From Inhella inkyongensis (lineage in GTDB: Bacteria > Pseudomonadota > Gammaproteobacteria > Burkholderiales > Burkholderiaceae_C), in contig NZ_CP040709.1 of assembly GCF_005952805.1 (NCBI RefSeq), positions 930,001 to 994,000 of the forward strand: a stretch of DNA of 64,000 nt, written 5' to 3'. Positions 1-64,000 of the stretch are shown in pieces (position 1 is the first letter of the stretch; each line of letters opens with the position of its first letter). A program made the translations under genes and the position numbers. The notes under the pieces were generated by a model, which was given only the letters and a program-made list of their open reading frames with translations, had not been told where the DNA came from and made no database searches.

Positions 1-2311
1 TCCGCACCGTGCGCCCGGTGGGCGTTGGCGTGACCGAGGCCTGTTGCTGCTGACACTCGTCTTTGGCCTGGGTGTCAGCGCCCTGGGCCATGGCTCGATG
101 CGGGACGCCGAGGCCCTGCGGCAGCAGGAGCGCAGCAGCGCTGCGGCGCGCGAAATCGTGAGTCAGGTGGAGCGTGAGTTGACGCGCACGGTTGAGGCGG
201 TGCGCAACGCCGGCCTGATGGTGCAAAGCCATGACCAACTGCCGCGCGGCAGTTTTGTGCGCTATGCGCAACAGCTTGCCGTGGCCCTGCCTCCCATCAG
301 CCTGCTGGAGTGGCAACCGGTGGTGCAGCAGGCCGATCGAGAGACCTTCGAGCGCGAGGCCCGGGCTCAGGGCTTGGCGCACTACCGCATCGTCGAGCCC
401 GATGCATCGCAGACGCAGTGGTCGCCCGCCCCGGTGCGCGACCACTATGTTCCGGTGCTGTTTGCCTGGCCCGAGGCCGACGCCCCGCTGGGCTACAACC
501 TGGCCCCCGATGCCATGCGCATGGCGTCCAAGCTGCAATCGGCCCGCCTGGGTCGGCCGGTGGCTTCGGTCAGCTTCCCGCTCATCAAACGCGCCATCCA
601 GGGGCCGGCCATCAAGGGCTTTGCCATCAGTACCGCGGTCAAGGCGCATGGACCCGACGCGCCCGAAGCGGTGCGGGGCTATTTGGCCGCTGTCATCGAG
701 CTGCCGGCCCTGCTCCAGGCCGTGGGCGAGCAGGCCCAACGCGCACACATGAATCTATGGGTGTTTGAAGGGGATGAGCCGCGCGGGGCCCTGCTGTATA
801 CGAACCGGCCGGCGCAGCAGCCGGCCACCACCGGGGCGGCCCTGACGCTTGAGCGGCGTCACACCGTGAACGTGGCGGAGCGCAGTTGGAGCTTGCTGCT
901 TCAGCCCCAGGATGCCTTTTTGGGCCGGGCGGATCGGCAAGCCCAGGGCCTGCTGGTCTTGGGCCTGTTGGCCACCGCCTTGCTCACTTATGCCCTTTGG
1001 CGCGCACAGCGCGAACGGGCCGCCGCCCATGCCTCGCAGGAGACCATGCGAGGCGAGCGGGAGCGACTGGCCAATGTGTTGGACGGGACCCAGGCCGCCA
1101 CCTGGGAAGCGGACTTGATCCACCGGGTCTACCACGTCAACACGCAGTGGCAGCGCCTGGGCGGGCACGAGCCCGGCAGCTACCGGCCCGGGCCGGACTA
1201 CCACTGGGAGCAGGACTGCCACCCTGAGGACATCCCACGCGTGCGCCAGGCCCTGGAACGGCATTTCAAGGGCGAGGCCGAGCGTTATGAGATCGAGTAC
1301 CGCCATCGCCACCTGACGCGAGGCTGGGTCTGGGCCCAGGCGCGTGGCAGGTTGCTCGCGCGCACTCCCGAAGGCCTGCCTTGGATCATGGCCGGAACCC
1401 TGCTGGATATTGACGCGCGCAAGGCGGCAGAGGCCCGCATCCTGGAGCTCAACAGCACCTTGGAAGCCCGGGTGGCCGAGCGGGGTGCGGAGTTGGAGCG
1501 GGCGCTGGAGGCGCTGCGCGAGTCGCGCGAGGAACTGGCCCATGCCGATACCCGCGCCACCTTGCACACAGTGATGGCCAGCGCCGCGCACGAACTGCAG
1601 ACCCCCTTGGGCAACAGCTTGATCTGCACCCAGAACCTGGTGGATCAGACGCGTGAATTTGAGGGGCGACTGGCCGCTGGCGACTTGCGTCGCAGCGAGC
1701 TGCGCCACTTCGTGGATCAGGTGGGCGACAACGCCAGTCTGGCGGCCCGCAATCTGGCCCGGGCGGCCGAGCTGGTGGATCGGTTCCGCCAAGTGGCCGC
1801 CGATCAGGGCAGCGAGCAGCGCCGGGTGTTCGACTTGGCCACTCTGGTGGAGGAGTTGATCGACACCTTGGCCCCGACCCAGCGCCGCCTGCCGCACCGG
1901 GTGGAGTGCGCGATTGCCCCCGGCATCGCAATGGACAGCTACCCCGGGCCGCTGGGGCAGGTGCTGATCAATCTGATCAACAACGCCAATCTGCATGCAT
2001 TTGGGCCGGAGCAGGCCGGACTGCTGCGCATCGAGGCGCAGCCTGAGGCGGATGGGGTGCTGATGACCGTGCGCGACAACGGCCGGGGGATGGACGCGAC
2101 GACCTTGAAGCGCCTGTTCGAGCCCTACTTCAGTACCCGCATTGGCGCCGGGGGTACGGGGCTGGGCATGACCATCGTGGACACCCTGGTGCGCAAGACC
2201 CTGGGCGGGCAACTGGCGGTGCACAGCGAGGTGGGCGTGGGCACCGTCGTCACCCTGCGATTGCCCCGGCGCGCGCCCGAGCGGCCCGCGTCGAACCCAG
2301 CCGCGTCCTAG
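1..2311 (+). CDS. Membrane sensor histidine kinase, CHASE-PAS-HisKA-HATPase (5' end cut by window)
   Basis: The reading frame is open to the window edge, so the true start lies upstream; the first start codon inside the window is TTG at 44. A membrane helix comes first (LLLTLVFGLGVSALG), then a CHASE-type extracellular domain to about residue 290 counted from 44, a second helix (LLVLGLLATALLTYALW), a PAS/PAC region at about 335-465 and a short coiled coil. The kinase core shows an H-box (AAHELQTPLG), N-box (NLINNAN), G1 (DNGRGM), F-box (FEPYF) and G2 (GGTGLGM). It should sense an external ligand and pass phosphate to a response regulator, which is not encoded next to it. No receiver is fused. 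Its stop codon overlaps the stop of the convergent hydrolase gene. Confidence 0.9.
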   Translation, partial: PHRAPGGRWRDRGLLLLTLVFGLGVSALGHGSMRDAEALRQQERSSAAAREIVSQVERELTRTVEAVRNAGLMVQSHDQLPRGSFVRYAQQLAVALPPISLLEWQPVVQQADRETFEREARAQGLAHYRIVEPDASQTQWSPAPVRDHYVPVLFAWPEADAPLGYNLAPDAMRMASKLQSARLGRPVASVSFPLIKRAIQGPAIKGFAISTAVKAHGPDAPEAVRGYLAAVIELPALLQAVGEQAQRAHMNLWVFEGDEPRGALLYTNRPAQQPATTGAALTLERRHTVNVAERSWSLLLQPQDAFLGRADRQAQGLLVLGLLATALLTYALWRAQRERAAAHASQETMRGERERLANVLDGTQAATWEADLIHRVYHVNTQWQRLGGHEPGSYRPGPDYHWEQDCHPEDIPRVRQALERHFKGEAERYEIEYRHRHLTRGWVWAQARGRLLARTPEGLPWIMAGTLLDIDARKAAEARILELNSTLEARVAERGAELERALEALRESREELAHADTRATLHTVMASAAHELQTPLGNSLICTQNLVDQTREFEGRLAAGDLRRSELRHFVDQVGDNASLAARNLARAAELVDRFRQVAADQGSEQRRVFDLATLVEELIDTLAPTQRRLPHRVECAIAPGIAMDSYPGPLGQVLINLINNANLHAFGPEQAGLLRIEAQPEADGVLMTVRDNGRGMDATTLKRLFEPYFSTRIGAGGTGLGMTIVDTLVRKTLGGQLAVHSEVGVGTVVTLRLPRRAPERPASNPAAS

Positions 2312-3153
2312 GCCGCGATGAATTCGCGCAGCACCCGCAGCGTGGTCTGCGGGTCGTCGCGCCAGGGGCCGTGGCCCACGCCGGGGAAGCGATGGAAGCG
2401 CACCCATTGGGCTGGAAGTGCCGCCACGATCTCTTCGGCGTCTTCGATGGGCGTCACCGGGTCCTGCTCACCGGCCATCACCAGCACCGGGCACTGGGCC
2501 TTGGCCAGGCCGGGGCGCAGGTCCATGGTCTGCTGCTCGCCGCCGGCGCTCTCAAACAGGATCTCGGGCCGAAACACCATCCAGCCTGAGGTATCGGTGT
2601 CTTTGGGGCGGGTGTTGTAGAGGTGGCGGCAGTGCTGCTCATAGAGCGCCCAGGTGGCGGCATTGGGCTGGCCCCAGAAGGCCGCGCTGGCGGCGCCGGC
2701 CTGCGGTCCGCCCAGGCGCTCGAACCAGGCGTTCTTGCGCGCCAGCCCGAAGTGGTGTGAGGTGCTGGAGAGGATCACCGCCCGCGCATGCGCGGGGTGG
2801 CGCTCGATATAGCGCTGCGCCACGAAGCCACCAAAGCTCTGGCCCAGCACGATGGGCTTTTCGATGCCGAGGGCCGTACACAGCCGCACCACATCGTCGG
2901 CAAAGGTGTCCAGGGTCCACTCGCTCGCCGGCCGCGTGTCGCTGCGGCCATGGCCGCGCTGGTCGTAATAGACGATCTGCGCCAGGTCGGCCAGCTGCGA
3001 GAAGAAGGGCCGAAAGCCCGTGTGATCAAAACCCGGCCCGCCGTGGATCAACACCAGGGTGGGCTTTTCACGCAACCGCGGCCCATCAGGCACCCAGCCC
3101 AGACCTTCAATGTCGACGAACAGACGGACATGGGGTTCGATGGCGATGCGCAT
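2308..3153 (-). CDS. Alpha/beta hydrolase (proline iminopeptidase-like)
   Basis: A 281-aa cytosolic alpha/beta-hydrolase-fold protein. The oxyanion region (LVLIHGGPGFDH) resembles the HGGPG motif of proline iminopeptidases. The nucleophile elbow is GQSFGG (Ser about 106), the late acid is in GEQDPVTP and the catalytic His in GVGHGPW. No signal peptide is visible. The HGGPG motif favours an S33-type peptidase or esterase, but the substrate cannot be read from sequence. The gene stands alone and is convergent with the sensor kinase, the two stop codons overlapping. Confidence 0.85.
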   Translation of the reverse strand: MRIAIEPHVRLFVDIEGLGWVPDGPRLREKPTLVLIHGGPGFDHTGFRPFFSQLADLAQIVYYDQRGHGRSDTRPASEWTLDTFADDVVRLCTALGIEKPIVLGQSFGGFVAQRYIERHPAHARAVILSSTSHHFGLARKNAWFERLGGPQAGAASAAFWGQPNAATWALYEQHCRHLYNTRPKDTDTSGWMVFRPEILFESAGGEQQTMDLRPGLAKAQCPVLVMAGEQDPVTPIEDAEEIVAALPAQWVRFHRFPGVGHGPWRDDPQTTLRVLREFIAA

Positions 3154-3272
3154 AGTGGGGCGGGTGGTGGCAAGGGCTGAAGTGTCTCAGCCTGGGGCGG
3201 CTGAGGCGGGTTGTTGCGGGGGCCTTTGGGTCAGCGCTGGGCGTACAAAGCGAGCTGAACCGAGTACATGCC

Positions 3273-4115
3273 ATGTCACCTCGATCGCCCCGATTCGCAT
3301 CCGGCATCGCCGGGTTCTTGCTCATGCTGGCTGCGGGCGCTCACGCGGGCTGCTCGCGCGAGCTCCTGGTGCCGGTGTCGGCGATGGGTCTGATGGTGAC
3401 GGTGCAGCAGGATCGGGTCGGCGGTGCCTTCGTTGAGCTGCTCAATGATGTGGGGCGTCAGGCGGGCTGCACGTTCCGCTTCCAGCCCGTGCCGCGCGCC
3501 CGGCAGGAAATGCTCTTCCTGGCGCGGCGCTCGGACTTGCTGCTGCCGGCGCAGCGCACGGAGCTTCGCGATCCCTTTGGGCAGCATGTGGCCCTGCTGC
3601 AGGTGCGCCCTACCTTGGTGGCCTTGCGTCCGTTGCCACAGGCCGTGACCACGGCCGCGAGTCTGATTGCAGAAGGCAGTTTGCGTGTGGCGGTGCTGCG
3701 GGGCGTGGACAACGGGCCGGCCTATCGTGAGCTTCAGAGCCAGCTGAAGCAACGCGATCGACTGGTCGTTGAGGCGGATGTCGTCGGCGTGGTGCGCGCG
3801 CTGCGCGATGGTCTGGCCGACGCGGCCTTGATGAATCCTGTGATCCTGCAGGGTCAGCTCATGCAAGCGGAACAGGCTGAGTTGCGCACGTTGGCGCGGC
3901 AGCTCAGTGCCAGGCCCTTGGCGGAGCTGGACTGGCAGCCGTCGGGCATCTATCTGGCGCTGGAGCCCCTGGGTGGCGCCGATCGCCAGTTGCTGGCGCA
4001 GGCCTTGGGCAGTACCGGCGCGCGCCAACGGCTTTGGCGCCTGCTGCGCGAGCGCTATCCGGGGCCGCTGCTGGAGGCGGGCTACCGCCCCATCCCGGAC
4101 GGCGCTGCCCACTGA
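3273..4115 (+). CDS. Periplasmic solute-binding-fold protein (family 3-like), orphan
   Basis: A 280-aa protein with an N-terminal signal peptide (GIAGFLLMLAAGAHAG). The rest resembles the type-2 periplasmic binding fold of bacterial extracellular solute-binding protein family 3, as judged from phrases such as LLNDVGRQAGCTFRFQPVPRARQEMLF and the late region on receptor turnover. No ABC permease or ATPase lies nearby, so it may be a stand-alone sensor or binding protein, not a transport component. It is one of four such orphans in this window. Ligand unknown. It is convergent with the beta-lactamase gene. Confidence 0.7.
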   Translation: MSPRSPRFASGIAGFLLMLAAGAHAGCSRELLVPVSAMGLMVTVQQDRVGGAFVELLNDVGRQAGCTFRFQPVPRARQEMLFLARRSDLLLPAQRTELRDPFGQHVALLQVRPTLVALRPLPQAVTTAASLIAEGSLRVAVLRGVDNGPAYRELQSQLKQRDRLVVEADVVGVVRALRDGLADAALMNPVILQGQLMQAEQAELRTLARQLSARPLAELDWQPSGIYLALEPLGGADRQLLAQALGSTGARQRLWRLLRERYPGPLLEAGYRPIPDGAAH

Positions 4116-4140
4116 GCATGGGCCGGCGGCGCTGCGTCGC

Positions 4141-5070
4141 TCAAGCGGCTCCAGCTTGAATCGCCCGCCCCGCCAAGCGCCCCACCTCCGCCAGCACCGC
4201 CTTGAAGTCCTCGCGGATGTGATCGCTGCCCTGCGCCGGGGCGGCGTAGTAGGCGCTCAGCACCCAGGGCGTGCGGCCGGGCGGCCAGATGACGGCCACG
4301 TCGTTGATCTGGTCGGGCATGCTCGGGTGCAGGCCGGTGCCGGTCTTGTCACCCACCACCCAAGCTTCGGGCAGGCCGGCGCGCAGGCGGTCCAGGCCGG
4401 TTTCGGTGTCCTTCATCCAGCGCTGAAGGCGCGTGCGGCTGGCCGGTTTCAGCACGTCGCCCAGCACCCAATGCGCAGCGCTGCGGGCCATCGCGGCGGG
4501 GCTGGTGGTGTCGCGCACTTCGCCGGGCGGCACGCGGTTCATCTCAGGCTCCCAGCGGTCGATGCGGGTCACGGCGTCGCCTTGCTCGCGCAGGGCCTGA
4601 GTCAAGGCGGCCGGCCCGCCCAGGCGGCGCAGCAGCAGGTTGGCGGCCATGTTGTCGCTGGTCTTTTGCGTCGCCTCGGCCAGTGCGCCGAGCACCATGC
4701 CGCCGTGCTTCTTGTGCGCCTGGGTCACAGGCGCGTGGGGCACCCACGGGGTGCGACCAAAGGCCTGCCAGTCGTGCAGGCGCAGCCGCCCTTGGTCGGA
4801 CTGGCGCAGCACCTCGGCGGCCAACAGCAGCTTGAAGGTGGAGCACAGCGCGAAGCGCTCGTCCAGGCGGTGGCCGCTCACGGCGCCGCTGGCGGTGTCC
4901 AGCAGGGCCACACCCAGGCGGCCGCCGTGCTGCTGCTCCAGGGCCGCCACGGCGGTGCTGAAGGCGTCGGTCGCTGCGCGGGCGGGGCCGCCCATGCCGG
5001 TGAGGCCGACCAGCCCCAGGCCGGCAGCGGTTGTCAGCCATTGGCGGCGCTTGCCCATAATTTGATTCAT
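4141..5070 (-). CDS. Class A beta-lactamase with Tat-type signal
   Basis: Hydrolyses beta-lactam antibiotics in the periplasm. The class A motifs are all present: STFK (nucleophile Ser and Lys73), SDN (Ser130 loop), EPEMN (Glu166/Asn170 omega loop) and KTGTG (Lys234 box). The N-terminus KRRQWLTTAAGLGLVGL looks like a twin-arginine signal with an ARA cleavage site. The longer open frame runs into the divergent regulator and is spurious; ATG at 5070 was chosen because a GGGGGA sequence lies just upstream on the minus strand, with ATG 5058 as an alternative. It is about 309 aa, normal for class A. It is divergent from an AmpR-like LysR gene, which suggests inducible expression. Confidence 0.93.
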   Translation of the reverse strand: MNQIMGKRRQWLTTAAGLGLVGLTGMGGPARAATDAFSTAVAALEQQHGGRLGVALLDTASGAVSGHRLDERFALCSTFKLLLAAEVLRQSDQGRLRLHDWQAFGRTPWVPHAPVTQAHKKHGGMVLGALAEATQKTSDNMAANLLLRRLGGPAALTQALREQGDAVTRIDRWEPEMNRVPPGEVRDTTSPAAMARSAAHWVLGDVLKPASRTRLQRWMKDTETGLDRLRAGLPEAWVVGDKTGTGLHPSMPDQINDVAVIWPPGRTPWVLSAYYAAPAQGSDHIREDFKAVLAEVGRLAGRAIQAGAA

Positions 5071-5154
5071 CGATTTCCCCCGGGGGAGTTGGCGAGGAGG
5101 CGGATTCTTCCCATGAGGATCCCGCCGCGCCAACGAGACTTTTTGTGGGGCTGT

Positions 5155-5173
5155 ATTAGTTTTTCTCATGAAT
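5155..5173. promoter_or_regulatory. Putative LysR/AmpR-type operator in bla-regulator intergenic region
   Basis: The 97-bp divergent spacer ends with an AT-rich patch unlike its GC-rich surroundings: ATTAG, five T and CTCATGAAT, with ATT/AAT ends and a T-N11-A pair. ATTAG/CTAAT half-sites are typical of the GcvA/AmpR branch of LysR regulators. The patch overlaps the regulator's start codon, so it could mediate both bla activation and autorepression. The inverted repeat is imperfect. Confidence 0.35.
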
Positions 5174-6034
5174 CTGCATCCCTTCTCGCTCAACGCCCTG
5201 CGCGCCTTCGAGGCCGCGGCGCGGCTCTTGAGCTTCACCCAGGCGGCCAAGGAGTTGTGCGTCACCCAGGCCGCCATCAGCCACCAGATCAAGACCTTGG
5301 AGGGGCAGCTCGGTCGTGCGCTCTTTCTGCGTGGCCCGCGCAGCCTGCAACTGACGGACGAGGGCCTGCTGCTGGCCCCGGCCCTGCGCGCCGCCTTCGA
5401 AGCCATGGCCCAGGCCCTGGACCGGGTGCGCGAGGCCGGGCCGCCCGAGGTGCTGAGCCTGGGCGTGGTGGGCACCTTCGCGCAAGGCCTGCTGCTGGAG
5501 CGCCTGGGTCGCTTTGAGGCCTTGCATCCGCGCATCGAGCTGCGGCTGCAGACGCACAACAACCGCATGGATCCCACCAGCGAGGCCCTGGACGCCACCA
5601 TCCGCTTCGGCGACGGGCTGTGGCGCAGCCAGGCGGCAGTCAAGCTGCTGGATGCGCCGCTCAGCGCGCTGTGCAGCCCGGCCTTGGCGGCCGGACTCAC
5701 GCGGCCCGATGAGCTGCGGGGGCGCACGCTGCTGCGGTCCTTCCGCGCCGGCGACTGGGAGGCCTGGGGCAAGGTCGCCGGGGCCGGGCCTTTGCGGGCG
5801 CGCGGGCCGCAGTTCGACAGCTCGGTGCTGATGGTGCAGGCCGCCCTGCAGGGCCTGGGCGTGGCGTTGGCGCCGCCGCGCCTGTTCCAGCGCGAGCTGC
5901 GCCTGGGCCAGCTGGTGCAACCCTTTGCCGCCACGGTAGACACCGGGGCCTACTGGCTCTGCCGACCCAGCAGCCGGCCGGCCTCGGCGGCCCTGCAGGC
6001 TTTCGAGACCTGGCTGCGCACCGAGCTCGGCTGA
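5168..6034 (+). CDS. LysR-family regulator, AmpR/GcvA-like, divergent from beta-lactamase
   Basis: A 288-aa LysR-type transcription factor. The N-terminal winged helix (LNALRAFEAAARLLSFTQAAKELCVTQ, then AAISHQIKTLEGQLG) is very close to AmpR/GcvA proteins, and the effector domain follows from about residue 90. Divergent pairing with a class A beta-lactamase gene is the classical ampR arrangement, where cell-wall fragments convert the regulator to an activator. The assignment to the bla gene rests on position and subfamily resemblance. The start ATG at 5168 matches the family N-terminus. Confidence 0.88.
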   Translation: MNLHPFSLNALRAFEAAARLLSFTQAAKELCVTQAAISHQIKTLEGQLGRALFLRGPRSLQLTDEGLLLAPALRAAFEAMAQALDRVREAGPPEVLSLGVVGTFAQGLLLERLGRFEALHPRIELRLQTHNNRMDPTSEALDATIRFGDGLWRSQAAVKLLDAPLSALCSPALAAGLTRPDELRGRTLLRSFRAGDWEAWGKVAGAGPLRARGPQFDSSVLMVQAALQGLGVALAPPRLFQRELRLGQLVQPFAATVDTGAYWLCRPSSRPASAALQAFETWLRTELG

Positions 6035-6075
6035 TACTGGAGCCCTCGCAAGCCTTTGCACCAAGGACATTGCCC

Positions 6076-7365
6076 TTGCTCAGCAGCCTGATCCTCATTG
6101 CCCTGCTCATCGCCGCCTCGGCCTTTTTCGCGATGGCCGAGCTGTCGCTCGCGGCCTCACGCCGGCTCAAGCTGCAGCAGCTGGCCGATGAGGGCGAGGC
6201 GCGTGCCGCGCGGGTCTTGCAAGTGCAGGAGCAGCCGGGTCACTACTTCACGGTGATCCAGATCGGGGTCAACACCGTGGCCATCCTGGGCGGTGTGGTG
6301 GGCGAGGGCGCGCTGACGCCTTATTTCGACGCCCTGCTGCGGCCCTGGCTGGGCCCGGAGCGCGCGGCCCAGGCGGGCTTTGGCCTGTCATTCGCGCTCG
6401 TGACCACGGCCTTCATCGTGCTGGCCGATCTGCTGCCCAAGCGCCTGTCCATGAACGAGCCCGAGCGCGTGGCCATGAAGCTGATCGCGCCCATGGCCGC
6501 GCTGACGCTGGCGCTGCGCCCGCTGGCGGCGGGCTTCAATGCGGTGGTGGATGCGTTGATTCGTTTGCTGGGCCGGCCCGAGCGGCCGGACAACCGCATC
6601 ACCGCTGGCGACATCCTGGCCCTGACCGAGGCCGGCCACGCCGCCGGCGTGGTGGCGGATGCCGAGCAGCAGGTGATCGAGAACGTGTTCGAGCTCGACA
6701 CCCGCACGGTGGAGAGCGCCATGACCTCGCGCGAGCGCATCGTTTACTTCGCGCTGGACGACGACGAGGCCCTGGTGCGCACCCGCATCGCCGAGTCGCC
6801 GCATTCCACCTATCTGGTGTGCGAAGACGAGATTGACCGGGTGGTGGGCTATGTGGACGCCACCGATCTGTTCCAGCGCGTGCTGCGCAACGAGCCCATC
6901 AGCTTCCGCGCCGACCCCAGCCTGATCAAGCGGGTGTTGATGGTGCCCGACCGCCTGACCCTGGGCGAGGTGCTGGGTCAGTTCCGCCAGGCGCACGAGG
7001 ACTTTGCGGTCATCGTCAACGAATACAGCCTGGTGGTGGGCGTGATCACGCTCAACGATGTGATGAGCACGGTGATGGGCAGCCTGGTCAACACGGCTGA
7101 TGAAGAGCAGCAGATCGTGCGCCGCGAGGACGGCAGCTTCCTGGCCGATGGCATCACGCCGGTGCCTGATCTGCAGCGTGCGCTGGGCCTGGATGAGATG
7201 CCCCATGCCGGCCAGTACGACACCCTGGCCGGCTTCCTGATGGTGATGCTGCGCCGCATCCCCAAGCGCACCGATGCGGTGGAGTGGGGCGGTTGGCGCT
7301 TTGAGGTGGTGGACGTGGACAGCCACCGCGTGGATCAGGTCATGATCACGCGGCTGCCTGCCTGA
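6076..7365 (+). CDS. CNNM-type (DUF21) membrane protein with CBS pair and CorC/HlyC domain
   Basis: An integral membrane protein of the CNNM/CorC-HlyC family (YtfL-like), often described as a hemolysin-like or cation-efflux protein. The DUF21 membrane domain covers about residues 1-180, beginning with a helix LILIALLIAASAFFAMAELSLAASR. A CBS-domain pair spans about 200-330 and the C-terminal CorC_HlyC domain about 345-430. TTG at 6076 is preferred because AAGGA ends 8 nt upstream; the TTG at 6070 is too close to it. Transported ion unknown, Mg2+ being the usual suggestion. The 3' end overlaps the convergent M14 gene by 20 nt. Confidence 0.88.
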   Translation: MLSSLILIALLIAASAFFAMAELSLAASRRLKLQQLADEGEARAARVLQVQEQPGHYFTVIQIGVNTVAILGGVVGEGALTPYFDALLRPWLGPERAAQAGFGLSFALVTTAFIVLADLLPKRLSMNEPERVAMKLIAPMAALTLALRPLAAGFNAVVDALIRLLGRPERPDNRITAGDILALTEAGHAAGVVADAEQQVIENVFELDTRTVESAMTSRERIVYFALDDDEALVRTRIAESPHSTYLVCEDEIDRVVGYVDATDLFQRVLRNEPISFRADPSLIKRVLMVPDRLTLGEVLGQFRQAHEDFAVIVNEYSLVVGVITLNDVMSTVMGSLVNTADEEQQIVRREDGSFLADGITPVPDLQRALGLDEMPHAGQYDTLAGFLMVMLRRIPKRTDAVEWGGWRFEVVDVDSHRVDQVMITRLPA

Positions 7366-8317
7366 CTCTTTCCTTCAGCAGATAGTCGATCGCGGCGTTG
7401 ATCGTCGCGACCTGCGCGGCGTTGCACTGCGCCGGGCTGGCCGTGGCGCTGTCGGGGTAGACCTCGGTGGTGCTGACCCAGCGCGCCGCCGTCATGCTGC
7501 CGCACAGGCCCAGTTCGCGTTTGGCGTAGTGGATGACGCCCGGCTGCTGCAGCGGCGCCCCGATCAGGCAGCCGTCGGCGTCAGGCTTGGCGATGTGGGT
7601 GACCTGGGCCACGGCGGCAATCAGCGCGGCCTGGAACGCGGGCTCCGGGCGTTCGCCGTCGGCCACCAGGTAGAAGCCGTCCGGGATGGCATGCCACTCG
7701 AAGGCCAGACCATCGCGGGCGGCCTTGGCCGGGCCGAACTCGCTGGCGTCGGTGTCGGTGGTCTCGTGCAGATCGATGTGCAGGTCGATTTGGGGGCCAT
7801 TACGCGGCGCCTGGGCCGCCACGCAAGCCATGGCCAGGGCCGACTCCTGCGCCGGGCTGTCGGCCCGGAACTGCCGGTTCGGGTCCAGGGCTTCGGGGTT
7901 CCAGCGGTTGATGGTTTCATAGCCCCAGGGGCTGATGGCAGGCAGCAGCAAGAGGTTCACCGCCTCGGCGTGGCGCGCAAAGTCCTCGCGCAGCCACTGC
8001 AGCGCGCCCTGCACGCCGCTGGTCTCGTAGCCATGCACGCCACCGGTTACCAGCACGGTCGGGCGGTCGGCGCGCCAGTCGCGGCTGCGCACGGCCACCA
8101 AGGGGAAGACGCCCTGGCCCAGCGCGCGGTAGTCCAGCTGGCCGTACTCAAAAACTTCCGCCTGCGCCGGCAGCGTGGCGCGCAAGGGGGCAAGCACCTC
8201 CTGCTCGTAACTGCGCTGGCGGCGCTGGTTCGCCAGCCAGGCGGCTCTTTCGGCGGCGCCCCAGGGGGTGCCGGGGGTGCCGATGGGATAGGGGGGCAGG
8301 GGGGCTTGAGAAGTCAT
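7346..8317 (-). CDS. M14-type metallohydrolase (succinylglutamate desuccinylase/aspartoacylase-like)
   Basis: A roughly 323-aa zinc hydrolase. The zinc-ligand motif GVHGYET and the later DLHIDLHETTD are those of the M14 / AstE-AspA superfamily. NRQFRADSP between them fits the substrate-binding Asn-Arg pair. It probably cleaves an acyl-amino acid or a small peptide; no arginine succinyltransferase genes are nearby, so an AstE role is not supported. ATG at 8317 is preferred over an in-frame TTG at 8362 that would leave only 3 nt after the upstream SRAP gene. It may be co-transcribed with that gene. Confidence 0.8.
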   Translation of the reverse strand: MTSQAPLPPYPIGTPGTPWGAAERAAWLANQRRQRSYEQEVLAPLRATLPAQAEVFEYGQLDYRALGQGVFPLVAVRSRDWRADRPTVLVTGGVHGYETSGVQGALQWLREDFARHAEAVNLLLLPAISPWGYETINRWNPEALDPNRQFRADSPAQESALAMACVAAQAPRNGPQIDLHIDLHETTDTDASEFGPAKAARDGLAFEWHAIPDGFYLVADGERPEPAFQAALIAAVAQVTHIAKPDADGCLIGAPLQQPGVIHYAKRELGLCGSMTAARWVSTTEVYPDSATASPAQCNAAQVATINAAIDYLLKERVRQAAA

Positions 8318-8365
8318 GGGGATGGACGGAAGAAAAAGGGCTTTGGGCGCCGCGCGCGGCAAGGC

Positions 8366-9007
8366 TCAGAGGGGCTGTCCCACCAGGCCGGCATCATCCG
8401 GCGCGCGCAGCAAGGCGGTGGCTTGGTCCAGCGGCGCGTGCAGCCAGCGGTCCAGGTCCTGCGGTTCCAGCACCACCACGCTGCGCTTGTCCTGGGCCTC
8501 GGGGGGGAGCTTGGGGTCGGGCTTGTGCATGCGGCGCATCAGAGGGTGGTGGTCGGCATTCACCGTCAGCATGGTGTAGACGGGGATGCGCGCGCCGCTG
8601 CTCGGGTCGATGGCCGTGCTCCACAAGCCGGCCAGGCTCAGGGGCTCGCCGTCGGCGCGCCGAAAGCGCCACCACACGCAGCGCCCGCTCTCCCAGCAGG
8701 GCTCGTCAAAGCTCAGGGCAGGGATGATGCAGCGCTGGCCCTGGGCCCAGGGGCGGCGTGAAGTGGCGCGGGTCTCGACGCCCTCGCGCCGTGCGTTGCT
8801 GGTGGCGTAGCGCTTGTCAAAGGGCAGCAGGGCCCAAGGCCCGACGAGCAGCTCGCGCGCCAGTTCCGCCTGCTGGGCCGCGCGGATGAAGGGTCCGTTC
8901 TGGCGCGGAAACACCTCAGCCGGCCAGAGTGCGGGCGGGTTGTGGCGGCCGATGTGCCAGAAGCGCTCCAGCGCGGCCATGTCGGGGGGGATGTAGCGGG
9001 TGCACAT
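8366..9007 (-). CDS. SRAP-domain protein (YedK/HMCES family)
   Basis: A 213-aa SOS-response-associated peptidase-type protein that crosslinks to abasic sites in single-stranded DNA and shields them. The start MCTRY places the catalytic Cys at position 2, which fixes the start at 9007; the longer frame upstream is not coding. Conserved elements include an N-rich segment (KRYATSNARREGVET), the ALSFDEPCWE stretch and the histidine-bearing HHPLMRRM. No LexA box was recognised in the divergent spacer to the phosphodiesterase gene. It lies 48 nt upstream of the M14 hydrolase gene. Confidence 0.9.
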   Translation of the reverse strand: MCTRYIPPDMAALERFWHIGRHNPPALWPAEVFPRQNGPFIRAAQQAELARELLVGPWALLPFDKRYATSNARREGVETRATSRRPWAQGQRCIIPALSFDEPCWESGRCVWWRFRRADGEPLSLAGLWSTAIDPSSGARIPVYTMLTVNADHHPLMRRMHKPDPKLPPEAQDKRSVVVLEPQDLDRWLHAPLDQATALLRAPDDAGLVGQPL

Positions 9008-9142
9008 GGGCGTGCATTCTGGTCTGCCATGGGACGGGGCAGGCGCTGCGCCGCGCTCTGTCACTGGGCCTTCATGGCCTTGACACCCACGCTGCCTAGG
9101 CTGCGCAGCGTCGCGGCGTGGACCGCATTCCTCTCTTCCCCA

Positions 9143-10285
9143 ATGAGACTGCCCTTCCTTCTGGCTGCTATCGCCCTGTTGACGCTCCAAGCTTGTGGCG
9201 GCGGCGATGCAGACTCCCCCAAGTTCAAGACCCTGAGCGGCTCCTCGCCCCTGGTGATCGGTCATCGCGGCGCCAGCGGTGAACGGCCCGAACACACGCT
9301 GGAGGCCTACCAGCTGGCCATCGAACAAGGAACGGACTTCATCGAGCCCGACTTGGTGTTGAGCAAGGACGGTGTGCTGCTGGCCCGCCATGAACCGATG
9401 CTGGACTCGACCACCGATGTGGCCGCCAAGTTCCCGGCTTCGCGCCGCAGCACGCGGATGATGGACGGCGAGTCCATTACGGCCTTCTTTGCCAGCGACT
9501 TCACGCTGGCCGAGATCAAGACCTTGCGGGCATTGCAGTCCCGCGCCGGGCGCTCCAAGGCCTTTGATGGCCAGTTCAGCATCCCGACGTTAGACGAAGT
9601 GATCGCGCTGGCCAGGGCCCAAAGCACAAAGACCGGCCGCACGATCGGCATCTACCCCGAGATCAAGCACTCGACCTTTCACGCGGGTCTATTCGGCGCC
9701 AATGTCTTTGAGGACAAGTTGGTGGGCAGTCTGCATGCGGCCTACGGCAACAGTGCCAGCGCACCCGTCTTCATCCAGTCTTTCGAGGTCAGCAATCTGC
9801 AATATCTGGCCACTCGCACGCAGATCCGCCGCGTGCAGCTCATTGACGCGGACGACGTGAAGTCGGACGGCTCCATGGCCCTTGTGCCGCCCTACCGCCA
9901 GCCCTATGACTTTGTGGTCAAAGGCGATGCGCGCACCTTTGCCGACTTGCTCACGCCGGCGGGCCTGGACTTTGTAAAGACCTATGCGCAGGGCATCGGG
10001 CCGTGGAAGCCCTATCTGGTCAAGACCGTGGCCGATGGGGTGGAGCGCACCGGCGACACCACGCTGACGATCCAGGATCGCCGGGTGGACGGCAGCACCG
10101 GCGTCATTGAAGCTGCCCATGCCCGCGGCCTGCTGGTGCACACCTGGACCTTCCGCGACGACGCCAGCGGTTATGGCTTCAAGGACCCCAAGGCCGAGAT
10201 GGCCTATTACATGAGCCTGGGGATCGACGGGGTGTTCACCGACTTCCCGGCCACCGGCAGTGCGGCTCTCAAGACCTTGAACTAG
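9143..10285 (+). CDS. glpQ: Glycerophosphodiester phosphodiesterase, lipoprotein
   Basis: Hydrolyses glycerophosphodiesters to glycerol-3-phosphate and an alcohol. It is 380 aa, with a lipoprotein signal (LLAAIALLTLQACGGG, lipobox Cys about 17), so it is probably anchored in the envelope. The GDPD signature is complete: VIGHRGASGERPEHTLEAY, then FIEPDLVLSKDG and ARHEP, with a C-terminal region DGVFTDFP. The start was set at ATG 9143 because the lipoprotein signal begins there; the frame extends upstream without features. It stands alone and is divergent from the SRAP gene. Confidence 0.93.
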   Translation: MRLPFLLAAIALLTLQACGGGDADSPKFKTLSGSSPLVIGHRGASGERPEHTLEAYQLAIEQGTDFIEPDLVLSKDGVLLARHEPMLDSTTDVAAKFPASRRSTRMMDGESITAFFASDFTLAEIKTLRALQSRAGRSKAFDGQFSIPTLDEVIALARAQSTKTGRTIGIYPEIKHSTFHAGLFGANVFEDKLVGSLHAAYGNSASAPVFIQSFEVSNLQYLATRTQIRRVQLIDADDVKSDGSMALVPPYRQPYDFVVKGDARTFADLLTPAGLDFVKTYAQGIGPWKPYLVKTVADGVERTGDTTLTIQDRRVDGSTGVIEAAHARGLLVHTWTFRDDASGYGFKDPKAEMAYYMSLGIDGVFTDFPATGSAALKTLN

Positions 10286-10322
10286 GGGCTGCTTACGCTG
10301 AGCGCCGCAGTGCGCGGCGGCC

Positions 10323-11870
10323 TCAGAGCTGGAACACCCCCACCACCTCGTTCATGGCGCGGGCCTGCTGCTTGAGGCTCTCGGCCGCGGCGGCGGCCTG
10401 TTCCACCAGGGCGGCGTTCTGCTGGGTGCTGCGGTCCAGATCGGCCACCGCCTCGCTGACCTGTCCGATGCCCTGGGCCTGTTCGCGGCTGGCGTGGTCC
10501 ATCTCCTGGATCAGGCCGGCCACCCGGCCCACCTGGGCCACGATCTCGTCCATGGTGCGTCCGGCCTCGGCCACTTGGCGCGAGCCGGCGTCCACGCGTT
10601 CGACGCTGGCGCCAATCAAGCTCTTGATCTCGCGGGCGGCCTCGGCGCTGCGGCTGGCCAGCAGGCGCACTTCGCCGGCCACCACCGCAAAGCCGCGCCC
10701 CTGCTCGCCGGCCCGTGCGGCCTCGACGGCGGCATTCAGCGCCAGGATATTGGTCTGGAAGGCAATGCCATCGATGGTGCCGATGATGTCGGCGATGCGC
10801 TTGGAACTGCGGCTGATTTCGTCCATGGTGCTGACCACCTGGCCCACCGCCGCGCCGCCACGCTGGGCCACCTGGCTGGCCTGGCTGGCCAGCTCGGTGG
10901 CGTTGCGGGCGGTGTCGGCGTTGTGGCGCACGGTGGCGCTCATCTGCTCCATCGAGGCCGCGGTCTCCTCCAAATTGGCGGCCTGCTGCTCGGTGCGGTT
11001 CGACAGATCGGCATTGCCGGTGGCGATCTCGGCCGAGCCCGTGGCGATGGAGTCCGCGCTTTCGCGCACCTGGCTCACCACGGCGCTCAGGCGTTCGTTC
11101 ATCTCGCCCAGCGCGCCCAGCAGCTGAGCGATCTCGTCATGGCCCTGTACCTCGATGCGGGTGCGCAGATCGCCGGCCGCCACCGCTCGGGCCAGGCCCA
11201 GCGCCGTGCGGGTGGGCTCAGTGATGGAGCGCGTGATACGCCAGGCCAGGGCGGCGCCGCACAGCAGGGCCAACAGGGTGAGCCCCAGGATCAAGGCGCG
11301 GCTCTTGCCTTCGGCCGCTGCGGCGGCGGCGTACTCCTGTTCCACCAACTTGGTTTGCAGCGCCACCAGGCTGCCCAGGTGCTGGCCCACGACGGGGCCG
11401 AACTCGGCCACCTTGCCCAGGAAGGCGTTCTGTACGCCGTTGTAGTCGGTCTCCTGCAGTGCTTTGCGGGCCTCGGCCAGGCCCTCGCGTACGTAGGCGC
11501 TGCGGGCCGCCACCAGTTGATCGACCAGGGCCTTTTCCTCCGCGCTTAGCGGGCTGGCCAGATAGGTGCTCAGCAGCTTGTCGGCGCTGGCCTCGTTGTC
11601 TGCCAGCTCCTTCAGTGCGCGGGCATTGGCCGACTCATTGCGCAGCAGCAGGGCCTCGGCCAGCAGGAAGCGGTCGCGGATCGCCATCGCGTTGATCCGC
11701 CCCAGTTGCTCCAAGGGCACCGTGCGCTGCTGGTACACGGCCTTGAGCCGGGCATTGCTGTGGTCCAGCTCGATCAGGCCCACAGCGGCCACCACCCCCA
11801 GCAAGGCCAGCAGGGTGACGAAGGCGGCGGCCAGTCGCTGTCCAACTCGCAGGTGCATCAGGGCAGTCAT
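10323..11870 (-). CDS. Methyl-accepting chemotaxis protein
   Basis: A 515-aa transmembrane chemoreceptor. TM1 is at about residues 12-32, a four-helix-bundle ligand domain covers about 35-185, TM2 is LILGLTLLALLCGAALAW, then HAMP at about 210-265 and a signalling domain to the end. The highly conserved hairpin tip (IIGTIDGIAFQTNILALNAA, then VEAARAGEQGRGFAVVAGEV) should bind CheA/CheW. There is no C-terminal CheR-binding pentapeptide (it ends VVGVFQL). A GGAG sits 9 nt before the ATG at 11870. No chemotaxis core genes are adjacent; a short CheZ occurs near 57 kb. Confidence 0.95.
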   Translation of the reverse strand: MTALMHLRVGQRLAAAFVTLLALLGVVAAVGLIELDHSNARLKAVYQQRTVPLEQLGRINAMAIRDRFLLAEALLLRNESANARALKELADNEASADKLLSTYLASPLSAEEKALVDQLVAARSAYVREGLAEARKALQETDYNGVQNAFLGKVAEFGPVVGQHLGSLVALQTKLVEQEYAAAAAAEGKSRALILGLTLLALLCGAALAWRITRSITEPTRTALGLARAVAAGDLRTRIEVQGHDEIAQLLGALGEMNERLSAVVSQVRESADSIATGSAEIATGNADLSNRTEQQAANLEETAASMEQMSATVRHNADTARNATELASQASQVAQRGGAAVGQVVSTMDEISRSSKRIADIIGTIDGIAFQTNILALNAAVEAARAGEQGRGFAVVAGEVRLLASRSAEAAREIKSLIGASVERVDAGSRQVAEAGRTMDEIVAQVGRVAGLIQEMDHASREQAQGIGQVSEAVADLDRSTQQNAALVEQAAAAAESLKQQARAMNEVVGVFQL

Positions 11871-12035
11871 CGTCTGGGTCTCCGTGGTTCCGATGATTCT
11901 GCGCTACCGCCTTCAGGCAACAGTTCCAAGCCGTACCCGTCGCCGGATCTTCGGTTCGGATCGGGTGGCGGTCCGGCCTGCGCGTCATTGGCCTGTTATT
12001 CGGCAGACTGGGCAACTCGGGCCTAAGCTTGGCCC

Positions 12036-12491
12036 ATGCGCGCCGAGATCAACCCTTTCCAGTCCGCGCGCTTTCCGGCGCACGGCGAGGTGCAGATCGA
12101 CTGGGTGGGCCGCATGCTGTGCATCCGGGCGCGTGGCCCCTTCAATGCCGAGTTCATGCTGCGAGCCACCCAGGCCCTGGCCAGTATCCGCACCGGCCGT
12201 CCTGCCGATGGCCTCTACCTGGAGTGGGTGCATTGGATGGACAGCATGCTCATGCCCCCCGAGGCCTGGGATCGCCTGGCGTTGTCGGTGCAGCGCTTTG
12301 TGGACGCCGATCTGCACGGCCGCCTCAATCTCGTGATTGCGGCTCCGGATGTGGAGGCCCGCTGGCTGATGCTGCCGCGCCTGCAGGCGCTCTGGGGGCA
12401 GAGCCGGCCGGTGGAGGTGTTTGACGATCTGGAGAGCGCGCAGCGGCGCGCCGAAGCGGTCTTGGCAGCTTGGCCGCCGCTGCCGGCCTGA
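12036..12491 (+). CDS. Hypothetical protein, possibly STAS/SpoIIAA-like
   Basis: A 151-aa soluble protein with no signal peptide. The alternation of short strands and helices (QIDWVGRMLCIRARGPFNAEF, then LNLVIAAPDVEARWLMLP) recalls the SpoIIAA/STAS-like fold, but no diagnostic motif is visible and the function is unknown. It is transcribed divergently from the chemoreceptor with a 165-bp spacer. High Trp and Met content (VHWMDSMLMPPEAWD) is notable. Coding is supported by strong third-position GC bias. Confidence 0.6.
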   Translation: MRAEINPFQSARFPAHGEVQIDWVGRMLCIRARGPFNAEFMLRATQALASIRTGRPADGLYLEWVHWMDSMLMPPEAWDRLALSVQRFVDADLHGRLNLVIAAPDVEARWLMLPRLQALWGQSRPVEVFDDLESAQRRAEAVLAAWPPLPA

Positions 12492-12532
12492 GTGAACCCC
12501 GTAGCGCTGGCCATCGCCTTTTCCGATCCCCC

Positions 12533-12546
12533 TGATTAATTAATCA
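12533..12546. promoter_or_regulatory. 14-bp AT-rich palindrome upstream of ahpC
   Basis: TGATTAATTAATCA is a perfect 14-bp palindrome about 68 bp before the ahpC start, in a very GC-rich background. Its position suits an activator or operator site for the ahpC promoter. It does not match the four-ATAG spacing expected for OxyR, so the cognate regulator is unknown. Confidence 0.4.
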
Positions 12547-12613
12547 AAACTAACGGCCGCGCGCCGCCGATACAGTTCACCCCATTCCTTCCCACCCTCT
12601 CACGGAGATAAGC

Positions 12614-13177
12614 ATGTCCCTGATCAACACCACCGTCGCCCCGTTCAAGGCCGAGGCCTTCCACAACGGTCAGTTCATCGCGCTGAGCGAAGAAAGCCTG
12701 AAGGGCAAGTGGTCCGTGCTGGTCTTCATGCCGGCCGCCTTCACCTTCAACTGCCCCACTGAAGTGGAAGACGCCGCCGAGCAGTACGCCGAGTTCCAGA
12801 AGCTGGGCGCCGAGATCTACATCGTCACCACCGACACCCATTTCGCCCACAAGGTCTGGCACGAGACCAGCCCGGCCGTGGGCAAGGCCAAGTTCCCGCT
12901 GGTGGGCGACCCCACCCACGCGCTGACCCGCGCCTTTGGTGTGCACATCGAGGAAGAAGGCCTGGCCCTGCGCGGCACCTTCGTGATCAACCCCGAAGGC
13001 CAGATCAAGACCGCCGAGGTGCATGACAACGCCATCGCCCGCGACATGAAGGAGACCCTGCGCAAGCTCAAGGCCGCGCAGTTCGTCGCCAACAACCCTG
13101 GCCAAGTCTGCCCGGCCAAGTGGAACACCGGCGCCGCCACCATCACCCCGTCGCTGGACCTCGTGGGCAAGATCTAA
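12614..13177 (+). CDS. ahpC: Alkyl hydroperoxide reductase subunit C (2-Cys peroxiredoxin)
   Basis: Reduces hydrogen peroxide, organic peroxides and peroxynitrite in the cytoplasm. It is 187 aa, the normal AhpC length. The peroxidatic Cys is in FTFNCPTEVED (the canonical FVCPTE region, with Asn before Cys) and the resolving Cys in QVCPAKWNTG near the C-terminus, so it is a typical AhpC1-class dimeric 2-Cys enzyme. GGAGA lies 5 nt before the ATG. The partner reductase ahpF follows after 148 bp containing two hairpins. Confidence 0.98.
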   Translation: MSLINTTVAPFKAEAFHNGQFIALSEESLKGKWSVLVFMPAAFTFNCPTEVEDAAEQYAEFQKLGAEIYIVTTDTHFAHKVWHETSPAVGKAKFPLVGDPTHALTRAFGVHIEEEGLALRGTFVINPEGQIKTAEVHDNAIARDMKETLRKLKAAQFVANNPGQVCPAKWNTGAATITPSLDLVGKI

Positions 13178-13204
13178 GTCCACCACCCGCTGATGAAGCG
13201 ATTG

Positions 13205-13230
13205 GCTGCAGGCCCGGGAGGGCTTGCAGC
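13205..13230 (+). other. Hairpin 1 between ahpC and ahpF
   Basis: An 11-bp stem (13205-13215 with 13220-13230, one G:U pair) closed by a GGGA loop, 27 nt after the ahpC stop. No T-run follows. It may protect the 3' end of ahpC mRNA or, with the next hairpin, lower ahpF expression. Confidence 0.6.
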
Positions 13231-13251
13231 TCCCCCAGAGCCGCGCAAGCG

Positions 13252-13289
13252 ACTCTGAAAGGGCCCCAACCCAGGGGTCCTTTCAGAGT
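13252..13289 (+). terminator. Hairpin 2 between ahpC and ahpF, attenuator or terminator-like
   Basis: A 16-bp stem (13252-13267 with 13274-13289) with one G:U pair and a 6-nt AACCCA loop. It is very stable but has no U-tract after it, so it is not a classical intrinsic terminator. It lies 36 nt upstream of ahpF and could give partial termination or RNA processing, setting a high AhpC:AhpF ratio. Confidence 0.55.
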
Positions 13290-13325
13290 GGCTGGTTTCG
13301 CCACACCTGAACGAGGAGCCCGAGC

Positions 13326-14885
13326 ATGTTGGATAGCGCCCTGAAGACCCAACTCCAGTCCTATCTGGAGCGCGTCAAAGAACCTTTCGAGATCGTCGCC
13401 TCGCTCGACGAGTCGGACAGCTCGCAGCAATTGCTCGCCCTGTTGCAGGACATCGCCGCGATGTCGGCCCACATCCGCCTGCGCACTGACGGCCAGGACG
13501 CCCGCCGCCCCTCCTTCAGCCTGCAGCGCGTGGGATCGGCGATGGACCTGCGCTTCGCCGCCATCCCGCTCGGCCATGAATTCACCTCGCTGGTGCTGGC
13601 CCTGCTGTGGGTGGGCGGCCATCCGCCCAAGGTGGCGCCGGAACTGATTGAACAGGTGCAGGCCTTGGGCGGTGACTACCGCTTCGAAGTCTTCATGTCG
13701 CTGAGCTGCCACAACTGCCCGGACGTGGTGCAGGCCCTCAGTCTGATGGCGGTGCTGAACCCGCGCGTGCAGACGGTGGTCATCGACGGCGGCCTGTTCC
13801 AGGGCGAGGTGGAGCGCCGCGAGATCATGGCCGTGCCCATGGTCTTCCTCAACGGCCAGGTGTTTGGCTCGGGGCGCATGTCACTGGAAGAGATCGTCGC
13901 CAAGCTGGACACCGGCGCGGCCGAGCGCGAAGCCGCCAAGCTCAGCGCTCAGGCGCCTTACGACATGCTGATCGTCGGTGGCGGCCCCGCAGGCGCGGCG
14001 GCTGCGGTGTACGCCGCGCGCAAGGGCATCCGCACCGGCGTGGCGGCCGAGCGTTTCGGCGGCCAGGTCAACGACACCCTGGCCATCGAAAACTACATCT
14101 CCATCACAGAGACCGACGGTCCCAAGTTCGCTGCGGCGCTGGAGGCCCACGTCAAGGCCTATGACGTGGACATCATGAATCTGCAGCGTGCCGAGAGCCT
14201 GACCCCTTCGCCTAAGCCCGGCGGGCTGATCGAAGTGAAGCTGGCCAATGGCGCCACGCTCAAGAGCAAGACCGTCATCCTCTCCACCGGCGCGCGCTGG
14301 CGCAATGTGAACGTGCCCGGCGAGCAGGAGTACAAGAACAAGGGCGTGGCCTATTGCCCGCATTGCGACGGCCCGCTCTTCAAGGGCAAGCGCGTGGCGG
14401 TGATCGGCGGCGGTAACTCGGGCGTCGAGGCGGCCATCGATCTGGCCGGCATCGTGGCCGAAGTGACCTTGCTGGAGTTTGCGGAGCAGCTGCGCGCTGA
14501 CGCCGTGCTCGTCAACAAGCTCAAGAGCCTGCCCAATGTCCGCATCCTGACGAATGTGCAGACCACCGAGTTCACCGGGGCCGAGGGGCGCCTGAACGGT
14601 CTGAGCTATCTGGAGCGCGCCAGCGGGCAGGCCCAGCACATCGCCCTGGAAGGCGTGTTTGTGCAGATCGGCCTGGTGCCCAACACCGAGTGGCTGAGGG
14701 GCACGGTGGAATTGAGCCGCCATGGCGAGATCGTGGTGGACGCCAAGGGCGCCACCTCAGTGCCCGGCGTGTTTGCGGCCGGCGACTGCACGACGGTGCC
14801 CTTCAAGCAGATCGTCATCGCCGCCGGAGATGGCGCCAAGGCCGCGCTGGGGGCCTTTGACCACCTGATGCGGCAGCCGGCCTGA
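13326..14885 (+). CDS. ahpF: Alkyl hydroperoxide reductase subunit F
   Basis: FAD-dependent NAD(P)H disulfide reductase that recycles AhpC. It is 519 aa, the standard AhpF length. The N-terminal tandem thioredoxin-fold domain carries the redox pair in SCHNCPDVV (about 128-131), and the C-terminal thioredoxin-reductase-like module has the FAD motif [16 protein letters not shown], the active-site AYCPHCDGP and the NAD(P)H motif [11 protein letters not shown]. The AGGAG at 13313-13317 precedes the ATG. It pairs with ahpC upstream but is separated by two hairpins. Confidence 0.98.
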
Positions 14886-14909
14886 AGCGGCCTGACTGAA
14901 GCCGTTCGG

Positions 14910-15347
14910 CTACCGCAGCCGACGGCGATCCGCCTGAACCCAGGCGGTGGCCAGCAGTCCGACGATCAGCAGCACGGAGTACTCGGCACCGTTGCGCCCG
15001 GCGCCCACCACGAACCAGCCAAAGGGGGCGTGCACCAGCGCGATGCCGGTGGCGTACACCGCGCTGAACAGCAGGCACAGTGGTGCCACGGCCCAGCGGC
15101 CCCAGGCCAGCAGGGGCGCTCCGATGAGCTCCAACGCGGTGATACCCACCGCCAGGCTCAGTCCCACGGGCTGGCGCAGGCTGCCCAGCGCCTCAGAAAA
15201 GGGCAGCCCCGGACCTGCCAGCCATTCGCCAAAGAGCAGGTAGCCGCCGCTCAGTGCTCGGTGGGCGCCGTGGATGAAGATCAGCAGCGCGAGGCACAGG
15301 CGCAGGGCCAGCAGGGCTTGGCGGGCGCGGAGGTCCGAATTCGGCAT
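14910..15347 (-). CDS. DoxX-family membrane protein
   Basis: A 145-aa protein with four predicted membrane helices (LALRLCLALLIFIHGAHRAL; LSLAVGITALELIGAPLLAW; VAPLCLLFSAVYATGIALVH; AEYSVLLIVGLLATAWV). The arrangement and the late N-G-x-E-Y element are characteristic of DoxX-like proteins, whose biochemical role is uncertain. It lies 60 nt downstream of the AraC-type regulator on the same strand, so it may be co-transcribed with it. It is convergent with ahpF. Confidence 0.8.
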   Translation of the reverse strand: MPNSDLRARQALLALRLCLALLIFIHGAHRALSGGYLLFGEWLAGPGLPFSEALGSLRQPVGLSLAVGITALELIGAPLLAWGRWAVAPLCLLFSAVYATGIALVHAPFGWFVVGAGRNGAEYSVLLIVGLLATAWVQADRRRLR

Positions 15348-15407
15348 TGGGGGGTCTCTACAGGGCGAAGCGCGCAGCCTATGCGAGCTGCTGCGACATG
15401 GCGTCGG

Positions 15408-16235
15408 TCACGGTCCGGGTCGGGCCGCGACTGGCAGGCCCGGGTCTGGGCTGTGCAGGGCCGATGGCGATCGGCCGAACTCCGCCTTGAATGCGCTGCC
15501 GAAGTGGCTGTGCGACGAGAAGCCCAGTTCCAGCGCCAGCGCAGTGAGTTGACCGCGCATCTCCGGCAGCCGGAACAGCGCCTCGCGCAGTCGCAACCGA
15601 TTCAGTTGGCGATGCAGGCTGTGGCCGGTGACGCTGCGGTACACCCGGCAGGCGTGAAAGGGCGACGCGCCGCAGTCGCGGGCCAGCTGCTCCAGGCTCA
15701 GGGCCTGCGTGAAGCCCTCAGCCAGGCGCTCATCCAAGGCAACGGCCAAGCGTTCCCAGGCGGGGCTGATGCGGCCTTGGCCGTGCTGGTGGGCCGGCTC
15801 CCCGGCCTGCTCGCGCGCATCCGCCAGCACGCTCTCCACCAGCATCAGCATCAGTTCGTCTCGATCCAGCGACGCCGCCTCGGCCTGCCGCAGTTGCCAG
15901 TGCAAGAGCGCGCTGCGGGTCGAGCTGTGCACCGCCATGCTCTGGAAGTCGAAGGCCAACTCGTCCAGCAACTCGGGCGGCAGGCTCAGGCAAGTGGCGC
16001 GGCGCGGTCGGTCCGTGGGGGAGGCCAGGGCATAGCCCTCATGAGCGGCATGCAGCAAGGCGCGGCCGGGGCTGGCCACCACCTGACGGCCAGACAGGCG
16101 GCGCAAATCCATGCCCCGGGTGGGCAACTCGATGAAGGCCTGCGGGCTCTCCTCGTCCAGCCAGCCGCTGCGCCGGCCGCTGCAATGCCATTCGCTGACC
16201 TGGGGCAGGGCGGTTGCGGCGCTTTGGGCGGGCAT
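15408..16235 (-). CDS. AraC-family transcriptional regulator
   Basis: A 275-aa regulator with an N-terminal AraC-binding-like domain and a C-terminal pair of helix-turn-helix motifs at about 175-265 (LSLEQLARDCGASPFHACRVYRS and LTALALELGFSSHSHFGSAFK). It ends with the usual F-x-x-x-F-G-x-S-P signature. It probably binds DNA as an activator. Its ligand is unknown; the likely target is the DoxX gene directly downstream or the divergent exported-protein gene at 16304. Confidence 0.88.
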   Translation of the reverse strand: MPAQSAATALPQVSEWHCSGRRSGWLDEESPQAFIELPTRGMDLRRLSGRQVVASPGRALLHAAHEGYALASPTDRPRRATCLSLPPELLDELAFDFQSMAVHSSTRSALLHWQLRQAEAASLDRDELMLMLVESVLADAREQAGEPAHQHGQGRISPAWERLAVALDERLAEGFTQALSLEQLARDCGASPFHACRVYRSVTGHSLHRQLNRLRLREALFRLPEMRGQLTALALELGFSSHSHFGSAFKAEFGRSPSALHSPDPGLPVAARPGP

Positions 16236-16303
16236 GGTGGATTCAGTGGCGGACGAGCAGGAATTTGATAGCGCGCTGGCCGCGCGGCGCGAAGAATAGG
16301 TGC

Positions 16304-16921
16304 ATGCCGATCACCTCCTCCCCCCTTTTCTCCTCGTCCTCAACCCGGCTTGCCGTGCGCCGATTGGGTCATGCCTTGGCCCTCAGCGGGCTGCTGGCAC
16401 TGAGCCCAGTCACGCAAGCCGCGACGACCCCCGACTCGTCCAACGTGCCCATCCCGCAGCTTGCGCCGCGCCCCGAGGACGTGGCCAGCATCGACGGCTT
16501 GATGCGCGCCTTCTACGCCGTGGTCAATGTGCGCCCCGATCAGCCGCGCCAGTGGGGGCGCGACCGCACGCTTTACAGTCCCTGGGTGCGCTTTGTGGCC
16601 ACCTCGATCGGGGCCGATGGCCAGCCGCGGGCACGGGTCTGGACGCACCAGGAATTTGTGAACGCGACCGAGCCTCTGGTGCAACAGGGCTTTGCCGAGC
16701 GTGAGATCCACCGGCGCACCCGGGTCTATGGCGCCATCGCGCATGTGGACTCGACCTATGAGACCGAACTGGTCGGCCCTGAGGGGCTGCTGCGCTCGCG
16801 CGGCGTCAACAGCATCGAGATGCTGTTCGACGGCCAGCGCTGGTGGATCACCCACGTGATGTGGATGAGCGAGTCGCCGCAGGCGCCCATTCCTGCAGAG
16901 CTGCTGCCGGCGAGGCCGTGA
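16304..16921 (+). CDS. Exported NTF2-like/SnoaL-like hypothetical protein
   Basis: About 205 aa. The N-terminus has a basic region and a hydrophobic signal (LGHALALSGLLALSPVTQAA), so the mature protein should be periplasmic. The body (DVASIDGLMRAFYAVVN, VWTHQEFVNATEPLVQ, FDGQRWWITHVMWMSE) has the layout of an NTF2-like cone fold, as in SnoaL-like proteins. No catalytic residues can be named. ATG 16304 is used because the signal peptide follows it directly; the upstream extension lacks features. Confidence 0.7.
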   Translation: MPITSSPLFSSSSTRLAVRRLGHALALSGLLALSPVTQAATTPDSSNVPIPQLAPRPEDVASIDGLMRAFYAVVNVRPDQPRQWGRDRTLYSPWVRFVATSIGADGQPRARVWTHQEFVNATEPLVQQGFAEREIHRRTRVYGAIAHVDSTYETELVGPEGLLRSRGVNSIEMLFDGQRWWITHVMWMSESPQAPIPAELLPARP

Positions 16922-16946
16922 GCGCCCCGGCGTGCGGCGCTTGCTC

Positions 16947-17396
16947 TCAGGGGCGCGAAGCCAGGGCCGGCTGCAGCACAGCCGCTACCGAAGTCATCAC
17001 GGAGTCTTCGGCCCTGGCGATCAGGCTGTTTCGCATGGCCTGCACGATCGCCCTCAGCGCAAGCTGTCGCTCGGCCGGCCCAGCGAGCGGCGGCAGATTG
17101 AGATAGGCCGCCAGCGCGTGAATCACGGCGGATTCACCGTACAGCGCCAGGCGCACCAGGATTTGTCGCAGCCTTGGGGACTCGGAAGCGAGGGCGCTCA
17201 AGTCAGGCAGAACGGCGTGTTCTGCCAGGAAGACCAGCAACTCTTCATAGGCCTTGGCGCGCTCCACGGTCTTGACGCTCTTTTTCTCGTTGCGTCGATC
17301 CAGGAAGGTCTTGAGCAGGGCGGCGGTGAGGCCCGACGCGAGCAAGCTCGAGAGCACTGAGGTGATCAGTGTTTGATGCGTTGCGAAATCAGCCAT
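16947..17396 (-). CDS. Small membrane-anchored hypothetical protein
   Basis: A 149-aa protein with one N-terminal membrane helix (LITSVLSSLLASGLTAALLKTFLD) followed by a basic stretch and a helical cytoplasmic region. The start at 17396 was chosen at MADFATHQ; the longer frame upstream covers the divergent promoter region. No domain is recognised. It is divergent from the iorA-type gene, with a 154-bp spacer, and has no obvious partner. Confidence 0.65.
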   Translation of the reverse strand: MADFATHQTLITSVLSSLLASGLTAALLKTFLDRRNEKKSVKTVERAKAYEELLVFLAEHAVLPDLSALASESPRLRQILVRLALYGESAVIHALAAYLNLPPLAGPAERQLALRAIVQAMRNSLIARAEDSVMTSVAAVLQPALASRP

Positions 17397-17550
17397 GGGT
17401 TTGTTTGTGGATGAGGGGATTGCGGGCCGAGCAGCGACGTCTGACTGTAGTGGGACACCCAAGGGGGGCGGCGGGCGGCGTCGGCCCTGATGCGCGCTGG
17501 CTGAAAACGGCGTAGAACCGCGCCTTTCCACCGCCTCTCGGAAGCCGACC

Positions 17551-18009
17551 ATGACCTCCCTGACCCTGAACGGCAAGGCGCAGCGTTGCGAAGCCGACCC
17601 TGCCACCCCCTTGCTCTGGGTGCTGCGCGATGAGCTGGGCCTGACCGGCACCAAGTTCGGCTGTGGCATCGCGCAGTGCGGTGCCTGCACGGTGCACTAC
17701 AACGGCCAGGCCACGCGCAGCTGTGTGCTGCCGCTGTCCGCCGCTGCCGGGGCCCAGGTGCAGACCATCGAAGGGGTAGGCACCGATCCCATCGGGCGGC
17801 TGGTGCAGCAGGCCTGGGTGGAACTCGATGTCGCCCAGTGCGGGTATTGCCAGAGCGGCCAGGTGATGGCCGCCGTGGCCCTGCTGAAGCAAACCCCTCG
17901 CCCCACCGACGCCCAGATTGATGCGGCCATGAGCGGCAATCTGTGCCGTTGCGGCGCCTATGTGCGCATCCGCGCCGCCATCCACGCCGCTGCGGCCCAT
18001 TTGAGCTGA
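17551..18009 (+). CDS. (2Fe-2S) subunit of molybdenum hydroxylase (IorA-type)
   Basis: The 152-aa electron-transfer subunit of a xanthine-oxidase-family enzyme. The plant-type 2Fe-2S cluster ligands are in CGIAQCGACTVHYNG plus SC further on, and the second cluster ligands in CGYCQSGQV and NLCRCGAYV. Such small subunits pair with a large molybdopterin subunit without an FAD subunit, as in isoquinoline 1-oxidoreductase and membrane-linked aldehyde dehydrogenases. The large subunit follows 11 nt downstream. The electron acceptor and substrate are unknown. Confidence 0.92.
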   Translation: MTSLTLNGKAQRCEADPATPLLWVLRDELGLTGTKFGCGIAQCGACTVHYNGQATRSCVLPLSAAAGAQVQTIEGVGTDPIGRLVQQAWVELDVAQCGYCQSGQVMAAVALLKQTPRPTDAQIDAAMSGNLCRCGAYVRIRAAIHAAAAHLS

Positions 18010-18020
18010 GGGAGCCCGCC

Positions 18021-20234
18021 ATGATCATTGACCGCCTCCCCAATCTGGCCCCGTTGGGCCGCCGCCATTTCCTGGTGACCAGTGTGGCGGGCCTGACCGG
18101 CCTGGCCCTGAGCCCCTGGCAGGCCCTGGCCCAGCCGGAGGCCAAGGCCAAGCCCGGCCAAGCGCCGACCGAGCAACCACCCGCTTTCGTGCACATCGCC
18201 CCTGACGGCCAGACCACCATCCTGTGCAACCGCATGGACATGGGGCAGGGCATCGAGACCGCCCTGGCCATGATCTGCGCCGAGGAGTTGGAGGTCGAGT
18301 GGAGCGCGGTGCGAACCGGCTTTGGCAACCAAAAGCCCGCCTATGTGGACCCGGCCATGGGCATGCACCTGACGGGCGGTTCGAACTCCATCAAGAACAG
18401 CTACACCCAATACCGCGAACTGGGCGCGCGTTGCCGCGCCATGCTGTTGGCTGCCGCTGCCCAGGCTTGGGGCGAGCCGGTACAGGACCTGCGCAGCGAG
18501 CGCGGACGCGTGATCGGCAAGCAGCGCAGCGCCGGCTATGGCGAACTGTTCGAGGCCGCCATGCGCCTGCCCGTGCCCGAAGCCGTGACGCTGAAACCCG
18601 CTGCGCAGTTCAGCCTGATTGGCAAGCCCATGGGCCTCAAAGTGGCGCGCGCCAAAAGCGACGGCACCCAGGTCTATGGCATGGACATCCGCCTGCCCGG
18701 CATGAAGAGCGCCGTGATCGAGCGGCCGCCCGTCTTCAATGGCAAGGTGGCGTCCTTTGACGCCAGCGCCGCGCTGGCCATCCCGGGCGTGCGCGCGGTC
18801 TTCAAGGTGGCGCTGGATCGCGGCGGTGAAGGCCTTGCCGTGGTGGCGGATGGCTATTGGCCGGCACAGCAGGCGCGCAAGGCCCTGAAGATCCAGTGGC
18901 AGCTCGACGGCTTGGGGCGCGCGGACACCGACCAACTGCGCGCCCAGTACCTGGCCCTGGCCAACACCGAAGGCGCCCTGGTGCCCGACCCGCGCTTTCG
19001 CAAGGAGCTCCCGCCGCTGGCGAAATCGCCCAAGCGCATCGTGGCGGACTTCGTCTTCCCCTATTTGAACCACGCGCAGATGGAGCCCCTGGCCTGCACG
19101 GTGGACCTGCAGCCGGACGCCTGCACCCTGCACTACGCCTCGCAGATGCCGGGTGTGGACGCCGGCGCGGTGGCCCAGCAGACCGGCCTGCCCTTTGACA
19201 AGGTGAACATCCAGGTGCAGATGGCCGGCGGCGGATTTGGGCGCCGCGCCACCCCGACGGCCGAGTTCGTGCGTGAGGCCGTGGCCGTGGCCCAAGGTCT
19301 GGCCGCCGCAGGCCAGCGCGCGCCGGTCAAGGTGATCTGGAGCCGCGAAGACGATATGAAGGCCGGCTACTACCGGCCCTTCACCGTGCACCGCGCCGAG
19401 ATCGGCTTTGATGCGCAGGGCCAGGTGCAGGGCTGGAACCATCGCATCGTCAGTCAGAGCATCGTGACCGGCTCGCCCTTCGAGCCCTTCATGGTCAAGG
19501 ACGGCGTGGACGCGACCACGCCCGAGGGCATGGGCGAGCCCTACCAGGTGCCGATGCGCCTATCCGTGCATCACCCCAAGGTCAATGTGCCGGTGCTGTG
19601 GTGGCGCTCGGTGGGCTCCACTCACACCGCCTACGTGATGGAGACCTTGATCGACGAAATTGCGCAGGCCACCCGCCAGGACCCGGTGGCCTACCGACGC
19701 AAGATGATCCACCCCGAAGCCAAGCGCACGCTGGCGGCGCTGAACCTGGCGGTGGAGCGCAGCGGCTACGAGACCCGCAAGCTCGCGCCCGGCCAGGCCT
19801 GGGGTGTGGCGGTGCACGCCAGCTTTGAGTCCGTGGTCGCCTATGTGGTGCTGGCCACGCTGGAGGGCAAGGGCAAGGCGCGGCGGCCGCGCCTGCTGGA
19901 GGTGCACGCCGGTGTGCACTGCAATCTGTGCGTCAACCCGCGCACCGTTGAGGCCCAGGTGCAGGGGGCGGCGCTGATGGCCCTGGGCACCACCCTGCCC
20001 AATCACCGCATCACGCTCAAGGACGGCCGGGTGGAGCAGGGCAATTTCGACGCCTACGCCATGCCGCGCATGGCCGATGCCCCCCAGCGGGTGGCCGTGC
20101 ACATCGTGCCCTCGCAGGACGCCCCCACCGGCATGGGCGAACCCGGCCTGCCGCCGCTGGCGCCGGCTCTGGCCAATGCCGTGGCGCGCCTCACAGGGCG
20201 GCGTCAGCGCGAGTTGCCGTTCGCCCCTTTGTGA
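18021..20234 (+). CDS. Molybdopterin-binding subunit of aldehyde/isoquinoline oxidoreductase type (IorB-like)
   Basis: The 737-aa molybdenum-cofactor subunit. ATG 18021 follows a GGAG, and the N-terminus GRRHFLVTSVAGLTGLALS is a Tat signal with an ALA-type cleavage region, so the folded holoenzyme with the co-exported small subunit is periplasmic. Typical elements are DMGQGIETALAMICAEEL, the GGGFGRRA molybdopterin-contact loop and, at the C-terminus, GMGEPGLPPLAPALANAV with the active-site Glu. An IorB role for isoquinoline is not proven; several aldehyde dehydrogenases share this layout. A strong terminator follows. Confidence 0.9.
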   Translation: MIIDRLPNLAPLGRRHFLVTSVAGLTGLALSPWQALAQPEAKAKPGQAPTEQPPAFVHIAPDGQTTILCNRMDMGQGIETALAMICAEELEVEWSAVRTGFGNQKPAYVDPAMGMHLTGGSNSIKNSYTQYRELGARCRAMLLAAAAQAWGEPVQDLRSERGRVIGKQRSAGYGELFEAAMRLPVPEAVTLKPAAQFSLIGKPMGLKVARAKSDGTQVYGMDIRLPGMKSAVIERPPVFNGKVASFDASAALAIPGVRAVFKVALDRGGEGLAVVADGYWPAQQARKALKIQWQLDGLGRADTDQLRAQYLALANTEGALVPDPRFRKELPPLAKSPKRIVADFVFPYLNHAQMEPLACTVDLQPDACTLHYASQMPGVDAGAVAQQTGLPFDKVNIQVQMAGGGFGRRATPTAEFVREAVAVAQGLAAAGQRAPVKVIWSREDDMKAGYYRPFTVHRAEIGFDAQGQVQGWNHRIVSQSIVTGSPFEPFMVKDGVDATTPEGMGEPYQVPMRLSVHHPKVNVPVLWWRSVGSTHTAYVMETLIDEIAQATRQDPVAYRRKMIHPEAKRTLAALNLAVERSGYETRKLAPGQAWGVAVHASFESVVAYVVLATLEGKGKARRPRLLEVHAGVHCNLCVNPRTVEAQVQGAALMALGTTLPNHRITLKDGRVEQGNFDAYAMPRMADAPQRVAVHIVPSQDAPTGMGEPGLPPLAPALANAVARLTGRRQRELPFAPL

Positions 20235-20262
20235 TGGGCTGAGCCGCACTCACCCGCAAGGC

Positions 20263-20298
20263 AAAGGCCCCGTGAATCGGCGGATTCACGGGGCCTTT
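20263..20298. terminator. Bidirectional intrinsic terminator after iorB-like gene
   Basis: A perfect 16-bp stem (20263-20278 with 20283-20298) with a GGCG loop. The stem ends in AAA on the left and TTT on the right, and one more T follows before GTT. It can therefore end transcription from the molybdenum-hydroxylase genes and from the convergent gene at 20319-20627. Confidence 0.9.
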
Positions 20299-20318
20299 TG
20301 TTCGGGCTGGGCGCTTGA

Positions 20319-20627
20319 TTAGCGCGGTGCCTGCGTGAACAGCTTGGCCGCGCGGCCCTTGAGTTCCAGCAGTTCGTTGGCGGTCAGCGAGTAGCGGCCG
20401 CTGCCATCGGCCTCGACGCGGAACTCCACCTCGCGCGCACCGTTTTGCAGGATGCCCACGCTGAACTCGTAGTCCTCTTGCGCGGCCGGGACACCCTGGG
20501 TGGCGACGTCGTAGTCCTCGTAGCGCACGTTGCGGATCTCGCCGCTGGCCAGGTCCAGCTCGCCACGGGCACGCACTTCGCCGTCGCTGAGTTCGTCAAT
20601 GATTTGGATGGGGAGCTTCAGGTCCAT
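20319..20627 (-). CDS. Small acidic hypothetical protein
   Basis: A 102-aa soluble, acidic protein starting MDLKLPIQIIDELSDGEVRA. No signal peptide or membrane segment. The sequence alternates charged strands (EYEFSVGILQNG-like, REVEFRVEADGSGRYSL) and ends in a short helix (LTANELLELKGRAAKLF). No family is recognised. The start at 20627 follows the strongly biased coding region; upstream frame is non-coding. It shares the bidirectional terminator with the iorB-like gene. Confidence 0.65.
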   Translation of the reverse strand: MDLKLPIQIIDELSDGEVRARGELDLASGEIRNVRYEDYDVATQGVPAAQEDYEFSVGILQNGAREVEFRVEADGSGRYSLTANELLELKGRAAKLFTQAPR

Positions 20628-20840
20628 GGCCGTCGTCGCAAAAAGGGGGTGGAAAAGAGGTGGCCAAGGATTGGCGGGGGCGCATTGTCGGGGCTGCGCG
20701 CCAAGACGCGGACGAACAATTGGCGGAGTTTGCGCTGCGGCGAGAGGGAAAGCCCAGCTCGGCGCGGAGCAATCGGGGTCGTAATATGACCTGACACCCA
20801 ACGCCCGTTCGTTGGGCGAGTCGGCATCCCTCTCAAGACC

Positions 20841-21698
20841 ATGAACGTCCCGCATCCCCCATCGACGCCGGTCCGCCTTGCGCAAGCTGGCTTTGGCGTG
20901 CGGCGTGCGCAAGCGAAGTGGGCGACTGTTGGTGCGCTGATGGCGGGGGGCGTGGGGGCCTTGTTGGCGCCCCTGTTGGCAGCGGCGCAGCCGCTCGCAC
21001 CGGTCGAAGCGCCCGTGACCCTGCACTACATCCAGCGCCCGCCCTACATGATGGTGCAGGGCGAAGGCCTGACCGGGCTGACGGGCGGGCCTTCCTACCA
21101 AGCCTTCAAGCTGGCCAATGTGCCGGTGCGGATCGAAGAAACCCCCTTTCAGCGCCAGTTGCGCGCCGTGAAGGAGAACACCGGTCTGGACTGCATGATC
21201 GGCATGTTCTGGAAGGCTGAGCGCGAGGAGTTCGGGCGCTACAGCAAGCCGGTCTACCAGGACCAGCCGCAGCTGATCCTGGCCGCCGCCGCCCAGGCGC
21301 AGCGCTTTCAGGGTCACACGTCGATTGAGGACCTTTTCAACGATCGCTCGCTGCGCCTGCTGGTCAAGCAGGCCTACTCCTACGGCACACCGCTGGACAC
21401 CCTGATCGAGAAGCTTCAGCCCAACCGTCGCGCCACCGTGGACGAAAACCTGCTGATGGTGCGGCAGATCAAGCTGGGCATGGCCGACTACATGCTGATG
21501 GCCCCGGAGGAAGCCGCTGTCGCCATCGAGGCCGCCGGATTCCAGGCGGGCGACTTCCTGCAGATCCGCTACAAGACCATGCCGCCGGGCGAGCCCCGGC
21601 ATCTGCTGTGCAGCAAGAACGTGCCCGTGGACGTGATGCAGCGGCTGGATGCCGCCATCAAGAGGCTCGGCGACAAAGGCACCGTGACGCGGCGTTAG
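20841..21698 (+). CDS. Periplasmic binding-fold protein (TIGR02285-like), orphan
   Basis: A 285-aa protein with a long basic N-terminus and a signal segment (VGALMAGGVGALLAPLLAAAQP). The mature part has a type-2 periplasmic-binding-protein layout: VTLHYIQRPPYMMVQG at the start, FQRQLRAVKENTGLDCMIG in the middle and a cysteine-bearing RHLLCSKNVP near the end. This resembles the orphan periplasmic family I know as TIGR02285. No transporter genes are adjacent. Ligand unknown. A weakly featured 213-bp spacer precedes it. Confidence 0.7.
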   Translation: MNVPHPPSTPVRLAQAGFGVRRAQAKWATVGALMAGGVGALLAPLLAAAQPLAPVEAPVTLHYIQRPPYMMVQGEGLTGLTGGPSYQAFKLANVPVRIEETPFQRQLRAVKENTGLDCMIGMFWKAEREEFGRYSKPVYQDQPQLILAAAAQAQRFQGHTSIEDLFNDRSLRLLVKQAYSYGTPLDTLIEKLQPNRRATVDENLLMVRQIKLGMADYMLMAPEEAAVAIEAAGFQAGDFLQIRYKTMPPGEPRHLLCSKNVPVDVMQRLDAAIKRLGDKGTVTRR

Positions 21699-21912
21699 GG
21701 TCCGCCCTCCGGGCGTGCATCTGCAGCGCTCGAGTGCGGGCCTGGGGCCCGTCGTCTTGAACGGCGACCCTCAGTCGCGGCCCCAATGCGGGGCCGCGCT
21801 GAAACAAATGAAACGCTTGCCCGCTCGTCATGCAGTGGGCTTGAAACCGGAGCCTCCGACAGTGCAGACCACCGCGAACCCGCGCTGTTCTTCCACGCTT
21901 TTGGAGCCTGCC

Positions 21913-22524
21913 ATGTTCAAACCCCAGCGAATCCTTGCCGCCGCCGCCCTGGCAGTGGCCGCGAGCGGCCAAGCCGCCCCCATCACCTACACCTTCACCG
22001 CCCTAGGCACCGGCGCCGCTGCCGGCGGCACCCTGACCGGCACCCTGGTCATCGGTGCCGGCGCCACGGACAGCGACGCCAGCCCCACGCGCGGCGCCTA
22101 CGAGAGTGGCGTCACGATGTCGGGCAGCGTCAGCGGCGGGGTGCAGGACGGCATGTCCTACATGAACGAGAGCAAGCGCCTGATGGTCGATGCCGATTCG
22201 GACGACATCTTCAGCTTCATCAACCTCTCGGACACCTGGCCGGTGTTCCAACTCTTCTTCTCCGCCGCCTTCGGGGCCGACCCCTTGAAGGACGACAAGC
22301 CCCATATCTATCTGGACGACTTTGCCGCGCGGCATGAGATCCGCTTCCAGATGCCGGGCGCTAAGCAGTACAGCTACGACATCAGCTCCTGGGCCTCCAG
22401 CAGCCTGCCGCCGCGCGACCCGCACGCGGTTCCCCTGCCGGGCAGCATGGCCTTGGCCGGTTTGGGCCTGCTGGGGCTGGCTTGGGCCCAAGGCCGCCGT
22501 CGCGGCGCATCGCTCAGGGCTTGA
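21913..22524 (+). CDS. PEP-CTERM-type exported protein
   Basis: A 203-aa protein with an N-terminal signal peptide (ILAAAALAVAASGQAA) and a C-terminal tripartite sorting signal: VPLPGS, a hydrophobic helix (MALAGLGLLGLAWA) and a basic tail (QGRRRGASLRA). This matches the PEP-CTERM/exosortase system, with PLP in place of the usual PEP. The middle is a beta-rich, Gly/Thr/Ser-rich domain of unknown function. It implies an exosortase elsewhere in the genome. The 214-bp upstream spacer shows nothing clear. Confidence 0.8.
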   Translation: MFKPQRILAAAALAVAASGQAAPITYTFTALGTGAAAGGTLTGTLVIGAGATDSDASPTRGAYESGVTMSGSVSGGVQDGMSYMNESKRLMVDADSDDIFSFINLSDTWPVFQLFFSAAFGADPLKDDKPHIYLDDFAARHEIRFQMPGAKQYSYDISSWASSSLPPRDPHAVPLPGSMALAGLGLLGLAWAQGRRRGASLRA

Positions 22525-22605
22525 AGGCCGGGCTGCCCGCTGCGGCGGCGCCTTGGCGCAGGCCCTGCACATCCAGGCCGTACCTGAGTCCGAAGCCCCG
22601 CCACC

Positions 22606-23454
22606 TCAAGCACCCCCAGCTGATCCCTGGAGTGGCTGATCGGGGCAATGAGGGCGCGGGCGCAGCCGGTCCAGCGTGTCGGCGGCTGCGGTGCGCAATT
22701 GCGTCTGCAGTTCGGCCGACAGGCCGGTGTTGATGTTGGGCAGCCCCCGGGGCGATTGGCCGGTGATGGAGGCATAGAGGGTCAAGGCCGTCAGAAAGGC
22801 GCCCTGCTCGTTGGCATGGTTGCCATCCGCGCTATGCAGGCGCAGCGAAGGGCTGCGTTGCAAGGCCAGATCCCAGGCCTGGCCGACGGGCGTCACGCAG
22901 GCAGGCTGGGCCTGGGCGATGCCCACATGCAAGGCGTAAATCCGTTCGGTTTCGTCAATGCCCAGGCGCGGCCATTCGGGAAACAACACGGGCAGCGCAC
23001 CTTGGCTGCGCACCGTCTTCACCAATTGCTCGGCCTCCTGCGTGGAATAGCTGAACTGCCCGCTGCTGCTGTACTTTTGCGCCTGCAAGACCACGGCGCG
23101 CCAAGACCGGCCGTTCAGCAATGCCATGGTGCGCGGGTTGTTCAGGTGTTCGTCCAGGAACATCCAGTCGGGTGCAACCGCCACCGTGACCGTCATGCCC
23201 GGCAGACCGGCCCTCAGCAGTTGGGTCAGATGCAGGGGCAAATTGGCCACCGAGGTATGGCTGTTGCCCATCATCAGGACGCTGTAGTCGAAGCTGGGCG
23301 GCGTTTGCTGGTCGTTCCCGCCGGAGCCGCCGGATTCCGCGGAGCTTGCGCCACCGCCGCAGGACGCCAGGCCAAGGCTCAGGGCCAGAAACAGGACCAA
23401 ACCCAGGGCGGAGCCCGGTCGGGGAAGAAGGGGCCAGATCGGATGGAGTTTCAT
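22606..23454 (-). CDS. SGNH-hydrolase-like lipoprotein
   Basis: A 282-aa protein with a lipoprotein signal (GLVLFLALSLGLASCGGG) and a low-complexity Gly/Ser linker. SVLMMGNSHTSV has the GNSHT form of an SGNH/GDSL block I, and the C-terminal HSADGNHANEQGA supplies the Asp-x-x-His pair, so Ser-Asp-His catalysis is plausible. The block III Asn/Gly segments are less clear. It probably acts as an esterase or acetyl-hydrolase at the outer membrane. No partner genes are near; substrate unknown. Confidence 0.7.
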   Translation of the reverse strand: MKLHPIWPLLPRPGSALGLVLFLALSLGLASCGGGASSAESGGSGGNDQQTPPSFDYSVLMMGNSHTSVANLPLHLTQLLRAGLPGMTVTVAVAPDWMFLDEHLNNPRTMALLNGRSWRAVVLQAQKYSSSGQFSYSTQEAEQLVKTVRSQGALPVLFPEWPRLGIDETERIYALHVGIAQAQPACVTPVGQAWDLALQRSPSLRLHSADGNHANEQGAFLTALTLYASITGQSPRGLPNINTGLSAELQTQLRTAAADTLDRLRPRPHCPDQPLQGSAGGA

Positions 23455-23558
23455 GCCCCGCAGTACGCCAGCGCATCCCGATCACGGCAATTTCAGAGCG
23501 ATCCAAAACCGATCCAAAAAAAATTTCACGCGATTTGACAGGGACTTGGCGCCGCCCA

Positions 23559-24215
23559 TCAGTTCGGGCGGGTCACCCAGTTGCTCAGCGCCTCGACCAC
23601 ATGGCCGCCGCCGCTCTTGAACGGCATCTTGGATTCAAAGTTGATTTCGCGGTTGACGCCCAGTCGCAGCCCCATGGGCGTGTCGGCGAACTGAACCTTC
23701 ATGTCAAACGCCACGACCAGGGGAATGGCCACCGTCACGTGGTAGGCGTAGATCTCGCCGTTCTCAGGGTGGGCCCAAAGCTTGAATCGCAGCTTGTTCG
23801 AGGATCCCTCGTTGAGTTCGAACTCCGTCGCGTCCGTGCCATTCCACTTCACATGGTCTTGTCGTTTGAAGGCCGCCTGCTCGTCGAATGCGTTCTTGGC
23901 CAGGCCCTTGAGCATGGCGTCGAAGGCCATCGGTTTGCGGGCCGAGGACTCTTTTGGCTTGGGTTCTGAGCTGATCACGGTGTAAACCGGCTCGCCCTCC
24001 TGCCAGGCTGTTTGCTGCAGTTTGATGGCGATCTCCTTGCGGCCCGCCCCTTGGTCCAGCGCCACTTTTTGATCGATGTCGCGCGCCACGAACATCTCGG
24101 CGGCACGGGCATTGCGCACCACCTTGACCCACAACGGGTCTGGCGTGGTGGCGAAACTGCCGGCGGAATAGACGCAGAGTAAGAGCGCTGCTAGCTTGGG
24201 TCCCCAGGATCTCAT
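23559..24215 (-). CDS. Exported hypothetical protein
   Basis: A 218-aa protein with an N-terminal signal peptide (GPKLAALLLCVYSAGSFAT). The start at 24215 (MRSWGPK) is chosen because the signal begins there; the open frame extends 55 codons further upstream without signs of coding. The mature region is a mix of strands and helices with two conserved-looking segments, AFDAMLKGLAKNAFDEQAAF and YAYHVTVAIPLVVAFDMKVQ. I do not recognise the family. It lies between an SGNH lipoprotein and the transposase island. Confidence 0.6.
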   Translation of the reverse strand: MRSWGPKLAALLLCVYSAGSFATTPDPLWVKVVRNARAAEMFVARDIDQKVALDQGAGRKEIAIKLQQTAWQEGEPVYTVISSEPKPKESSARKPMAFDAMLKGLAKNAFDEQAAFKRQDHVKWNGTDATEFELNEGSSNKLRFKLWAHPENGEIYAYHVTVAIPLVVAFDMKVQFADTPMGLRLGVNREINFESKMPFKSGGGHVVEALSNWVTRPN

Positions 24216-24414
24216 GGTGCTTTCAGTGGTGTGCGGTGAGCGTGCCGAGATGCGGCCGTCCGGAAAAGGGCGGCACCATAGCCCAGCGGGGCGCCCGCGC
24301 ATCGGCCAGAGGTTGGACAGCAGATTCCTTGATCTGAACTGTCGATTGCGGCGCGCCGATGGCACGATGAAGCAGGCCACTCGGCCCGAGCGTCCGGCCC
24401 GAGCGGCCCGAGCG

Positions 24415-25311
24415 TCAAGCCTCAGGTTTCAAGCCCCCAGCCCCTTGCTGCAGTTTGATCAACTGGCTGACCCGCGCCACAGAGAGTCCCAGCTCGCGGG
24501 CCATCGCGCTCATCGTCAAGCCGGCTTCGCGGTGGCCCAGCCACAGCGCCTGCTCCCGGCTGCTGCATTCGGCCAGGTATTGGCGCAGGGTCTTGGGGTG
24601 CGCGGCCTGGCGTTGCGCCTTCGGGGTGCCGGTCTTCTTTTGAAGTTGGGGCTCACCGCCCGCCAACGCCTGCATGCGCGCCACGAACGCCTCATCCCCC
24701 AGGTAGATCTGCTGCCGCAGCCCCTGCTCCCATAGCGGTTGATCGCGCGCGGCGGCCACCAGCTGGGCATAGCGCCTTGCCGCCCGCGCCTGCAGGGCCG
24801 GCGTGCTGGCGGGCTGTGCCAACAGATAGGCGTGCAGGCCGGCGCAATCCAGCCAGGGCGGCGCCTCGACTCGCAGGCAATGTGCGCGGTAGCTGGACCA
24901 GGCCCAATCGCCGGGCTCGCCCACCATGCGGGCGCGCACCGGGTTGAGCTCGACGTAGCGGCAGACCTCGAACAGATAGGTCTCGCGGTCCACCAGCACC
25001 GCCTTGTAGCGCCCCTGCAGCAGATGGCCCACCTTACCGTGGCGGCGGTTGTAGGCCTGGGTGTAGCGGCCGTTCAGTTGCTGCATCAGTGCCGCAAGAT
25101 TGGCGCGGCGCGTGTGCAGCACGAAGTGGTAGTGGTTGCCCATCAGGCAGTAGGCCAGCATCTGCGCATCAAAGCGCTCCAGCGTCTGGGCCACGATGTC
25201 CAGCAGCAACTCGCGGTCACCGTCGTCCTCAAAGATCGGCTCACGCCGATCCCCCCGCGAGGTCAGGTGGTAGATGGCGCCAGGGAATTCGATGCGCAGG
25301 GGGCGGGACAT
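24415..25311 (-). CDS. REP-associated tyrosine transposase (RAYT, IS200-like Y1 domain)
   Basis: A 298-aa single-copy Y1 transposase of the RAYT type. The N-terminal domain begins MSRPLRIEFPGAIYHLTSRG. The HUH metal motif is NHYHFVLHTR, the Y1 domain continues through GRYTQAYNRRHGKVGHLLQGRYKA, and VCRYVELNPVRARM is typical of RAYTs. A C-terminal helix-turn-helix (LTMSAMARELGLSVARVSQL) may bind DNA. RAYTs act on REP hairpins and do not move as classic IS elements. Its 5' end and leader are duplicated just upstream, and short repeats occupy the flank. Confidence 0.9.
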   Translation of the reverse strand: MSRPLRIEFPGAIYHLTSRGDRREPIFEDDGDRELLLDIVAQTLERFDAQMLAYCLMGNHYHFVLHTRRANLAALMQQLNGRYTQAYNRRHGKVGHLLQGRYKAVLVDRETYLFEVCRYVELNPVRARMVGEPGDWAWSSYRAHCLRVEAPPWLDCAGLHAYLLAQPASTPALQARAARRYAQLVAAARDQPLWEQGLRQQIYLGDEAFVARMQALAGGEPQLQKKTGTPKAQRQAAHPKTLRQYLAECSSREQALWLGHREAGLTMSAMARELGLSVARVSQLIKLQQGAGGLKPEA

Positions 25312-25357
25312 GCGCTGAATTTAGGCGGCGGGGGCGGGGACTTCAAATTTGAGGCCT

Positions 25358-25402
25358 GACCCTGGAGCCCTAGACCCTGGAGCCCTTGACCCTGGAGCCC
25401 CT
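25358..25402. repeat. 15-bp minisatellite, three units
   Basis: Three adjacent 15-bp units: GACCCTGGAGCCCTA, then CTT and CCT variants at the last three bases. It lies exactly between the two copies of the RAYT 5' end and starts inside the last bases of the first copy's REP-like sequence. Confidence 0.9.
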
Positions 25403-25403
25403 G

Positions 25404-25565
25404 GTAGGCCAGCATCTGCGCATCAAAGCGCTCCAGCGTCTGGCCCACGATGTCCAGCAGCAACTCGCGGTCGCCGTCGTCCTCAAAGATCGGCTCACGC
25501 CGATCCCCCCGCGAGGTCAGGTGGTAGATGGCGCCAGGAAATTCGATGCGCAGGGGGCGGGACAT
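25404..25565 (-). pseudogene. Truncated RAYT 5' fragment (54 codons)
   Basis: Duplicate of the first 54 codons of the adjacent transposase gene, from ATG at 25565 to the codons MLAY. After the junction the frame runs through the minisatellite into unrelated sequence, giving a Gln/Gly/Leu-rich tail. It lacks the HUH histidines and the catalytic Tyr, so it cannot be an active transposase. It may still carry the binding and promoter sequences of the gene. Confidence 0.85.
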
Positions 25566-25597
25566 GCGCTGAATTTAGGCGGCGGGGGCCGAAACTT

Positions 25598-25657
25598 CAA
25601 ATTTAAGGCCTGACCCCATAGCCCACCCAAATTTAAGGCCTGACCCCATAGCCCACC
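25598..25657. repeat. 30-bp perfect tandem repeat, two units
   Basis: Two identical, adjacent 30-bp units starting CAAATTTAAGGCCTGACCCC and continuing ATAGCCCACC. The first belongs to the second copy of the RAYT leader. Read on the minus strand the core is GGGGTCAGGCCTTAAATTTG, a sequence type I associate with RAYT-linked REP elements. Confidence 0.9.
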
Positions 25658-25704
25658 ATAGCCCATAGGCGCTGCCCCGAAGCCCTGTGACCCCGCTGCC
25701 CGTG

Positions 25705-25732
25705 ATGACCCCGAAGCTATGACCCCGAAGCT
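25705..25732. repeat. 14-bp tandem repeat, two units
   Basis: ATGACCCCGAAGCT occurs twice in direct contact. The TGACCCC word also recurs at 25610-25617, 25640-25647 and 25688-25694, so the whole 25.35-25.74 kb stretch is a field of related short repeats upstream of the transposase gene. Confidence 0.85.
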
Positions 25733-25796
25733 ACGGTCGACTTGCTTTGGTTCCACACCAGCGGCGCCTTGCGGGTGGACGCGGGACGCTCAGACC

Positions 25797-26675
25797 TCAG
25801 GGCCGTCCGCCCTCGGCGAATGCTTGGCTGCCGGCTGCACTTGGGAATGCAATTTTTCCGCCCTCGGCAACCAGCAGCGTCTGAGGCCCGCCGGTTGACC
25901 CCCCGCCAGGGATTTGCGGGGCCAGTTCAACCCAGGCAGCCAACATTTCTTTGCCTCCGCACATCTTTTGAAATAGCGCGTGAAAGAATTTTGCGAATTC
26001 CTGTCCATTTCTATCAAATGTAAAAACGAGGTTCGCGGTCTTGGGGCCCGGCAGTTCCATGGCCTTCTGGATCGAATCCGCGGAATTGGCTGCGGCCACG
26101 ATCACGATGGCGGAGTTCGTCATTTGAACGATTTGTCGAATACCGGATTTCCCTTCAGGTGTGATGGTCCCATCCTCGCCCAATTTCGCATAGACGAACA
26201 GAACTTCCGCGCGCGGAATTTGGTGCGGCGGCGGAGCAATCGATCGCTGGAAGAGACCTGAAATCGCATGGACATCGTCGTTGACGGTCGAGGTCATGCT
26301 CTCGCCGATCAGGTTTGCGAATCCGATGGTCAGAGGTATTCGAACCGTCGAGACCACAGGCATCGCACTCGCGCTCTTGCGTCGATCGGCCTCATCAAAG
26401 GCCCTTTTGATCTCACCTAATCTGGCTTGGGTCTTTTCGATGAACTTGCCCAATGCATAAGTCAAGAAACCCATACAGGAGCCGAACCCTGCAATGACCA
26501 TGATGGCGTCAGACCTCCCGCCTGAAAACTTGAGCCAGACGGCAAAAGCTAGAGAACCAAAGCAAATGACGATGGCTGCGACTTGAAACTTGGCAATCGT
26601 CTTGGCAAGCCGCGCTCGCGCCAGGGTGCTCTCAATGTATTTTTTAAAGTCCTCCGACTTTTCTTGTTCCGGCAT
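25797..26675 (-). CDS. Two-TM hypothetical protein, lower GC than neighbours
   Basis: A 292-aa protein beginning MPEQEKSEDFKKYIESTLAR. Two membrane helices follow a short cytoplasmic coil (FQVAAIVICFGSLAFAVWL and IMVIAGFGSCMGFLTYALG), then a coiled segment (IEKTQARLGEIKRAFDEADRR) and a soluble domain of about 190 residues with a Rossmann-like stretch (IRQIVQMTNSAIVIVAAANSADS). The region 25960-26660 uses many A/T-ending codons, unlike every flanking gene, which points to horizontal acquisition. The C-terminal tail is Gly/Pro-rich. Family and function unknown. Confidence 0.7.
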   Translation of the reverse strand: MPEQEKSEDFKKYIESTLARARLAKTIAKFQVAAIVICFGSLAFAVWLKFSGGRSDAIMVIAGFGSCMGFLTYALGKFIEKTQARLGEIKRAFDEADRRKSASAMPVVSTVRIPLTIGFANLIGESMTSTVNDDVHAISGLFQRSIAPPPHQIPRAEVLFVYAKLGEDGTITPEGKSGIRQIVQMTNSAIVIVAAANSADSIQKAMELPGPKTANLVFTFDRNGQEFAKFFHALFQKMCGGKEMLAAWVELAPQIPGGGSTGGPQTLLVAEGGKIAFPSAAGSQAFAEGGRP

Positions 26676-26693
26676 GTCACTGATCCTGTTTGC

Positions 26694-28124
26694 TCAAATG
26701 TGAAGCGCCTGCCCCAACGCCCGCAACGCACATTCCTGCACCGCCTCGCCCAAGGTCGGATGCGAGTGGATCGTCCCCCCGACATCCTCGAGTCGCGAGC
26801 CCATCTCCAGGCTGAGCCCGAACACCGCCGACAGCTCCGACACTGCGGCGCCCACCGCCTGCCAACCCAGGATCAGATGGTTGTCCGCGCGTGCGACGAC
26901 GCGCACGAAGCCTTCCGGAGCTTCCAGGGACAAGGCCCGGCCATTGGCCGCGAAGGGGAAGCTGGACTGGATGATCTTGAATCCTGCCGCCTCGGCGCTC
27001 GCCGGCGTGTGGCCGGCGACGACGATTTCGGGGTCGGTGAAGCAGACGGCCGGGATGCTGGCGGGCTCGAAGCGGTAGTGCGTGTGGCCCGCGATGACCT
27101 CGGCCACCAGCTCGCCCTGGGCCATGGCGCGGTGGGCCAGCAGGGGCTCACCGGTCAGGTCGCCGATGGCCCACACATCCTTCATCGAGGTGCGGCACTG
27201 CGCGTCCACCTTCACGGCGCGGCCGGCCATGTCCAGCATCAGGCGCTCCAGGCCCCAACCCTCGGTACGCGGCTTGCGACCCACGGCGACGAGGATCTTG
27301 TCGGCCGGCAGTTCGATGAGCGCGCCCTGCGGGTCGCGCACGGTGAGCGCATCGCCAGCAGCGTTCAGGCCCTCGACGCGGTGGGCCGTCAGCAGCTTCA
27401 CGCCCAGTTTGGCGAGTGACTGCGCCACGGGCTTGACCAGGTCGGCGTCGTAGGCGGGCAGGATGCGGTCCTGCGCTTCCACCACCGTGACCTCGGCGCC
27501 CAGTTTGCGCCACACGGTGCCCAGCTCCAGCCCGATGTAGCCGCCGCCCACCACGACGAGGTGCTTGGGCACTTCGGCAAAGGCCAGGGCCTCGGTGGAC
27601 GAGACCACGCGGCCGTGGCCCGATTCGAACGGTAGGAAGGGCAGCTCGATTTCCTGCGAGCCGGCGGCCAGCAGCAGGTGCTCGCACTGGATGCGTTGCG
27701 GGGCATCGCCGGCTTCGGCGCCGGGCTGCTTGATCTCGACGGTCTTGCCGTCGATCACCTCGGCCCAGCCCTTGATGACGGTGACACCATGCTTCTTGAG
27801 CAAGGCGCCCACGCCGCCGGTGAGCTTGGCGACGATGCCGTCCTTCCAGTCCAGGGTGGTGGCCAGGTCCAGCTCCACGCCGGTGGTCTTGATGCCGAGG
27901 GCCGACTTGCCGGAGGCTTGGGCTCTAGCCTGCGCAAAGGCCTCGGCTGCGTGGATCAGGGCCTTGCTGGGGATGCAGCCCACATTCAGGCAGGTGCCGC
28001 CGAGCGACGCGCCTTCCACCAGGGTGACCTTGAGGCCGAGCTGGGCGGCGCGGATGGCGGCCACATAACCGCCGGGGCCGCCGCCCACGATGAGCAATTG
28101 GGTTTGCGAATAAACGGGAGGCAT
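26694..28124 (-). CDS. lpdA: Dihydrolipoyl dehydrogenase (E3) of the bkd complex
   Basis: FAD enzyme that reoxidises dihydrolipoyl groups with NAD+. It is about 476 aa. The FAD motif is [20 protein letters not shown], the redox disulfide is [15 protein letters not shown], the NAD motif is [12 protein letters not shown] and the C-terminal catalytic His-Glu pair is in [13 protein letters not shown] 28124 is preferred; a TTG at 28139 would overlap the end of the E2 gene by 8 nt. It is the last gene of the E1alpha-E1beta-E2-E3 operon, so it most likely serves that complex. Confidence 0.95.
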
Positions 28125-28131
28125 CGCGAAC

Positions 28132-29469
28132 TCACTCAATGAATAGGGTGGCAGGGGTTTCCAGGAGCGCGCGGATGCGCTGCACGAACAGCGCGGCGTC
28201 CATGCCGTCCACCACGCGGTGGTCGAAGCTGCTGCTGAGGTTCATCAGCAGGCGCGGCACCACGCGGCCGTCGCGGTCGAACATGGGCCGCTCCACCATC
28301 TTGTTGATGCCGATGATGCCGACCTCGGGGTGGTTGATCACCGGGGTGGTGACGATGCCGCCCAGCGCCCCGAGCGAGGTGATGGTGATGGTGCTGCCGC
28401 TGAGCTCGTCGCGGCTGGCCTTGCCGGTCTTGGCGGCGTCGGCCAGGCGGGCGATCTCGGCCGCGCAGGCCCAGGGGTCCAGGCTTTCGGCGTGGCGGAT
28501 CACGGGCACCATCAGGCCGGCGTCGGTCTGCGCGGCCATGCCGATGTGGACCGCGCCATAGCGGGTGACCACATTGGCTTCGTCGTCAAAGCGGGCGTTG
28601 ACCTGTGGGAAGTCGCGCACGGCGATGACGATGGCGCGTGCAATGAAGGGCAGCAGCGTGAGCTTGGGCCGGGCCTTGCCATGCTGGGCGTTGAGGCGCT
28701 GGCGCAGGCCCTCCAGCTCGGTCACATCCACCTCTTCCACATAGGTGAAGTGGGGGATCTGGCGCTTGGCCTGCTGCATCTTCTGCGCGATCTTGCGGCG
28801 CAGGCCGATGACGGGCACGGCCTCTTCATCCAGGCGCAGCGCGTAGCGGCTGTCGGCTTCCGCGCCGCCGCCAGCGCCCGAGGCGCCGCTGGCGGCGAAG
28901 GCGTCCAGGTCTTCGTGGGTGATGCGGCCGGCCGGGCCGCTGCCTTGCACGAACTGCAGCTCCAGCCCCAACTCCCACGCACGGCGGCGCACCGCCGGGC
29001 TGGCGATGGGCTTTTCATTCGCGGCGCGGCGCGGGGCGGCGGGGCCGCGGGTGGCGGGCTTGGCGGCTGGCGCGGCGGCCGCCGCGGGCGCTGGGGCTGC
29101 CGCGGCGGCTGGTGCAGGCGCCGGCGCCGGTGCGGCCACTGGGGCCGGCGCGGGCTTGGCGACTGGGGCGTTCGCGGGCGCCGCAGGGGCGGCGGCGGCT
29201 ACCGCACCTTCCTTCACATTGCCCTCGCCCTCGACCTCCAGGCGGATCACCTCGGAGCCCACGGCCATCACCTGGCCGACCTTGCCCCCGTGCGCAATCA
29301 CCTTGCCGGCCACCGGGGAGGGGATCTCCACCGTGGCCTTGTCGGTCATCACATCGGCCAGGATCTGGTCCTCGGCCACCATGTCGCCCGGCTGCACATG
29401 CCAGGCCACCAATTCCACTTCGGCGATGCCCTCACCGATGTCGGGCATCTTGATCACATAGGCACCCAT
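28132..29469 (-). CDS. bkdB: Lipoamide acyltransferase E2 of branched-chain 2-oxoacid dehydrogenase
   Basis: The 445-aa core of the complex; transfers the acyl group from lipoyl to CoA. A single N-terminal lipoyl domain has the lipoylated Lys in [14 protein letters not shown] long Ala/Pro linker at about 90-145 follows, then a peripheral-subunit-binding domain ([20 protein letters not shown]) and the catalytic domain with [15 protein letters not shown], the HxxxDG active site. One lipoyl domain fits a branched-chain rather than a proteobacterial pyruvate E2. It starts 3 nt after the E1beta stop. Confidence 0.95.
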
Positions 29470-29472
29470 CGC

Positions 29473-30540
29473 TCAGGCCTCCATCACACGTTTGAGGGCC
29501 GCGCCGACTCGGCCCGGTCCGGGGAAATACGCCCACTCCTGCGCGTGCGGGTAGGGGGTGTCCCAGCCCGTGACGCGCTCGATGGGCGCTTCCAGGTGAT
29601 AGAAGCAGTGCTCTTGCACCAGAGACATCAGCTCGGCGCCGAAGCCGCTGGTGCGGGTGGCCTCGTGCACGATGACGCAACGGCCGGTTTTCTTCACCGA
29701 GTTGACGATGGCGTCCAGATCCAGCGGCCAGATGGAACGCAGGTCGATGATCTCGGCGTCCACGCCGGCTTCATTGGCGGCGGCTTCGCTGACCCAGACC
29801 ATGGTGCCGTAGGCCAGCACGGTCACATCCTTGCCGGGGCGGAAGATGCTGGCGCTGGTGAGCGGCACCGTGTAGTAGCCCTCGGGTACTTCGCCCATTG
29901 GGTGTTTGCTCCAGGGCACCACGGGTTTGTCGTGGTGGCCGTCGAAGGGGCCGTTGTAGAGGCGCTTGGGCTCCAGGAAGATGACGGGGTCGTCGTTCTC
30001 GATGGCGGCGATCAGCAGGCCCTTGGCGTCATAGGGGTTGCTGGGCATCACGGTGCGCAGGCCGCACACATGCGTGAAGATGGCCTCGGGGCTCTGGCTG
30101 TGCGTCTGCCCGCCGTAGATGCCGCCGCCGCAGGGCATGCGGATGGTCAGCGGCGCGGTGAAGTCGCTGTTGCTGCGGTAGCGCAGGCGTGCGGCCTCGC
30201 TGACGATCTGGTCGATGGCTGGGTACACATAGTCGGCGAACTGGATCTCGACCACCGGACGCAGGCCGTAGGCGCCCATGCCGACGGCGGCGCCGACGAT
30301 GCCGCTTTCAGAAATCGGCGCGTCGAACACGCGCGACTTGCCGTATTTGGCCTGCAGGCCTTCGGTGCAGCGGAACACGCCGCCGAAGTAGCCGACGTCT
30401 TCGCCAAAGATGACCACATTGGGGTCGCGTTCCATCATCACGTCCATGGCCGAACGCAGGGCCTGGATCATGGTCATGGGCTTGGTGGGGCCGTTCCCTG
30501 CGGGCACGGCCAGTTTGTCCTGTTGGACGATGTCGTTCAT
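29473..30540 (-). CDS. bkdA2: 2-oxoisovalerate dehydrogenase E1 beta subunit
   Basis: A 355-aa beta subunit of the alpha2beta2 E1 decarboxylase. ATG 30540 begins MNDIVQQDKL, 13 nt after the E1alpha stop; the longer frame is spurious. Typical features are VVIFGEDVGYFGGVFRCTEG (TPP-domain Glu), EIQFADYVYPAIDQI and the C-terminal transketolase domain with DLRSIWPLD and VHEATRTSGFGAEL. With E1alpha it decarboxylates valine-, leucine- and isoleucine-derived oxoacids and acylates the E2 lipoyl group. Confidence 0.95.
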   Translation of the reverse strand: MNDIVQQDKLAVPAGNGPTKPMTMIQALRSAMDVMMERDPNVVIFGEDVGYFGGVFRCTEGLQAKYGKSRVFDAPISESGIVGAAVGMGAYGLRPVVEIQFADYVYPAIDQIVSEAARLRYRSNSDFTAPLTIRMPCGGGIYGGQTHSQSPEAIFTHVCGLRTVMPSNPYDAKGLLIAAIENDDPVIFLEPKRLYNGPFDGHHDKPVVPWSKHPMGEVPEGYYTVPLTSASIFRPGKDVTVLAYGTMVWVSEAAANEAGVDAEIIDLRSIWPLDLDAIVNSVKKTGRCVIVHEATRTSGFGAELMSLVQEHCFYHLEAPIERVTGWDTPYPHAQEWAYFPGPGRVGAALKRVMEA

Positions 30541-30553
30541 GGCGTGCTCCTGA

Positions 30554-32128
<1,575 letters not shown>

Positions 32129-32731
32129 ATGAGCGCACATCTCGTCAGCCTCGATCAGCAACTGCAAGCTTTTAAGAATCGCCGCTTCCTGGCCATGCCC
32201 TTGGCCGGTACGCTGGCCTGGGCCTTGATTCTGGTGGCCGGCCAGGTGCTGGCGCCGCGCTGGCACCTGCTGACCACCTATTTGTTGACCGGCTGTATCG
32301 CCTATCTGGGCATGGGCCTGTCCAAGCTGACGGGCGAGGACTTCATGGCCAAGGAGAACCGAGGCAACCGCTTCTCGGTGCTCTTCATGCTCTGCATGGG
32401 CCAGGCTCTGCTGGCGTTTGCCATCGCCATTCCCTTTGCCATCATCGAGCCGCGCTCGGCGGTCTTCATGGTGGGCATGCTGGCGGGCTTCATGTGGCTG
32501 CCCATCACCGGCTTGATCGGCCACTGGATTGGCGCGGCGCATGCCATCGGTCGCACGGTCATGATCCTGGCGGCCTGGTTCCTGGTGCCCGATCAGGGCA
32601 TGGTGGTGGTGCCGCTGATCGTGCTGGGCTGGTATGCGCTGACCATTCCTGTGCTGGAGCGCCGCTGGGCGCAGATTCAGCGCCAGCAGCCGCGCGCGGA
32701 TGCGGCTTCGTCGTCGCTGATGGCAGCCTGA
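32129..32731 (+). CDS. Integral membrane protein of unknown function
   Basis: A 200-aa protein with about six hydrophobic segments, among them PLAGTLAWALILVAGQVLAP, LLTTYLLTGCIAYLGMGLS, VLFMLCMGQALLAFAIAIPF, VFMVGMLAGFMWLPITGLIG and TVMILAAWFLVPDQGMVVVP. A conserved-looking loop SKLTGEDFMAKENRGNRF lies after the second helix. The look is that of the DUF7010-type family, but I am not certain. ATG 32129 is used because GGGAA lies just upstream and the extension before it is unlike coding sequence. Confidence 0.7.
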   Translation: MSAHLVSLDQQLQAFKNRRFLAMPLAGTLAWALILVAGQVLAPRWHLLTTYLLTGCIAYLGMGLSKLTGEDFMAKENRGNRFSVLFMLCMGQALLAFAIAIPFAIIEPRSAVFMVGMLAGFMWLPITGLIGHWIGAAHAIGRTVMILAAWFLVPDQGMVVVPLIVLGWYALTIPVLERRWAQIQRQQPRADAASSSLMAA

Positions 32732-32823
32732 GCGCGCGAGGGCGCGGCCTGTCGCAAGGCGGGGCCGTGGCGTGAATTGGGCGCGGCATAGTCGCGCCCA
32801 ATCCAACTCGCTTCTGCTTCGCC

Positions 32824-33642
32824 ATGACCCTCTCCCGTCGCGCCGCCGCTGTTTCTTTGATAACCCTGTCGCTGGGGACGATGGCTGCGCCGCCACAGGC
32901 CGCCGGGCCGGCGCGCGTGATGCTTCTGGGCACCTTTCACTTCGACAACCCGGGGCAGGATGCGGTGAAGTTCCAGCCCATCGATGTGCTGCAGCCCGCC
33001 CCGCAGCGCTACTTGGACGGATTGGTGCAGCGCCTGGTGGCTTTCAAGCCCACGCGGGTGATGCTGGAGTATTCGCAGCAGGCGGATGAGCGCTTCAACC
33101 AGCGCTATCAGGCCTATCGCAAGGGTGAGTTCAAGCTGCAGCTCAACGAGATCTATCAGATCGGCTTCCGTGTGGCCCACGGCGCCGGCTTGGCCCGGGT
33201 GGATAGCGTGGACGAGGAGGTGCCCGGCACGGCCGATGAGGCGCTCTTCAAGAACATGCCCAGTCGCGACCCGGCGGCCTGGCAGCGGCTGATGGACAAG
33301 GTGGCCGAGATGTCCCAGCGCTTCCAGAAGCAGCACCGCGAGCAGGGCCTGGGCCAGATCCTGGCGAGCTCCAACACCCCGGCGGCCGACCGTGAGAACA
33401 AGGGCTTCTACATGCTGTTCAACGCCGTGGGCGGTGGCCAGCGCGAGTACCTGGGTGCCGACTCGGCCGCCGCCTGGTGGCAGCGCAATCTGCGCATGTA
33501 CGCCCGCATCCAGCACCTGGCCCAGCCGGGCGAGCGGGTGTTGGTGATTGCGGGCTCCGGCCACACCGCCATCCTGCGCGATCTGCTGGCTGCCGATGAC
33601 CAGCGCGTCGAGGAGCCGGTGTTGCGTTATTTGGTCGAGTAA
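32824..33642 (+). CDS. Exported DUF5694-type protein
   Basis: A 272-aa protein with a signal peptide (AAAVSLITLSLGTMAAP). The mature part starts with ARVMLLGTFHFDNPGQD and ends with RVLVIAGSGHTAILRDLL, a pattern I know from DUF5694 proteins, distantly like TraB/TIKI and erythromycin-esterase-like folds with a conserved GTFHF and a GxGH motif. Metal-dependent hydrolase activity is conceivable (paired His and Glu in LGTFHF and RVMLEYSQ), but no activity is established. It lies in its own transcription unit, near the binding-fold genes. Confidence 0.75.
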   Translation: MTLSRRAAAVSLITLSLGTMAAPPQAAGPARVMLLGTFHFDNPGQDAVKFQPIDVLQPAPQRYLDGLVQRLVAFKPTRVMLEYSQQADERFNQRYQAYRKGEFKLQLNEIYQIGFRVAHGAGLARVDSVDEEVPGTADEALFKNMPSRDPAAWQRLMDKVAEMSQRFQKQHREQGLGQILASSNTPAADRENKGFYMLFNAVGGGQREYLGADSAAAWWQRNLRMYARIQHLAQPGERVLVIAGSGHTAILRDLLAADDQRVEEPVLRYLVE

Positions 33643-33729
33643 TTCACAACTTCCTCCAGCCGGTGATTCACCCCGTGTTGAGGCCTTTGGCTTGCGGCGA
33701 CACTGGGCTGACTCGAAGGGGAGGAGCGA

Positions 33730-34554
33730 GTGGGTTGGATGGCGAGCTGGGCAGTGCGAAATGCATGGGTTTGCGGGCTGGCACTGGCGCTGACCTGGAG
33801 CGCAGGCGCGCAGGCGCAGGGCCGGCCTGCGCTGGACGGCGGCGTGGTGCGCGCCTGCGACGACGCCAATGAGTGGCCGCCCTATACCCAGCGCGACACC
33901 CACAGCCCCTTGGGCGTTGGGGGCTATTCGGTGGATGTGCTGCGCAAGATCCTGGCGCGCCACGGCCTGAACCTGGAGATCGTGTTGCTGCCTTGGCGGC
34001 GCTGCCTGGAAGAGGTGCGCCAAGGCCAGCGCTTTGTGATGCTGCTCAATGCAGCGCGCACGCCGCAACGCGAGCGCGACTACTGGCTCTCAGAGCCCTA
34101 TTACGAGACCCGCACCCACTATCTGTGGAGCTTGCGCACCCACCCCAAGGGCCTGGACCTGCGCAGTGCCGAGGATCTGCGCCCATTGCGCATGGGCGCG
34201 GTGGCGGGGTATGAGTCGCTCAATCTGGATCGCTGGGGCCTGACGGTGCACAGCCGTGCGCCGAACTTCGTCAGCCTGATTCAGATGCTGCACCGCGACC
34301 GCATCGATTCCGTGTTGGTGGCCGAGGAGATGTTTCGGCTTGGCCCCGATGGGCGGGTGCAGCCGCCCTGGGACGACGCCGAGCTGGGCCACGCCGCCTT
34401 GCCGGGTGCGCTGACCACGCCCTTTCACATGCTTTTCAGCCGCCGCAATCCACAGGGCGAGGCCTTGCGCGCGTTGGTGAACCACGAGCTGAGCAGCTTG
34501 CGGCGCAGCGGCGAGTTGCAGCGTTTGCTGAAGGCTTATCTACCGAGCCGCTGA
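33730..34554 (+). CDS. Periplasmic solute-binding-fold protein (family 3-like), orphan
   Basis: A 274-aa protein beginning at GTG 33730, with GGAGG 5 nt upstream; ATG 33739 is an alternative. The signal peptide is AWVCGLALALTWSAGAQAQ. The body follows SBP family 3: RACDDANEWPPYTQRD, the YSVDVLRKILARHGLNLEIVLLP lobe and LSEPYYETRTHYLWSLR. No permease or ATPase gene is adjacent. It may sense an amino acid or similar amine. The 3' end overlaps the convergent methyltransferase gene by 15 nt. Confidence 0.8.
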   Translation: MGWMASWAVRNAWVCGLALALTWSAGAQAQGRPALDGGVVRACDDANEWPPYTQRDTHSPLGVGGYSVDVLRKILARHGLNLEIVLLPWRRCLEEVRQGQRFVMLLNAARTPQRERDYWLSEPYYETRTHYLWSLRTHPKGLDLRSAEDLRPLRMGAVAGYESLNLDRWGLTVHSRAPNFVSLIQMLHRDRIDSVLVAEEMFRLGPDGRVQPPWDDAELGHAALPGALTTPFHMLFSRRNPQGEALRALVNHELSSLRRSGELQRLLKAYLPSR

Positions 34555-35160
34555 GGCCCGCCCCCAGGTGTTGTAGGCCAGGCTGCGCGGGCGGGTGATG
34601 TAGCCCGACTCCCACGCTCCGGTGAAGCCGGCCTCGCGCAGCAGCGCGGGCACATCGCGCGTGAGCCGGCAGCCGCCGGCCCAACGACTCCAGCCGGGTT
34701 CGAGCCGACGTTGCCAGCGCTGCACGTCGGCGTCAGGTGCCAGCCCATGTTCGGCGAACAACAGCTGGCCTTCAGGGCACAGCACGCGGCGCATTTCGCG
34801 TAGCGCCTGCAGGGGATCGGCCACGCTGCACAGGGTGTAGGTGCAGACCACCGTGTCGAAGTGGTCGTCCTCCCAGGGCAGGCCCTCGGCCCCCAGGGCA
34901 TGCAGGGTGACCGGCAGGCCCAGGGCCTGGCTGCGGCGCAGGGCTTTGGCGTGCATCTGCGCGGCGGGGTCCACCGCATGCAGCTGCCGGACGCGCTGGC
35001 GGTCGTAGTGCTGCAGGTTGAGCCCGGTGCCCATGCCCACTTCCAGCACACGGCCTTGTGCCAGGGGAATCAGCGCGGCGCGGCGTTGGCGAATCGGCCC
35101 CAGGCCGCAGGCGAAGTCCAGCAAGCCGGGCAAGAGATGGCGGTCGTACCAGCTAGACAT
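34540..35160 (-). CDS. Class I SAM-dependent methyltransferase
   Basis: About 206 aa. SAM-binding motif I is GRVLEVGMGTGLNLQHYD, motif II HAVDPAAQM, motif post I FDTVVCTYTLCSV and motif III LREMRRVLCPEGQLLFAEHG, giving a clear Methyltransf_11-type fold. This EHG variant is frequent in small-molecule methyltransferases of the UbiE/phospholipid type. ATG 35160 is preferred to a TTG at 35172; neither has a strong ribosome site. Substrate unknown. Confidence 0.88.
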   Translation of the reverse strand: MSSWYDRHLLPGLLDFACGLGPIRQRRAALIPLAQGRVLEVGMGTGLNLQHYDRQRVRQLHAVDPAAQMHAKALRRSQALGLPVTLHALGAEGLPWEDDHFDTVVCTYTLCSVADPLQALREMRRVLCPEGQLLFAEHGLAPDADVQRWQRRLEPGWSRWAGGCRLTRDVPALLREAGFTGAWESGYITRPRSLAYNTWGRASAAR

Positions 35161-35299
35161 GGATGGAGACAAAGAATCGAGAGCTGCTGGCAGTGTGGCG
35201 GAGAAGGGCGATGGGGATGCCTGCTAACCCGATCCCAACGGGGCGGGGTGATTCTTGAGTGTGCCGCCTCGTTGACTTGGCGAGTGGCTCTGCCTGGCT

Positions 35300-36025
35300 C
35301 TACTTGACGCTCGCCCGGCAACTCTCAATCGCCCGGTTCAAGGGCACCGCCAGGCCCTTGGGGTCGCCCGGGCTCAGGTAGAAGCCCGTGAGGCGGGACT
35401 TGCCCACGGTGGTGAGCACGCCCTCGGGCCAGAGCGCCTCCAGTTCTTCAAAGATCGAGCGCGGCACGACCACGGCATCCACCATTTGCAGACGCAGGGT
35501 CTTGCCCAGCTCCTCGTAGGTGGTGGCGCCCACCACGCGGGCGTAGCCGGCGGCGGTCTGCTCGGTCTCTTGCGGCGAACCCAGACGAGCGGCCAGGCGC
35601 AGTGCTTTGTCGCTTGGGTTGATGGGGCGCATCGAGACCCAGAGGTCCGGGTTGTCCCAAAGCGGCAGGCTTTGCAGCATGCGCGCCGCGCGTTCCTCGC
35701 TGAAACCCATCGGAAAGGCCAGATCCAACTGACGGTCCACCACCTGCTGGATCAATCGGCGCGTGGGCAAGGCTTGCCAGATGAAGCGGGCCTCGAGCGT
35801 CTTTTCAATGCACTGGAATAGACGCCGCTTGCCCTCGGCCTCCACTTGCAGTACGCCGTCCTTCAGGCCATAGCCGGGCAGGCCGTCGACGGTGCCCGCG
35901 CGCAGGATCAGCGGGGTGGCCTGGACCGGTGGCACCCCCGCCCATGTCGTCCACAGGGGGGTCAGAGCCAAAAAAGTCCGAAGACCTCGGATCAGGAGGG
36001 GGCTAGGGCGCACGCTGGCCACCAA
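35300..36025 (-). CDS. Periplasmic binding-fold protein, orphan (short form)
   Basis: About 241 aa from TTG 36025, or 240 from the GTG at 36022. A signal-like helix (LIRGLRTFLALTPLWTTWAG) precedes a compact binding-fold domain: RLFQCIEKTLEARFIWQALPTRRLIQQVVDRQ and LDLAFPMGFSEERAARMLQSLPLW, then MRPINPSDKA. The cysteine-flanked helix and the later SPGDPKGLAVPLNRAIESC match orphan members near SBP family 3. It is the fourth binding-fold orphan here, with the lowest similarity to the others. Ligand unknown. Confidence 0.65.
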   Translation of the reverse strand: MVASVRPSPLLIRGLRTFLALTPLWTTWAGVPPVQATPLILRAGTVDGLPGYGLKDGVLQVEAEGKRRLFQCIEKTLEARFIWQALPTRRLIQQVVDRQLDLAFPMGFSEERAARMLQSLPLWDNPDLWVSMRPINPSDKALRLAARLGSPQETEQTAAGYARVVGATTYEELGKTLRLQMVDAVVVPRSIFEELEALWPEGVLTTVGKSRLTGFYLSPGDPKGLAVPLNRAIESCRASVK

Positions 36026-36286
36026 TTCTTGTTGTGAGGGGCACCCCTAACGCGGGGCCAACCCGGGTTGTAGCCCATATGGGGCTGCGAGGCATCGGCG
36101 AAATCACGGGCGTTCAGGGGGCGTTCTGCACCGACTTGGTGAGCGCGCACCGCAGCCTGGCGGCTTGCGGGTGACGAAGGCCCCATTTGGTGCAGGGACG
36201 GGGCCGGTGGAGCGCGCAGCCGCCCTTGGAGGCTGGCATGGAAGCTGCTGAAAGGGTGGGTGTCTTCTTCAACGACCGGAGTGCCC

Positions 36287-37012
36287 ATGTCCCCCGCCCT
36301 GACCCTTTCGCGCCTTGTTCTTGGCCTCTTGCTGGCCAGCGCCGCTCTTGCGCCCGTCCAGGCCGCCGACAGCCTGAGCTTTAACGCCAGCGTGGTCAGC
36401 GATTACCGCTACCGTGGCATTTCCCAGACTCGCCTGAAGCCTGCGGTGCAAGGCGGCTTGGACTACGCGCTGGATAGCGGCTTCTACGTCGGCGCCTGGG
36501 GATCGACCATCAAGTGGGTAAAAGATGTGGGCGGTGATGCCCCGGCGGAGTTCGACTTTTATGCCGGCTACAAGACCGAGATCGCCAGTGGCCTGACCCT
36601 GGACGCCGGCCTACTCCAGTACGCCTACCCGCGCAACCAGCTCAACCCCAGCGCCAACACCCTGGAAGGCTACGGCGCGCTGAGTTGGGGGCCGGCCACG
36701 CTGAAGGTGTCGCGCAGCTTCAGCAATCTGCTCGGCTTTTCCGACAGCAAGGGATCGATGTACTACGACCTGAGCGCCAGCTTTGACCTGGGTGGCGGCT
36801 ACTCGCTGGCGCCGCACATCGGCCGGCAGACCGTGAAGCGCAATGGTGCAGCCTCCTACACCGATGCCTCAATCACGCTCATCAAGACCCTGGATGCGTT
36901 GACCCTGAGCCTGGGCGTGGTGGATGCCAAGACTGGCGCCTACTTCAGCCCGGTGGGCAACAAGGATTTGGGCAAGCGCGGCGTGGTGCTGGGGGCCAAG
37001 TACGTGTTCTGA
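36287..37012 (+). CDS. TorF-like putative outer-membrane porin (Gcw_chp family)
   Basis: A 241-aa outer-membrane beta-barrel protein. Signal peptide LVLGLLLASAALAPVQAA precedes SLSFNASVVSDYRYRGISQT, the hallmark start of this family, and the protein ends in strands (GKRGVVLGAKYVF) with a terminal Phe, as expected for outer-membrane insertion. CGGAG lies 5 nt before ATG 36287. The family is linked to diverse small-solute uptake; no ligand is known. The 261-bp upstream spacer holds two palindromes (CAACCCGGGTTG at 36059-36070 and CCCATATGGG at 36074-36083). Confidence 0.8.
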   Translation: MSPALTLSRLVLGLLLASAALAPVQAADSLSFNASVVSDYRYRGISQTRLKPAVQGGLDYALDSGFYVGAWGSTIKWVKDVGGDAPAEFDFYAGYKTEIASGLTLDAGLLQYAYPRNQLNPSANTLEGYGALSWGPATLKVSRSFSNLLGFSDSKGSMYYDLSASFDLGGGYSLAPHIGRQTVKRNGAASYTDASITLIKTLDALTLSLGVVDAKTGAYFSPVGNKDLGKRGVVLGAKYVF

Positions 37013-37037
37013 GTCTTGGGGGACACCCGCAGGGGGC

Positions 37038-38528
37038 TCAGTGCGAAGTCCCTTCGCTGCGGGTGATCTTGTTGAACAGGTTGTACTTGCCCACGGGCTT
37101 GCTCATGGGCAGGCGCTTGACTTCCTTGAAGGTGGCGGCGTCGAACACCACCAGGGCGCCGTCCATCTCCCACACGCTGGCCAGGGCGAAGCGGCCATCC
37201 TTGGTGAACTCGATGTGCGCCAGGGTCTTGCCGGGCTCGCGCACCTCGGCCACCACCTCCAACGTGCGCTTGTCGATGATGGAGAGGCGGTCCTTGGCCT
37301 TGGGCGCCATCATCGAATCGACCCAGGCATAGGGCGTTTTTTCATGGCTGCGCATGAAGAAACCCGGGCCGGGGGTGGGGATGGTCTTGACGGTCTGCCA
37401 GCTGCCGAGGTCGATGACGTCGATGGCACCGTCCTTGAGGTTGGGGCTGGCCAGTACGCGACGGCCTTGGTAGTCGAAGGTGATGCCCGAGCCCAGGTGC
37501 GGCATGCCGGCGATCGGCAGGTTGGCGACCTTGCGGCCGGCGTCCAGGTCGACCACCTGCGCGCGCGCCTCACCATTGCCCTGCGGCCGACTGGCGCCCA
37601 GCGCGTGGCGGTAGGCGGGGTCGAAGAAGAAGTCGTCCAGCGGCTCTTCCAGCGCGATGCGGCGCGGCGCAGCGAGCTTCTTGCCCGAATAGGAGATCTC
37701 CCAGAGTTCGGGTAGATCCTTGAGCGCGACGACAAAGCTCTGGCGCGGCGCGGCGTCGTAGGCGGCCGAGACGCGTGAACTCTCGACGCCGGCGCGGGTG
37801 GCGTGGCTTTGCACCAGCTTCAGATCACTGTCGAACAGCACGATGTTGTGCGGCAGGTAGTTGGCGGCGATGACCCAGCGACCATCGCTGCTGACGGCCA
37901 CATTGCGCATGTTCAGCCCGGCGCGCACCTCGGCCACGAGCTTGAGGTTCCACAGGTCGTATTTGCTGATCCAGCCGTCGCGCGAGCCAAAGAACACGAA
38001 GCGCCCGTCGGGGCTGAACTTCGGGCCGCCGTGCAGCGCGTAGCGCGTGGGGAAGCGGTGGATGGGCTCGAAGCGGTCGCCATCCACCAGGCTGACATGG
38101 TGGTCGCCCCCCTCAACGACGACGAAGAGGTTCATCGGGTCGGCGCTCCACACCGGCTTGTGCGGCAGCTTTCGGGCGTCGGCATGTTGGATGCGCGAGG
38201 CCTGGATGTCCACTTCGCTCCAGCTCGGCGTGGGGCGCACGGGTTCATAGATCAGCTTGGAAAGCGCTTCGATATCGGCCGGTTGCAGCTGCTCTTTGAA
38301 GGCTGGCATCTGCGTGGCGGCGCGGCCCTCGGCGATGGTCTTGCGCGCCTCGGCCGGCCGCAGCCGCGCCAGCGACTCCGGCAACAAGGCCGGCCCCATG
38401 CCCCCGGTGCGCTGCGCGCCGTGGCAGCTGGCGCAGTGCTGTTGGTAGAGCTTGTGGGCATCGATGGCGGTCTCGGCCAGTGCGCTCAGGCTGAGGGTGG
38501 AGAGGGCGAGGGCGAGTAGGCGCTTCAT
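37038..38528 (-). CDS. nirN: NirN, dihydro-heme d1 dehydrogenase (c-type cytochrome with d1-type domain)
   Basis: A 496-aa periplasmic protein. Signal peptide LLALALSTLSLSALA, then a c-type heme site CASCHG and an eight-bladed d1-type propeller. The segment RYALHGGPKFSPDGRFVFFGSRDGWI matches NirN rather than NirS, where the corresponding region is different. NirN is known to finish heme d1 synthesis by introducing the last double bond. ATG 38528 (MKRLLALAL) is preferred over an upstream GTG-type frame. A 337-bp gap separates it from nirJ, and it may have its own promoter. Confidence 0.88.
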   Translation of the reverse strand: MKRLLALALSTLSLSALAETAIDAHKLYQQHCASCHGAQRTGGMGPALLPESLARLRPAEARKTIAEGRAATQMPAFKEQLQPADIEALSKLIYEPVRPTPSWSEVDIQASRIQHADARKLPHKPVWSADPMNLFVVVEGGDHHVSLVDGDRFEPIHRFPTRYALHGGPKFSPDGRFVFFGSRDGWISKYDLWNLKLVAEVRAGLNMRNVAVSSDGRWVIAANYLPHNIVLFDSDLKLVQSHATRAGVESSRVSAAYDAAPRQSFVVALKDLPELWEISYSGKKLAAPRRIALEEPLDDFFFDPAYRHALGASRPQGNGEARAQVVDLDAGRKVANLPIAGMPHLGSGITFDYQGRRVLASPNLKDGAIDVIDLGSWQTVKTIPTPGPGFFMRSHEKTPYAWVDSMMAPKAKDRLSIIDKRTLEVVAEVREPGKTLAHIEFTKDGRFALASVWEMDGALVVFDAATFKEVKRLPMSKPVGKYNLFNKITRSEGTSH

Positions 38529-38570
38529 GACGAGTAATCCATTCAATCCGTTGCAGTTCTCAGTGCGTCT

Positions 38571-38679
38571 CCATCAGGTCGGTGGGGTGCCGCATGAAGT
38601 GAAGTAAAGGATGAGATGACGGCCGCGAGGCCGGCATCGGGGGACATGAACGGAATGCGGTACCCCACTGGCCTGATGG
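38571..38679 (+). ncRNA. Candidate structured RNA element, copy 1
   Basis: A 109-nt fold. Stem P1 is 24 bp (38571-38594 with 38656-38679), fully paired with three G:U wobbles. An inner strand at 38599-38614 (GTGAAGTAAAGGATGA) lies opposite 38639-38654 (GGGGGACATGAACGGA). P2 is a stem at 38615-38624 with 38629-38638, closed by a GCGA tetraloop and containing one A.G mismatch. All three wobbles are legal on the plus strand only. A second copy in the opposite orientation shares the core but not the stems. It points away from nirN on the plus strand. Confidence 0.7.
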
Positions 38680-38724
38680 GCTCGGTGATCGCGTGCAAAC
38701 GGGCTTTCCCACACTGAGCGGGCG

Positions 38725-38825
38725 CTGCGGGCACAGGGTGGGTGTCTCCGTTCATGTCCCCCGACCTGGGCTCGCGCCCAGGCCTCCTCCTTGACTTCAC
38801 TGCGACACCCACCCTGCACCCGCAG
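38725..38825 (-). ncRNA. Candidate structured RNA element, copy 2 (facing copy 1)
   Basis: A 101-nt fold on the minus strand, in the sense of nirJ, beginning 41 nt after its stop. P1 is 22 bp (38825-38804 with 38746-38725) with two adjacent wobbles, legal only on this strand. The inner strands are GTGAAGTCAAGGAGGA (38800-38785) and GGGGGACATGAACGGA (38762-38747). P2 is 9 bp (38784-38776 with 38771-38763) with a GCGA loop. The stems differ in sequence from copy 1 at nearly every position yet pair perfectly. The AAGGAGGA stretch could bind 16S rRNA. Confidence 0.7.
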
Positions 38826-38865
38826 TTCGGGGTACCGAGTGGCTCGAAGTGGTGTGGAGGCCATG

Positions 38866-40038
38866 TCAAGCCACTTCGCTCACGAACCCAATTTCTTCAT
38901 CCGTGAGATAGCACCCGGGATCCGAAGCCCAGGCGTCCCCTGTGGTTTGTTGCGCCCGCACGCGGGTGTTGCCGCCGCAGATGGACAAGTGCGCGCAGTC
39001 GCCGCAACGGCCGTGCACGGCGCGCGGCTGCTGCTTCAGGCCGGCCATCAGTGGCTCGGTGGTGTCGCTCCAGATTTCGGAGAAGGGGCGCTCGCGCACG
39101 CTGCCGAGTTTGTGATGCCACCACATGGTGTCAGGGTGGACGATGCCTTCGTTGTCGATGTTGGCCACATAGAGCCCGCTGGCATTGCCGCCCCAGGCTT
39201 GCAGGCGCTGTCTCACGTCCTCCACCCAGCGGGGTGCACGCTGCGCCAGCCACTGCAGCAGGAAGGGGCCATCGGCGTCGTTGTTGCCGGTGACGTATTC
39301 GCGCTCACTGCCGGCTTGCGCGTCGGCCCAGGCGGCGTCGAAGAGCTGCTCCATGGCCTCGCGCGTGGCCACGAAGTGCGCGTCCTTGGCGCGGTGGATG
39401 TTGCCGCGGCCGGCGTAGTTCAGGTGCGAGAAGTAGAACTTCTGCGCCCCCTCGTCCTTCATCAGCCGCAGCAGGGCCGGTAGCTGGTCGGCGTTCATCG
39501 CCGTCATCGTGTAGCGCAGGCCCACCTTCACGCCGCGCTGCTGCAGATGGCGCACGGCCGCCAGGCTGGCGTCAAACGCGCCTTCCTTGCGGCGGAAGCG
39601 ATCGTGCACGGCGGCTATGCCGTCCAGGCTGATGCCCACGTAGTTGAAATCGGCGGCGGCGATGCGATCCGCCATGGCGGCGTCGATCAGCGTGCCATTG
39701 GTGGAGAGGCCGACATAGAAGTTCATCGCCTTGGCGCGTGCGGCGATGTCGAAGAGGTCCGCACGCAGCAGGGGCTCGCCGCCACTCAAGATGAGCACCG
39801 GCACGCGGAAGGCCTTGAGGTCGTCCATCACGGTGCAGACCTCGGCGTAATTCAGTTCGTTCGGGTAGTCGTGGTCGGCCGAGAGCGCGTAGCAATGCTT
39901 GCAGGTCAGGTTGCAGCGCCGCACCAGATTCCAGATCACCACCGGCCCGGGCGGGCTTCCATGACGCTTCGGGTGCGGGTAGACGCCGGTGCGCTCGGCC
40001 TCGACCACTTCACGCAGGTACTGGCTGATTCGAAACAT
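38866..40038 (-). CDS. nirJ: NirJ, radical SAM heme d1 biosynthesis enzyme
   Basis: A 390-aa radical SAM protein that replaces two propionate side chains of 12,18-didecarboxysiroheme with oxo groups. The radical SAM 4Fe-4S ligands are CNLTCKHC (about 43-50). The C-terminal SPASM-like region has further cysteines in CGDCAHLSICGGNTR and DPGCYLTDEE. ATG 40038 begins MFRISQYLREVV, the conserved N-terminus of NirJ, 2 nt after the nirH stop. Its strand has a downstream region with the structured element. Confidence 0.95.
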   Translation of the reverse strand: MFRISQYLREVVEAERTGVYPHPKRHGSPPGPVVIWNLVRRCNLTCKHCYALSADHDYPNELNYAEVCTVMDDLKAFRVPVLILSGGEPLLRADLFDIAARAKAMNFYVGLSTNGTLIDAAMADRIAAADFNYVGISLDGIAAVHDRFRRKEGAFDASLAAVRHLQQRGVKVGLRYTMTAMNADQLPALLRLMKDEGAQKFYFSHLNYAGRGNIHRAKDAHFVATREAMEQLFDAAWADAQAGSEREYVTGNNDADGPFLLQWLAQRAPRWVEDVRQRLQAWGGNASGLYVANIDNEGIVHPDTMWWHHKLGSVRERPFSEIWSDTTEPLMAGLKQQPRAVHGRCGDCAHLSICGGNTRVRAQQTTGDAWASDPGCYLTDEEIGFVSEVA

Positions 40039-40040
40039 GA

Positions 40041-40517
40041 TTAGTCGTCCTTCAGTCGCAGGCCGGTCTTCTTCAGAATGGCGCTGGAATACAGCACGTC
40101 GTCGGCGCGGCAGGCCTTTCCTAGCAGCGCGCGCAGCTCGATGCGTTGGGCTTCCACCTCGGCGCGGCTGCGCCCGTGCAGCATGGCGAACAGGTTGTAG
40201 GGCCAGCCCGGGGCGCGCGGCCGTTCGTAGCAATGGCTGACGCCGGGCAGGGCGCCGATGCGCGGGCCCAGTTCGGGGAGTGCCGCGTCGTCGATGTCCC
40301 ACACCGTCATGCCATTGGCTTTGAAGCCCAGGCGGTAGTGGTTGGGCACGGCGCCGATGCGGCGCACCAGGCCGCGCGTCAGCATGTCGGCGAAGCTGCG
40401 TTGTACGTCGGCCGCGCTGCAGCCCAGTTGTTCGGCCACGACTTCGTAGGGGCGTGCTACCAGCGGCAGGCCGCCTTGCGTGGCTTGGATCAGGCGGCGT
40501 TCGAACTCAGTCAGCAC
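40041..40517 (-). CDS. nirH: NirH-type Lrp-like siroheme decarboxylase subunit
   Basis: A 158-aa AsnC/Lrp-fold protein that serves as a subunit of siroheme decarboxylase. It has an N-terminal winged helix (PYEVVAEQLGCSAADVQRSFADMLTRGLV) and a C-terminal RAM-like domain (GVSHCYERPRAPGWPYNLFAMLHGRSRAEV, with a WPYN motif and the catalytic-region His). GTG 40517 is the start since GGAG lies 7 nt upstream and it overlaps the previous stop by 11 nt. The exact H/G labels come from order and similarity to the canonical nirDLGH set. Confidence 0.85.
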   Translation of the reverse strand: MLTEFERRLIQATQGGLPLVARPYEVVAEQLGCSAADVQRSFADMLTRGLVRRIGAVPNHYRLGFKANGMTVWDIDDAALPELGPRIGALPGVSHCYERPRAPGWPYNLFAMLHGRSRAEVEAQRIELRALLGKACRADDVLYSSAILKKTGLRLKDD

Positions 40518-40983
40518 AGGCCTGCTCCAGTGGCAGCTTGAGTTCGACAAAGAACTCGCGCAACTTGGGAAAGCGGTAGACGGCGAGGCCCGTCTCGATC
40601 TCGATGGCCGCCATGCAGGCCTCGGCTTGCTGGGGGCTGCTGGCCCCCACCACGAACCACTGGTTGAGCAGCGGGTGCTCGCGGCGATAGTTGTGTGCCA
40701 CCTCGGGGTGGGCGTTCACCTGGGCGGTCACTTCGGCATAGCGGGCTTCGGGCACCGCCAGCGCGGCCAGCACGAACTGGCCCCCCGCGCGCTCAATCTG
40801 GAACAGCGGGCCGAAACGCGTCAGCCAACCTTGCTCCAGCAGGCGCTGCAGGCGCGCGATGACCTCGCTCTCGCTCAAGCCCAGCTGGGCGCCCACCTCG
40901 GCATAGGGGTGGTCGCTGAGCGGAAAGCCGCCATGCAGATGCGCCATCAGGCGCAGGTCCGTGGCGCCGGGAAATTCAGCCAT
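40507..40983 (-). CDS. nirG: NirG-type Lrp-like siroheme decarboxylase subunit
   Basis: A 158-aa AsnC/Lrp-like protein. ATG 40983 begins MAEFPGATDLRLMAHLHGGF; the winged helix PYAEVGAQLGLSESEVIARLQRLLEQGWLTRFG follows, with a C-terminal domain (VAHNYRREHPLLNQWFVVGASS) typical of NirD/G-type subunits: the NxWFV form, not the WPYN form of NirL/H. It overlaps the nirDL gene by 8 nt and nirH by 11 nt, so the three are translationally coupled. Confidence 0.85.
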   Translation of the reverse strand: MAEFPGATDLRLMAHLHGGFPLSDHPYAEVGAQLGLSESEVIARLQRLLEQGWLTRFGPLFQIERAGGQFVLAALAVPEARYAEVTAQVNAHPEVAHNYRREHPLLNQWFVVGASSPQQAEACMAAIEIETGLAVYRFPKLREFFVELKLPLEQACAD

Positions 40984-41956
40984 GCGGAGCCTCGGCGCTG
41001 AAGTAGCGCCCGCCCTGCTGCTTGAAGCGGCGGCGGCTGAACAGCAGCTTGTGCGGCAGGCCGTCCAGGCCGGCGGCATGGCGCGCGCTGTCCACGGCGG
41101 CCTGCACTTCGGCGCGTTCACGGCCGTGCACCATGGCGTAGAGGTTGTAGGGCCAGTCGGCGGCGCGCTCGCGCCGGTAGGCCAGGGTCACGCCGGTCTG
41201 CGCGGCCAGGCGCTGGCCCAGCGCGTCCACCTGCTCGTCGGGCGCATCGAACACCGCCATGGCGTTTTGGTCAAAGCCCAGCTCGTGGTGGCGCACGATC
41301 ACGCCCAGGCGTTTGAGGGTGCCCTCCATCTGCCACTGCTGCAGCTGATTCAGCACGCTCGCCAATGGGCGCCCGGTGCGGATGGCGGCCAGGTCGTAGG
41401 GCCGGTGCACCAGGGGCAGGCCGTCCTCCAGCCAGGCGGCCAGCGCGCGGTCGCGCCCCAGCACCGGGGGCGCCTTGCGGCTGCAGCCGCCGCGGGGCGC
41501 CAGGCGTTGCTGCAGGTCAAAGCCCAGATCGATCCGGTAGGGGCGACGCATGGGCAGGCGCAGGCAGCACAGTCCCAACTCGGCGTCCAGGGTGTCCAAC
41601 TGGGTTTGCAGGCTGGGAGCGTCGGCGCCGGTGATCACGAACCAAAGGTTGTAGCGATCCTCGCGCTCGTAGTTGTGGTTGACGCCGGGCAGGGCATTCA
41701 CGCGCTGGGCGGCGGCCTCCAGTTGCTCGGGCGGCAAGGCGTAAGCGCACAGCAGGGCTGCGCCGCCCACGCCCGGAGCCCAGACGCCGCCGATGCGGCT
41801 GAAGGCGCCCGCGGCCTGCAGACGCGCCAGACGGGCCAGCACCTCGTCGGCACTCAAGCCCAGGGTGGCGGCCAGGGCATCGAAGGGCCGGGCGACCAGC
41901 GGGAAGTCGCGCTGCCAGTCGTTCAGCAGGCGCTGATCCAGGGCGGAGAGATTCAT
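40976..41956 (-). CDS. nirDL: NirD-NirL fusion, siroheme decarboxylase
   Basis: A 326-aa protein with two Lrp-like modules in tandem. The first (about 1-160) has FDALAATLGLSADEVLARL and VNHNYEREDRYNLWFVITG, a NirD-type module; the second (about 170-320) has DLAAIRTGRPLASVLNQL and AYRRERAADWPYNLYAMVHG, the WPYN form of NirL. So nirD and nirL, often separate genes, are fused here. ATG 41956 starts MNLSALDQRLLNDWQRDF. Together with NirG/NirH it should make 12,18-didecarboxysiroheme from siroheme. Confidence 0.88.
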   Translation of the reverse strand: MNLSALDQRLLNDWQRDFPLVARPFDALAATLGLSADEVLARLARLQAAGAFSRIGGVWAPGVGGAALLCAYALPPEQLEAAAQRVNALPGVNHNYEREDRYNLWFVITGADAPSLQTQLDTLDAELGLCCLRLPMRRPYRIDLGFDLQQRLAPRGGCSRKAPPVLGRDRALAAWLEDGLPLVHRPYDLAAIRTGRPLASVLNQLQQWQMEGTLKRLGVIVRHHELGFDQNAMAVFDAPDEQVDALGQRLAAQTGVTLAYRRERAADWPYNLYAMVHGRERAEVQAAVDSARHAAGLDGLPHKLLFSRRRFKQQGGRYFSAEAPHG

Positions 41957-41964
41957 AGTCCGAG

Positions 41965-43191
41965 TCAAAGGCCCAAACGCGCTGCGCGCGCACTCATGAA
42001 GATGCCGCTGGGCGCGGGCAGGTCGAGGCTGGCCAGGGTCTTGAAGCTGGCGGTGTCCACCACCTGAACCTTGTTGTCGTCGCGGCAGCTGATCCACACC
42101 GCCTCGCCGCGCGGCGTGAACTCCAGGTGCAGCACGGCCCGGCCCGGCTCGAAGCTGTGGATGACGCGCCGGCTGGGCACGTCGATGACCTGCACCTTGT
42201 GATAGTCGGGCAGGGCGAAGTTCACCCAGACCTGGCGACCGTCGGGGCGCGCCATCACGAACACCGGCTGGCCGGCCACGGGAATGCGGGCCACTTCCTG
42301 CCAGCTCTGGGCGTCGGCCACTAACACCTCATGGCGGCCGATGGCCGGCAGCCAGGCTGTGCCGCCGGCCAGGGCCCAGCCGCGCAGATGCGGCATCTTG
42401 TAGACCGGCAGCGGCTGCTCGCCGCGGCCGTAGCCGCCCAGGATGCGGCGCACCTCGGGGCGTTCGGCCCACAGGTCGATTAAAGCCAGGCCGTCCTCGC
42501 CGAACAGGCCGGCGATGTAGTGCCGGCCATTGGGGCTGACCAGGGCGTCGTAGGGCTGGCGGCCGATGCCGTCGAAGCGCTGCACCTGGGGGCGATCCGG
42601 GTCGCTCAGATCGGCGATGCAGATGGCGTCGGCGTCGAACAGCGAATAGATGAAGCGTTGGCCGGGCAGATCGGCCAGGCCCACCACGCGGCTGCGCTGG
42701 CCGTTGGCACCCAGCGCGGGAATGTCGGCGCGCAGGGCCAGGGTCTCGGCATCGAAGACCTTGATGCCGCCGGGTTGGTAGTTCTGCGCCACCACCAGCC
42801 GGCCGTCCTGCGAGATGGCGCCGCCGATGGAGTTGCCGGCCTGCATCACACGCGCCTCGATGCGTTGCGTCAGCAGATTGACGCGGGTGAGCCCCCCATC
42901 GCGGCCGAAGACGAAGGCGCGCGCGCCGTCGCGGGCATAGACCGCGGCGGCGTGCGAGAGGTCCCCCAGCCCTTTGATGATGCCCAGCACACGGCGCTGG
43001 CTGCTGTCGATGACGGCCACCTCGCCGCTGGCGCGCAGGATGACCAGGCCGAGGTCGCCGCTGCCGCGGGGGGCGAACTGGGGTGTGGGTGGGGCCGTTT
43101 TGCAGCCCACCAGGGCGGGAAGAAGCGCGGGCAATAAGGTCGGCAGTAGCGTGGCACTGCCCTGTTGCAGCAGTTGACGGCGGGTGCTCAT
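41965..43191 (-). CDS. nirF: NirF, heme d1 biosynthesis lipoprotein
   Basis: A 408-aa beta-propeller protein required for heme d1 formation. N-terminus LLPTLLPALLPALVGCKTAP is a lipoprotein signal, so it sits in the periplasm facing membrane. The d1-domain-like propeller follows, with VLHLEFTPRGEAVWISCRDDNKVQVVD near the end and repeated blade patterns, such as LRASGEVAVIDSSQRRVL. It overlaps nirC by 4 nt (ATGA) and is 8 nt before nirDL. Its exact catalytic step is debated; a direct interaction with NirN and NirS is reported for the family. Confidence 0.9.
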   Translation of the reverse strand: MSTRRQLLQQGSATLLPTLLPALLPALVGCKTAPPTPQFAPRGSGDLGLVILRASGEVAVIDSSQRRVLGIIKGLGDLSHAAAVYARDGARAFVFGRDGGLTRVNLLTQRIEARVMQAGNSIGGAISQDGRLVVAQNYQPGGIKVFDAETLALRADIPALGANGQRSRVVGLADLPGQRFIYSLFDADAICIADLSDPDRPQVQRFDGIGRQPYDALVSPNGRHYIAGLFGEDGLALIDLWAERPEVRRILGGYGRGEQPLPVYKMPHLRGWALAGGTAWLPAIGRHEVLVADAQSWQEVARIPVAGQPVFVMARPDGRQVWVNFALPDYHKVQVIDVPSRRVIHSFEPGRAVLHLEFTPRGEAVWISCRDDNKVQVVDTASFKTLASLDLPAPSGIFMSARAARLGL

Positions 43192-43523
43192 GGCTTGACC
43201 TTGGCTGGGGGTTCTTCGGGGGCGCCGGCGCGCAGCAGGCGGGCCATCCAGGCCGCCTCGTCTTCCGTCATCAGGCCGCGCCAGCCCGGCATGGGGGTGC
43301 CTGGGCGACCGTAAAAAATGGTGGCGGCCATGGATTCCAGCGGGCGCTCGGCCAGGGCCTCCCGCGTCAGCGCCGGCCCCAGGCCGCCGGTGAGCTTCAT
43401 GCCGTGGCAGCTGCCGCAGTCCTGGCGCAGCATGCGGATGAGTTGCTGCTGGCGGGCCGGCGCCGGTTCCTGGGCCCAGGCCGGCAGCGCGATCAGCAGC
43501 AGAAGAGTCGGGGCGAGGCGCAT
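43188..43523 (-). CDS. nirC: NirC-type periplasmic c-type cytochrome
   Basis: A small c-type cytochrome of about 111 aa with a signal peptide (APTLLLLIALPAWAQ), a single heme site CGSCHG and the axial Met probably in TPMPGWRGLM. NirC-type cytochromes (cytochrome c55X) supply electrons for nitrite reductase or d1 maturation. ATG 43523 is chosen because the signal peptide starts there. It is the first gene of the nir run and should carry the promoter; two FNR-like boxes lie upstream. Confidence 0.88.
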   Translation of the reverse strand: MRLAPTLLLLIALPAWAQEPAPARQQQLIRMLRQDCGSCHGMKLTGGLGPALTREALAERPLESMAATIFYGRPGTPMPGWRGLMTEDEAAWMARLLRAGAPEEPPAKVKP

Positions 43524-43556
43524 GCCTGCATGTTCAAAGTCGGGCCCCTGACCGGC

Positions 43557-43572
43557 CTTGAACTGCTTCAAG
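43557..43572. promoter_or_regulatory. Palindromic FNR-family-like box, proximal to nirC
   Basis: CTTGAACTGCTTCAAG is a perfect 6-4-6 inverted repeat. Its inner part TTGAA-N4-TTCAA matches the FNR/DNR consensus TTGAT-N4-ATCAA at 8 of 10 positions. It is centred about 41 bp before the nirC start codon. Confidence 0.5.
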
Positions 43573-43597
43573 AAGCGCGACAAACGCCGGGCGCGCA

Positions 43598-43611
43598 TTG
43601 ATGAAGGTCAA
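43598..43611. promoter_or_regulatory. FNR/DNR-like box upstream of nirC
   Basis: TTGATGAAGGTCAA matches TTGAT-N4-ATCAA at 9 of 10 positions. It lies exactly 40 bp upstream, centre to centre, of the proximal palindrome, near four helical turns. Its distance to nirC (centre about 81 bp before the start) is compatible with a class II FNR-type promoter. The divergent gene at 43675 lies on its other side. Confidence 0.6.
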
Positions 43612-43674
43612 AGCAGGCAGCCGGCCCAGGCGGCGTAAGCTGCGGGCGCCGCGCGTGTCAGGGAGGGGAGTGCC

Positions 43675-45321
43675 GTGCGCCTGGAAACGCCCTATACCGA
43701 GATCCAGACCTTGGTGATCGACGACATGGCCACGCAGCAGACCACGCTGCGCGGCCAACTGGCCATGCTGGGCATTGCGCACATCGATGCGGCCAGCTCG
43801 GCCGAAGACGCGCTGCGCCAGATCCGCGCCAAGCGCTACCAGCTCATCCTGTGCGACTACAACCTGAACGCCAAGACCGACGGTCAGCAGCTGTTTGAGC
43901 ATCTGCGCGAGGATCGCTTGCTGCCGCTGGATACCCTGTTCTTCATGGTCACGGCCGAGAGCCAGTACAACGCCGTGGCCGCGGCCAGTGAGCAGGTGCC
44001 CGATGCCTATCTGCTCAAGCCCATCACGGCGGGGGACATCGAGGACCGGCTCAAGACCCAGCTGGAAGAGCGCCAGGCCCTGCTGCCCATCACGCGCGCC
44101 TTGGCGCGCGAAGACTCGGCGGGGGCGATTGCCGCCTGTGATGCGGTGCTGGCCCGCAAGGACCGCTGGTTCATGCAGGCCCTGCAGCACAAGGCGCAGC
44201 TGCAGCTGCAGCTGGGGCTGGTGGACGAGGCCCAGGCCCTGTACGAGCAGGCTCTGAGGCAGCGCCCCGGTTTGCTGTGGGCGCAGGTGGGGCTGATGCG
44301 CACCTACAAGGCGGCGGGCGCGTTCGAACCCTGCCGCAAACTGGCCCAACAGGTGCTGCACAGCCGCGAGGGCGAGCGCTGCCTGGCGGCCTTCGACCTG
44401 CTGGCCCAGGCCCTGGAGGCCCTGGGCGAGGGCGCTGCCGCGGTGGCGGTGCTGCAGCAAGCGGCGCAGGCCGTTCCTTCTGCGCGGCGCCTGCGTCAGC
44501 TGGCCGAGGCGGCCTATCGTGAGGGCGATCTGGCCCAGGCCCAGGCCGGCTTTGCCAAGGCCCTCAAGCTCAGCCAGGGTTCGATGATGGGCCAGCCCCA
44601 GGACGTGCTGGCGCTGGCGCAGACCCAGCTGGAGCAAGGCCGTCACCAAGAGGCCCTGGACTTGCTGGCCGATGCGCAAAAGCGGGGCGGCAAGGGGCAG
44701 TTCGCCGAGTCCTCGGTGTTGGCGCTGCAGGCTCAGGCTTGGGCGGCGCAAGGTCACACCGAGCGAGCGGCGGCGGCGGCCCAGCAGGCCCTGGCGGGCG
44801 CCCAGCCGGCCGGCGAGTTCGCGGCCTTCTGCCTGGCCCGCGCCGCCTTGGCCACCGGGCAGACGGATGCCGCCCGTGCACTGCTCAAGCGCCAGCTCTG
44901 CGCCGACCACGAGAACGCGCGTGTGCGCCAGATGGTGGGGCGGGTGCTGACCGACGCCGGCCAGTCGGACCAGCTTGAAGCCCTGGTGGCCGAGGCCACG
45001 CAAGGGCTCAAGACCCGGCTGTTCGAGGCCAAGCGCCTGCTGCGGGCCGGCCAGCTGGACCCGGCGCTGGAAGCCATCGAGGCCGAATTGGCCGATTACC
45101 CCGCCAACACCACGGTCTTGATCGAGTGCGCGCAGATGAACTGCCTATGGCTGCGCATGAACAAAAGCGTGGAGAGTGGCCGGCTGGCGCGGGTGCAGGA
45201 CTATCTGAACCGCCTGGAGACCCTGCTGCCCGGCCACGAACGCGTGGCGCGCATGCGCCGCTACCTGCGCGACACCCTGGTGGCCCTGCGTTGCGACGAA
45301 GCGGGGCAGCCCCTGCCATGA
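43675..45321 (+). CDS. Receiver-TPR response regulator
   Basis: A 548-aa protein starting at GTG 43675 with a GGGAGGGGAG ribosome site. The N-terminal receiver domain (about 10-125) has acidic residues in TLVIDDMATQQ, the phospho-Asp in LILCDYNLN and Lys in LLKPITAG, so it is a functional-looking REC. From about 150 to the end there are tetratricopeptide repeats (ALQHKAQLQLQLGLVDEAQALYEQAL and further copies). There is no DNA-binding output, so it probably acts by protein interaction. Overlaps the next gene by ATGA, giving a kinase partner. Confidence 0.85.
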   Translation: MRLETPYTEIQTLVIDDMATQQTTLRGQLAMLGIAHIDAASSAEDALRQIRAKRYQLILCDYNLNAKTDGQQLFEHLREDRLLPLDTLFFMVTAESQYNAVAAASEQVPDAYLLKPITAGDIEDRLKTQLEERQALLPITRALAREDSAGAIAACDAVLARKDRWFMQALQHKAQLQLQLGLVDEAQALYEQALRQRPGLLWAQVGLMRTYKAAGAFEPCRKLAQQVLHSREGERCLAAFDLLAQALEALGEGAAAVAVLQQAAQAVPSARRLRQLAEAAYREGDLAQAQAGFAKALKLSQGSMMGQPQDVLALAQTQLEQGRHQEALDLLADAQKRGGKGQFAESSVLALQAQAWAAQGHTERAAAAAQQALAGAQPAGEFAAFCLARAALATGQTDAARALLKRQLCADHENARVRQMVGRVLTDAGQSDQLEALVAEATQGLKTRLFEAKRLLRAGQLDPALEAIEAELADYPANTTVLIECAQMNCLWLRMNKSVESGRLARVQDYLNRLETLLPGHERVARMRRYLRDTLVALRCDEAGQPLP

Positions 45322-45923
45322 GTCGCGAGCTCACCGGACTGTTGGTGCACGATCTGAAGAACCAGCTCGGGCATCTGGAGGCCGAGCTGGCCGTGCTGGG
45401 GCAGCAGGTGCCGGCCGTGGCGGCGGCCCACCAGCATTGCGCCCAGCTGCGCCAGCGCCTGGTGGCCTATCTGACGATCTACGGCGGCGATGAGCGGGGC
45501 CTGGTGGCGCAGCTGGAAGATGAATCGCCCGCCGCCTTTCTGGCCAGTCTGGCGCAACTGGCCTCGCGACCCGAAGGGGCGCCCCTGGCGCTGGTGCTGG
45601 AGCCGCCGCCCCCGCCGTTTTGGTATTTCGATGCCCGCCTGGTGCGCCTGGCCCTGGAGGCCGCGCTGCACAACGCTTGGCGCTTTGCGCGCACGCAGGT
45701 GTGGCTCAGCGCCCAGGCGCAGTCCGGCGGCCTGCTGCTGGTGGTGGAGGATGACGGCGCCGGTTTGGGCGCCAAGGACCCCAGCGCGCAAAGCTCGACC
45801 GGCCTCGGCATGGCCCTGTGCGCAGCGGTGGCCCGAGCCCATCGCCGTGAGGCGCTGGTGGGCCGGGTGAGCCTGGTGCCGCGCCCGGGCGGCGGCACCC
45901 GGTTCGAGCTGTGGTTGCCCTGA
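45318..45923 (+). CDS. Small soluble histidine kinase-like protein
   Basis: A 201-aa protein whose start overlaps the previous stop (ATGA). The N-terminus LTGLLVHDLKNQLGHLEAEL is a HisKA-type helix carrying His, and the rest is a compact HATPase domain: ALEAALHNAWRFARTQVWLS (N-box), LVVEDDGAGLG (G1) and SSTGLGMALCAAVARAH (G2). No sensor or membrane segment is present. It most likely forms a pair with the receiver-TPR protein upstream; the input signal is unknown. Confidence 0.8.
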   Translation: MSRELTGLLVHDLKNQLGHLEAELAVLGQQVPAVAAAHQHCAQLRQRLVAYLTIYGGDERGLVAQLEDESPAAFLASLAQLASRPEGAPLALVLEPPPPPFWYFDARLVRLALEAALHNAWRFARTQVWLSAQAQSGGLLLVVEDDGAGLGAKDPSAQSSTGLGMALCAAVARAHRREALVGRVSLVPRPGGGTRFELWLP

Positions 45924-46022
45924 TCGGCCGCAAATTTCAGTTTTGCGCAGTGCAGCAATTTGGCGCGCTTCCGCGCCAGAATGGCGGTCTTTCGAGCTTT
46001 CCTTTCTGTCAGGAGTCACGCT

Positions 46023-47204
46023 ATGTCTGCCGATCCCATCGTCATCGTTTCCGCGGCCCGCACGCCCATCGGCGGCTTGTTGGGCGACTTCGCCGGCCTG
46101 GCTGCCTGGGAGCTGGGGGCGACGGCCATTCAGGCCGCCGTGGAGCGTGCCGGCGTGCCGGGTGACGCCATCGACGAAGTGCTGCTGGGCAACTGCCTGA
46201 TGGCGGGCCAGGGCCAGGCCCCGGCGCGCCAGGCCCTGCGCCGCGCCGGCCTGCCGGACTCCGCCGGCGCCGTGACGCTTTCCAAGATGTGCGGCTCGGG
46301 CATGCGCGCCATGATGTTCGCCCACGACATGCTGGCCGCAGGCAGCGCCAATGTGATGGTGGCCGGCGGCATGGAAAGCATGACCAATGCGCCGCACCTG
46401 ATGTTCGCGCGCAAGGGCGTGAAGTACGGCATGACGCAGATGTACGACCACATGGCCATCGACGGCCTGGAAGATGCCTACGAGCGCGGCAAGGCCATGG
46501 GTGTGTTTGCCGAACAGTGCGTTGACAAGTACGCCTTCAGCCGCGAGCAGATGGACCAGTACGCCATCACCTCGACCCAGCGTGCCAAGGCCGCCAACGA
46601 AGACGGCAGCTTTGAATGGGAAATGGCACCCGTCACGCTCAAGTCGCCCAAGGGCGACACCGTGATCAAGTTTGACGAGCAGCCCTTCAAAGCCAAGCTG
46701 GACAAGATTCCCGGCCTCAAGCCCGCCTTCAAGAAGGATGGCGCCATCACCGCCGCCACCAGCTCCAGCATCTCGGACGGCGCGGCGGCCCTGGTGATGA
46801 TGCGCGAGAGCGAGGCGGTGAAGCGCGGCCTCGCTCCCATCGCCCGCATCGTCAGCCACGCCGTGCACGCCCGCGCCCCCGAGTGGTTCACCACCGCGCC
46901 GGTGGGCGCCATCGAACTGGCCCTGAAGAAGGCCAACTGGGATGCCAAGAGCGTGAACCTGTGGGAAGTGAACGAGGCCTTCGCCGCCGTGACCCTGGCC
47001 GCGATGACCGAGTTCAAGCTGCCGCACGAGATCGTCAACGTGCACGGCGGTGCCGTGGCCTTAGGGCATCCCATCGGCGCCAGCGGCGCGCGCATCGTCG
47101 TGACCCTGCTGGGCGCGCTCAAAAAACGCGGCCTCAAGCGCGGCGTGGCGGCTCTGTGCATCGGGGGTGGCGAGGCCACGGCCATGGCGATTGAGATGAT
47201 TTAA
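46023..47204 (+). CDS. Acetyl-CoA acetyltransferase (thiolase)
   Basis: A 393-aa biosynthetic/degradative thiolase. The nucleophilic Cys is in TLSKMCGSGMRAM (about 89), the second active site His in GGAVALGHPIGASGARIV and the last Cys in CIGGGEATA. It interconverts acetoacetyl-CoA and two acetyl-CoA, so it could act in polyhydroxyalkanoate synthesis or in oxidation of fatty or branched acyl-CoA. GTCAGGAG lies before ATG 46023. A clear terminator follows, separating it from the downstream run. Confidence 0.95.
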   Translation: MSADPIVIVSAARTPIGGLLGDFAGLAAWELGATAIQAAVERAGVPGDAIDEVLLGNCLMAGQGQAPARQALRRAGLPDSAGAVTLSKMCGSGMRAMMFAHDMLAAGSANVMVAGGMESMTNAPHLMFARKGVKYGMTQMYDHMAIDGLEDAYERGKAMGVFAEQCVDKYAFSREQMDQYAITSTQRAKAANEDGSFEWEMAPVTLKSPKGDTVIKFDEQPFKAKLDKIPGLKPAFKKDGAITAATSSSISDGAAALVMMRESEAVKRGLAPIARIVSHAVHARAPEWFTTAPVGAIELALKKANWDAKSVNLWEVNEAFAAVTLAAMTEFKLPHEIVNVHGGAVALGHPIGASGARIVVTLLGALKKRGLKRGVAALCIGGGEATAMAIEMI

Positions 47205-47225
47205 TCGGCCCACGCCAATCCTTGG

Positions 47226-47257
47226 TTCAGGCCCTCTGTCGAGGGCCTGAATTTTTT
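47226..47257 (+). terminator. Intrinsic terminator after thiolase gene
   Basis: A perfect 11-bp stem (47226-47236 with 47241-47251) with a TGTC loop, followed by six T (47252-47257). It lies 21 nt after the thiolase stop and immediately before the start of the small membrane-peptide gene. Confidence 0.92.
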
Positions 47258-47261
47258 CGAC

Positions 47262-47441
47262 ATGCGCCATCTGCTGATTCTTCTTGTTGCATTGCTGGCC
47301 GGTTACGGCCTGTGGCAACTGGCCGGCCGCGCCACCTTCAAGCGCCTGACCCGCCATCTGTTGCGCGTGGCGGCGTTGGCTCTGGTGTTGCTGGCGCTGC
47401 TGGTGCTGGCCTATCAAACGACTGCGATCAAACTGCTATGA
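47262..47441 (+). CDS. Small two-TM peptide coupled to SPFH gene (59 aa)
   Basis: An open frame of 59 codons, ATG 47262 to TGA 47441, shorter than 60 residues. Two hydrophobic segments (LLILLVALLAGYGLWQLAG and VAALALVLLALLVLAYQ) are joined by a basic loop (RATFKRLTRHLLR), a hairpin topology with the loop in the cytoplasm. It overlaps the next gene's ATG by 4 nt (ATGA), which supports translation coupling. It lies right after a terminator, so it needs its own promoter or is transcribed by readthrough. Function unknown. Confidence 0.65.
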   Translation: MRHLLILLVALLAGYGLWQLAGRATFKRLTRHLLRVAALALVLLALLVLAYQTTAIKLL

Positions 47442-48280
47442 ACTTCCGTACCCCTTTGCTTCTGGCCCTGACCGCAGCGTTGGCCGCTTGCACCCAGATT
47501 GATACCGGCAATGTCGGCGTCGAGCGCACCCTGGGCAAGGTCAGCCCCGAGGCCCTGCCGCCGGGCGTCTACTTCTCGCTCTTCAAGACCGTGGACGAGT
47601 TCAGCGCCAAGGAAGTGAGCTTCCAGCTCAACGACATGACGCCCAAGAGCCGCGACAACCTGACCATGAAGGACGTCGACATCGACATCTACTTCAAGGT
47701 CAACCCGGCCGCCGTGCCCGGTCTCTACACCAAGTACCAGGGGGATGTGGTGCGCCACAAGGACGTGGTGCGCGAGGGTGGCACCAAGGACAAGGTGATC
47801 GCCTACAGCCGCGTCTCGCGCGAAGCCCGCGAGGCCGTCTACAAGTCCATCGCCCAGCTCGACGCCACCACCATGCACACCAAGCGCAGTGAGCTGGCCG
47901 AACTGGTGCGCAGCGGCCTGCAAAGCGAGCTGGACGCCAACGACAAAGGCGCCTTCGTCATCACGGCGGTGAACGTGCGCAATCTGCTGACCGACCCGGC
48001 CATCGAGGCGGCGATCCGCCAGCGCGCCGAGACCGACCAGGCCATCGAGAAGAAGCGCAAGGAAATCGAACTGGCCAAGGCCGAGGCCGAGCGCCTGATC
48101 GTCGAGGCCGAAGGCCAGGCCAAGGCCAATCAGATCGTCAGCGCTTCGCTGACCCCGGCGCTGAAGGAAATCAAGCTGGCCGAGCTGCAGCGCGACGCGG
48201 CGATTGCCATCGCCAGCAAGCAGGGCAACACCGTGCTGCTCGGTGGCGGCGCCCAACCCTTGATCAACGTTGGGAAGTAA
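47438..48280 (+). CDS. SPFH/prohibitin-like lipoprotein
   Basis: A 280-aa protein with a lipoprotein signal (LLLALTAALAACTQIDTG) instead of a transmembrane anchor. The SPFH core (VGVERTLGKVSPEALPPGVYF to EAREAVYKSIAQLD) is followed by a coiled coil rich in Ala/Glu/Lys (IEKKRKEIELAKAEAERLIVEAEGQAKANQIV), as in prohibitin/flotillin-like proteins that form rings. The lipid anchor suggests an outer-membrane or periplasmic location, which is unusual for the family. It is coupled to the 59-aa peptide upstream and 3 nt from the SDR. Confidence 0.88.
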   Translation: MNFRTPLLLALTAALAACTQIDTGNVGVERTLGKVSPEALPPGVYFSLFKTVDEFSAKEVSFQLNDMTPKSRDNLTMKDVDIDIYFKVNPAAVPGLYTKYQGDVVRHKDVVREGGTKDKVIAYSRVSREAREAVYKSIAQLDATTMHTKRSELAELVRSGLQSELDANDKGAFVITAVNVRNLLTDPAIEAAIRQRAETDQAIEKKRKEIELAKAEAERLIVEAEGQAKANQIVSASLTPALKEIKLAELQRDAAIAIASKQGNTVLLGGGAQPLINVGK

Positions 48281-48283
48281 GCC

Positions 48284-48949
48284 ATGAAGGTCTTGGTGAT
48301 CGGCGCCTCGCGGGGCATTGGCCTGGAATTCGTCAAGCAGTACCGCGCCGAAGGCCACGAGGTCACGGCCACGGCCCGCGACGAGGCGGCGCTGCAGACC
48401 CTGAAAGCTTTGGGCGCCAAGGCCTTGCCGCTGGAACTGCTGGATGCCAAAAGCTGCGCCGGCCTGGCCTGGCAGCTCGACGGCCTGCAGTTCGACACGA
48501 TCTGGCTCAACGCCGGCGTGTTCGGCACCGATGTGGCCGCGCCCAGCGCGCCCACCCAGGCCGAGTTCGACCTGGTGATGCACACCAATGTGCTAGGCCC
48601 CATGCGCGTGCTGCCGGCCCTGACCGACTGCCTGGCGCAGAACGCCAAGCTCGCGCTGCTGTCCAGCCGCATGGGCTCGATGGCCCTGCGCACCAGCCCC
48701 AACGCCTGGCTTTACCGCGCCAGCAAGGCGGCGGCCAACTCGCTCTTGAAGGATGCCGCCATCGCCTTTGGCGGCCGCGCCAGCTGCGTGGCGTTCCACC
48801 CCGGTTGGGTCAAGACCGATATGGGCGGCTCCAGCGCCGACCTGAGCCCGGCCGAAGCCGTGGCCAGCATGCGCGCCGTGCTGGCGCGTGTGGGGCCGCA
48901 GGACAACGGCGCGTTCCTGAACTTTGACGGGAAGCTGCTTCCCTGGTGA
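48284..48949 (+). CDS. SDR-family oxidoreductase
   Basis: A 221-aa short-chain dehydrogenase/reductase-like protein. Cofactor motif KVLVIGASRGIGLEFVKQY, active-site YRASK with the serine in LLSSRMGSM, so the Ser-Tyr-Lys triad is kept. Preferred cofactor is not decided. It starts 3 nt after the SPFH stop and its stop overlaps the GTG of the next gene. Substrate unknown; the acyl-CoA dehydrogenase two genes on suggests a lipid or acyl context. Confidence 0.88.
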   Translation: MKVLVIGASRGIGLEFVKQYRAEGHEVTATARDEAALQTLKALGAKALPLELLDAKSCAGLAWQLDGLQFDTIWLNAGVFGTDVAAPSAPTQAEFDLVMHTNVLGPMRVLPALTDCLAQNAKLALLSSRMGSMALRTSPNAWLYRASKAAANSLLKDAAIAFGGRASCVAFHPGWVKTDMGGSSADLSPAEAVASMRAVLARVGPQDNGAFLNFDGKLLPW

Positions 48950-49374
48950 CGGCGATGCAGCTGCACGACATCGAAGCCTTCTTCAAGGCCTATGCCGACG
49001 CCTTCAATGATCTGAGCGGCGACGCCGTGGCTGCACATTGGGCCAGCCCCAGCGCCATCGCCAGCGGTGAGGCGGTGACCTGGTGGCCGACGCACGAGCC
49101 CATGGCCGACAACATGCGCCGGCTCTGTGCGGTCTACCGCGAGGCCGGCTTCGAGCACTGTCGCTTTGAGGTGCTGCAGGCCACGCCGATGGGGGCCCAC
49201 GATGCCTTCGCGCTGCTGCGCTGGACCTTGACTCGCCAAGACGGTGCGCTGCTGCAGCGCTTTTCCACCGGCTACCACCTGCACCGCAGTGGTGGCCGCA
49301 CCAAGGTGCTGCTCTGCACCGCCTTTGATGAAGACCTGGCCGCGATGCGTGCCAACTCAGAGACCCAGCCATGA
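48946..49374 (+). CDS. NTF2-like/SnoaL-like small protein
   Basis: A 142-aa soluble protein starting at GTG 48946 (GTGA overlap with the SDR stop); ATG 48955 is an alternative. The pattern IEAFFKAYADAFNDLSGDAVAAHWASP with a later LLRWTLTRQDGALLQRFSTGYHL is that of NTF2-like cone folds used as small-molecule enzymes or binding proteins. No catalytic residues can be assigned. Its stop overlaps the ATG of the acyl-CoA dehydrogenase gene, so it belongs to the same operon. Confidence 0.72.
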   Translation: MTAMQLHDIEAFFKAYADAFNDLSGDAVAAHWASPSAIASGEAVTWWPTHEPMADNMRRLCAVYREAGFEHCRFEVLQATPMGAHDAFALLRWTLTRQDGALLQRFSTGYHLHRSGGRTKVLLCTAFDEDLAAMRANSETQP

Positions 49375-50504
49375 TCCTCTCCGAAGACCACCTCGCCGTT
49401 CAGGATGCCGTGCGCGCGTTCGTGCAGGCCGAAATCGCCCCCCACGCTGCAGCCTGGGACAAGACCCACCAATTCCCCGCTGAGCAACTCAAGGGCCTGG
49501 CCCAACTGGGCTGCTACGGCGTGGCCGTGCCGCCGGAGTACGACGGCGCGGGCCTGGACTATCTGGCGCTGGCCGTGATCCTCGAAGAGATTGCCGCCGG
49601 CGACGGCGGCACCTCCACGGTGGTGAGCGTCAACAACTGCCCGGTTTGCTCCATCCTGATGGCCTTTGCCAACGAGGAGCAGAAGCAGGAGTTCTTGAAG
49701 CCCCTGGCGCGCGGCGACATGCTGGGGGCGTTTTGCCTGACCGAACCCCATGTGGGCTCGGAGGCCGGCGGCCTGAAGACCGTGGCGGTCCGTGAGGGCG
49801 ACGACTACGTGATCAACGGCGTCAAACAGTTCATCACCAGCGGCAAGAACGGGGATGTGGCCATCGTGATGGCGGTGACCGACAAGGCCGCCGGCAAGAA
49901 GGGCATCTCGGCCTTCCTGGTGCCCACCAAGACGCCGGGTTACACCGTGGCCCGCATCGAAGAAAAGATGGGCCAGCACAGCAGCGACACGGCTCAGATC
50001 CTGTTCGAGAACTGCCGCATCCCGGCGCGCTACCGCCTGGGCGAAGAGGGCCAGGGCCTGAAGATCGCGCTGTCGGGTCTGGAGGGTGGCCGCATTGGCA
50101 TCGCCTCGCAATCGGTGGGCATGGCGCGTGCTGCACTGGAGGCGGCGATTGCTTATGCCAAGGAGCGCGTGAGCTTTGGCCAGCCGATCTTTCAGCACCA
50201 GGCCATCCAGTTCAAGCTGGCCGATATGGCCACCCAGGTCGAGGCGGCGCGTCAGCTGATCTGGCATGCCGCCAGCCTCAAGGACGCCGGCCGCCCCTGT
50301 CTGAAGGAAGCGGCGATGGCCAAGCTGTTCGCCAGCGAGATGGCCGAGAAGGTCTGCTCGGCCGCCATCCAGGTGCTTGGCGGCTATGGCTATGTGAACG
50401 ACTTCCCGGTCGAACGCATCTACCGCGATGTACGCGTGACGCAGATCTACGAGGGCACCAGCGAGGTGCAGAAGATCCTGATCGGGCGCGCGCTGGCGCT
50501 CTGA
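49371..50504 (+). CDS. Acyl-CoA dehydrogenase
   Basis: A 377-aa FAD-dependent dehydrogenase for the first step of acyl-CoA beta-oxidation. Conserved features: [17 protein letters not shown] (FAD loop), the [16 protein letters not shown] stretch, [23 protein letters not shown] helix, and [10 protein letters not shown] with the catalytic Glu. This pattern fits short-chain or isovaleryl/2-methylacyl enzymes, which would suit the bkd genes elsewhere in this window, but chain length is not determined. It starts inside the upstream stop (ATGA) and ends 1 nt before the convergent GGDEF gene. Confidence 0.93.
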
Positions 50505-51650
50505 TCAAGGGGCCGGGGCGCTGACCACGCGGTCGCGTCCCTCGGTTTTGGCGCGGTAGAGCGCGGCGTCGGCGCGGCGCACCGCCACTTCGGCGTCGCC
50601 ATCCTCGGCCGCCACCATGGTCAGGCCCAGGCTCAGGGTGACGCCGAGTTGCTCGTCATGGGCCAGCTGGCGCAGGCGCTCGCACAAGGCTTGCGCGGCG
50701 GGCTCGGGGGTGTCGGGCAGCAGCAGCAAGAACTCTTCGCCGCCCATGCGCGCCACCAGGTCTTCGCGCCGCAGATGTTTGCGAAACAGCGCGGCGGTGG
50801 CGCGCAGCACCGCATCGCCACCGGCGTGGCCCAGGGTGTCGTTGACACGCTTGAAGTGGTCCAGATCCACCATGACCAGGGCCAGCGGATGGCGGCGGCG
50901 CAAGTGGCGGTGCCACTGGTTGCGCAGGTACTCGTTCATGGCCCGACGGTTCAGCAATCCTGTGAGCTCGTCGTGCATCGAGGCTTCGCGCAGGCGGGCG
51001 GTGAGTCGGTGCGTCAGCACCGCCATGAAGCCGATGGCGAACACCCCGGTGGCCATCAGGTAGCTGTAGAAGATCGCGATGTTGAAGGTGCTGTTCATCT
51101 GCAGCTCTTGGGCAAGTGGCCAATGCCAAAGCTGACGGGCGGCCGCGCCCAGGTTGTGCAGCGCAAAGCCCAACATCGGCGCCATCAAGCCCCAGCTGGG
51201 CCAGCGGCCGAACTCCGCTCGCAGCGGCTGGCGCAGCACGAAGAAGGCCAGCAGGAGCAACAGGCCCTGACCGCCATAGGCCACCACCACACGCCAAGGG
51301 GCGGCGTCCTGGCTGGGGGGCAGCAGCAGCAGGGCCGCAAGGGGCAGCAGCCACAGTGCATTCCATGCCCGCGGGGGGGGAGGGTGACGCAGAAAAATCA
51401 AGCAGCCGCGCACCATCAGCAGCATGGCCAAGAGCGTGGCGAGGTTGGCGCCGTTGTAGGCCCACCAACTGCGCTGCGCATCGCGCTGGGACAGCAACCA
51501 CAGGCCGAGCGCCAGCATCGCCTTGAAGCCGGCCCAGCTCAGGATGGCGGGGCGCTCACTGGGCAGCATGCGCGCGGCGATCAACCAGGCCAGGCCATAG
51601 AGCCCCACCTGAAAGGTCACCAATCCGTGAACTTCCGCGCCGATCTGCAT
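50505..51650 (-). CDS. Membrane-bound diguanylate cyclase (GGDEF)
   Basis: A 381-aa protein with about seven membrane helices in the first 200 residues (for example LVTFQVGLYGLAWLIAARML and FYSYLMATGVFAIGFMAVLT), then a GGDEF domain from about 215. The active-site loop is RMGGEEFLLLLP, with LLNRRAMNEYL and DHFKRVNDTLGH before it, so it should make c-di-GMP. No I-site RxxD is obvious just before the loop. Convergent with the acyl-CoA dehydrogenase gene. The membrane domain presumably senses an unknown signal. Confidence 0.92.
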   Translation of the reverse strand: MQIGAEVHGLVTFQVGLYGLAWLIAARMLPSERPAILSWAGFKAMLALGLWLLSQRDAQRSWWAYNGANLATLLAMLLMVRGCLIFLRHPPPPRAWNALWLLPLAALLLLPPSQDAAPWRVVVAYGGQGLLLLLAFFVLRQPLRAEFGRWPSWGLMAPMLGFALHNLGAAARQLWHWPLAQELQMNSTFNIAIFYSYLMATGVFAIGFMAVLTHRLTARLREASMHDELTGLLNRRAMNEYLRNQWHRHLRRRHPLALVMVDLDHFKRVNDTLGHAGGDAVLRATAALFRKHLRREDLVARMGGEEFLLLLPDTPEPAAQALCERLRQLAHDEQLGVTLSLGLTMVAAEDGDAEVAVRRADAALYRAKTEGRDRVVSAPAP

Positions 51651-51799
51651 GACGAGCTTCGTGCCGAGGGAGTCTGGATCCTGCCATCGCGCCTTGGGCG
51701 CCGGCGTGAAATAGGGCCGCTGCGAGAGGCGACCCCCGCAGCCGAGGGGCCTCGGCCCAGAACTCCCACTTTGGTGGCGCCTGTGCGATAAATCGCCTG

Positions 51800-52414
51800 A
51801 TGAAACCCGCGATCGATTTCTATTTCGACTTCAGCAGTCCCTATTCCTACATCGCCAGCGAGTGGGTGGGGGCGGTGGCAGCGCGCCACGGGCGGCTGGT
51901 GAATTGGCGCGCCATCCTGCTGGGGGCGAGTTTTCAGGTCACGGGCCTGCGCCCGCCGGCCGAGTTCCCGCTCAAGCGGGATTACCTGATGCGGGATGTG
52001 GCGCGCTCGGCGGCCTTTGCCGGTGTGCCGCTGCGCATGCCCGAGGCCTTCCCGATAGCGACACAGAACGCCGCCCGGGTGTTTTGGTGGCTGCATGCGC
52101 AAGAGCCGCAGCGCGCCGTCGATTGGGCGCGCGCCGCGCTGCGCGCCTACTTCACGCGGGGCGTGAATCTGAGCGAGCCGCAGGCCCTGAAAGCCCTGTG
52201 TGCCGAACAGGGCCTGGACGCGCAGGCCGCCGAGGCGGCTTGGAACGACCCGCAGTGGAAGGCGGCGCTGAAGGCCGCCAATGAGGCGGCCATTGCCGTG
52301 GGCGTGTTTGGCGCGCCTTATTTCGTGATCGACGGCGAGCCCTTCTGGGGCAATGACCGCCAGGCTCAGATCGAGGCCTGGCTCAACAGCGGCCCGCCGC
52401 GTGGCCTGGAGTGA
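51800..52414 (+). CDS. 2-hydroxychromene-2-carboxylate isomerase-like (DsbA-fold)
   Basis: A 204-aa kappa-class glutathione transferase-like protein. It begins IDFYFDFSSPYSYIASEWV, the family hallmark in which Ser replaces the DsbA active-site Cys, and ends IAVGVFGAPYFVIDGEPFWGNDRQAQIE. Such proteins isomerise hydroxychromene carboxylate in naphthalene breakdown, but no other aromatic catabolic genes are near, so a broader role is likely. A 149-bp spacer separates it from the divergent GGDEF gene. Confidence 0.88.
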   Translation: MKPAIDFYFDFSSPYSYIASEWVGAVAARHGRLVNWRAILLGASFQVTGLRPPAEFPLKRDYLMRDVARSAAFAGVPLRMPEAFPIATQNAARVFWWLHAQEPQRAVDWARAALRAYFTRGVNLSEPQALKALCAEQGLDAQAAEAAWNDPQWKAALKAANEAAIAVGVFGAPYFVIDGEPFWGNDRQAQIEAWLNSGPPRGLE

Positions 52415-52416
52415 CC

Positions 52417-52785
52417 ATGGAAGACCGCGATCCCGCAGCGGAGGCCGGGCCCGTCGTTCCCGCCGAGGTGGCCTGGCTGCTGCCCGGCGCCCTGGTCGGG
52501 CCGGCCGAGGTGCTGCCTCGGGTGCAGGCCATTTGTGCGGCCTACCCCGAGCTGTTCCAGGCCATGTTCGTGCTGCTGGCCACCCACCCCAGCCTGCCGC
52601 GTGAGATCCTGGCCGCTGTGACCAAGCAGCAGCGCAGCGACATCGACGACCTCAGCCGCGAGGACGTGGTGGGGCTTTACACCGCCATCCTCAATGGCGG
52701 CCGCCAGGGCTTTGACGCGGTGCTGCGCGCCCGCCGCAAGAGCGAGCGCGGCAAGGGCGGCGGCTTTTCCTGGGTCAAGGAGTAG
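52417..52785 (+). CDS. Hypothetical protein
   Basis: A 122-aa soluble protein from ATG 52417 (GGAG ends 5 nt upstream); GTG 52411 is a weaker alternative. It is mostly helical with a Pro/Ala-rich start, and contains SDIDDLSREDVVGLYTAILNGGR and a basic end RARRKSERGKGGG. I recognise no family. It starts 2 nt after the isomerase stop, so it is co-transcribed with it. The convergent indolepyruvate gene overlaps its last 11 nt. Confidence 0.6.
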   Translation: MEDRDPAAEAGPVVPAEVAWLLPGALVGPAEVLPRVQAICAAYPELFQAMFVLLATHPSLPREILAAVTKQQRSDIDDLSREDVVGLYTAILNGGRQGFDAVLRARRKSERGKGGGFSWVKE

Positions 52786-55700
52786 CCAGGGCAACCGGCG
52801 TGCTGCTGTTCGCGCTGCTGGCGGCGCGGTAACGCGCCAGCATCTCGCCCCACTGCTTCTTCACCGCCTGCACGTTGGCGTGCTTCACGTGGCCGTAGCC
52901 GCGGATGCGTTCGGGCAGGCGCGCCAGTTGCACGGCCAGTTCCAGTTTGTCGGTCGAGAGCCCGCGCAGCAACTCATCCACCAACGCCTCGTACTCGCTG
53001 ATCAGTGCGCGCTCCATGCGGCGCTCAGCCGTGTAGCCAAACACGTCGAGGGCGCCGCCGCGCAGACCCTTGAAGCGCGCTAGCACGCGCAGTCCCTTCC
53101 ACATCCAGCCGCCGAACTGCAGCTTCTTGACGCGCCCGTCGCTGCCGGGCTTGGCCAGCAGCGGCGGCGCCATGTGGAAGCTCAAGGACTCCCAGTTCTC
53201 GAACTGGTTCTTCAGCGCCGCTTCGAATTGACCGTCGGTGTAGAGGCGCGCCACCTCGTACTCGTCCTTGTAGGCCATCAGCTTGGCAAAGTAGCGCGCC
53301 ACGGCCTTGGTCAGGCGCTCGGGCTTGCCGGCCGCGCCCAGGCGGCCTTCGGCCTGGCGCACGCGCTGCACCAGGGCCGCGTAGCGTTCGGCATAGGCGC
53401 TGTCCTGGTAGGCCGTGAGCAGGGCCGTGCGGCGCGCAATCAGGCCTTGCTCGCCATCCAGCTTGTCGCTGAAGAAGTTCAGCTGCACGGCCGTCTCACC
53501 GCCCAGGCGCGCCAGTGCGGCCGGAGCGCCATAGGCCAGACGGCCCAGGGCAAAGGCGGTCTTGTTGGACTCGACGGCCACGTTGTTGAGCTCGATGGCG
53601 CGTTCAAGCGCGGCCAGCGAGACCGGCACCAGGCCGGCCTGCCAGGCCGCGCCCAGCATCACGATGTTGCTGGGCATGGTGTCGCCCAGGAGCTTTTGGG
53701 CGATCGATTGGGCGTCGATGGTCTTGAGCCGGTCGGCCTGCCCGCCACTGGCGAACTTCATCTTCTCCAGCAGCTCATGGGCGTGCAGAGTGGCGTCGGG
53801 GTTGCGCACGAAAGCGGCGGTGGGCAGCTCGTGGGTGTTGGCCAGGATCACGGTGCGGCCGGCCTTCACCGTCTGCAGTGCGTCGTTGCTGGCGCCCACC
53901 ACCAGATCGCAGGCCAGCAGCACATCGGCCTGCTGGGTGTCGATGCGCACCTGGTTGAGTTGGCTGGGCTCGGGTGCCACGCGCACGAAGCTCAGCACCG
54001 CGCCGCCCTTTTGCGCGAAGCCCATGAAGTCCAGCACCGAGGCGCTCTTCTTTTCCAGGTGCGCGGCCATGGTGATCAAGGCGCCTACGGTCACCACGCC
54101 GGTGCCGCCCACGCCGGTCACCAGCATGTCAAAGGGGCCGCTCCAGTTCCAAGCCGGCGGCTCGCCCACGGCGGCGATCTCGCGCGCCAGATCACTGGCG
54201 TTGAAGGCCGCCCCCTGGCGCTTCTTCAGACTGCCGCCGTGCACCGAGACAAAGCTGGGGCAAAAGCCATTGACGCAGCTGAAGTCCTTGTTGCAGCTGG
54301 TCTGCTCGATGGCGCGCTTGCGGCCCAGATCGGTCTCGACCGGCACCACTGAGAGGCAGTTGCTGGCCTGGCCGCAGTCCCCACATCCTTCGCACACGGA
54401 CTCATTGATGAAGAGACGGCGCGGCGGATCGACGAACTCCTTCTTCTTGCGGCGGCGGCGTTTTTCGGCGGCGCAGGTCTGGTCGTAGATCAGAGCGGTC
54501 ACGCCCTTCACCTCACGCAGCTCGCGCTGCACGGCGTCGAGTTCGCTGCGGTCGTGGAAGGTGGTGCCAGGAGGGAAGAGGGCGCGCTGGTCGTCGTATT
54601 TGTCGATCTCGTCGCTGACGATGGCCAGGCGCTTGACGCCCTCGGCCTCGATCTGGCGCGCGATCTGCGGGACGCTGGTGGAGCCGTCCACCGGCTGGCC
54701 GCCGGTCATGGCCACCGCGTCGTTGTAGAGGATCTTGTAGGTCAGCGTGGCCTTGGCGGCGATGGCCTGGCGGATGGCCAGATAGCCCGAGTGGTAGTAG
54801 GTGCCGTCGCCCAGGTTCTGGAACACATGGGGGGCACGGGTGAAGCGCTGCTGCGCCACCCAGTCCACGCCCTCGGCGCCCATCTGCACCAGGCCCGAGG
54901 TCTCACGCTCCATCCAGTTGGCCATGAAATGGCAGCCGATGCCCGCCAGCGCGCGCGAGCCTTCGGGCAGTTTGGTGGAACTGTTGTGCGGGCAGCCCGA
55001 GCAGAAGTAGGGCAGGCGGCGCGTGGCGTCTGCGGCGTTGGAGAGCAGCTTGGGCGCGGTGAAGTCCACCACGCGGTCGCGGCGGTCCAGTGCGGGCGAG
55101 AGGCGCGCCAGCCACTCAGCCACCACGCCCATCATGCGGCTGGGGCGCAGCTCGCCCACGTCGGACAGCAGTGCGTGGCCGGCGGCATCGGTCTTGCCCA
55201 CCACTGCCGGGCGGCGGCTGTCGGGCCAGTGGAACAGCAGTTCCTTGAGTTGGCGCTCCACCACTGGCGCCTTCTCTTCGATCACCAGCAGATCGCTCAG
55301 GCCCTCGCAGAAGGCGGCCAAGCCTTCGGTCTCCAGGGGGTAGACAAGGCCGACCTTGTAGACCCGCACGCCGGCCTGGGCGAGTTGTTCGACGCTGATG
55401 TCCAGTCGGCGCAGCACCTCCAGGAAGTCGTAGTGCGCCTTGCCCACCGTCACGATGCCCAGCCGCGCCTGCGGGCTGGCCACCACCAGGCGGTCCAGCG
55501 GGTTGGCGCGCGCAAAGGCCTTCACGGCATTGAGCTTGTGCGTCAGGCGCGACTCCAGCTCCAGCGAAGGCAGGTCCACCAGGCGGATGTGCAGGTTCAC
55601 CGGGCTCTGGAAGTCGGCTGGCGGCGTGAAGTGGGTCTTCACCGTGTCCAGGTCCACCGTCATGCCGGATTCAACCACCTCGGAGATGGCCTTGAAGCCC

Positions 55701-56299
55701 ACCCAGGCGCCCGAGAAGCGCGAGGCGGCCCAGCCCCACAGGCCGAACTCCAGGTACTCGGCCACGTTGCCGGGGTGGATGACGGGCATGGACCAGGCCT
55801 GCAGTGCCAGATCGCTCTGGTGCGGGGTGCTGGAGCTGACGCAGCCATGGTCGTCGCCACACACCACCAGCACGCCACCCTGCGCACTGCTGCCGTACAC
55901 ATGGCCGTGCTTGAGCGCATCGCCCGCGCGGTCCACGCCCGGGCCCTTGCCATACCAGAGCGCGAACACACCGTCTACGGTGCGCTCGGGGTCCAACGCG
56001 GCGCGCTGGGTGCCCAGGCAGGCGGTGCCGGCCAGGTCCTCGTTGATGGCGGGCAGGAATTCCACCTTCGCCTTTTCGAGGAATTTCTTGGCCTTCCACA
56101 TCTGCTGGTCCACCATGCCCAAGGGCGAGCCGCGGTAGCCGGACACAAAGCCGGCGGTGTTCAGCCCGGCCGCCTCGTCCACCTTCTTTTGCATCAGGGG
56201 CAAGCGCACCAGGGCCTGGGTGCCGGTGAGGAAGACGGCGCCGTTGTCAGCGGCCAGGTTGTCCGAGAGTTGGTAGGGGCGCAGCGTGGGTTCGGACAT
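52775..56299 (-). CDS. Indolepyruvate ferredoxin oxidoreductase (fused single-chain)
   Basis: A 1174-aa single-chain 2-oxoacid oxidoreductase of the long proteobacterial IorAB type. Early part: thiamine-dependent pyrimidine domain with NLAADNGAVFLTGTQALVRL and the GFVSGYRGSPLG loop. Middle: TPP-binding GCPHNSSTKLPEGS and LGDGTYYHSG. Cysteine cluster VCEGCGDCGQASNC then SCVNGFCPSF probably binds Fe-S. C-terminal gamma domain with MLVTGVGGTGVVTVGALI. It decarboxylates aromatic 2-oxoacids from amino acids. ATG 56299 begins MSEPTLRPYQL; the longer frame is spurious. Confidence 0.92.
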   Translation of the reverse strand: MSEPTLRPYQLSDNLAADNGAVFLTGTQALVRLPLMQKKVDEAAGLNTAGFVSGYRGSPLGMVDQQMWKAKKFLEKAKVEFLPAINEDLAGTACLGTQRAALDPERTVDGVFALWYGKGPGVDRAGDALKHGHVYGSSAQGGVLVVCGDDHGCVSSSTPHQSDLALQAWSMPVIHPGNVAEYLEFGLWGWAASRFSGAWVGFKAISEVVESGMTVDLDTVKTHFTPPADFQSPVNLHIRLVDLPSLELESRLTHKLNAVKAFARANPLDRLVVASPQARLGIVTVGKAHYDFLEVLRRLDISVEQLAQAGVRVYKVGLVYPLETEGLAAFCEGLSDLLVIEEKAPVVERQLKELLFHWPDSRRPAVVGKTDAAGHALLSDVGELRPSRMMGVVAEWLARLSPALDRRDRVVDFTAPKLLSNAADATRRLPYFCSGCPHNSSTKLPEGSRALAGIGCHFMANWMERETSGLVQMGAEGVDWVAQQRFTRAPHVFQNLGDGTYYHSGYLAIRQAIAAKATLTYKILYNDAVAMTGGQPVDGSTSVPQIARQIEAEGVKRLAIVSDEIDKYDDQRALFPPGTTFHDRSELDAVQRELREVKGVTALIYDQTCAAEKRRRRKKKEFVDPPRRLFINESVCEGCGDCGQASNCLSVVPVETDLGRKRAIEQTSCNKDFSCVNGFCPSFVSVHGGSLKKRQGAAFNASDLAREIAAVGEPPAWNWSGPFDMLVTGVGGTGVVTVGALITMAAHLEKKSASVLDFMGFAQKGGAVLSFVRVAPEPSQLNQVRIDTQQADVLLACDLVVGASNDALQTVKAGRTVILANTHELPTAAFVRNPDATLHAHELLEKMKFASGGQADRLKTIDAQSIAQKLLGDTMPSNIVMLGAAWQAGLVPVSLAALERAIELNNVAVESNKTAFALGRLAYGAPAALARLGGETAVQLNFFSDKLDGEQGLIARRTALLTAYQDSAYAERYAALVQRVRQAEGRLGAAGKPERLTKAVARYFAKLMAYKDEYEVARLYTDGQFEAALKNQFENWESLSFHMAPPLLAKPGSDGRVKKLQFGGWMWKGLRVLARFKGLRGGALDVFGYTAERRMERALISEYEALVDELLRGLSTDKLELAVQLARLPERIRGYGHVKHANVQAVKKQWGEMLARYRAASSANSSTPVALATP

Positions 56300-56386
56300 G
56301 GTGTGGGTGATCGAAATAGAGCGCGCGATTTTTAGGGAGATGACCCGGGGAGTGTTTGCGAACGCATCACAGATTCGCGCTCTTTT

Positions 56387-56401
56387 GAGTGAATTGCACT
56401 C
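56387..56401. promoter_or_regulatory. Palindromic operator candidate before Lrp-type gene
   Basis: GAGTGAATTGCACTC is a 5-5-5 perfect inverted repeat 13 bp before the ATG of the Lrp/AsnC gene and in the 115-bp divergent spacer with the indolepyruvate oxidoreductase gene. A second inverted pair, AGAGCGCG near 56318 and CGCGCTCT near 56376, lies in the same spacer. Lrp-type proteins bind such imperfect palindromes. Confidence 0.4.
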
Positions 56402-56414
56402 CAAAATTGAGCCT

Positions 56415-56885
56415 ATGGAAAACGAACGTTTCGATCGCGCCACCTGCCAGATCCTGGAAGCTTTGCAATCCGATGCCCGCCTGTCCAACCAAGCCCTGGC
56501 CGAGAAGGTGGGTCTCTCGGCCACGCCGGTGTGGCGACGCGTCAAGGAACTGGAAGAGAGCGGTGTCATCCGCCGCCAGGTGGTGCTGGTGGACCGCGAA
56601 AAGCTCGGTCTGTCGATCTGCGTGCTGGCCAATGTGTCCTTGGTGCGGCACAGCGAGGGGGCGGTCGAGCAGTTCGAGGCCTTGGTCCGCGCCAGCCGCG
56701 AGATCATCGAATGCCATGGCATCACGGGCGAGGCCGACTACGTGATCAAGGTCGTGGTGCCCGATATGAAGGCCTACGACCAATTCCTTCAGGGCAAGGT
56801 CTTCAAGGTGCCGGGTGTGGCCAGTGTGCGCAGCAATGTGGTGCTGCGTGAGGTCAAGTACGAAACCGCGTTGCCGGTGCGCTGA
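56415..56885 (+). CDS. Lrp/AsnC-family regulator divergent from indolepyruvate oxidoreductase
   Basis: A 156-aa regulator. ATG 56415 begins MENERFDRATCQILEALQSDARLSNQALAEKVGLS, with a winged helix up to about 60, and a RAM domain at about 70-145 (YDQFLQGKVFKVPGVASVRSNVVLREV). The HTH is in LSATPVWRRVKELEESGVI. It is divergent from the indolepyruvate gene by 115 bp, a typical arrangement for an amino-acid-responsive regulator of a 2-oxoacid catabolic gene. The ligand is probably an aromatic amino acid, an inference from the neighbour. Confidence 0.92.
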   Translation: MENERFDRATCQILEALQSDARLSNQALAEKVGLSATPVWRRVKELEESGVIRRQVVLVDREKLGLSICVLANVSLVRHSEGAVEQFEALVRASREIIECHGITGEADYVIKVVVPDMKAYDQFLQGKVFKVPGVASVRSNVVLREVKYETALPVR

Positions 56886-56998
56886 GCCGGCAGCTTGGGG
56901 TCGGCTTCTGAGGGAATCTGCGGTGTGCGAAAACCCGTTGCGCGGCGCTAGCATGGCTGGGCCGAGGCTGACCCCCAGCCTTTGGGATGGAGCGCGAA

Positions 56999-57478
56999 AT
57001 GGGAGAGCCGAGTCCTGCACTGGCGACCGAGGCGGTCGCTGCCATCCAAAAGGCGGTCGAAGAACTGCCGGACGCCTGTGAGCGCCTGCGTTATGTGAAA
57101 GACATGACGCAAAAGGCCGCCAACAAGGTTTTTGACCTGAGCGACGCGACCAAGGCCGATGCCGAGCAGCTGCTGGCGCTCGCGGCCCAGGCTCCGCCCG
57201 ACTTGCAAGCTGCCTTGCGAGCCCTGGCGGAGCGCCAGCAGGCCTTGGCCACCGAGCTGATGATGTCGCAGGACTTCCAGGACCTCTCGGGTCAGGTCAT
57301 CAACAAGGTGATCAATCTGATGCTCAGCGTGGAGCGGCCGATGGAGCAGGTGCTGGATCACGCGGGCAAGGTGGCCGGCGCCCAGCCCGAGTCCGAGGAA
57401 CTGGCGGGGGTGCAAACGCCCGACAAGGCGCTCAAGCAAGACGACGTCGACGATCTCTTGGCCTCCCTGGGCTTCTGA
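56999..57478 (+). CDS. cheZ: Short CheZ-type protein phosphatase
   Basis: A 159-aa CheZ-like protein, below the usual 200-260. ATG 56999 has GGAG 6 nt upstream; ATG 56987 lacks one. The catalytic segment MSQDFQDLSGQVINKVINLM carries the conserved Asp and Gln, and the C-terminal peptide DDVDDLLASLGF is the CheY-binding tail of CheZ. It should dephosphorylate a CheY-like receiver. The N-terminal helix is shortened. It leads a run of signalling genes that includes an HD-GYP receiver, so its substrate may not be a flagellar CheY. Confidence 0.88.
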   Translation: MGEPSPALATEAVAAIQKAVEELPDACERLRYVKDMTQKAANKVFDLSDATKADAEQLLALAAQAPPDLQAALRALAERQQALATELMMSQDFQDLSGQVINKVINLMLSVERPMEQVLDHAGKVAGAQPESEELAGVQTPDKALKQDDVDDLLASLGF

Positions 57479-57789
57479 TGCGCGCGCCCAGTCGTCTCTT
57501 TGTGTGGTTCTCTGCGCACCCGCTGTGCAGTTTCATCGCCCTGCTGTTGGGCTTTGTGCTGTTTGGCGCGGTCACCTTGGATCTGATTCGGGTGCTGAAT
57601 CAAAACCTGCGCTTTCTGGCCGAGCATGGCTGGGACGCGGTGCGTGAAGCCGGGCTGTGGCAATTGTTCGTTCTCTTGCTGCAGTCAGCCCTGGGCCTGG
57701 TGGGTTATCTGGTGTTCAAGTTCAACGAGCATGTGCTGGTTCAGCGCCTGGCCTTTAGCGGGCCGCTGCCTTCGGGAGGGTCGAAGTGA
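57478..57789 (+). CDS. Two-TM hypothetical membrane protein
   Basis: A 103-aa protein with two helices, LCSFIALLLGFVLFGAVTLDLI and WQLFVLLLQSALGLVGYLVFKF, and a 40-residue cytoplasmic or periplasmic loop between. Its ATG shares one base with the cheZ stop and its own stop overlaps the GTG of the next gene. No domain is recognised. The overlap suggests it works with the HD-GYP receiver, possibly as a membrane anchor or accessory. Unknown function. Confidence 0.65.
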   Translation: MRAPSRLFVWFSAHPLCSFIALLLGFVLFGAVTLDLIRVLNQNLRFLAEHGWDAVREAGLWQLFVLLLQSALGLVGYLVFKFNEHVLVQRLAFSGPLPSGGSK

Positions 57790-58859
57790 ACATCGTCATC
57801 GTGGATGACAACCTGGTGAATGTGGCGCTGCTGCGCGGCTTGGTGCGGCAGATCGAGGGCGCCCAGAGCGTGGAATTCACCGATCCGCGCGCCGGTCTGG
57901 AGCATGTGCTGCGGACCGATGTCGACCTGCTGATCGTCGACTATCAAATGCCGGAGCTGGATGGCCTGGACTTTGTGCGCATCTTGCGCAGCGACACCAG
58001 CAAACAGGATTTGCCTGTCCTGATGGTGACGGCCGATCACGAGATGGAGCTGCGCCACCGCGCGCTGCAACTGGGGGCCAACGACTTCTTGACCAAGCCG
58101 GTGGATCGGGTGGAGTTCCAGGCGCGCACCCGCAACATGCTCGCGCTGCGGCGCTCGCAGCGGGCCCTGTCGGAGCGCGCGGTCAGCCTGGCCACCGAGG
58201 TGGCGCTCGCCACCGACGCCATCGTGGCGCGCGAGCTTGACACCATCTTGCGCCTGAGCAAAGCGGCCGAGTACCGCGACCCAGAGACCGGCGCCCATGT
58301 GATGCGCATGGCGCATTACGCGCGGCTGATCGCCCTCCAGCTGGGTCTGCCCGAGGCCGAGCAGGAGCTGCTGCTGCACGCCGCACCGATGCACGACATC
58401 GGCAAGGTCGGCACACCGGACCACATCCTGCTCAAACCCGGCCGGCTTTCGCCCGAGGAGTTGGTCATCATGCGCCAGCACGCCCGCATCGGGCATGACA
58501 TCCTGGCCGACAGCGCCAGTCCGTATTTGCAGGCGGCGGCCATGATTGCCTTGCACCATCACGAGCGCTGGGATGGCCAAGGCTACCCGCTGGGATTGGC
58601 AGGCGAAGCCATCTCGCTGTGGGGCCGCATCGTCGCTGTGGCTGATGTGTTTGATGCGCTGAGTTCGGAGCGCCCCTACAAGGCGGCCTGGACCCTGGAA
58701 GCCGCGCGTGATTTCCTGCTGGAGCATGCCGGCGCCCACTTTGATCCCCGTTGTGTCCAGGCCTTTGTGGAGGCATGGGATCAGGTCTTGGAAGTGCGCC
58801 AGCGCTTCCAGGACGAACCACCCCCACCTGCTGAATCCACCCTGATGGAGCTGCTATGA
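57786..58859 (+). CDS. Response regulator with HD-GYP domain (c-di-GMP phosphodiesterase)
   Basis: A 357-aa protein from GTG 57786. Receiver about 1-125 (VIVDDN, phospho-Asp in LLIVDYQMPELDG, Lys in FLTKPVDR). HD-GYP domain about 160-340: AMHD-like segment PMHDIGKVGTPDHILLKPGRL and HHHERWDGQGYPLGL, where the GYP signature GQGYP and HD pair are intact, so hydrolysis of c-di-GMP is expected. It lies between CheZ-type and FIST genes with 4-nt overlaps, so phosphorylation by the hybrid kinase is plausible. Confidence 0.93.
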   Translation: MNIVIVDDNLVNVALLRGLVRQIEGAQSVEFTDPRAGLEHVLRTDVDLLIVDYQMPELDGLDFVRILRSDTSKQDLPVLMVTADHEMELRHRALQLGANDFLTKPVDRVEFQARTRNMLALRRSQRALSERAVSLATEVALATDAIVARELDTILRLSKAAEYRDPETGAHVMRMAHYARLIALQLGLPEAEQELLLHAAPMHDIGKVGTPDHILLKPGRLSPEELVIMRQHARIGHDILADSASPYLQAAAMIALHHHERWDGQGYPLGLAGEAISLWGRIVAVADVFDALSSERPYKAAWTLEAARDFLLEHAGAHFDPRCVQAFVEAWDQVLEVRQRFQDEPPPPAESTLMELL

Positions 58860-60010
58860 AAGTCACCCAAATCACCTTGGACCACTGCCCAGAGCCCGCC
58901 GAGCTGGCGCCGTTGGCAGCCTTGCAGCCGCAGCTGGTGCTGGCCTTTGGTGCGGTGGCGCGCTTTCGGGATGCCGCCTTGTTGGGGAATTTGAAGGCCG
59001 CTCTGGGTGAGGCCACCTTGGCCGGTTGCACCACGGCGGGCGAGATTGGCAATGAGGGGGTCAGCGATGGCAGCTTGGTGCTGACCGCACTTCACTTTGA
59101 AAACCCGGCGCTGCGGTTGGCCTGCACCGACCTGGCCGGGATGGATGACTCGCAGGCCGCTGGCGCGCGCTTGGCTGCGCAGCTGAGCGCGCCGCTGGGC
59201 GGCATGGCGTTGCGCCAGGTGCTGGTGTTGGGGCAGGGGGTGGCCATCAATGGCAGCGCCTTGATCGAAGGTTTGCGCTCGGGGTTGCCTGCGGAAGTGA
59301 GCATCTCGGGCGGGCTCGCTGGCGATGGTGGCGCCTTCACGCAGAGCTACACCTTGAGCAACGCGGCGGTGTCGGATCGGCAGCTGGTGGCGCTGGGCTT
59401 CTACCACCCGCGCACCGTGGTGCGGCATGGCAGCTTTCATGGCTGGCAGCCCTTCGGTCCCGCGCGCCGGGTCACCCGCAGTGAGGGCAATGTGCTGTTT
59501 GAGCTGGACGGCGAGCCGGCGCTGGCGGTCTACAAGAAGTATCTGGGCGAGTACGCCAGCGGATTGCCCGGCACTGGCCTGCTCTTTCCCTTTGAGATGC
59601 TGGGCCAGGACCATCAGGCGGTGGGTCTGATCCGCACCATCCTGGGCGTGGACGAGGTGCAGGGCAGTCTGGTGCTGGCCGGCGACATCGTGCCGGATGG
59701 TTATCTGCGCCTGATGCACGCGTCCACGGATTCGCTGGTCGATGGTGCAGAAGCCGCCGCGCAGGCCCTGTTCGCGGGCGGGGGCGTGGATGGGGAGAAG
59801 CTGGCCCTGTTGGTGTCCTGTGTGGGCCGCAAGCTGGTGATGGGTGCACGGGTGGACGAGGAAGTCGAGGCCGTCGTGGATGTGATGGGTGCGCAGGCCC
59901 AGGTCACGGGCTTTTATTCGAATGGCGAGATCAGCCCCAATCTGGAGGGGCTGACCTGTCATTTGCACAACCAGACCATGACCATCACCCTGCTGGCGGA
60001 GCAGGGCTGA
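58856..60010 (+). CDS. FIST-domain sensory protein
   Basis: A 384-aa cytosolic FIST protein. FIST_N at about 30-220 (LVLAFGAVARFRDAALLGNL; GCTTAGEIGNEGVSDGS; VSISGGLAGDGGAF) and FIST_C at about 225-370 (YKKYLGEYASGLPGTGLLFPFEML; SCVGRKLVMGARVDEEV; GFYSNGEISP). FIST proteins are thought to bind small ligands such as amino acids and to work with signal-transduction proteins. It overlaps the previous stop (ATGA) and is 4 nt before the hybrid kinase, the usual pairing. Confidence 0.92.
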   Translation: MKVTQITLDHCPEPAELAPLAALQPQLVLAFGAVARFRDAALLGNLKAALGEATLAGCTTAGEIGNEGVSDGSLVLTALHFENPALRLACTDLAGMDDSQAAGARLAAQLSAPLGGMALRQVLVLGQGVAINGSALIEGLRSGLPAEVSISGGLAGDGGAFTQSYTLSNAAVSDRQLVALGFYHPRTVVRHGSFHGWQPFGPARRVTRSEGNVLFELDGEPALAVYKKYLGEYASGLPGTGLLFPFEMLGQDHQAVGLIRTILGVDEVQGSLVLAGDIVPDGYLRLMHASTDSLVDGAEAAAQALFAGGGVDGEKLALLVSCVGRKLVMGARVDEEVEAVVDVMGAQAQVTGFYSNGEISPNLEGLTCHLHNQTMTITLLAEQG

Positions 60011-60014
60011 TTCA

Positions 60015-63000
60015 GTGTTTGACAACAAGCTGCTGGCGCGTCAGCTCAAGCGTGGGCTGGGGCTGGAGGGTCCGGACGCGCTGGCGGCCTTGACGCAGGC
60101 CCTGGCCGCCAGCCCCGACGCGACCGTGCAGCAGCTCGCGGAGCGCCTGCCCCGGTTTTTTTCCATGGTGGGCGAGGCCTATGCGCAGAGTGAGCGCGAC
60201 CTGACCCTGCGCACGCGCAGTCTGGAACTCTCCAGCGCCGAGCTCAGCGGCGTGAATGAGCGGCTGCGGCAGGAGTCCGCCGCGCAGCGCGAAGTGCTGG
60301 AAGCCTTGCGGGGCACCAGCAATGAACTGCTGGCCCGTGCCGGGAGGCCCCTGCTGGCGCAAGGGACTTCGGACCTGCTGGGGCTGTCCAGCTTGATTTC
60401 TGATCTCGTGGATGAGCGCGAGCGAGCCCAGCACATGCTGGCCGCCAACGAGGAACGCTTCCGCAGCTTGTTGGCCAATTTGCCAGGCTGCGTCTACCGT
60501 GCCACGGCCCAGGACACGCCGCGCCTGCTTTACCTGTCCGAAGGGGTGGCGACCTTGACCGGCTACCCGATGGCGGACTTCATGGAGGGCCGGCGCCGGC
60601 TCACCAGCCTGATTCATCCCGATGATTTGGCGGCAGCCACGGCCGAGCTGTTGGAAGCGGTGGAGCAGCGCCGACCCTATGCGCAGGAGTACCGCATCGT
60701 GCGGGCCGACGGCAGCATCCGGTGGGTCCAGGGGCGCGGCCAGGCCGTGCGCAGCCCCACCGGCAAGCCGATCTATCTGGACGGTTTCATCCTGGATGCG
60801 CATGAGGCCAAGCTGACTCAGCAGGAGGTGCAGCGCGCCCGCACCCAGTTGGTGGATGCCATCGAAGCCCTGGACGTGGGCTTTGCGATGTACGACGAGC
60901 AAGAGCGGGTGGTGATTTGCAACAGCCGCTACAAGCAGTTTTATCCCGGCGTGGCCGATCACATGGTGCCGGGCGCCCCGTACGAGGGCATGTTGCGCCG
61001 CTATGCCGCCATGCAGTTTGGTGAAGGCCTGGCGACCGAGGATTTTGTGCGCGAGCGATTGCAGGCTTTCCGGGCCGGGCAAGGGGTGGGCGAGGCACAA
61101 GTGGGCTCGGTTTGGCTGCGCATGGACGACAGCCGCACACCGCAGGGCATGACGGTGAGCTTGCGCACCGACATCACGGCCATGAAGCGCCTGATGCTGG
61201 AGCTGACCGAGGCCAAGAATGCTGCCGAGGATGCGCTGCGCATCAAGAGCGACTTCCTGGCCAATATGAGCCACGAAATTCGCACACCCATGAACGGCAT
61301 CATCGGCATGACCGAGATGGCGCTCGACACCGAGTTGCCCGCCGAGCCGCGCGAGTACCTGCAACTGGTGAAGAGTTCGGCCGATGCCCTGCTGGTGATC
61401 GTCAACGACATCCTTGACTTCTCCAAGCTCGAGGCCGGCAAGATGCAGATCGAGCGCATCGACTTCGATCTGCCGCGACTGATGGCCGAAACGCTGCGCC
61501 CCATCGCCCTGACGGCACAAGACAAGGGGCTGGCGCTGAACTTCCGCATCGCGCCGCAACTGCCCAATTTGGTCAAAGGGGACCCCGGCCGGCTGCGTCA
61601 GTTGCTGACCAACCTGGTTGGCAATGCGGTCAAGTTCACGGCTCAGGGTGAAGTCGATGTGGACGTGCAACCCGAGCCCGGCGGATTGCTGCACTTCTCC
61701 ATTCGGGACACTGGGATCGGCATTGCGCACGACCAGTTGGATTCGGTGTTTGGGGCCTTCTCTCAGGCCGACACCTCGACCACCCGCAAGTACGGTGGCA
61801 CCGGCCTGGGCCTGAGCATCTGTTCGCGCCTGGTGGCCTTGATGCATGGACGCATCTGGGTCGAGAGCGTGCTGGGTGAAGGCTCGACCTTTCATTTCAC
61901 GGCCGATTTGGGCGTTCAGCCCGTTGAGCGCGAGGCCCATCCGGAGTTGCGCGGCAAGCGTGTGTTGTTGGCTGAAGGCAATGAGACCGCTCGGGCCTGG
62001 AACGCCGAGCTATTGCAAGCCTGGGGCATGGCAGTGCATCCGGTCGGTGACGGCGTGCAGGCCGAGATCGCGCTGGCCCAGCAGCCCTTTGACCTGGTAT
62101 TGGCCGATGCCGACCTACCCTTGATGGATGGGCGGGCGCTGGCGGGTTCGTTGGCTTCGCGGCCGCAGTTGCTGGCCCGCACCCTTTTGATGGTTCGGGC
62201 GGCGGATCAGCGCCAGATTGCGGGCGAATGCCAACGCCTGGGCGTGCCGGGTTGGGTGCCGACCCCGGCTTCGCCCTCGGAGCTGTTCGACGCCACAGTT
62301 CAGCTGCTGCACGGTGAAGCCGTGAAACCGCGTGCGCTGCGCAGTGCTGGGAGCCGCCTGGCGCAAGCCGGCCTGCGCAGCCTGCGCATCCTGCTGGCCG
62401 AGGACAACGCCGTGAACCAGACCCTGGCCCTGCGCCTGCTGGCCAAGATGGGGCACCGGGTGGAGTTGGCCGTCAATGGCCTGGAGGCGGTGCGCCTGAG
62501 CCAGGAGCAGCCCTTTGACCTGATCCTGATGGACATGCAGATGCCGGAACTGGGGGGGGTGGAGGCCACTCAGCGCATCCGTGCCCGCGAGGCGGCGGCC
62601 AGCAGTGGCCAGCACATTCCCATCGTGGCCATGACCGCCAATGTGATGGAGGGGTATCGCGAGCGCTGCTTGGATGCCGGCATGGATGGCTATGTTTCCA
62701 AGCCGATCCAGACCGAGTTCCTGATGCTGGAGATGCAACGGGTGCTGTCTGAATTTCCAGTTGCGGCCGCATCGCCAGCATCGACTGCCTTGCAGTCTGT
62801 CAACCCCGGCACCGTGGCGGACGGCAGGCGCAGCACCGATGGTGTTGACTGGGATCGTGCCGAGGCCCTTGAGCGTCTGGGCGGCGATCAAGAGCTACTG
62901 GAGGAGTTGTGGAGCATGCTGCTGACCGACGCCCCAGAGCGGCGGGCTGAGATGGCGCAGGCCTTGGCGGCGAAGGATGCGGCCGCCCTGGCGCGTGCAG

Positions 63001-63158
63001 CCCACAGCTTGGCCGGCTCGGCGGCCAATCTGTCGGCCCATCGACTCAGCCGTTTGGCGCGTCGCATTGAAGCTGCGGCCAAGTTGGGTGATCTGGGCGA
63101 AATGCCCGCCCTGTTGAGCGCGCTGGATGAGGCGCTGGCGCAATTGGCGGCCTTGTGA
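60015..63158 (+). CDS. Hybrid histidine kinase: PAS-PAS-HisKA-HATPase-pseudoREC-REC-HPt
   Basis: A 1047-aa cytosolic hybrid kinase from GTG 60015. A coiled N-terminal region (1-130), PAS at about 137-260 (FRSLLANLPGCVYRATAQ), a second PAS at about 275-395, HisKA with MSHEIRTPMNGIIGM, HATPase with NLVGNAVKF and GGTGLGLSIC. Two receivers follow: the first lacks the acidic pair (LLAEGNETA) and the Lys (GWVPTPAS) and is degenerate; the second has LLAEDNAVN, LILMDMQMPELGG and SKPIQ. A C-terminal HPt has AHSLAGSAANL. No membrane helix, so it reads a cytosolic signal, perhaps FIST-bound. Confidence 0.94.
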   Translation: MFDNKLLARQLKRGLGLEGPDALAALTQALAASPDATVQQLAERLPRFFSMVGEAYAQSERDLTLRTRSLELSSAELSGVNERLRQESAAQREVLEALRGTSNELLARAGRPLLAQGTSDLLGLSSLISDLVDERERAQHMLAANEERFRSLLANLPGCVYRATAQDTPRLLYLSEGVATLTGYPMADFMEGRRRLTSLIHPDDLAAATAELLEAVEQRRPYAQEYRIVRADGSIRWVQGRGQAVRSPTGKPIYLDGFILDAHEAKLTQQEVQRARTQLVDAIEALDVGFAMYDEQERVVICNSRYKQFYPGVADHMVPGAPYEGMLRRYAAMQFGEGLATEDFVRERLQAFRAGQGVGEAQVGSVWLRMDDSRTPQGMTVSLRTDITAMKRLMLELTEAKNAAEDALRIKSDFLANMSHEIRTPMNGIIGMTEMALDTELPAEPREYLQLVKSSADALLVIVNDILDFSKLEAGKMQIERIDFDLPRLMAETLRPIALTAQDKGLALNFRIAPQLPNLVKGDPGRLRQLLTNLVGNAVKFTAQGEVDVDVQPEPGGLLHFSIRDTGIGIAHDQLDSVFGAFSQADTSTTRKYGGTGLGLSICSRLVALMHGRIWVESVLGEGSTFHFTADLGVQPVEREAHPELRGKRVLLAEGNETARAWNAELLQAWGMAVHPVGDGVQAEIALAQQPFDLVLADADLPLMDGRALAGSLASRPQLLARTLLMVRAADQRQIAGECQRLGVPGWVPTPASPSELFDATVQLLHGEAVKPRALRSAGSRLAQAGLRSLRILLAEDNAVNQTLALRLLAKMGHRVELAVNGLEAVRLSQEQPFDLILMDMQMPELGGVEATQRIRAREAAASSGQHIPIVAMTANVMEGYRERCLDAGMDGYVSKPIQTEFLMLEMQRVLSEFPVAAASPASTALQSVNPGTVADGRRSTDGVDWDRAEALERLGGDQELLEELWSMLLTDAPERRAEMAQALAAKDAAALARAAHSLAGSAANLSAHRLSRLARRIEAAAKLGDLGEMPALLSALDEALAQLAAL

Positions 63159-63171
63159 GGGGCCCGTTGGG

Positions 63172-63210
63172 CGGGTCTTTTTCGCCACAAACTGTTGCGA
63201 AAAAGACCCG
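63172..63210. other. Long hairpin downstream of the hybrid kinase
   Basis: A perfect 14-bp stem (63172-63185 with 63197-63210) with an 11-nt loop. Five T lie in the left arm and five A in the right, with no T-run after the right arm, so it is not a canonical terminator. It may still stop transcription before the TonB receptor gene or act as an RNA stabiliser. Confidence 0.55.
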
Positions 63211-63287
63211 AAACAGCCCTGACGAACCCGCAGTGTGCAGAAGCTGTCACCCCAGCGTCACCGACTCCATCAACAATTCGACCGTTT

Positions 63288-63299
63288 GGAAAATTTTCC
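63288..63299. promoter_or_regulatory. 12-bp palindrome upstream of TonB-dependent receptor
   Basis: GGAAAATTTTCC is a perfect 12-bp AT-centred palindrome 111 bp before the receptor's ATG in otherwise GC-rich sequence. It could be a regulator site or promoter element. It is too short and dissimilar for a Fur box. Confidence 0.3.
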
Positions 63300-63410
63300 C
63301 TCCGGCCACCGGACCCTCAGCTCCCGCAGCGCAGACGCGGCGAACCCTTAGGGCTCCCAGGTGGCCGGTTTGCGTATAGCAGACCGCGTTTTTACTTAGG
63401 AGTTAACCCG

Positions 63411-64000
63411 ATGAGCTCGTCTCTCTTTGCTCGCACCGCCCTGGCCGCGGCCGTCGCCATCGTGGCGGCCGCCCCGGCCCTGGCCCAGAACACCACCGCC
63501 GCCATTGGCGGCCGCGTGCTGACCCCCGATGGCAAGCCCGTGGCCGGCGCCACCGTGGTGGTGCTGCACCGCGAGTCGGGCTCTGCTGTGACCCTGACCA
63601 CCGACGGCGAAGGTCGCTACAGCGCCCGCGGTCTGCGCGTGGGCGGCCCCTACACCGTGACGGTGAGCAAGGGCGACGACAAGTCGGTGAATGACGAGGT
63701 TTACCTGGCGCTTGCCGAGACCACCTTGGTGGATCTGCGCGTCGGCAAGGCTGAGACCACCCTTGAGCAAGTGGTGGTGACGGGTTCGGCTACCTCTGGC
63801 AAGTTCGGCGCCGGCAATACCGGTGCAGGTACCAAGATCGGCAAGACCGAGTTGGAGTCTTATGCCTCGCTGAACGGCAACCTGCAGGACTTCGCGCGCA
63901 TGGATGCACGCGTGGCGCAGACCGACAAAGAGCGTGGCGAGATGTCGGTGGCGGGTCAGAACTCGCGCTACAACTCCATCACCATCGACGGCGTCAAGAT
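63411..64000 (+). CDS. TonB-dependent receptor, Oar-like, N-terminal part (cut by window end)
   Basis: The frame runs off the window. ATG 63411 has AGGAG 8 nt upstream. Signal peptide LAAAVAIVAAAPALAQN is followed by a carboxypeptidase regulatory-like Ig domain (AIGGRVLTPDGKPVAGATVVVLHR to VGKAETTLEQVVVTGS), with the start of the plug domain after it (GNLQDFARMDARVAQTD, then YNSITIDGVK). This is typical of Oar-like receptors that import large ligands or peptides. Substrate unknown. At least 197 codons are visible. No operon partner is seen. Confidence 0.88.
   Translation, partial: MSSSLFARTALAAAVAIVAAAPALAQNTTAAIGGRVLTPDGKPVAGATVVVLHRESGSAVTLTTDGEGRYSARGLRVGGPYTVTVSKGDDKSVNDEVYLALAETTLVDLRVGKAETTLEQVVVTGSATSGKFGAGNTGAGTKIGKTELESYASLNGNLQDFARMDARVAQTDKERGEMSVAGQNSRYNSITIDGVK

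Follow-up and report, generated by a model that had tools for sequence, protein, structure and literature searches.

A two-hairpin intergenic repeat between nirJ and nirN of Inhella inkyongensis, kept by base pairing and possibly read as single-stranded DNA

The gap between nirJ and the gene in the nirN position of Inhella inkyongensis holds two structured segments that face each other, and the locus raises the question of what these segments are and whether their structure is used as RNA or as DNA. The window, that is, the whole stretch of 64,000 nucleotides that was analysed, is the frame for all positions given below for this site. The first-pass annotation had described two copies of one element, with outer stems (P1) of 24 and 22 bp, shared core strands and a GCGA-capped inner stem (P2), and these parts are all seen in the sequence and in the fold. 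Two covariance models, R1 (built from 21 copies) and R2 (built from 138 copies), also return both copies where they had been placed, at 38572-38683 on the plus strand and 38718-38827 on the minus strand. The features of the site are the following.

37041-38528, minus strand: same-strand downstream gene, cytochrome c / beta-propeller protein in the nirN position (name from the first-pass annotation)
38572-38683, plus strand: hairpin copy 1, type A outer stem (107.8 bits with R1, E 7e-22; 91.2 bits with R2; RNA fold z -8.1)
38572-38595, plus strand: copy 1 outer stem P1, 5' strand, 24 nt, the family-wide P1 being the inner 23 (fold, family statistics)
38599-38614, plus strand: copy 1 core 5' strand GTGAAGTAAAGGATGA, Y-GA-R tandem G.A motif and purine loop (sequence, core pair counts)
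38615-38638, plus strand: copy 1 inner stem P2 with GCGA loop (fold, P2 pairs in the alignment)
38639-38654, plus strand: copy 1 core 3' strand GGGGGACATGAACGGA (sequence)
38655-38678, plus strand: copy 1 outer stem P1, 3' strand (fold)
38684-38717, no strand: spacer between the 3' sides of both facing hairpins (sequence, model placement)
38718-38827, minus strand: hairpin copy 2, type B outer stem (99.5 bits with R1, E 5e-20; 99.6 bits with R2; RNA fold z -7.5)
38725-38746, minus strand: copy 2 outer stem P1, 3' strand (fold)
38747-38762, minus strand: copy 2 core 3' strand GGGGGACATGAACGGA (sequence)
38763-38784, minus strand: copy 2 inner stem P2 with GCGA loop (fold)
38785-38800, minus strand: copy 2 core 5' strand GTGAAGTCAAGGAGGA (sequence, core pair counts)
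38804-38825, minus strand: copy 2 outer stem P1, 5' strand, 22 nt (fold)
38866-40302, minus strand: upstream gene nirJ, frame from the first GTG (TIGR04051, 612.8 bits against a cut-off of 515.45)

The NirJ profile match spans residues 119-472 of 478, and no NCBIfam model scored above its cut-off on the product of 37041-38528. Six genomes of the genus yielded a single close relative of nirN, in G005, at 88% identity, with different DNA upstream. In both copies the strand that carries the core folds better than its complement: as RNA, the z values are -8.1 vs -5.6 for copy 1 and -7.5 vs -5.3 for copy 2, and as DNA they are -7.0 vs -4.4 and -6.2 vs -4.4, respectively. None of 200 shuffles was as low in energy as a core strand.

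The family-wide statistics were drawn from 226 copies chosen by core sequence alone, with stem pairing no criterion; 391 raw core matches, less 134 with poorer cores, left 257 with at most two core mismatches per side, from which 31 near-duplicates were removed. In this set the outer stem is a gapless helix of 23 bp, beyond which pairing fades. Its 22 inner stem positions comprise 4326 Watson-Crick, 393 G:U, 40 A:C and 213 other cells, whereas sliding one arm by a single base gave 1454 Watson-Crick, 417 G:U and 538 A:C cells, and the other slide gave 1572, 506 and 367. A second alignment, A2, consists of 138 sequences and is model-fitted, hence biased towards the structure; 95.8% of its 4387 cells are paired, 31 of its 33 pairs show two-sided change, and its covariation score is 0.763, against 0.193 after shuffling and 0.086-0.106 after sliding. 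The hairpin is a fixed shape kept by pairing, made of the 23-bp stem, a short mismatch collar, the core, a purine loop and the inner stem. With two-sided change in so many pairs and a core strand that folds better than its complement, the earlier proposal of a structured, covarying signal at the level of a single strand stands. The wobble asymmetry first noted in the two copies likewise extends to the family, in which wobbles are admitted on the strand that carries the core, whereas the corresponding mismatches of the opposite strand are not tolerated.

This ten-to-one excess of G:U over A:C fits either RNA or DNA. It counts against an alternative to which we assign a rather low probability, namely that the hairpins are passive cargo or a sub-terminal structure of ordinary MITEs moved by DDE transposases, their pairing being produced by mutational copying from arm to arm and not by use of the fold, since such copying is not expected to spare one strand. 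The same alternative leaves the conserved, non-Watson-Crick core unexplained. Here a covarying Y-R pair (171 CG and 38 TA of 226) and a likewise covarying R-Y pair (198 AT and 22 GC of 226) enclose a tandem of G.A (213 of 226) and A.G (219 of 226), the geometry of which would be sheared; the R-Y pair is followed by G-C, T-A, a bulged A and then a purine box in which GGNGG faces GGNGG. The purine loop reads NAAGGNGGA facing GGNGG, and its GG runs might form a quadruplex, while the inner stem is usually capped by GNA or GNNA. The two variable bases of the box are linked, with A/G in 176 copies, G/A in 33 and G/G in none against 28 expected (226 copies, relatedness ignored); neither this exchange nor the loop rule described below is accounted for by passive carriage. 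At one orthologous site (L056/L071/L058), the exchange, GGAGG/GGGGG to GGGGG/GGAGG, differs between genera, the swap running one way in one hairpin and the other way in its partner.

The tips of the inner stems bear on which molecule folds. Among 220 copies, 111 of the 142 triloops are c(GNA)g and 19 of the 37 tetraloops are c(GNNA)g, and GNRA loops number only nine; a C-G pair thus closes a GNA or GNNA loop in 130 of 220 copies, and the other 90 do not fit. (Another method counted 125 c(GNA)g loops; the value of 111 is used here.) DNA mini-hairpins of extraordinary stability follow a published rule, a GNA or GNNA loop together with G-C pairs (PMC4686876), and the inner-stem tips of the element have the same sequence; the mini-hairpins treated there are short DNA fragments that stabilise aptamers, whereas the present ones belong to a dispersed genomic element. 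The loop argument rests on this literature, because the RNA and DNA energy tables used give no bonus to GNA triloops.

Transcription offers a second comparison. Between codirectional genes, a copy lying antisense to them pairs no worse than a sense copy, although its core strand would not be present in the operon transcript: the antisense set has 100 G:U, 12 A:C and 64 other cells in 64 copies, and the sense set has 99, 7 and 40 in 55 copies, with p values of 0.20 to 0.67 for the pairing differences (copies with fewer than 14 of 23 pairs excluded on both sides). Single copies between codirectional genes show no orientation preference either, with 10 in the same and 7 in the opposite orientation. 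These three results, from the tips, the antisense pairing and the orientation, lean towards single-stranded DNA. Core mismatches, at 0.16 in sense and 0.64 in antisense copies (p 0.02, uncorrected), lean towards RNA.

The main rival reading places the signal at the RNA level: the hairpins would act in transcripts that run out of genes, serving 3' ends in both directions (by stability, by RNase- or Rho-type termination or by protein binding), and this use would be why the repeat was kept. Its case comprises the tolerance of G:U and not of A:C (393 vs 40), the better-kept cores of sense copies, and the gene context and the retained structure at orthologous sites described below; the equally well-paired antisense copies, the 10 vs 7 orientation of single copies and the rarity of GNRA loops (9 of 220, against 111 c(GNA)g triloops) speak against it. 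We consider it possible, though improbable. Folding as single-stranded DNA, which we put at about an even chance, is favoured over it. The suggestion that the internal loop is a ligand- or protein-binding RNA motif is accordingly weakened, given antisense copies that pair equally well and tips that follow the rule for DNA mini-hairpins.

Gene context was taken from reading frames picked by codon GC, not from annotation, and the count left out 60 copies near edges and 58 without context. The remaining 201 copies comprise 68 between convergent, 126 between codirectional and 7 between divergent genes, against 60, 188 and 91 among gaps of 40 bp or more that hold no element within these loci. Divergent-gene gaps are depleted (p 7e-8) and convergent-gene gaps enriched (p 0.001) in copies, with counts halved for pairs and relatedness ignored, and this bias is what an RNA-level role at 3' ends can claim for itself. 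The unit occupies numerous unrelated intergenic positions, most of which do not separate divergent genes. The flanking proteins have no common theme: in 120 of 175 that were scanned, the commonest Pfam family has five members (among the most frequent 25 of 169 families), and a cis regulator of one pathway is excluded by these varied neighbours. At one locus (L165), an unrelated second palindromic repeat, of the CGGGAATGACG type, lies between two copies of the element.

A partner hairpin accompanies 222 of 259 copies under a strict partner pattern, which was used as a looser one is likely to catch chance partners. Over all collected loci, neighbouring hairpins form 121 pairs, 111 of them divergent and 8 convergent, whereas all four pairs of the own genome (38572-38827, L009, L011 and L012) are convergent, so that the own lineage is unusual in its hairpin arrangement. 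The facing orientation described at first is therefore true of every pair in this genome and is rare over the loci as a whole.

The search for siblings by the 16-nt core, proposed in the first-pass annotation, was productive. The own genome (4.08 Mb) has 10 matches to the 16-base core with at most two mismatches, which form four facing pairs, the window's included, and two lone matches, and all ten fold alike in general shape. Each of the four pairs holds one stem of each of two sequence types recognisable by eye, so the outer stems, contrary to the first description, are not wholly unrelated in sequence. The exact pattern is present in 5 of 40 genomes, own included, and in at least 120 contig stretches; among the matches listed are Rubrivivax, Hydrogenophaga, Variovorax, Rhodoferax, Rhizobacter, Aquabacterium, Paucibacter, Sulfurisoma and Ideonella. 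With model R1, the family was found in 115 of 250 genomes of the own taxonomic family (own included) and in 75 of 141 genera; this survey scored up to 15 candidates in each genome, which makes its copy numbers lower bounds. With model R2, the yield was 12 of 250 genomes sampled across the order, among which four belong to the own family and a further one, G411, is weak; a sample of 299 from the phylum gave 6, again with four from the own family. Outside the own family, the element is patchy. Viral contigs, searched with regard to phage carriage, gave no match to the exact pattern. Among plasmids, one record, from Burkholderia anthina, matched DNA of the window and carries one full hairpin, flanked by genes annotated as alpha/beta hydrolase and 2-hydroxymuconic semialdehyde dehydrogenase.

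Evidence of mobility comes from this plasmid-borne copy, from one syntenic site and from the elements of G242. In G163, a hairpin pair lies between two genes read from sequence as ABC-transporter genes, and a 452-bp segment (query bases 645-1096) is absent at the syntenic junction in seven relatives (one site compared). At the empty junction the flank matches overlap or stand 2 to 8 bp apart in G246, G275, G278 and G016, and they are separated by 25 to 29 bp in G272, G277 and G281; at the same junction, G285 has about 209 other bases, and the flanks of G273 lie on different contigs.

In G242, many copies with identical inner stems sit on elements of about 650 to 870 bp, which have hairpins close to both ends and in which no gene can be made out by eye. 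A terminal repeat, GGTTCATCGCCGATCTGCGG, is common to five complete elements, and 8-bp duplications flank three of the five (L306, L308 and L310), with AAAAAAGA twice, AATGAAAA twice and one pair mismatched. These three elements have no intact hairpin, the core being missing or represented by its 3' half only, and L305 and L312, which have hairpin cores at both ends, show no clear target duplication. The hairpin was therefore not needed for the insertions of L306, L308 and L310. Ends reading TCATAC.G..CTTGC recur by eye in several copies of G064, with no consistent duplication, and in the own genome CTCGGTG recurs near the ends, also by eye, with terminal repeats and duplication not clear. The element ends in these three genomes are unlike, so that the termini differ among the lineages compared and the hairpin is what they have in common. 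Outside P1, flanking positions are conserved at 58% at most in the 226 copies, so no family-wide cleavage site is visible.

MITEs are elements moved by DDE transposases, and the G242 elements resemble them in their terminal inverted repeats and in the 8-bp duplications on sister elements. Passive carriage on such MITEs draws its support from these repeats and duplications (one imperfect, none with an intact hairpin), from the termini that differ by eye between G242, G064 and the own genome, and from two-base compensations among close G242 copies. The element is unlike MITEs in that its shared part is a strand-specific fold, with termini that vary between the lineages looked at. As to the compensations, L279 and L286 are close copies of L277 with two adjacent compensatory stem changes, from AGCTTG/CAAGCT to AGTCTG/CAGACT, hinting at either rapid arm-to-arm copying or selection. 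In the same genome, the right ends of L277, L278 and L285 adjoin, by eye, the T-run of an apparent intrinsic terminator, which suggests a preference for terminator tails or A/T-rich 8-mers.

The fate of copies after insertion could be followed at two orthologous sites, one common to three genomes of two genera and one to two genomes of one genus, with flanks 82-90% identical; a third (L052/L237) was set aside, having different arrangements in two genera. At both sites every hairpin is recognisable and paired over most of its stem. The comparisons L056/L071, L056/L058 and L063/L070 together give 18 stem pairs with two-sided change still paired, 12 with one-sided change still paired and 5 with pairing lost, and L071/L058, which is not independent of these, gives 11, 6 and 3. 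Structure kept in this way indicates that the copies are maintained after insertion, or renewed by conversion, and is more than a mere transposition remnant would show; the two-sided changes at these sites also belong to the case for the RNA-level reading.

The element is a mobile repeat of the REP/BIME/MITE kind and not a riboswitch-like RNA, an assignment based on its being an inverted pair, intergenic, dispersed, absent at one syntenic site and carried on the terminal-repeat elements of G242. The first-pass annotation had named a MITE or REP with stems conserved by sequence as the outcome that would speak against its proposal; a mobile dispersed repeat it is, with stems kept by pairing more than by sequence. 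Like REP/BIME units with RAYT, as characterised by Nunvar et al. 2010 (PMC2817692), it is intergenic, multicopy and palindromic, alternates in orientation and keeps complementary mutations. It is unlike them in that its hairpin measures about 110 nt, with a 23-bp stem and an internal loop that is both elaborate and conserved, and in having no constant GTAG-like foot tetranucleotide, as the ceiling on flanking conservation in the 226 copies indicates.

That the hairpins are classical REP/BIME units of a RAYT (Y1) transposase is very improbable in our estimation. Their inverted pairing, intergenic position and copy number would suit it, as would the REP-associated Y1 gene of the window; however, among 26 copy-rich genomes there are 8 in which a Y1 transposase domain was not found, and 7 of these yielded no Y2 either. 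The element does not flank the Y1 loci searched, since 36 Y1 gene loci hold no copy except one weak match of 23.3 bits, and six genomes in which the exact pattern is missing, four of them negative with the model too, all carry Y1. The genomes that lack Y1 largely refute this reading, unless the enzyme was lost after the spread. RAYT (Y1) and Y2 transposases, the two families searched for genome-wide, are thus not supported as mobilisers, being without a match in several copy-rich genomes and, for Y1, encoded at unflanked loci. These searches link no enzyme to the element, which also counts against the favoured reading. The element departs from RAYT-associated repeats on these tests, and its shape is its own. 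The Y1 gene of the window lies at 24415-25311 on the minus strand (NCBIfam NF047646, 80.3 bits against a cut-off of 80); its first part is duplicated, in truncated form, just upstream (25263-25565), with short 'CCCTGGAGCC' repeats between.

Among structured candidates, MRSC-65-2 is the closest in description. PMC11109978 presents it as a mobile or repeat candidate with dozens of copies per genome and a covarying stem, possibly acting as DNA, all of which is like the present element; it is a single long stem with a UYCCGG repeat, found in diverse phyla. Compared with that published description, the present element differs in its two helices around a purine loop, in having no conserved UYCCGG and in occurring mainly in Burkholderiales. 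In the open-licence literature searched, core-like strings included, the element is not described among the matches listed.

Rfam assigned no family at gathering score to the hairpins, which counts against any RNA-level reading. The only overlaps with them, both far below threshold, were mir-3151 (23.5 bits vs 83) and StyR-3 (17 vs 59), and 12 sibling loci gave no match at E up to 0.1. Toxic small RNAs, flagged at the outset as the family to rule out first, gave no match of that name on the window at E up to 5. For a riboswitch, a toxic small RNA or a ribosome-binding decoy, one can cite AAGGAGGA, which occurs in copy 2 and many siblings, and the purine-rich loop. Beyond the Rfam result, the flanking genes are varied, with at most 5 of 120 per Pfam family, and the ATG is lost in step with its pairing partner. 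The ribosome-binding interpretation of copy 2 does not survive these comparisons: the position of GG-N-GG varies, and ATG becomes ACG together with its partner (GAAGT/CATGA to GAGGT/CACGA). We regard this group of explanations as having a negligible probability.

Taking the evidence together, there are even prospects, in our judgement, that the window's two hairpins are one copy of a mobile intergenic two-hairpin inverted repeat that is read as a fold of single-stranded DNA. The core strand would fold once exposed as single-stranded DNA, and a dedicated protein would read the internal loop. With one hairpin per strand, the same signal may be presented on both strands, as in REP/BIME, and recognition would serve the spread or upkeep of a non-autonomous element. 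More tentatively, and with a clearly smaller chance of being right, the family may constitute a new kind of dispersed element, selected in the form of an intricate single-stranded DNA fold that has a core resembling a DNA aptamer, with tandem sheared G.A pairs and a GG-N-GG/GG-N-GG box between two helices, and a mini-hairpin tip, present once per strand, read by a replication or transposition protein and spreading without Y1 or Y2 in Burkholderiales.

With 31 of 33 pairs covarying and a non-Watson-Crick core, in 115 of 250 genomes of one family and yet below every Rfam gathering score, the element provides a clear test case for telling DNA-level from RNA-level covariation. It illustrates that a covarying intergenic structure can be a mobile repeat, and it points to a putative protein that would recognise it.
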